Of a stretch of 22,181 nt of DNA, positions 1-22,181 are shown piece after piece. The position numbers and the translations under genes were made by a program. Origin of the DNA: a virus; the IMG/VR virus record IMGVR_UViG_3300030380_003904, positions 1 through 22,181 of that record. One strand, 5' to 3'. The stretch's first letter is position 1. Each line of letters opens with the position of its first letter. A model generated the notes under the pieces. The model ran no database searches. It saw only the letters and a program-made list of their open reading frames with translations, and was not told the DNA's origin.

Positions 1-1
1 G

Positions 2-415
2 GGTAATATATTTGGAGGTATAATCGGTAAAGTTGTTGAAAACGCCGAAGGTATACTAGATAAAGTAATAACTACAGATAAAGAAAGAGATGCTGCAAAG
101 CTAGCTATTAAAAAGCTAATGCTTGAAGCAGAAAAAGAAGCTTTTGCAAAAGAAGTTGAAGATCGCAAATCTGCACGTGATCTTTATAAAGACGATGCTA
201 TTATACAAAAAGTATTAGCAACGTTATTTACTGTAGCTTATTTTGGCATTACATTTGTAATGTTTAATTACTTTGTTACAAAATCAATAGAACTGGGTGA
301 ATTTGAAATTAGCTTCATATCAACAATATTTGGTGCTATGAGCGCTAAAGTAAATACAATAATAGACTTCTTCTTCGGCGGAAGTTCAAAGAAAAACGAA
401 CAAACTAATAAATAA
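2..415 (+). CDS. Holin-like membrane protein (GTA_holin_3TM type), 5' end outside window
   Basis: The frame is open from the first bases of the window, so this is the 3' part of a longer gene. The internal ATG at 119 is probably not the start. The visible part has a charged helical stretch rich in K, E, A and D (visible residues 20-65). Two hydrophobic segments follow, about visible residues 71-92 and 103-124, and then FFFGGSS and a short charged tail. This layout (amphipathic charged helix, two or more membrane spans, terminal FGGS-like motif) matches my recollection of the holin family described for gene transfer agents (GTA_holin_3TM). Such a protein would sit in the inner membrane and release or time the lysis enzyme. 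No endolysin is visible, but it could lie just upstream. It ends five bases before the next start, so the two genes are probably co-transcribed. The family call is by motif recall; another small phage membrane protein is possible. Confidence 0.6.
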   Translation, partial: GNIFGGIIGKVVENAEGILDKVITTDKERDAAKLAIKKLMLEAEKEAFAKEVEDRKSARDLYKDDAIIQKVLATLFTVAYFGITFVMFNYFVTKSIELGEFEISFISTIFGAMSAKVNTIIDFFFGGSSKKNEQTNK

Positions 416-420
416 ATAAA

Positions 421-789
421 ATGGGAATTAATTCAACAGAAGTAGCATACGGCTTTGGTCAAATGGGAACTATGTTTAATGATGGCACTGCTGTTATGAC
501 GCCACCAACAGGTAAAGTTTTTGTAGCTATAACATTCTTGGCAGACACTAAATTTAATAACTCTGCTTCAGGCTTAACAGCTGAAAATAATATTAGTAAC
601 GGTTTAGAGTGGGCTAACACTGGAGGTGCTGCGCATGACGCTGCGTTATCTCCTGATCTTGGAGAGTCTGGTGCTGGTGGAGAAATAGTGCCAAGCACGC
701 GGGTTTTTCCAAAAGGAGTTACTATATATGGTAGATACACTAAGCTAAGAATAACAGAAGGAGCTGTGTTAGCTTATTTAGGGAACTAA
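421..789 (+). CDS. Small putative virion protein, function unknown
   Basis: This 122-residue protein is rich in G, A, T and N, has no signal peptide or membrane span, and has short beta-strand-like runs such as KVFVAITFLADT (residues 32-43) and VTIYGRYTKLRI near the C-terminus. The N-terminal stretch around YGFGQMG and the TPPTGKVFVAI block look like a compact beta-rich protein of the kind often carried near tail-fibre genes in marine phages. That comparison is from memory and no function is known to me. The ATG follows an A-rich leader (AAATAAATAAA) with no Shine-Dalgarno, like other genes here. Its stop overlaps the ATG of the lectin-like gene (TAATG), so the two are translationally coupled and may act together at the virion surface. 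Confidence 0.6.
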   Translation: MGINSTEVAYGFGQMGTMFNDGTAVMTPPTGKVFVAITFLADTKFNNSASGLTAENNISNGLEWANTGGAAHDAALSPDLGESGAGGEIVPSTRVFPKGVTIYGRYTKLRITEGAVLAYLGN

Positions 790-1616
790 TGCTAGGACTA
801 GGTAATAGCATAACAGGTGGCGCAGCTTTAGCAGAAACTGTATTTGACTTACCGTCATTAGAGTTTCACGTAGATACCTTGCCCGGTAACGTTACTTCCG
901 CTACTGTTGGTAGTGAACTGTTAGTGTCTTCACTAACACCTATAGTTGGATCAGTTCAGCCTAGACAAGCTACTAACGCTAATAAGCCAACTCACGATAC
1001 TACTAATAATAAGCTTACTTTTGCGTTTGAATCTACTGGTAGTGATGTTCCATTTTTAGAAATGAACAGCGCGATTACTTTAACAGACGCTTTTACAATA
1101 GTATTCGCATTTGCTGCGGCTACTGACGGCTCACAAACTGACGGCGAGTCTAATATAGTAGGAAGCAATGTAGACGCAAACAATCACTCACATCTAGTAA
1201 TAAGAGGCGATGGTGGCGACGCTTTACAATTTGAATTAAGAGCTGATAGCAGCGCTAGTGGATCTAACTTATCAGACAAAGCGCCTGGTGATATGGGAGA
1301 AGGAAACTCTTTAACATTTCCCGCGCAAGTTTACGCTTTAACTAAATCTGCTGGCGCTAGCGCTACAGTCAAAATGTTTAGTTTTCTTCAAGGCTCGTTT
1401 GCAGAAGAAGGATCAAGCACTGCTTTTGACGAAGACATAGATTTTGTGATAACACAAATTGGTGGCGTAATGGGTGGAGCTTCAGCTGGATCAAATGATG
1501 TACAAGGAAACATGCATTTTTACGAGCTGTTAATATATAATGAACTTTTAACTCAAGCTCAAATACAAGAGTGCTTTGCGTTAGTTAAAGCTAAGCACGC
1601 AGATTTAAACGTATAA
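789..1616 (+). CDS. LamG/concanavalin-like lectin-domain protein, putative receptor-binding protein
   Basis: This 275-residue protein is rich in beta strands, S, A, T and D. Its C-terminal segment (FYELLIYNELLTQAQIQECF, about residues 243-262) has the typical last-strand pattern of LamG/concanavalin A-like jelly rolls: a beta strand with LxxYN, then LTxxQIQ before a short helix. An earlier strand pair (TDAFTIVFAFAA, about residues 98-109, and HSHLVIRGD, about 132-140) fits the same fold. In phages such domains are placed on tail fibres or capsid decorations and bind surface glycans. The start overlaps the stop of the upstream 122-residue gene by one base, and a repeat-rich leader follows the stop. 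The function is inferred from fold resemblance; a capsid decoration protein is an alternative to a tail receptor binder. Confidence 0.55.
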   Translation: MLGLGNSITGGAALAETVFDLPSLEFHVDTLPGNVTSATVGSELLVSSLTPIVGSVQPRQATNANKPTHDTTNNKLTFAFESTGSDVPFLEMNSAITLTDAFTIVFAFAAATDGSQTDGESNIVGSNVDANNHSHLVIRGDGGDALQFELRADSSASGSNLSDKAPGDMGEGNSLTFPAQVYALTKSAGASATVKMFSFLQGSFAEEGSSTAFDEDIDFVITQIGGVMGGASAGSNDVQGNMHFYELLIYNELLTQAQIQECFALVKAKHADLNV

Positions 1617-1652
1617 ACAATTAACAATTAACAATTAAATTAAATTAAATTA
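1617..1652 (+). repeat. Two short tandem repeats, ACAATTA x3 then AATTA x3, in a leader
   Basis: The gap between the lectin-like gene and the coiled-coil gene consists entirely of two abutting perfect repeats. ACAATTA occurs three times at 1617-1637. AATTA then occurs three times at 1638-1652, the last copy supplying the A of the ATG start. The stretch holds no gene and no hairpin. It supplies the A/T-rich, Shine-Dalgarno-free context seen at other starts here. Polymerase slippage could change its length. Confidence 0.85.
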
Positions 1653-1951
1653 TGGCAAAAGTAAAAACTCCTAAGAAAGAGAAAATGGTAGACCTTAAAC
1701 CTAAGGCAGAAAAAATTACAGACGAGCAATTACAAAAAGTTCAATCAATAGTTAACACTCTTAACAGAGCACAACTAGAGCTTGGTATGATGGAGACAAA
1801 AAAGCATACATTGCTTCATAATATTCAAGCTGTACAAGATCAATTAACTTTACTACAATCAGAGTTTGAAAAAGAATATGGCACTGTAAATATTAATATT
1901 CAAACTGGAGAAATAGACTACACGGATGGCGAAGCTGATAAGAAAAATTAG
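1652..1951 (+). CDS. Small coiled-coil protein, unknown function
   Basis: This 99-residue protein has a lysine-rich N-terminus (residues 1-20). A long predicted amphipathic helix pair follows (about residues 22-76), with heptad-like hydrophobics in EQLQKVQSIVNTLNRAQLEL and the second helix around LLHNIQAVQDQLTLLQSEF. The tail is short and beta-like (VNINIQTGEIDY) and then acidic. The helix-turn-helix coiled-coil shape recalls prefoldin-like or small structural proteins, but I do not recognise a defined family and assign no function. It is the first of four small genes leading to the terminase, and its 3' end overlaps the next start by 26 bases. Confidence 0.65.
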   Translation: MAKVKTPKKEKMVDLKPKAEKITDEQLQKVQSIVNTLNRAQLELGMMETKKHTLLHNIQAVQDQLTLLQSEFEKEYGTVNINIQTGEIDYTDGEADKKN

Positions 1952-2147
1952 CATAGGCAAAGATTACAAAAATGAAGCTATGCACTATGCCGTTGGACAA
2001 GAAGTTTACGGTGGTCATACTATTTGTGATATTATAGAAGAAAAAGATAAATTCTCTGTGTATATTAGAAAAAACAAAGACGTATTACCTTGGAAAGACT
2101 TTAATAAAAACATGGCTGTTTCAGTCGAATACAACTTAGAGTATTAG
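1926..2147 (+). CDS. Hypothetical 73-residue protein
   Basis: This is a small basic protein with alternating beta-strand-like runs (GQEVYGGHTICDIIEE, residues 24-39, and KFSVYIRKN, about 42-50). It could form a small beta-barrel of SH3 or Tudor type, but that is only an impression. The ATG lies inside the 3' end of the preceding gene (26 bases shared, different frame), and no later in-frame start retains the conserved-looking beginning. Its stop TAG shares its last base with the GTG start of the next gene, so all three are tightly coupled. No function can be given. Confidence 0.55.
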   Translation: MAKLIRKISIGKDYKNEAMHYAVGQEVYGGHTICDIIEEKDKFSVYIRKNKDVLPWKDFNKNMAVSVEYNLEY

Positions 2148-2728
2148 TGAAAGCTACACATGGTTTTGTAATAGAGCCGTTAGGCGATAGATACAACAAT
2201 GTAAAAAAAGTTGGCGATTCAGAGTTAATATTAAATTCTGAAATATTTAACCACGAGTTTGTAAATAGACAGGCCGTGGTTAAAGCTACGCCTACTGCTT
2301 TCGATACAAAAATAAAAGTTGGAGATATTGTTATTGTACATCACAATGTGTTTAGAAGATGGCACGATATGCAAGGCAACGAAAAGAACAGTAAAGCTTT
2401 TTTTGATGAGAATACTTACATAGTCACTCAAGATCAAATATTCCTTTATAAGTCAAAAGACAAATGGAAAGCTTGCGATGGTTATTGTTTTGTTCAACCT
2501 ATAAAACAAAGAAATAATCTTGCTGAAGAAAAAGAAGAGCAATGCATAGGTATTGTTAAATATACAGACGGTGTAAATGAGGTTGGTGAGCTTGTTGGCT
2601 TTACACCTTTTTCAACATACGAGTTTATAATAGACAATACTAAGCTATATCGCGTTTTAAATAAATTTATTACAATTAAATATGAGTATCAAGGAGACGA
2701 AGAAGCGTATAATCCTAGCTGGGCGTAA
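2147..2728 (+). CDS. Tandem GroES-like (co-chaperonin-like) protein
   Basis: The 193-residue protein starts at a GTG that overlaps the upstream stop by one base. The first half follows the GroES plan: VIEPLGDRY near residue 10 (compare IRPLHDRV), then a mobile-loop-like stretch, KVGDIVIV at residues 57-64 (compare VKVGDIVIF), and NTYIVTQDQIFLY at 89-101 (compare EVLIMSESDILAI). The second half appears to repeat the plan: YCFVQPI at 113-119, GIVKYTDG at 135-142, GELVGFTP at 147-154 and LYRVLNKFITIKY at 167-179. GroES caps the GroEL chaperonin, and phage T4 gp31 is a phage-coded co-chaperonin needed for capsid folding. Here the gene lies just upstream of the terminase and head genes, which suits a capsid-folding role. 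I see no clear IVL-type hydrophobic tripeptide in the mobile loop, so GroEL binding is uncertain. Confidence 0.5.
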   Translation: MKATHGFVIEPLGDRYNNVKKVGDSELILNSEIFNHEFVNRQAVVKATPTAFDTKIKVGDIVIVHHNVFRRWHDMQGNEKNSKAFFDENTYIVTQDQIFLYKSKDKWKACDGYCFVQPIKQRNNLAEEKEEQCIGIVKYTDGVNEVGELVGFTPFSTYEFIIDNTKLYRVLNKFITIKYEYQGDEEAYNPSWA

Positions 2729-2960
2729 GGCTGTTGATGAATTAATCAAAGTTGCTCAAGAGCAGATTATTACTAATACCGAAGATGATGTTTCTGCTGA
2801 TAGACTTAAAAACGCGGCGGCTACTAAAAAGCTAGCTATATTTGATGCTTTTGAAATACTTAACCGTATACAAGAAGAAGAAAATATATTAGAAGGTAAA
2901 GAACCTGAAGATAAAAAAGAGAGAGTGTTTAAAGGATTTGCTGAAGGAAGATCTAAGTAA
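2682..2960 (+). CDS. terS: Putative terminase small subunit
   Basis: This 92-residue, mostly helical, charged protein has residues 10-60 forming two or three helices (RKAVDELIKVAQEQI, then SADRLKNAAATKKLAIFDAFEILNRIQEEE) and ends in a basic tail (GFAEGRSK). The ATG lies 47 bases inside the preceding gene, and the stop overlaps the start of the large terminase (TAATG). Small terminases are short helical DNA-binding proteins that recognise packaging sites and regulate the large subunit, and they are normally encoded directly upstream of it. The call rests on position, size and helical character. It is shorter than many small terminases, so an unrelated small protein is possible. Confidence 0.5.
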   Translation: MSIKETKKRIILAGRKAVDELIKVAQEQIITNTEDDVSADRLKNAAATKKLAIFDAFEILNRIQEEENILEGKEPEDKKERVFKGFAEGRSK

Positions 2961-5173
2961 TGTACGAACAAACGCTATATAAAATTGTTGAACCTGTTAA
3001 GAAGACAACTATAAGTCGACTTAATAAATCTAAAAAATGGGAATATGGATATAATAAAGAACATGATATTGTCGTTATTAGCAAAACTGGAAAAATTGGA
3101 CAAGTGGTGGAGATTCAAGGTTTGCGAATTGGGTTGCCGTCTGAACCGAAATCAGTGCACGTGTCAGCCAAAAGAAAATGGCAAAGGTTAGAATACCCTA
3201 AAGAGTTAGGTAAATTAAAAAATATATTTGATTGGAGAGCATATCCAGAAGAAGCTAAAGAGCAGTGGTATGACTATATAGATGAAGAGTTTAAACGTCG
3301 CGACGAAGGCTTTTGGTTTATGAACAATAATGAACCTACATATATAACAGGCAGTCATTATATGTATCTTCAATGGAGTAAAATAGATGTTGGTGCTCCT
3401 GATTTTAGAGAGGCTAACAGGTTGTTCTTTATATTCTGGGAAGCTTGTAAAGCAGACAAACGCTGCTACGGTATGTGTTATTTAAAAAACAGACGTAGTG
3501 GTTTTTCTTTTATGAGCTCAGCTGAAACCGTTAACTTAGCTACTATATCGAGTGACTCTAGATATGGAATACTATCTAAAAGTGGTGGTGATGCTAAAAA
3601 AATGTTTACCGACAAGGTTGTACCAATATCTGTTAACTATCCGTTTTTCTTTAAACCGATACAAGACGGTATGGACAGACCTAAAAGTGAACTTGCTTAT
3701 AGGGTTCCTGCAAGTAAGTTTACGCGTAGAAAAATTACTGCGAACGAAAAGCAGGAAGAGTTGGTTGGACTTGATACTACTATTGACTGGAAAAACACTG
3801 GAGACAACAGTTATGATGGTGAAAAGCTCAACCTGCTAGTACACGATGAAAGTGGTAAGTGGGAAAGACCTGATAATATTCTAAACAACTGGCGGGTAAC
3901 TAAAACTTGTTTAAGGCTAGGTGCTCGTATAGTTGGTAAATGCATGATGGGATCAACGAGTAACGCTCTTGATAAAGGTGGAGATAATTTTAAAAAACTG
4001 TACAATGACTCAAATGTCACTTCTAGAAACCGCAATGGACAAACAAAGTCTGGTTTATATTCTTTGTTTATCCCAATGGAGTGGAACTATGAAGGATTTA
4101 TTGACGAGTACGGACAACCTGTATTTAATAACCCAGATCATGATGTATACGGACCCGACGGTGAATTAATTGACTATGGTATAATTGATCATTGGAATAA
4201 CGAAGCTGACGGGTTAAAAGGAGATCAAGACGGTTTAAATGAATTTTATCGTCAGTTTCCAAGAACTGAAGAACATGCTTTCAGAGATGAAGCAAAAAAT
4301 AGTATATTTAATTTAGTTAAGATATACGAGCAAATAGATTACAATGAAGGTATAGGTAATGATAACGCTATTACTACCGGCAACTTTCAATGGTTAAATG
4401 GTATTAAGGATAGTAGTGTTATATTTTATCCTAACGCACAAGGTAGGTTTAAAATAAGCTGGGTGCCGCCAAGTCATTTGCAGAATAAGATAATAGTAAA
4501 AAATGGAGTTAAATATCCTGGTAACGAACACGTTGGAGCTTTTGGTTGTGACAGCTACGACATTAGTGGTACTGTTGGTGGCAAAGGTTCTAAAGGATCG
4601 CTACATGGATTAACTAAGTTTTCTATGGAAGACGCTCCACCAAACCATATGTTCTTAGAATATATAGCTAGACCACAAACTGCAGACATATTTTTTGAAG
4701 ATGTATTAATGGCGTTAGTATTTTACGGCATGCCTTTACTTGCAGAGAATAATAAGCCAAGACTGCTTTATTATTTAAAGCGTAGAGGTTACAGAGGCTT
4801 TAGTATGAATAGACCAGATAGAGCTTGGAATAAATTATCTGTTACTGAAAAAGAAATAGGTGGTATACCAAACTCTAGTGAAGATATTAAGCAAGCTCAT
4901 GCGGCTGCTATTGAAATGTATATACAAGAACATGTTGGCCACAAAGGCGATGGAGTGTATGGAAATATATATTTTAATGAAACGCTGAACGACTGGTCTA
5001 GGTTTGATATAAATAAAAGAACTAAGTTTGATGCAACTATAAGCTCAGGTTTAGCTATAATGGCTTGCAACAGACACCTTTACACACCAACAGCAACAAG
5101 AATAAAACCAAAATTAAACATAAACGTATCAACATACGATAATAAAGGATATACATCTACAATAATAAAATAA
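2960..5173 (+). CDS. terL: Terminase large subunit (packaging ATPase and nuclease)
   Basis: This 737-residue protein is the motor that translocates phage DNA into the prohead and cuts it. The ATPase half shows a degenerate Walker A (KNRRSGFS, residues 176-183), a Walker B (LLVHDE, 292-297, with D296 and the catalytic E297) and a coupling motif (MMGSTSN, 329-335). The nuclease half has the RNase H-like acidic triad candidates D531 (FGCDSYD), E596 (LLAENN) and D691 (KFDATISSG). The N-terminal extension of about 120 residues before the ATPase core and the overall length resemble the large terminases of crAss-like and related podoviruses more than the shorter T7 or lambda types. The ATG overlaps the upstream stop by one base, and the portal starts three bases after the stop. 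Confidence 0.93.
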   Translation: MYEQTLYKIVEPVKKTTISRLNKSKKWEYGYNKEHDIVVISKTGKIGQVVEIQGLRIGLPSEPKSVHVSAKRKWQRLEYPKELGKLKNIFDWRAYPEEAKEQWYDYIDEEFKRRDEGFWFMNNNEPTYITGSHYMYLQWSKIDVGAPDFREANRLFFIFWEACKADKRCYGMCYLKNRRSGFSFMSSAETVNLATISSDSRYGILSKSGGDAKKMFTDKVVPISVNYPFFFKPIQDGMDRPKSELAYRVPASKFTRRKITANEKQEELVGLDTTIDWKNTGDNSYDGEKLNLLVHDESGKWERPDNILNNWRVTKTCLRLGARIVGKCMMGSTSNALDKGGDNFKKLYNDSNVTSRNRNGQTKSGLYSLFIPMEWNYEGFIDEYGQPVFNNPDHDVYGPDGELIDYGIIDHWNNEADGLKGDQDGLNEFYRQFPRTEEHAFRDEAKNSIFNLVKIYEQIDYNEGIGNDNAITTGNFQWLNGIKDSSVIFYPNAQGRFKISWVPPSHLQNKIIVKNGVKYPGNEHVGAFGCDSYDISGTVGGKGSKGSLHGLTKFSMEDAPPNHMFLEYIARPQTADIFFEDVLMALVFYGMPLLAENNKPRLLYYLKRRGYRGFSMNRPDRAWNKLSVTEKEIGGIPNSSEDIKQAHAAAIEMYIQEHVGHKGDGVYGNIYFNETLNDWSRFDINKRTKFDATISSGLAIMACNRHLYTPTATRIKPKLNINVSTYDNKGYTSTIIK

Positions 5174-5176
5174 AAT

Positions 5177-7600
5177 ATGGCAGAGTCTGTTATAAAAAGT
5201 TATTTTCCAAGTCAAGTAGTTAGCGATGCTGAAAAGTTAAGCTATGACTACGGTTTAAAGGTTGCTAAAGCAATAGAGACAGAGTGGTTTTACGATGATA
5301 GAAGGCACACTAGATATGATGCAAACTTTAACAATTTTCACAAGTTAAGATTATACGCTAGAGGCGAGCAGCCAATACAAAAATATAAAGATGAACTGTC
5401 TATAAACGGTGACTTAAGTTATTTAAACTTAGACTGGACGCCAGTTCCAATTATTCCAAAGTTTGTTGATATTGTAGTAAATGGTATAGCTGATAGAGCA
5501 TTTGATATAAAAGCGTACTCTCAAGATCCATATGGCGTAGCTAAAAGAACTGAGTATATGGAAAGTGTACTTGGTGATATGGCTACAAAAGAGATGAATG
5601 ACTTTGCTGCTCAAGAGTTTGGTATTAACTTGTACCAAAACGATCCTGAAAAGTTACCAGAAACACAAGAAGAACTAGAGCTTCACATGCAGCTAACATA
5701 CAAGCAAGCTGTAGAAATAGCAGAAGAACAAGCTATCAACGTATTACTAGAAGGTAATAATTACGATTTAATAAAAAGACAATTATACTATGATTTAACA
5801 GTATTAGGTATTGCTGCTGTTAAAAGTAATTTTACAACATCTGAAGGCGTTACTGTAGAGTATGTAGATCCAGCTGATTTAGTTTATTCATATACTGAAT
5901 CTCCTTATTTTGACGATATATATTACGTAGGTGAAATTAAAACAATACCTATAAATGAATTAGCAAAGCAGTTTCCTCATTTAACTCAAGAAGATTTAGA
6001 AGAAATACAACAAACAGGTTATTCTCAAAAATCTAATTATCATAGCTCAGGGCCAAGGTATCAAGATGTAGATAATAACAAAGTTCAAGTTTTATATTTT
6101 AATTATAAAACTTACATGAATGAAGTTTATAAAGTTAAAGAAACAGGTAGCGGTGCAGACAAGCTCATAGAAAAAGATGATAGCTTTAATCCTCCAGCAG
6201 ACGTTGAAGGTAATTTTTCTAAACTTGAAAGAGCAATAGAAACTTTATATGAAGGCGCTTTAATATTAGGTACTAATAAGCTGCTTAAGTGGGAGATGTC
6301 AGAAAACATGATGCGCCCTAAAAGTAACTTTACTAAAGTAAAAATGAACTATAGTATTGTTGCGCCACGAATGTATAAAGGTAAAATTGAATCATTAGTG
6401 AAACGTATCACAGGCTTTGCCGATATGATACAGTTGACACACTTAAAGCTACAACAAGTAATGTCGCGTATGGTGCCTGATGGTGTTTATTTAGACGCTG
6501 ATGGTTTAGCTGAAGTTGACTTAGGTAATGGTACAAACTATAATCCGCAGGAAGCTCTAAACATGTTCTTCCAAACAGGTAGTGTTATTGGTAGATCATT
6601 TACTCAAGAAGGCGACATGAATCCAGGTAAAGTACCTATTCAAGAAATAACATCTGGATCTGGCGGTAATAAAATACAAGCGTTAATAGGTAATTATAAC
6701 TATTACTTGCAAATGATACGTGACGTGACCGGGCTTAACGAAGCTCGTGATGGTAGCATGCCTGATGAAAGAGCTTTAGTTGGCGTGCAAAAACTAGCAG
6801 CTGCAAATAGTAATACAGCAACAAGACATATATTAAACTCAGGGCTATTCTTGACGGCGGAGATATGTGAGTGCTTATCTCTTAGAATATCTGATATTAT
6901 AGAGTATTCACCTACAAAAGAAGCGTTTATACAAAGTATAGGCGTACACAATGTTGCTACGCTACAAGAAATGTCTGAGCTACATTTATATGACTTTGGT
7001 ATATTTTTAGAGTTAGCACCTGACGAAGAACAAAAAGCTATACTTGAGAACAACATACAGCAAGCATTAGCGCAAAAGATAATAGATCTTGAAGACGCTA
7101 TAGATCTTAGAGATATTAAAAATATTAAGCTAGCTAATCAGCTACTTAAAATACGTAGAGGTAAAAAGCTGAAGAGAGATCAGATGATGCAGCAGCAGAA
7201 CATACAAGCTCAAGCTCAAGCTAATACGCAAGCTCAAGAAGCGCAAGCGCAACTTGAAATACAAAAGCAACAAGCTTTAAAACAAGCGGAGGCTCAGCTA
7301 GCTCAAATGCAAGCGCAGCTTGATGCTCAGAAAATGCAAGCCGATGCAGCGTTAAAAGCTCAGTTAATGGAACAAGAGTTTCAATATAACATGCAGTTAA
7401 GAGCAATGGACTCTGCTAATTTAAAAGCTAGAGAAGATGCTAAAGAAAATAGAAAAGACGAAAGAACTAAAATACAAGCTTCACAACAAAGTGAACTTAT
7501 AGATCAACGTCAATCAGGCAAACCACCTAAAAACTTTGAATCTTCAGGTAATGATATACTTGGAGGTGGATTTGATTTAGGTGCTTTTGAACCTAAATAA
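5177..7600 (+). CDS. Portal protein
   Basis: This 807-residue protein would form the dodecameric ring at one head vertex through which DNA passes. Support comes from position (directly after the large terminase, before the scaffold and capsid genes), size, and the N-terminal block PIIPKFVDIVVNGIADRAFD (about residues 88-107), which resembles the corresponding region of large podovirus portals. The middle part is mixed alpha/beta, with a likely long stem helix near MYKGKIESLVKRITGFADMI. Residues from about 665 to 770 are a continuous Q-, A- and K-rich helix suited to a portal barrel/crown coiled coil that projects into the capsid. The leader AAT-ATG lacks a Shine-Dalgarno. The length is close to portals of crAss-like phages. 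Confidence 0.88.
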   Translation: MAESVIKSYFPSQVVSDAEKLSYDYGLKVAKAIETEWFYDDRRHTRYDANFNNFHKLRLYARGEQPIQKYKDELSINGDLSYLNLDWTPVPIIPKFVDIVVNGIADRAFDIKAYSQDPYGVAKRTEYMESVLGDMATKEMNDFAAQEFGINLYQNDPEKLPETQEELELHMQLTYKQAVEIAEEQAINVLLEGNNYDLIKRQLYYDLTVLGIAAVKSNFTTSEGVTVEYVDPADLVYSYTESPYFDDIYYVGEIKTIPINELAKQFPHLTQEDLEEIQQTGYSQKSNYHSSGPRYQDVDNNKVQVLYFNYKTYMNEVYKVKETGSGADKLIEKDDSFNPPADVEGNFSKLERAIETLYEGALILGTNKLLKWEMSENMMRPKSNFTKVKMNYSIVAPRMYKGKIESLVKRITGFADMIQLTHLKLQQVMSRMVPDGVYLDADGLAEVDLGNGTNYNPQEALNMFFQTGSVIGRSFTQEGDMNPGKVPIQEITSGSGGNKIQALIGNYNYYLQMIRDVTGLNEARDGSMPDERALVGVQKLAAANSNTATRHILNSGLFLTAEICECLSLRISDIIEYSPTKEAFIQSIGVHNVATLQEMSELHLYDFGIFLELAPDEEQKAILENNIQQALAQKIIDLEDAIDLRDIKNIKLANQLLKIRRGKKLKRDQMMQQQNIQAQAQANTQAQEAQAQLEIQKQQALKQAEAQLAQMQAQLDAQKMQADAALKAQLMEQEFQYNMQLRAMDSANLKAREDAKENRKDERTKIQASQQSELIDQRQSGKPPKNFESSGNDILGGGFDLGAFEPK

Positions 7601-7621
7601 TTAATTATATAATATTTTATC
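7601..7621 (+). promoter_or_regulatory. A/T leader with possible -10 box (TATAAT) before scaffold gene
   Basis: This short gap contains TATAAT at 7608-7613, with a weak TTGAAC at 7587-7592 (15-base spacing) inside the portal gene. The leader ends TTTATC-ATG. A promoter raising scaffold and capsid expression would make sense, but in such A/T-rich DNA the match could be chance, and a Bacteroidota-type promoter would look different. Confidence 0.2.
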
Positions 7622-8818
7622 ATGGAAGAAAATGAAAACGTAGTTGATGAAACTACACAAGAACAAACTGTAGAAACAGTTGATGAAAATAAATTTGAAA
7701 GCGCTGGCGACGACAGTGTTATCAAAGTAGATTTAAGTAAACCAGTTGAAAATGAAAACCAAGAAGAAACAACAGAAGCTGCAGATGACACAGCTGACGA
7801 CACAAGAGTGGTTGGAAGCGATGAAAACTCCGAGCCCGTACAAGAACAAGAAGAAGTACAGCCGGAAGTCGAAGCACAAGAAGATGTTGTAGTTGAAGAA
7901 ATAACTGATGAAGAGGTTCAAGAAGAAGTTGAGCAAGTTACTGAAGAAGTTGAAGAAGCGATAGCAGAAGCTGAAGCTACTGGAAAACCATTACCAGAAA
8001 ACATTCAAAAGTTAGTTGACTTTATAGATGAAACTGGAGGAGATATAGAAGACTATGTTAGATTAAATCAGGATTATTCTAAGTTTGACAACTTGTCTTT
8101 ATTAAGAGAATACTATAAACAAACTAAACCTCATCTTAACACAGAAGAAATAGACTTCATGATGGAAGATCAATTTTCTTACGACGAAGAAGAAGATGAA
8201 GAAAGAGATATAAGAAGAAAAAAATTAGCTTTGAAGGAGCAAGTTGCTCAAGCAAAGAACCACTTGGAAAGTGTAAAATCCAAATACTATGAAGAAATCA
8301 AAGCTGGAAGTAAGCTCACAACTGAGCAACAAAAAGCTGTAGACTTTTTTAATAGGTATAACAAAGAGTCGGAAGACAATAAACAAGTAGCTGAAAAACA
8401 GCACAGGACGTTTTTAAACAAAACTAACCAATTATTCAATAAAGACTTCAAAGGTTTTGAATTTAATGTTGGAGACAAAAAGTTTAGGTACAATGTTAAA
8501 AACTCTCAGTCTGTTAAGGAAACACAAAGCGACATTAACAACTTTGTCAAAAAGTTTTTGAACGAAGATAATACAATGTCAGACGCTAAAGGTTACCATA
8601 AAAGTTTATTTACAGCTATGAATGCTGACGCTATAGCGCAACATTTCTACGAGCAAGGCAAAGCAGACGCACTCAAGGAGAGCGTGGCTAAGTCCAAGAA
8701 CGTTAACATGGACCCAAGACAACAGTTCACAGGACCAATTAACACTGGTGGAATAAAAGCTAGAGTTTTAGGTGATAGTTCTTCTGATTTTAAATTTAAA
8801 ATTAAAAAGAATAAATAA
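7622..8818 (+). CDS. Putative scaffolding protein (acidic N-terminus)
   Basis: The 398-residue protein lies between portal and major capsid genes, the standard place for a head scaffold. Residues 1-125 are extremely acidic (E, D, Q, V rich, with repeated EE and VEE runs) and probably disordered. A helical domain follows with PENIQKLVDFIDETGGDIED (about residues 124-143), a second acidic patch (DEEEDEERD, about 188-196), and long charged helices from about 200 to 270. The C-terminal end is basic (FKFKIKKNK), a typical site for electrostatic binding of a scaffold to the capsid shell. I see no serine or cysteine protease motif, so a fused prohead protease is not supported. The assignment is by position and composition, not by a recognised family signature. 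Confidence 0.68.
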   Translation: MEENENVVDETTQEQTVETVDENKFESAGDDSVIKVDLSKPVENENQEETTEAADDTADDTRVVGSDENSEPVQEQEEVQPEVEAQEDVVVEEITDEEVQEEVEQVTEEVEEAIAEAEATGKPLPENIQKLVDFIDETGGDIEDYVRLNQDYSKFDNLSLLREYYKQTKPHLNTEEIDFMMEDQFSYDEEEDEERDIRRKKLALKEQVAQAKNHLESVKSKYYEEIKAGSKLTTEQQKAVDFFNRYNKESEDNKQVAEKQHRTFLNKTNQLFNKDFKGFEFNVGDKKFRYNVKNSQSVKETQSDINNFVKKFLNEDNTMSDAKGYHKSLFTAMNADAIAQHFYEQGKADALKESVAKSKNVNMDPRQQFTGPINTGGIKARVLGDSSSDFKFKIKKNK

Positions 8819-8837
8819 CATTTAAAAACATTTTATT

Positions 8838-10358
8838 ATGGCAATTACTGCAGGTAATAATTTGAATAGCGTACCATCGTCGATTAAAGCTTCGTTAGGT
8901 ACTAACTATTTAGATTTAGCGTCAGAAGCTGGAAAAGGCTGGGCGCAACAATATGTTCCAGATTTAATGGAAAAAGAGGCTGAAGTTTTCGGTCCAAGAA
9001 CAATTTCAGGTTTTTTAGCACAAGTTGGTGCTGAAGAAGCTATGACTGCTGACCAAGTTGTTTGGTCTGAGCAAGGTCGTTTACACTTATCTTACAAAGG
9101 TCACATTGCTGATGGCGCTCAGCAAACTGGTAACAGTAACGCTGAAGGTGGTACTTTTGAGATTGATACTGATATTGATGGCAACGCTGTTGCTACTGGT
9201 AGCGTTGATCACGGTGTTAGAGTTAACGACATGGTATTAGTAGCTGATTCTAACGCTACAGTTAGAGGTTTAGTAACTTCTGTTGATAACGATCAAATTA
9301 GTATTGCTCTTTATGATGCTGGTAACAATACCGCTACATTTGCGAATGCAGGTTTAGCTACTGGCTCTGGTGATTCAGCTACTTTATTAGTTTATGGTTC
9401 TGAGTTTGCAAAAGGAACTGGCTACAACGCACTTAATGCTGCTACGGTAGTAGAGTCAAGAACAGCTAACGAACCACAATTCAAAAGCTTCTCTAATAAG
9501 CCAATCATCATGAAAGACTACTACGAAGTATCTGGATCAGATGCATCTCGTATTGGTTGGGTAGAAGTTTCTAGTGAAAACGGACAGTCTGGGTATCTAT
9601 GGTACTTAAAAGCTGAGTCTGACACTAGAGCTCGTTTTACTGATTACGTTGAGATGGCTATGCTTGAGTCTGTTAAAGGTGACGCTAGTCAATCTTTAGC
9701 TGACAGCTTCTTAGGTGTTACTGGTGATACTTATGGAACTCAAGGTTTATTTGCTGCTATCGAAGATAGAGGTAATATTACTACTGGTGTAACTGGTGTT
9801 AATGCTGCTACTGATTTAGCTGAGTTTGACGCTATCTTAGCAGAGTTTGATAAGCAAGGTGCTATTGAAGAAAACATGATGTTTGTTAATCGTGCTACTA
9901 GTTTAGCTATTGACGATATGTTAGCTTCAATGAACTCTTACGGAGCTGGTGGTACATCTTACGGTGTATTTAATAACTCTGAAGATATGGCATTGAACTT
10001 AGGATTCTCTGGTTTCCGTAGAGGATCTTATGACTTCTATAAGTCTGACTTCCGTTACTTGAACGATAAAGCTACTCGTGGCGGTATCAACGACAGAGAT
10101 GCGGTTAACGCTATCCGTGGGGTTATTATTCCTGCTGGTTCTTCATCTGTTTATGATCAAACTGTTGGATCTTCTATTAAGCGTCCGTTCTTACACGTAC
10201 GTTATAGAGCTTCACAAACTGATGATCGTAGAATGAAGTCTTGGGTTACAGGGTCTGTAGGAGCTGCTACATCTGCTTTAGATGCAATGCAACTACACTT
10301 CTTAACTGAGAGATGTTTAATCACTCAAGGTGCTAACAACTTCATGTTAATGAAGTAA
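8838..10358 (+). CDS. Major capsid protein (HK97-like fold expected)
   Basis: This 506-residue protein follows the scaffold-like gene and precedes a strong terminator. Its arginine codons are often CGT while neighbours use AGA almost exclusively, and GCT, GGT and ACT are favoured, as expected for the most highly expressed virion gene. The N-terminal part has the arm and helix pattern (WAQQYVPDLMEKEAEVFGPR, residues 35-54). Residues about 97-190 form a G-, D- and T-rich beta insertion, including GVRVNDMVLVADS (126-138). The second half resembles P-domain and A-domain segments, with a loop of GSYDFYKSDFRYLND and a terminal FLTERCLITQGANNFMLMK. The fold is inferred from genomic position, size and general resemblance to large podovirus and crAss-like capsid proteins. 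No cleavage site is evident. Confidence 0.82.
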   Translation: MAITAGNNLNSVPSSIKASLGTNYLDLASEAGKGWAQQYVPDLMEKEAEVFGPRTISGFLAQVGAEEAMTADQVVWSEQGRLHLSYKGHIADGAQQTGNSNAEGGTFEIDTDIDGNAVATGSVDHGVRVNDMVLVADSNATVRGLVTSVDNDQISIALYDAGNNTATFANAGLATGSGDSATLLVYGSEFAKGTGYNALNAATVVESRTANEPQFKSFSNKPIIMKDYYEVSGSDASRIGWVEVSSENGQSGYLWYLKAESDTRARFTDYVEMAMLESVKGDASQSLADSFLGVTGDTYGTQGLFAAIEDRGNITTGVTGVNAATDLAEFDAILAEFDKQGAIEENMMFVNRATSLAIDDMLASMNSYGAGGTSYGVFNNSEDMALNLGFSGFRRGSYDFYKSDFRYLNDKATRGGINDRDAVNAIRGVIIPAGSSSVYDQTVGSSIKRPFLHVRYRASQTDDRRMKSWVTGSVGAATSALDAMQLHFLTERCLITQGANNFMLMK

Positions 10359-10368
10359 GCATATTATT

Positions 10369-10403
10369 AAGGTCGAGGGCTTCGGTCCTCGATCTTTTTT
10401 TTT
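10369..10403 (+). terminator. Strong intrinsic terminator after the capsid gene
   Basis: A near-perfect stem pairs 10369-10380 with 10385-10396 (two G-T wobbles) around a TTCG tetraloop at 10381-10384, and the 3' arm runs into an unbroken series of T ending at 10403. The hairpin begins about ten bases after the capsid stop. It should end or attenuate transcripts from the head genes. The opposite strand lacks a comparable T run, so it acts mainly in the + direction. It is the only classical terminator I see in the window. Confidence 0.93.
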
Positions 10404-10423
10404 AATTTTTATTATATTATATC
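10404..10423 (+). promoter_or_regulatory. A/T-only leader after terminator, possible promoter or read-through leader
   Basis: The 20 bases between the terminator and the next ATG are nearly all A and T (TTTATTATATTATATC-ATG), with several TATTAT/TATATT boxes that could act as -10 elements, but no -35 can be recognised upstream because the terminator hairpin lies there. The leader ends TATC-ATG like that of the scaffold gene. Downstream genes must be expressed either by read-through or from a promoter here. Confidence 0.2.
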
Positions 10424-11248
10424 ATGGCAAAAAAACAAACAAAGAAGGCTGATGTAGCGCCTGAAGTAAAAGCTACTAATGAAATGGTTGAAGTTCAAAT
10501 AGAAGCTAAACCAAAAAAAACAAGTAACTGGGAGGTTAAAGACAGAGTTTATTATTTAAAAGGAAATAAAAAGCCTTTATCTTATATGATAAAATCTGCA
10601 GGTATATATTGGTTCGATCAAGAGAAACAGTATGAAAGAGAGTTGAAGTATTGCGAAAATCAAATAACTACTTTTGTAGATGAAATGCAAGGAGATCAAA
10701 GACTTTCTCATATTATATTTAGAAACGGAGCTTTATTTGTACCTAAAAACAAAACAGTATTACAAAAACTTTTATCAATATATCATCCACATAAAGATAG
10801 GCTTTACTATGAGTGGAAACCTGCTCAAAAAGCTGCTGATGAAATAGAAGTTTTAGAAATGGAGATAGAAGCTTTAGACTTAGCTAGGAATATTGATATA
10901 GATTTAGCAGAAGCTATAATGAGAGTAGAGAAAGGATCTGAAGTTGCTAATCTGAGTTCTAAAGAGCTTAAAAGAGATTTATTATTATTTGCTCGTAAAA
11001 ATCCTGTTTTATTCTTAGAATTAGCCTCTGATGATAATGTTGCTTTAAGAAACTTTGGTATTAAAGCTACTGAGTCTGGAATAATTAAGTTATCTGCTGA
11101 TCAACGTAACTTTTTATGGGGATCTAATAACAGAAAGCTTATGACTGTACCATTTGATGAGCATCCATACACCGCTTTAGCACATTGGTTTAAAACTGAT
11201 GAAGGTATGGAGATTTATGCAAACATAGAAAAGCGATTAAACGCGTAA
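10424..11248 (+). CDS. Conserved-looking hypothetical head/tail-region protein
   Basis: This 274-residue protein is not recognised. Residues 1-35 are lysine-rich and probably disordered (KKQTKKADVAPEVKATNEM). Residues about 45-135 hold mixed strands and aromatics (GIYWFDQEKQYERELKY; HIIFRNGALFVPKNKTVLQKLLSIYHPHKD). A strongly helical acidic block follows (EIEVLEMEIEALDLARNIDIDLAEAIMRVE, about residues 141-170; shown as a positional description because the whole block is helical). The C-terminus contains SADQRNFLWGSNNRKLM and ends with a short helix. There is no signal peptide or membrane span. It lies between the capsid terminator and the adaptor genes, where head completion, capsid cargo or DNA-binding proteins are found in related phages. 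A role in the virion or its assembly is a guess from position. Confidence 0.6.
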   Translation: MAKKQTKKADVAPEVKATNEMVEVQIEAKPKKTSNWEVKDRVYYLKGNKKPLSYMIKSAGIYWFDQEKQYERELKYCENQITTFVDEMQGDQRLSHIIFRNGALFVPKNKTVLQKLLSIYHPHKDRLYYEWKPAQKAADEIEVLEMEIEALDLARNIDIDLAEAIMRVEKGSEVANLSSKELKRDLLLFARKNPVLFLELASDDNVALRNFGIKATESGIIKLSADQRNFLWGSNNRKLMTVPFDEHPYTALAHWFKTDEGMEIYANIEKRLNA

Positions 11249-11254
11249 TCACTA

Positions 11255-11296
11255 TATAGTAGAGCAGCCACTCTACGGGGTGGTTGCTTAACTATA
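11255..11296 (+). promoter_or_regulatory. Long hairpin leader with an alternative, overlapping hairpin
   Basis: The main stem pairs TATAGT (11255-11260) with ACTATA (11291-11296). It continues, after one A-A mismatch and a G-T pair, through AGCAGCCAC (11263-11271) with GTGGTTGCT (11280-11288), leaving an eight-base loop. There is no T run, so this is not a classical terminator. A second stem, GTAGAG (11259-11264) with CTCTAC (11271-11276), would compete with the first. The element sits 12 bases before a GTG start. It could control translation, stabilise a processed transcript or attenuate transcription. Confidence 0.55.
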
Positions 11297-11300
11297 AATA

Positions 11301-11315
11301 ATGACGACGTGGTAA
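11301..11315 (+). CDS. Possible four-codon minicistron (MTTW-stop) overlapping next start
   Basis: Directly after the hairpin, ATG ACG ACG TGG TAA forms a minimal reading frame. Its TGG TAA overlaps the GTG start of the adaptor-like gene in another frame, a layout suited to translational coupling of the weak GTG start. The A-rich context (AAATA-ATG) matches other starts in the window. It may equally be coincidence. Confidence 0.25.
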   Translation: MTTW

Positions 11316-11983
11316 AAATAGATACAGTATATCAAACAGTACTAGCGCTAGCTAACAAAGAGCAAAGAGGTTATATAACTCCACAAGAATTTAACTTGTT
11401 TGCAGATCATGCTCAGATGTCGATATTTGAGCAATACTTCTACGACTTAAATCAATTTAAAAGAGTACCAGGTAATCAGTCTGATTACGCTGATATGGTA
11501 ACAATATTAGAAGATAAAATTTCTATATTTTCTACAAGCGTAGATTATGAGCCTGCTGAAATAGGTGTGTTACCTGAAAATTATTATAGATCTCAAGGTT
11601 CTGTAACTGTTGATAGTATAAAAGCAGAAAAAATTACTAAAGACGAAGCTACAGCTTATGTTTCTCCTTTAATATCTCCTACTAAATCTAGGCCAGTATA
11701 TTATTTTGATAATAGTTCGATCTACTTTATGCCTAAAGGCAAAAAATCAACATTTAGTTATATAAGAAAACCTAACAAGCCTGAATGGACTTATGTTGTT
11801 CTCAATGACAAAGCTTTATATAATCCAAGTGGAAATGCTGTAGATTTTGAATTACATCCGTCAGAGCAAAAAAACTTAGTTAATAGAATATTAAAATTAG
11901 CTGGTATATCTATCGAAGACGCTGGATTAGTTCAAGTGGCTACCCAAGAAGAAATTAAAAACGTAAGACAAGAAAAAGCATAA
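11309..11983 (+). CDS. Putative head-tail adaptor / tail connector protein
   Basis: The 224-residue protein begins at GTG. The ATG eight bases upstream is in a different frame, and the following sequence (VKIDTVYQTVLALANKEQRG) looks like a true N-terminus. Residues 5-45 form helices around YITPQEFNLFADHAQMSIFE, followed by YFYDLNQF. The middle is beta-rich (YYFDNSSIYFMPKG), and the C-terminus is helical (EQKNLVNRILKLAGISIEDA). The helical N-terminal bundle with TPQEFN and position just before a ring-like protein and the nozzle correspond to the first tail adaptor of large podoviruses, which docks on the portal bottom (the role of T7 gp11 or P22 gp4). The comparison is by context and remembered motifs from marine and crAss-like phages, so the exact ring position is not known. 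It ends four bases before the next start. Confidence 0.6.
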   Translation: MVKIDTVYQTVLALANKEQRGYITPQEFNLFADHAQMSIFEQYFYDLNQFKRVPGNQSDYADMVTILEDKISIFSTSVDYEPAEIGVLPENYYRSQGSVTVDSIKAEKITKDEATAYVSPLISPTKSRPVYYFDNSSIYFMPKGKKSTFSYIRKPNKPEWTYVVLNDKALYNPSGNAVDFELHPSEQKNLVNRILKLAGISIEDAGLVQVATQEEIKNVRQEKA

Positions 11984-11987
11984 GTAA

Positions 11988-13535
11988 ATGGCATTACTAG
12001 ACGGACAAACACACAAAGAGTATTACGAAGGTAACAATTTAGGTAGTTATCAATTTGTTTCTTTACAAGACGTTATAGCTCAGTTTATGGCTATATATGT
12101 TGGTGAAGAAAAAATAATAAACAAAGTTGGTAGAACAGAGGTTTCGTTTCACGCTCAAAGAGCTTTAGCTGAGCTTTCGTTTGATACATTAAAATCTTTT
12201 AAATCACAAAGTATAGTTTTACCTCCTAGTCTTGTAATGAGTTTACCTCATGACTACGTTAACTACACTAAGCTTAGCTGGTGTGACGAAGCTGGTATTA
12301 AACATCCAATATATAAAACTAACGATACTTCTAATCCGTTTCAAGTTAATCAAGATGCTGACGGCGTATATCTATACGGCTCTTCTTTTAGCACAGAAGA
12401 TTTAGTTGAACTAATAGCTTTGAACAAGAGTAACTCGTGGAGTATTAGTGCTAAAGGTCTTGGTGGAAAGCGTGTTGGCGAAAATATATTAGGCTCAGGT
12501 TCTACTGCAGATTCTTTAACTATAGCACATCGCCCACAAAATAGAACTACAACAGTAGGCTCTTTTGTTACACAATGCTATAAAATAATAGATGTTACAG
12601 AGTTTGAACAGTTTACATTTTCTGCAAACGTTACAACAGTAGCTGCTTCTACGCAAACTGTTAGTACAGCAGAAGTTTATACAGATCTTAACGGTAACAC
12701 TGTAAACGGAGCAACAGGTACTTTTAATACTCCGCTAACTACTGTTAGAGTAGGTTTGAGTTCTGAGCCACCGAGTAATATTCTTTTTACCCATCCGCTA
12801 GGAGCAGATCCTGCTTCGCCAAACTTATCGCCAGATATTTTTGACATAGGTTATATAGAGTGGACTGGAGGTATTGATAACGGCTTAAAAACTTCAGACA
12901 TTGTAGACTTATCAGACTACGAAGGAGACGTATATCTTTCAGTAATAGGCATAGCGCTTTGGGAAGAAAATGACGCTGAAGCAGCAAGAGCTGTTAGTAC
13001 AATTTTAGAAGTTCAATCTACCGTATCTGGTATAACATTAGATTTATACCAACAGCCAAATAAGCTATCAGCTCCAATTGATTCATCAACTTGGAATAAA
13101 TATAAAGCTGTAGAACCTGCTGAGAATAATAACGACGATTATGCTAACGATGATTATCAGCGTGTGCCTGATGAAAGATACGGCTTAGATCCAGCGTTCG
13201 CACAAACTAATGGCTCTTTTTATATTGACGATAGACTAGGTAGAATACATTTTAGTTCTAATATTTCTGGAAAAACTGTGATATTAGATTACATAAGTGA
13301 TAGTTTAGGTACTGAAGCTGAAATGCAAATACACAAGTTAGCTGAAGAAGCTATGTACAAAAGCATAACATACGGTGTTTTATCTGTTAAAAGTAATATA
13401 CCAGAATATATTGTTATGAGAGCTCGTAAAGAAAAAATAGCAGCAACTAGAAAAGCTAAGCTTAGACTATCAAATGTTAAGATAGAAGATATTACTCAAA
13501 TACTTAGAGGAAAGTCTAAGCATATAAAGCACTAA
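11988..13535 (+). CDS. Putative tail ring/adaptor protein with beta-sandwich insertion
   Basis: The 515-residue protein has an N-terminal helical part (DVIAQFMAIYVGEEKIINKV, about residues 23-42; HAQRALAELSFDT, 54-66) and the block SLPHDYVNYTKLSW (about 87-100). The C-terminal third reads RYGLDPAFAQTNGSFYIDDR, then HFSSNISGKTVILDYISDSLG, then helices ending RKAKLRLSNVKIEDITQILR. These blocks are familiar from structural proteins upstream of the nozzle gene in marine podoviruses and probably form a ring between portal adaptor and nozzle. Residues about 146-360 are different in character: T-, S- and V-rich beta strands with FEQFTFSANVTT and DIGYIEWTGG, like an inserted beta sandwich of galactose-binding type. 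The ring role is inferred from position and recall. The insertion is read from the sequence and could be shown by aligning homologues. Confidence 0.6.
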   Translation: MALLDGQTHKEYYEGNNLGSYQFVSLQDVIAQFMAIYVGEEKIINKVGRTEVSFHAQRALAELSFDTLKSFKSQSIVLPPSLVMSLPHDYVNYTKLSWCDEAGIKHPIYKTNDTSNPFQVNQDADGVYLYGSSFSTEDLVELIALNKSNSWSISAKGLGGKRVGENILGSGSTADSLTIAHRPQNRTTTVGSFVTQCYKIIDVTEFEQFTFSANVTTVAASTQTVSTAEVYTDLNGNTVNGATGTFNTPLTTVRVGLSSEPPSNILFTHPLGADPASPNLSPDIFDIGYIEWTGGIDNGLKTSDIVDLSDYEGDVYLSVIGIALWEENDAEAARAVSTILEVQSTVSGITLDLYQQPNKLSAPIDSSTWNKYKAVEPAENNNDDYANDDYQRVPDERYGLDPAFAQTNGSFYIDDRLGRIHFSSNISGKTVILDYISDSLGTEAEMQIHKLAEEAMYKSITYGVLSVKSNIPEYIVMRARKEKIAATRKAKLRLSNVKIEDITQILRGKSKHIKH

Positions 13536-13538
13536 TTT

Positions 13539-16500
13539 ATGGCAGAGATTACTAACAATTTTCTTCAAGGTAAAATGAATAAAGACCTTGATGAGAGAAT
13601 TTTACCTAAAGGACAATATAGAGATGCGATGAATATACAGATCACTACGTCTGATGGTTCAGATGTTGGTAGTGCTCAAAGTATTCTTGGAACTAAAGCT
13701 CTGTCTGCTATAGGCGCTTTTGATTCTACATCAGTTTGTATAGGTAGTATTGAAGATGTTTTAACAGACTGCATATATTATTTTGTTAGATCTAGCACTA
13801 GAGACTTTATAGCTAAGTACGATGTTAAAGCTGACTATGCTACTTTCGTAGCTGTAGATCTAAGCAGAACGCCTAGCTTAGAAGATAGTGATGGAAACGA
13901 AATTACTGTAGATCCTTTTTTAAAATTTACTGGAAAGCAAATAACAGCTATAAATATTATAGATAATTATTTGTTTTGGACTGACGGCGATAACGAGCCT
14001 AAAAAAATAGATTTATCTAAAAATTATTCAGGTAAACAAAATGAACCTCAAAACAACAGTGTTCACTCAAGATTTTATCTTGATGGCGTAAACTACGGGT
14101 ACTTAAAAGAAGAGCATTTAACTGTTATAAAGAAAAAACCTCTTAGAGCTCCTCAAATAAAAGTAATCTCTTCTAAAGGTAACAAAAAGGCTTCTATATT
14201 TGAAAGACAAATACCTAGATTTTGTGTTAGGTATAAGTACGAAGATAATCAATTATCTGCTTTTAGCCCGTTTACTCAGCCAGTATTTAACGCGGAGTAC
14301 ATTGACGATTACAATAGCTACAACTTCTACGATACGTCGGAGTCGTACAATACAGCTATGTTAAACTATATTAGATCAATAGAAGTTTATGGGTTTGTAG
14401 ATGCTAGCACGCCTGACGACGTTGTTGAAGTAGAAATACTTTACAAAACAGAAGACTCTAATGTAGTATACTCTATAGCTAAGATAAAAAAAACAGATCC
14501 AAGTTGGAGTGCTACAGGAAGTTATATAGGTGATTTAGGTTTTAATGAACCAGGTAATTATCTTAATACTTCAGGAAGCTATACTATAAAAAGTGAAAAT
14601 GTTTTTACAGCAATAGCAGAAGAGCAATTACTAAGGCCTTTTGACAACGTTCCTAAAAAAGCTTTAGCACAAGAGGTTGTTGGTAACAGAATAGTTTATG
14701 GTAACTACACGCAGAACTACGACGTAGACTCTGTTGACATAGACGCTATGGCATGGCCATACTTTTATGATGAACAAGATAAGCCTATTAGATCATTAAA
14801 GTCAGATAGAAGTTATCAAGTAGGAGTATTATTTGGTGATACTTACGGAAGAGAAACTCCTGTATTTACTTCTGAGAAAGGCGGTTTTAGTACGCTTCAA
14901 AATTATCCTAGCGAAGTAAGCTGGAAAGCTAGTGTAAAAATAAATTCTGATATTCCGCCTTGGGCTCAATACTATAAGTTTTATATAAAAGAATCTTCAG
15001 GCCAATACTATAATTTATTAAATCAAAGGGTTTATATTCCGTTTGCACATAGTCAATTTGAAAACGAAGAAGATCATGTATACCTTTCTTTTCCATCAAA
15101 AGATAGATCTAAAATATCTGTTGATGACTACATTGTTTTAAAAACAGTATTACTAGAGCCTACGCCTTTTAGAGTAAGTGAAGACAATAAATATAAAGTA
15201 TTAGACGTAAGCAACGAAGCTCCTGAAGCAATATCATATAAGTTTTACGATCTTGGATCAGTTACAAATAATGCTAGTGATTTTTTAACTGATACTGATA
15301 ATGGAATTTTTACTGCAGACGTGTCAAACGGCAGCTTGCAGCGTATAGATCAACAAACTGATACTATAATAATTAATAAAACTGCTTGGCAGGCTATTGA
15401 TACTGATGGCGCTGCTTTAACAAACAGCGAAGGTGGAGGAACAGAGTCATCTAATAAAATAGAAAATCTTTATATATCATGGTCTTTAGGTGGCTTACAA
15501 TCTAAAAGATATAAGGTCACAAACATAAGAGTTCAAGATACAGAATATATCATTAGATTAAGTGAAACAATACAACTGCAAGACGCTTTAATAGCTAACA
15601 AAGATGGATTAGATAATGATGGAGCTTTAGCGACTACTGCAAATATGCCTGACAAGCTTAACTTTAAAGTACAAAGAAAAGATAGATATTCAGATGAAAA
15701 CTTTTCTGGACACTTCTTTGTTAAAATAGCTGCAGATGATTTAATAAAAACTCAGCTTATAAACGAGCCTTCACAGTTAGAAGCTACAAACAAAATATTG
15801 CACGCTGAAAAAGTTTACTTATGGTTAGATGAAGCTGACGCTAGCGCTAGTACTACAAAAAATAGCAATGTTCAATACTATGACGAAATTACTACTTATT
15901 ACTATAACAATACTTCAGCAACTCCAGACGACATACACGAGCAAGGTAGTTTAACAAACACTAAGATAGCATGGGACGCTCTTTTAAACGAGTCTTTAGG
16001 TTTTGGTGGAGGGCAAGGTAAGTTTTTTATTGATGGTATGTATATGGCTGCATCTAATCCTTCAGATACTTTATACGCTAGAGAGTCAGGTCAAGGTTGG
16101 GTAGGTAGTCCTATTATTCGTTATCCAAAGCTAGTGTGGACTGCGGCAACGCCTAATTTATCTGCAGATCTTCCAAACTCTGGAATATCTTACAATAATA
16201 CTGATATTAATAATTACGAAACTTCTTACGGTATTATCACCGCTTCTAACTTAGCAGAAACAGCTGATTGGGGTTGGATGCTAGAAAATTACAACGAATA
16301 TGGAACAGCTGAATACGACACTACAGCTATGGACGCCTCTACTGATGTAGCTTTTACCGTAGACGCTGACAATGAAGTCGACTGGTACGTTAACGGTATT
16401 GAGCCTATTATACAAGCTAGCACTGATTACTACGTTAATCCTATTAGCGGCCCAGCAGACGGTAACGGTGGAAGAGCGTGGTCTAATAGCACAATATACG

Positions 16501-19500
16501 GAAGTGATAGAATTAATGATTTAGCAAGCGATTATGATCTTAGTGGATATTATATGCATGTTTCATTTCTAGGGCCTGGTGTAGATTTATTTACAAGAGA
16601 AGGTAGTTATGATCCAAATATTCCATTTAGAGGACCTAATTGTTTAGGTAAACATCTTCAAGGTATATGGGGCGGTGGCGCTTTTAATCACGGTACTGGA
16701 ACAGGTTTTGTAGAAATGGAAACACATTGGTATGATGTTAATCAAGGCGGTACGGCTGGGCACTATTTAGCTCCAGCACCAGGTGTTGAAGAGTTTTCTA
16801 ATAACGGCAACGTGCAGTATAGCTTTTTACGCGGATATGATCCAGATTATCAAACTCAACACGAAAGACAGTTTGATCCTACTTATGGAGCTGAAGACGT
16901 GCAGGCTGTACAAGAAATGGTTAGTAATTTAGTTTCCGGTAAAAAGTTTAGATTTTCAGAAGACACTAACGAAGAAATATATACTATATTAGGCGTTAAA
17001 GTAAAGCACGTGTACAATCATACACCATGGCGTATGCGTAAAGTGTGGAATGCCGGTACTTCAACTTACGTTAATGGCGGTGACAGTGTAGAAGAGGCTG
17101 TAATCGCTTGGGCTGAAGCCGGTACGGCTACAAACAACTCGCAATTTACTAGCGTATTAGACAAGTTAGAAGCTTTTGGAGCTAAATCTAATAGACGTAT
17201 AGTTTACGCTTTAAAACTAGATAAAAATCCTCAAGATAGTGCTTTTAAGCCTTTAAGTCAAGGCACTACTAGTTTTGATGTTAATAGTAGCAACAGTTTA
17301 TTTGAGTTTGTAGCAGAAAGCGCTAAATCGTTCTCTAGTGATGCTACTACTAATAAAGCTCTATTTGAAACAGAACCTGAAAAATCAGCTGACTTAGATA
17401 TTTACTACGAAATTAGCGATGCCATACCTGTAGAAATAACACAAGAAAATAAAGATATTATATTTCCAATAGGGTCTAGAGTAGAGATATTAAACTTTAA
17501 CAAAGCTGTTGATGGAATTCAATTGCCTAAAGAAAGGTATATTCGTCAAGCTTACTGGAATACATCAACAGAAGATTTAAGTATTGTTGTTAATGGACTA
17601 GATGATGAAGATCGTGGGTTTAATTATTACGATCCGTCTGACGGAACTACAGAGCTAGATTATGAAAGTAAAATTTTAGCTATAACTAGAGCTGATGGCA
17701 GTGTTGTTCATGTTGAGATAACACAAGCAAACGCAAGTGGCGATTATTATATCACAGGAGGTGGTAAAGGTAATTACGGTTATAGATTAAGTTTTAAAGT
17801 AAAACTTTCACCATCACTGCCTTATTACTCAAATTTTTACAATGTATTTGCTTTTAATAATGGTGTTGAGTCTAACACTGTTAGAGATGATTTTAACGGA
17901 GTTTCTATAAGAACAGGTGCTAGAGCATCTACAACGTTAGATGAACCTTATAGAGAAGAAATAAGAGAACACGGTTTAATATTCTCTGGGCTATATAATT
18001 CTAACACTGGTGTTAATAATTTAAATCAGTTTATACAAGCTCAAAAGATAACTAAAGACTTAAATCCTACGTACGGTAGTATACAAAAGTTATTTCAAAG
18101 ACAAACTAACTTAGTAGTGTTCTGTGAAGACAGAGTTGTAAAAGTTCTTAGTAATAAAGACGCTGTATTTAACGCTGACGGTAATCCTCAACTAGTTGCT
18201 AACGAAAGAGTGCTTGGTCAAGTCACTCCATTTGTAGGTGAGTTTGGTATATCTAAAAATCCTGAGTCTTTTGCTAGCGAATCATATAGAGCTTACTTTA
18301 CAGACAAGCAAAGACGATCTGTGCTAAGATTATCAATGGACGGTTTAACTCCAATATCAGACGCTGGTATGAAAGACTGGTTTGGTGATAATTTAGCAGA
18401 TGACAATATTATGTGCTTAGGGACGTACGATGAAGATAAGCAAGAGTATAATTTAACTATAAGAGAAGGTTATACTGAAAACATAATTGCTAACGATTCT
18501 TTTGATGATGGTGTAGAACTAGTTGAAACACTTCTTGGTGAAGAATTACTTAACAATGCTTTTACTGGTGGCGCAGACTTTACTGAAGTTGACATTGCTG
18601 CTACAAACTTTTATGAAACAACAAATAAAACTCGTGTGCCAAACGATGAAGCTGAAAGTGTTTACCACGTGCAAGCTGTAACTGAAAACGACACTATTAC
18701 AGCTGGAAATTGGTATATGGTAGAGGTAGATGCTTCTAATATATCAGATATTTATGATAACTATGGTATTATAGTTGATAATGTATTTTTAGAATACAAC
18801 TACGGTACAGATATATCAGCTGATGATACGAATGATAACCCTAACAATCTTTTTGGTAAAAATCACACTGACCCTGAGTTTAGAGAGCTTTTACCTTATC
18901 ATTTTGGTCAAATATCTGGCGCAGGAACAATAGGTGATGATTTGAGACTAATGCCTGCTACTAGATACTGGGACGGATCTAATACGCCTATACTACTAGC
19001 TATATTTGAAGCTGAGCAAGATCTTCCTACATTTAAGCTGCGCAGTTGGACTAGTGAAGATGAGAATCCTGGATTTACTTTAGACAAAATTAGGCTATAC
19101 AACATAACAGATATACCTACTATGTCAGAGCCTAGTCAGTGGGAAATAAAAAACGAAAACTATACTATGCCCCACGCGGCTTACAAATACATAGAACAGT
19201 TTTATGTTGACGATGAGTATACTACAACTGAAAGAGCTAGACCGATGGTGTATTTTAAAAATAACGCGGTTCAATTTAACACTAAAAATCCAGAGTATCT
19301 TGTTGCAAACCTTTATAATGGTAACGACGCTGGTGACACTGGCGCACCGCCTGCGGCGTTTAATCCTGACGCAGATTATTTACAGCCTACTTATGCTGGA
19401 TATAATTTGTCTTTCACTGTTGGAAATAATGTAGACACAGGATCTATAAGTGGAACTTTAAACGTTAGAGTTGAAGTGCCAACTGACTCAGGACCTGCTG

Positions 19501-20741
19501 GATTTATAGCTAACATTACTGAAGCTGGAGATTACGTTATAAATTATAATACTACACCTGATTATACGCCAACCATAGTTTCTCAGCCAGATAGTTCAAG
19601 CATTGGAGCGGAAGATCCGGCTGCTACAACTGGCGCGTACTTTTTAAGGTTTTCTCAAACAGGCAACAACACTTTTGAAGGCTCTGTAAGTAATATATCA
19701 ATAAAAGATGCTACATCTCTATTTACTGGCGGTGGAGCAGATAGCTGGACTTTTGAAAGCGAAAACAACAGCAATGAAAACGAGCAAAACGATGCATATT
19801 GGGATAGTGGATCTTTAGTTTTTGACAATATAAACCCAACTTCAACGTCTGCCGTTTATGCTAGACAAAACTTAGGTAATTTAAGAACTGGTACTAGATA
19901 TAATCTTTCGTTTGATTATAGTAACGGTAGCGCTGGAACTTCTTTTTGTAGAATATATTACTTCAACTCTCAAGGAAAAGGCTTCCATTACAGAACTTTA
20001 TATCCTACTCAAGCGCAGACTGGTGTTAGTCATTTTAATGAATACTTTACTATAGACGACACATTTACTGCTGTAACAGGTCAAGGCGTAAGTGTGTACT
20101 ATAATGCTTTAGTTTTTTACTTTGGAGCTTTTAGTAGTCACAACGATGGAGCTAGTTTAACTATAGATAATATTTCTATGATACCTGTAGTAGATGAAGA
20201 TTTTAAACCAAAGACGCTAAGCTACAGTGAACAAGCTAAAGGTTGGATAAGTTTTAAATCATTTATTCCAGAGAGCGGGGTAAGTTTAGGTGGAGATTAT
20301 TACACATTTAATAACGGAGCAATATACAAACACCACGAACAAGAAACTAATAACAATGTTTTTTACGATCAAGCAAGAGTAAATTCTTTTATTGATTTTA
20401 TATTTAACGACTCTACGCCTGTAGTAAAAGATTTTAAAACATTATCCTACGAAGGTAGTGCAGGTAAAAGAAACGGTTATGTTGAGCATGTTGGTGGTGC
20501 TACTGATGCAAACTACGACAACTTAAATAGTAGTGATGGTTGGTTTGTTTCAAATATAGTTACTGACTTGCAAAAAGGATCTATACCAGAATTTATTAAA
20601 AAAGAAGGTAAATACTATAACTATATAAGAGGAGGTTCTTTTGATAATACAAACTCAGATGATATAGGAAGTTTAAACGTACAAGGCTTAGGTGTTATCG
20701 CTAAAGTTGAGTACGATGAAATTATTGTAGACGAAGAATAA
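13539..20741 (+). CDS. Giant tail nozzle/muzzle-like protein with C-terminal glycan-binding-like modules
   Basis: The 2400-residue protein begins NNFLQGKMNKDLDERILPKG (residues 5-24), then SDGSDVGSAQSILG, a start I associate with large tail-tube/nozzle proteins of marine podoviruses (the place of T7 gp12, P22 gp10 or the crAss-like muzzle). Propeller-like strands with aromatic and glycine turns recur through the protein. One block near residues 1000-1090 is rich in G, H, W and N (GKHLQGIWGGGAFNHGTGTG). Conserved-looking structural motifs follow: KKFRFSEDTNEEIYTILGV, NHTPWRMRKVW, NRRIVYALKLDKNPQD, and later GQVTPFVGEFGISKNPESFA and YFTDKQRRSVLRLSMDG. The propeller appears to be interrupted at about residue 1645 and to resume at TLSYSEQAKGWISFKSFIPE (2226). 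The roughly 580 residues between form three beta-sandwich modules (about 1652-1860, 1866-2055 and 2069-2216) ending in strands such as LTIDNISMIPV. Those modules probably bind host glycans. Confidence 0.75.
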   Translation: MAEITNNFLQGKMNKDLDERILPKGQYRDAMNIQITTSDGSDVGSAQSILGTKALSAIGAFDSTSVCIGSIEDVLTDCIYYFVRSSTRDFIAKYDVKADYATFVAVDLSRTPSLEDSDGNEITVDPFLKFTGKQITAINIIDNYLFWTDGDNEPKKIDLSKNYSGKQNEPQNNSVHSRFYLDGVNYGYLKEEHLTVIKKKPLRAPQIKVISSKGNKKASIFERQIPRFCVRYKYEDNQLSAFSPFTQPVFNAEYIDDYNSYNFYDTSESYNTAMLNYIRSIEVYGFVDASTPDDVVEVEILYKTEDSNVVYSIAKIKKTDPSWSATGSYIGDLGFNEPGNYLNTSGSYTIKSENVFTAIAEEQLLRPFDNVPKKALAQEVVGNRIVYGNYTQNYDVDSVDIDAMAWPYFYDEQDKPIRSLKSDRSYQVGVLFGDTYGRETPVFTSEKGGFSTLQNYPSEVSWKASVKINSDIPPWAQYYKFYIKESSGQYYNLLNQRVYIPFAHSQFENEEDHVYLSFPSKDRSKISVDDYIVLKTVLLEPTPFRVSEDNKYKVLDVSNEAPEAISYKFYDLGSVTNNASDFLTDTDNGIFTADVSNGSLQRIDQQTDTIIINKTAWQAIDTDGAALTNSEGGGTESSNKIENLYISWSLGGLQSKRYKVTNIRVQDTEYIIRLSETIQLQDALIANKDGLDNDGALATTANMPDKLNFKVQRKDRYSDENFSGHFFVKIAADDLIKTQLINEPSQLEATNKILHAEKVYLWLDEADASASTTKNSNVQYYDEITTYYYNNTSATPDDIHEQGSLTNTKIAWDALLNESLGFGGGQGKFFIDGMYMAASNPSDTLYARESGQGWVGSPIIRYPKLVWTAATPNLSADLPNSGISYNNTDINNYETSYGIITASNLAETADWGWMLENYNEYGTAEYDTTAMDASTDVAFTVDADNEVDWYVNGIEPIIQASTDYYVNPISGPADGNGGRAWSNSTIYGSDRINDLASDYDLSGYYMHVSFLGPGVDLFTREGSYDPNIPFRGPNCLGKHLQGIWGGGAFNHGTGTGFVEMETHWYDVNQGGTAGHYLAPAPGVEEFSNNGNVQYSFLRGYDPDYQTQHERQFDPTYGAEDVQAVQEMVSNLVSGKKFRFSEDTNEEIYTILGVKVKHVYNHTPWRMRKVWNAGTSTYVNGGDSVEEAVIAWAEAGTATNNSQFTSVLDKLEAFGAKSNRRIVYALKLDKNPQDSAFKPLSQGTTSFDVNSSNSLFEFVAESAKSFSSDATTNKALFETEPEKSADLDIYYEISDAIPVEITQENKDIIFPIGSRVEILNFNKAVDGIQLPKERYIRQAYWNTSTEDLSIVVNGLDDEDRGFNYYDPSDGTTELDYESKILAITRADGSVVHVEITQANASGDYYITGGGKGNYGYRLSFKVKLSPSLPYYSNFYNVFAFNNGVESNTVRDDFNGVSIRTGARASTTLDEPYREEIREHGLIFSGLYNSNTGVNNLNQFIQAQKITKDLNPTYGSIQKLFQRQTNLVVFCEDRVVKVLSNKDAVFNADGNPQLVANERVLGQVTPFVGEFGISKNPESFASESYRAYFTDKQRRSVLRLSMDGLTPISDAGMKDWFGDNLADDNIMCLGTYDEDKQEYNLTIREGYTENIIANDSFDDGVELVETLLGEELLNNAFTGGADFTEVDIAATNFYETTNKTRVPNDEAESVYHVQAVTENDTITAGNWYMVEVDASNISDIYDNYGIIVDNVFLEYNYGTDISADDTNDNPNNLFGKNHTDPEFRELLPYHFGQISGAGTIGDDLRLMPATRYWDGSNTPILLAIFEAEQDLPTFKLRSWTSEDENPGFTLDKIRLYNITDIPTMSEPSQWEIKNENYTMPHAAYKYIEQFYVDDEYTTTERARPMVYFKNNAVQFNTKNPEYLVANLYNGNDAGDTGAPPAAFNPDADYLQPTYAGYNLSFTVGNNVDTGSISGTLNVRVEVPTDSGPAGFIANITEAGDYVINYNTTPDYTPTIVSQPDSSSIGAEDPAATTGAYFLRFSQTGNNTFEGSVSNISIKDATSLFTGGGADSWTFESENNSNENEQNDAYWDSGSLVFDNINPTSTSAVYARQNLGNLRTGTRYNLSFDYSNGSAGTSFCRIYYFNSQGKGFHYRTLYPTQAQTGVSHFNEYFTIDDTFTAVTGQGVSVYYNALVFYFGAFSSHNDGASLTIDNISMIPVVDEDFKPKTLSYSEQAKGWISFKSFIPESGVSLGGDYYTFNNGAIYKHHEQETNNNVFYDQARVNSFIDFIFNDSTPVVKDFKTLSYEGSAGKRNGYVEHVGGATDANYDNLNSSDGWFVSNIVTDLQKGSIPEFIKKEGKYYNYIRGGSFDNTNSDDIGSLNVQGLGVIAKVEYDEIIVDEE
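18480..20213 (+). other. Three tandem carbohydrate-binding-like beta sandwiches inside the nozzle gene
   Basis: This stretch encodes nozzle residues about 1648-2225. Each module ends with the strand typical of galactose-binding/CBM jelly rolls: FTLDKIRLYNITD (module 1), FEGSVSNISIKDAT (module 2) and LTIDNISMIPV (module 3). Earlier strands such as YNLSFDYSNGSAG (module 3) and YNLSFTVGNN (module 2) match the same pattern. The flanks read as a continuous propeller blade when the insert is removed. The domain call is by pattern and is not confirmed by any search. Confidence 0.5.
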
Positions 20742-21968
20742 ATGGCAAATATAAATAGCATATCAATATTAACAACTGATCTAAACGCTGCTGGCGAAAA
20801 TAGATCTTTGTCTATACAAGGTGAAGTTGGCGCTCAAGTAACAATACAAGTTGTTAGTAGTACTAATAAATTTTACAACTTTGTTACAAGTAGTTTTGAA
20901 TCTAGCTTTAGTACTAAAAGCAAGCTAGAAGTTACGTTAACAAGTGATAATTTTTCAAAGCTTATACACTTTCCAGCTGGCAGTTCTGTAAAGTATTTTG
21001 TTATTGTAAGCCCAAAGCCTTATACAGATACTGTAATTTCTGGTGGAGTTTATGTTGAAGAAATAGGATCTATATCTGACTCTATAATAACGTTTGCCCT
21101 GATTACAGATAATACAGCTAAATATGCTTCTGATCCGGTAATAGCTAACACCACAACTACAGGTTCACCTTCTACGTCAACTTCAAAAATAGTTAATATA
21201 TCAGGAACTATAAACAACGCTACTACAGACAGTAATAGTCAAGGTTTATTTGTTATAAACGGAGCAACTTTAAACAACAATAGTTTTCAGTTTGACACAA
21301 CTAAAACTATATCTAGTAATCCTTCTGGAGATGGTGTGGCTGGTGCTAGAGCTACACTTTCAGACGTAACAGATTTAGTTGTAGGTATGCGTTTAATTTT
21401 TCACAAAGGAACTACAGCGCCTTCTTCTACTACCGTTATACAAGCTATAGACACAGAGCTTAAACAAGTTGTATTTAGCACTAATGTTCCTTTTGAAGAT
21501 GGAGAAACTATGACGCTAAGAGCTATTGGTTTATCTTTAGCAGCTTCAGCTATAGGAGCTAGCATTACTTTAAATTCAAGCTCTATAGATCCAGGCACGC
21601 CAGAAATAACTACAAATGTTAGAAGTGGAGGATCTGGAACTACTATTAACGTAACTACAACGCAAGGAATATCTGGTGGAAGTAAAGCTGTGTTTACAGG
21701 TATAGGTGTTGATAATTCTAGCACAAACAATGTTAACGTAGTTACTCCAGATCCTAATGGAACTGACGGCGACGGTGTAATAACTTGTGATATTTCGCAG
21801 TCATTAACTGTAGGTACAAAGTTAACATTTACGGCTGGAAGCGGAAAAGAAACATTAACAACAGCAGCTACTTTCAATGCTCAGCTAACAGTAACTCAGT
21901 TTCCTCAGACTAATAAAACAATAAACATAAAAATTGACGATCTCATAACGCCAGGTACATTATCATGA
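20742..21968 (+). CDS. Beta-rich virion-type protein with internal repeats
   Basis: The 408-residue protein is very rich in S, T, N, G and I and poor in charged residues, with no signal peptide or membrane span. Residues 1-125 form one beta domain (VGAQVTIQVVSSTNKFYNFV). From about residue 190 onward a loosely repeated unit appears: SGDGVAGARATLSDVTDLVVG followed by MRLIFHKG (about 200-223), then TTINVTTTQGISGGSKAVFTG, then DGDGVITCDISQSLTVGTKL followed by TFTAG. Composition and position directly after the nozzle (stop TAA and start ATG abut) suggest a tail or capsid surface protein. I do not recognise a family. Its stop overlaps the next ATG (ATGA), so the downstream gene is translationally coupled. 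A fibre or decoration protein is the likeliest role, with low certainty. Confidence 0.6.
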   Translation: MANINSISILTTDLNAAGENRSLSIQGEVGAQVTIQVVSSTNKFYNFVTSSFESSFSTKSKLEVTLTSDNFSKLIHFPAGSSVKYFVIVSPKPYTDTVISGGVYVEEIGSISDSIITFALITDNTAKYASDPVIANTTTTGSPSTSTSKIVNISGTINNATTDSNSQGLFVINGATLNNNSFQFDTTKTISSNPSGDGVAGARATLSDVTDLVVGMRLIFHKGTTAPSSTTVIQAIDTELKQVVFSTNVPFEDGETMTLRAIGLSLAASAIGASITLNSSSIDPGTPEITTNVRSGGSGTTINVTTTQGISGGSKAVFTGIGVDNSSTNNVNVVTPDPNGTDGDGVITCDISQSLTVGTKLTFTAGSGKETLTTAATFNAQLTVTQFPQTNKTINIKIDDLITPGTLS

Positions 21969-22181
21969 TAATTGAATTAAACGAAAATATAAAGATAAAT
22001 GATTCGCTTCAAGTAGGTGATATATTATATTATGCGCCGCTAAATGGTGCAGGTCCAATATCTAATAGCTTAAATGATCCTATAATAATCGGAGAGGTAA
22101 CTAGCATTAGTGGATCAACAATAACTACAGTTGAAACTCCAGCAACACCTCAAGAAGGTGATTTTTTAATGTTTGTAAAAA
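21965..22181 (+). CDS. Small beta-barrel structural-type protein, 3' end outside window
   Basis: The ATG overlaps the preceding TGA by four bases (ATGA). The frame stays open to the window edge, giving 72 visible residues: MIIELNENIKINDSLQVGDI, then LYYAPLNG, later IIIGEVTSISGSTITTVETP and GDFLMFVK. The pattern SLQVGDILYY ... GEVTSISGSTITT ... GDFLMF describes a small beta barrel, with polar turns and a strand carrying the VGD motif. Similar small proteins occur beside tail genes of marine phages in my recollection, but no function is known to me. The coupling to the 408-residue gene suggests they act in the same structure. Confidence 0.65.
   Translation, partial: MIIELNENIKINDSLQVGDILYYAPLNGAGPISNSLNDPIIIGEVTSISGSTITTVETPATPQEGDFLMFVK

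Follow-up and report, generated by a model that had tools for sequence, protein, structure and literature searches.

The largest protein encoded in this viral DNA (22,181 nucleotides, hereafter the window) is a crassvirus-type muzzle, a nozzle homologue, and one beta-hairpin of its C-terminal propeller is interrupted by 583 residues. The interruption is genuine and varies between relatives; it does not belong to the core of the protein. We consider it probable that the insert is an adhesin array of CBM-like modules on the muzzle tail tip of a marine podovirus related to the crassviruses, with glycan binding as its putative role. The gene, the hairpin and the insert occupy the following positions.

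13539 to 20741, + strand: gene of the muzzle/nozzle-type tail-tip protein P0001 (2400 aa), matching phrog_14478 (E 1.8e-114) and PF25729.
18423 to 18461, + strand: outgoing strand of the interrupted blade hairpin, residues 1629-1641 (TYDEDKQEYNLTI), from the flank profile end at 1641, the alignment and the hairpin of the insertless relative L070.
18462 to 20210, + strand: insert, residues 1642-2224 (583 aa), from flank profiles, spacing counts and alignment.
20211 to 20738, + strand: return strand, rest of the propeller and muzzle C-terminal domain, residues 2225-2400, from the flank profile, PF25729 and the gp44 alignment.

The virion genes run on the + strand of the window, and phrog_14478 is a virion structural family. 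When the whole of P0001 was searched, PF25729 (crAss_MUZ_C) scored 24.6 bits at residues 2272-2364, below the cut-off of 27; with residues 2225-2400 searched alone it scored 27.9 bits, above that cut-off. PF25731 (crassvirus muzzle) had no match in P0001 at E 0.1. Among the 24 scanned members of alignment A5, 11 match PF25731 at E 0.01 and 19 carry PF25729, five of the 24 having been cut before that domain. L070 matches PF25731 with 37.9 bits (cut-off 27), and its structural model (mean pLDDT 48) aligned with the crAss001 tail chain 7qol_P (Z 13.0, rmsd 6.6, 527 residues aligned) and the crAss001 muzzle assembly 7qok_A (Z 12.8, 505 residues aligned). After realignment of Foldseek's top 1000 by VIA, the crAss001 muzzle stands at the top of the ranking, followed among phage entries by a chain of the P22 tail complex (8u10_1, Z 10.1). 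No muzzle was present in the first 50 Foldseek rows for the same model. The viral fold search returned long multi-domain rows with low TM-scores, including one entry named crassvirus muzzle C-terminal domain (Virus NIOZ-UU157), and sequence searches of the PDB found no match. A profile built from 38 sequences without the insert (five from isolates) matched crAss001 gp44 at 48.8 bits over gp44 1053-1288 in a single-target search. The Pfam, fold and profile matches indicate that what the first-pass annotation had called a nozzle propeller is a crassvirus-type muzzle, of the same family and with the same C-terminal domain as phicrAss001 gp44 (PDB 7QOK/7QOL; PF25731, PF25729). Relatives are found in 87 phage records, named for Flavobacterium (68), Cellulophaga (15), Tenacibaculum (2), Maribacter (1) and a member of the Caudoviricetes without a host name (1). 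In the cultured-phage records that were looked at, the muzzle relatives are labelled just 'structural protein' or 'virion structural protein'.

The border sequences that the first-pass annotation had quoted are exact, with TYDEDKQEYNLTIRE at residues 1629-1643 and TLSYSEQAKGWISF at residues 2226-2239, and its three strand endings were located at 1845-1857, 2046-2059 and 2207-2217. Two flank profiles (residues 1500-1645 and 2224-2395) put the break between 1641 and 2225, so that the roughly 580 residues proposed between the propeller parts measure 583 (1642-2224). The proposed loop of the propeller is the beta-hairpin of a C-terminal propeller blade. Insertless relatives (14 sequences aligned) read ...YDDxKxxYNLTL, a short turn and then TxSFxExVKGWVSFKSF, and hence join directly across the site. 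Their profile also aligns to crAss001 gp44 straight across it; the equivalent there is a short turn at about K1198-H1200 (from the profile alignment), as against 583 residues in the window. The L070 model has strands at 940-947 and 952-959, in the middle of a four-strand run at 930-969 (pLDDT about 49-60). We looked for signs that the segment is an integral part of the propeller and found none, L070 being predicted as a plain hairpin at a pLDDT of only 56-60. Nor did all distant phages retain the segment: five isolates and crAss001 gp44 have only the short turn.

The spacing between the flanks is bimodal. In the 69 proteins with both flanks, a set that includes the window but no protein that a contig end truncates ahead of a flank or that is spread over separate ORFs, it measures 2-43 residues in 38, 127 or 153 residues in 2 and 582-1442 residues in 29. 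Among the 29 long-insert proteins are the window (L080), L001, which is nearly identical to it, and the near-duplicates L023/L005 and L004/L003. The smallest long inserts are those of the window, L001 and L002, and every other one has at least 936 residues. The IMG/VR scan kept the best 80 of at least 592 relatives, at 79 loci, and the shares given here should not be read as population frequencies. Of the 87 records from cultured phages, seven were checked. The site holds 5-21 residues in five of them (Calle_1, phi38:1, an elemo phage, Gundel_1 and Panino), and in the other two the gene is split there. A tree of 73 rows was made from the flanks only by a quick method with SH-aLRT support only, long isolate branches being flagged. 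When it is rooted on six isolate rows the insertless rows are basal. The 26 big-insert rows require at least 4 changes, 3 of them forced by starred branches, and these counts cannot separate gain from loss. Losses are likely nevertheless, since L008/L010 and L045 are insertless and nested in insert-bearing groups. A tblastn search with the insert alone against the phage collection found no match at E up to 1, and an IMG/VR scan with the third module alone returned 12 stretches with one relative, on the same contig as L001.

The insert divides into two short start motifs and three module bodies.

18480 to 18512, + strand: first CBM-like start motif, NIIANDSFDDG, residues 1648-1658, proposed first strand of the outer (third) module.
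18540 to 18581, + strand: second CBM-like start motif, EELLNNAFTGGADF, residues 1668-1681, proposed first strand of an inner module, tentatively assigned.
18582 to 19112, + strand: module 1 body, residues about 1682-1858, with predicted strands (block pLDDT 51-82) and 43% aa identity to L002.
19119 to 19718, + strand: module 2 body, residues about 1861-2060, with predicted strands (block pLDDT 42-88).
19719 to 20192, + strand: module 3 body, residues about 2061-2218, predicted CBM4/CBM16-like fold from VIA matches (block pLDDT 49-89).

The window model spans residues 1400-2400 with a mean pLDDT of 55. The propeller part lies below 50, and the insert is predicted with moderate confidence, its 10-residue blocks having means near 66 (module 1), 68 (module 2) and 73 (module 3). 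By VIA the model aligned with CBM4-2 (2Y64; Z 11.8, rmsd 3.4, 146 aligned) and CBM16-1 (3OEB; Z 11.0, rmsd 2.6, 120 aligned), with which the insert has a beta-sandwich fold in common at just 16-20% identity and without a family-level sequence match. The CBM-matched range is residues 1646-2217, and from its end point and length the matched body in the model is most likely the first start motif together with module 3. Foldseek rows for the window model include CBM4-2, CBM29, CBM16 and the Bacteroides SGBP-B, the top rows being long multi-domain proteins with low TM-scores. Phage adhesion proteins were matched by VIA as well, namely CBA120 tailspike 4 (Z 10.7), the Kp7 tail fibre (Z 10.3) and the phi812 baseplate (Z 10.8). 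Scores as good as those of many CBMs were also reached by meprin (11.7) and Eph receptors (up to 10.7), which indicates that the fold is common and is no proof of sugar binding. No Pfam CBM family was found in the insert of the window, and one of the 28 inserts scanned gave GalBD_like at E 0.009. The structure prediction and fold search that the first-pass annotation had proposed thus returned CBM4/CBM16 folds at Z about 11, over a range ending in module 3. Of its three jelly-roll modules, a CBM-like jelly-roll is supported by the model for at least one; the full set of three folds is borne out in part, at moderate pLDDT.

Among the modules, the module 2 profile matches inserts in most big-insert relatives. 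The module 3 profile matches the module 2 slot in several proteins, which partly belong to its own training set. A profile-profile comparison of modules 2 and 3 (15 against 25 rows) did not support homology between them, aligning only 17 boundary columns.

The ends of the fold matches suggest how the modules are arranged. Of the 50 alignments listed by VIA, 48 have their first aligned residue at model positions 244-250 (residues 1643-1649) and all 50 have their last at 817-825 (2216-2224), while the aligned residues number 141 or so, and at most 156, in the best rows. Start and end points so far apart with so few aligned residues fit an outer module made of the NIIANDSFDDG strand and the module 3 body; the basis here is the VIA end points and not a residue map. 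CBM4-type modules open with the motif hydrophobic-x-N-G-x-F and close with D-N/D-V/I, and these motifs were used for orientation. Two start motifs lie within the first 50 residues in 20 of 26 inserts. In a control with random interior stretches of 52 residues (500 draws), two motifs turned up in 1.9 of the 26 inserts on average and in 7 at most, with the caveat that the motif patterns are loose and were defined after some inserts had been seen. By eye, a separate ORF in L045 has a start-start-end-W-end pattern too. Judged from these sequence patterns, the two start motifs at the opening of the insert suggest nested modules.

The insert changes faster than its surroundings. It shares 49% aa identity with L002, as against 90.8% and 89.7% in the flanks (residues 1273-1641 and 2225-2400) and 84% over residues 1-740. 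A second region behaves in a similar way.

15759 to 17354, + strand: second fast-diverging region, residues 741-1272, with 59.5% aa identity to L002 and 38 gapped residues (rest of the core 84-91%).

From its place in the order of the protein, this region is probably the counterpart of the crass-domain region. The proteins of the window and L001 are identical over residues 1-2060, and all 7 aa differences between them fall in module 3. Estimates of dN/dS in the insert are below 1 (0.23-0.41 by module), with dS near or past saturation. The change in the insert is rapid or relaxed, and positive selection is not proven.

With iterated profiles, module 1 had seemed to occur in L019, in a different slot, and module 2 in L076. 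These placements were rejected as profile drift, because the L019 and L076 stretches used alone found only themselves and profiles trained on the insert slot lost both. With the latter profiles two weak leads were left, one in L051 (22 bits, E 1.4e-5) and one in the separate L045 ORF (16 bits, E 8e-4). The insertless L079, L050, L066 and L062 instead have 942-1426 residues past the muzzle C-terminal domain, in which Pfam found no CBM. The C-terminal extensions of nine insertless relatives, out of 28 extensions longer than 100 residues, and the L058 tail likewise had no CBM by Pfam; the families found in those extensions were one weak fn3 in L050 and Hint-type families in L066. The latter lie at the C-terminus of the muzzle extension (L066:13788-17084; PF07591 at E 1.2e-9, and PF01079), and these family matches suggest self-cleavage of the L066 tail protein.

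Other phages have altered the same hairpin. In Cellulophaga phages phi13:2 and phi19:3 (Pachyviridae, Baltivirus; gp120 and gp121) there is likewise extra sequence at exactly this hairpin, but unlike in the window the muzzle gene is cut there into two ORFs: the first gene runs past the hairpin and the next starts at the return strand. The phi13:2 gp120 continues 502 residues beyond the hairpin, with a bacterial Ig/cadherin-like domain (Big_9/cadherin-like, PF17963, E 2e-20) in the extra part. The module profiles gave no match of credible score in either phage. In metagenomic loci L041 and L058 the gene breaks at this hairpin as well, possibly through assembly errors. On the tree the four split rows need 3 changes, so that the two Baltivirus phages, L041 and L058 look like separate cases. 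The muzzle is divided in two ORFs elsewhere too, in L075, L071, L076 and L084; one example is the break about 946 residues into the protein of Maribacter phage Panino.

The genes on either side of the muzzle gene were also compared. The adjoining tail protein P0004 (window 11988-13535) has an insert of about 241 residues, at a point where 15 of 86 homologues, including all seven isolate loci, have 18-47 residues and the other 71 have 110-468. A small ORF at window 21965-22181 has a complete copy at L001:16403-16762. This copy matches phrog_18548 at 149-236 and muzzle residues 2224-2309 match it at 2-87; because the two match different parts of one family, the last domain of the ancestral muzzle C-part seems, on these matches, to have become a separate gene, with P0005 in between.

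We weighed an adhesin array against three other accounts of the segment. The modules might be structural decoration that stiffens or enlarges the tail tip or docks fibre and muzzle partners without glycan binding. The insert has no CBM sequence signature, and the insert that most P0004 homologues carry would make decoration perhaps general. However, most of the divergence falls within the insert and residues 741-1272, and the flips between presence and absence within the clade suit host interaction better, and we regard decoration as unlikely. A different account, which we find improbable, takes the inserts for enzymes, for instance polysaccharide-degrading domains, and not passive binders. 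Multi-domain glycoside hydrolases are among the fold matches, and outside L001 and L002 the relatives' inserts exceed that of the window, the only one covered by the model, by 350-860 residues. The hydrolase rows with ranges nevertheless cover one stretch of about 130-180 residues and not a whole enzyme, and no enzyme family was found in the 28 inserts at E 0.01.

The third account, an ancestral core domain lost in many lineages with no insertion at all, gains from the nested insertless rows (L008/L010, L045), which make losses likely. It is very improbable given that the five isolates, the basal insertless rows and crAss001 gp44 have no such segment and that the two flanks meet directly in a hairpin.

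An adhesin array on the muzzle remains the reading we favour. The first short strand of the outer module would lie at the start of the insert, with the other modules inserted in its first loop, and the array would have grown like nested dolls. The insert would be exposed on the surface. The crAss001 muzzle gp44 is a hexamer at the tail tip (PMC10172136), and by analogy each tip would carry six arms with about 18 modules. At adsorption these arms would attach to glycans on the host's capsule or outer membrane and would keep the muzzle against the surface while its gate opens, perhaps triggering the gate. In this way the opening through which the DNA leaves may also serve to grip the host. The same report suggests that the distal crass domain touches the cell surface (PMC10172136), and the insert would add to that contact. 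The first-pass annotation had set receptor binding in the nozzle in place of separate fibres; that contrast did not hold, and separate fibres likely exist as well. A tail-fibre-like ORF on the near-identical contig L001 (L091:2-2299, minus strand, at the contig end and cut by it) matches several families, among them phrog_8745 'tail fiber protein' (E 4.7e-14).

Related designs are known. Length variation of the muzzle by insertion is reported in the crass and IG2 regions, IG2 lying between 318 and 1021 (PMC10172136), and the insert of the window is at another site. For siphophages, two reports describe an 'evolved Dit', a core tail-tip protein with CBMs inserted in its loops, and CBMs in Tal (PMC7291167, PMC8540738). 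Like the window, these have CBM4-like modules in a core tail-tip loop and are thought to aid adsorption. The evolved Dits, as there described, carry one or two CBMs per Dit in the galectin or belt domains and belong to phages of Gram-positive hosts, whereas the window, from a relative of Bacteroidota phages, has its modules, apparently nested, in a muzzle propeller hairpin. The carrier being a muzzle and not a distal tail protein with belt and galectin domains, the insert works like an evolved Dit and is not a member of that class. The adsorption design is therefore less unusual than had been proposed, in that CBM insertion in siphophage tail tips and muzzle insertions elsewhere are known, and the muzzle hairpin site is the new part. 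In the open-access literature searched, no paper on CBM-like modules in a muzzle or nozzle propeller was recognised, and among the matches listed nothing relevant on CBMs inserted in one another was found. As far as that literature shows, the use of the muzzle propeller hairpin, the likely nesting and the gene fission at the same point are new.

A more general reading, possible but in our view doubtful, is that the hairpin is a standing adhesin port. It would hold CBM-like modules, each nested in the first loop of the last one, in some phages and Ig/cadherin-like domains in another lineage, and in several lineages the gene would be cut there, leaving one blade to be assembled from two polypeptides; binding at the port could couple glycan recognition to muzzle opening. 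Such a port would be in the same propeller that carries the gate.

The hairpin offers a natural insertion point with insertless, CBM-bearing, Ig-bearing and split-gene versions, through which host grip by crass-like phages and muzzle opening become testable. It also suggests that tail-tip parts annotated as structural can bear on adsorption.
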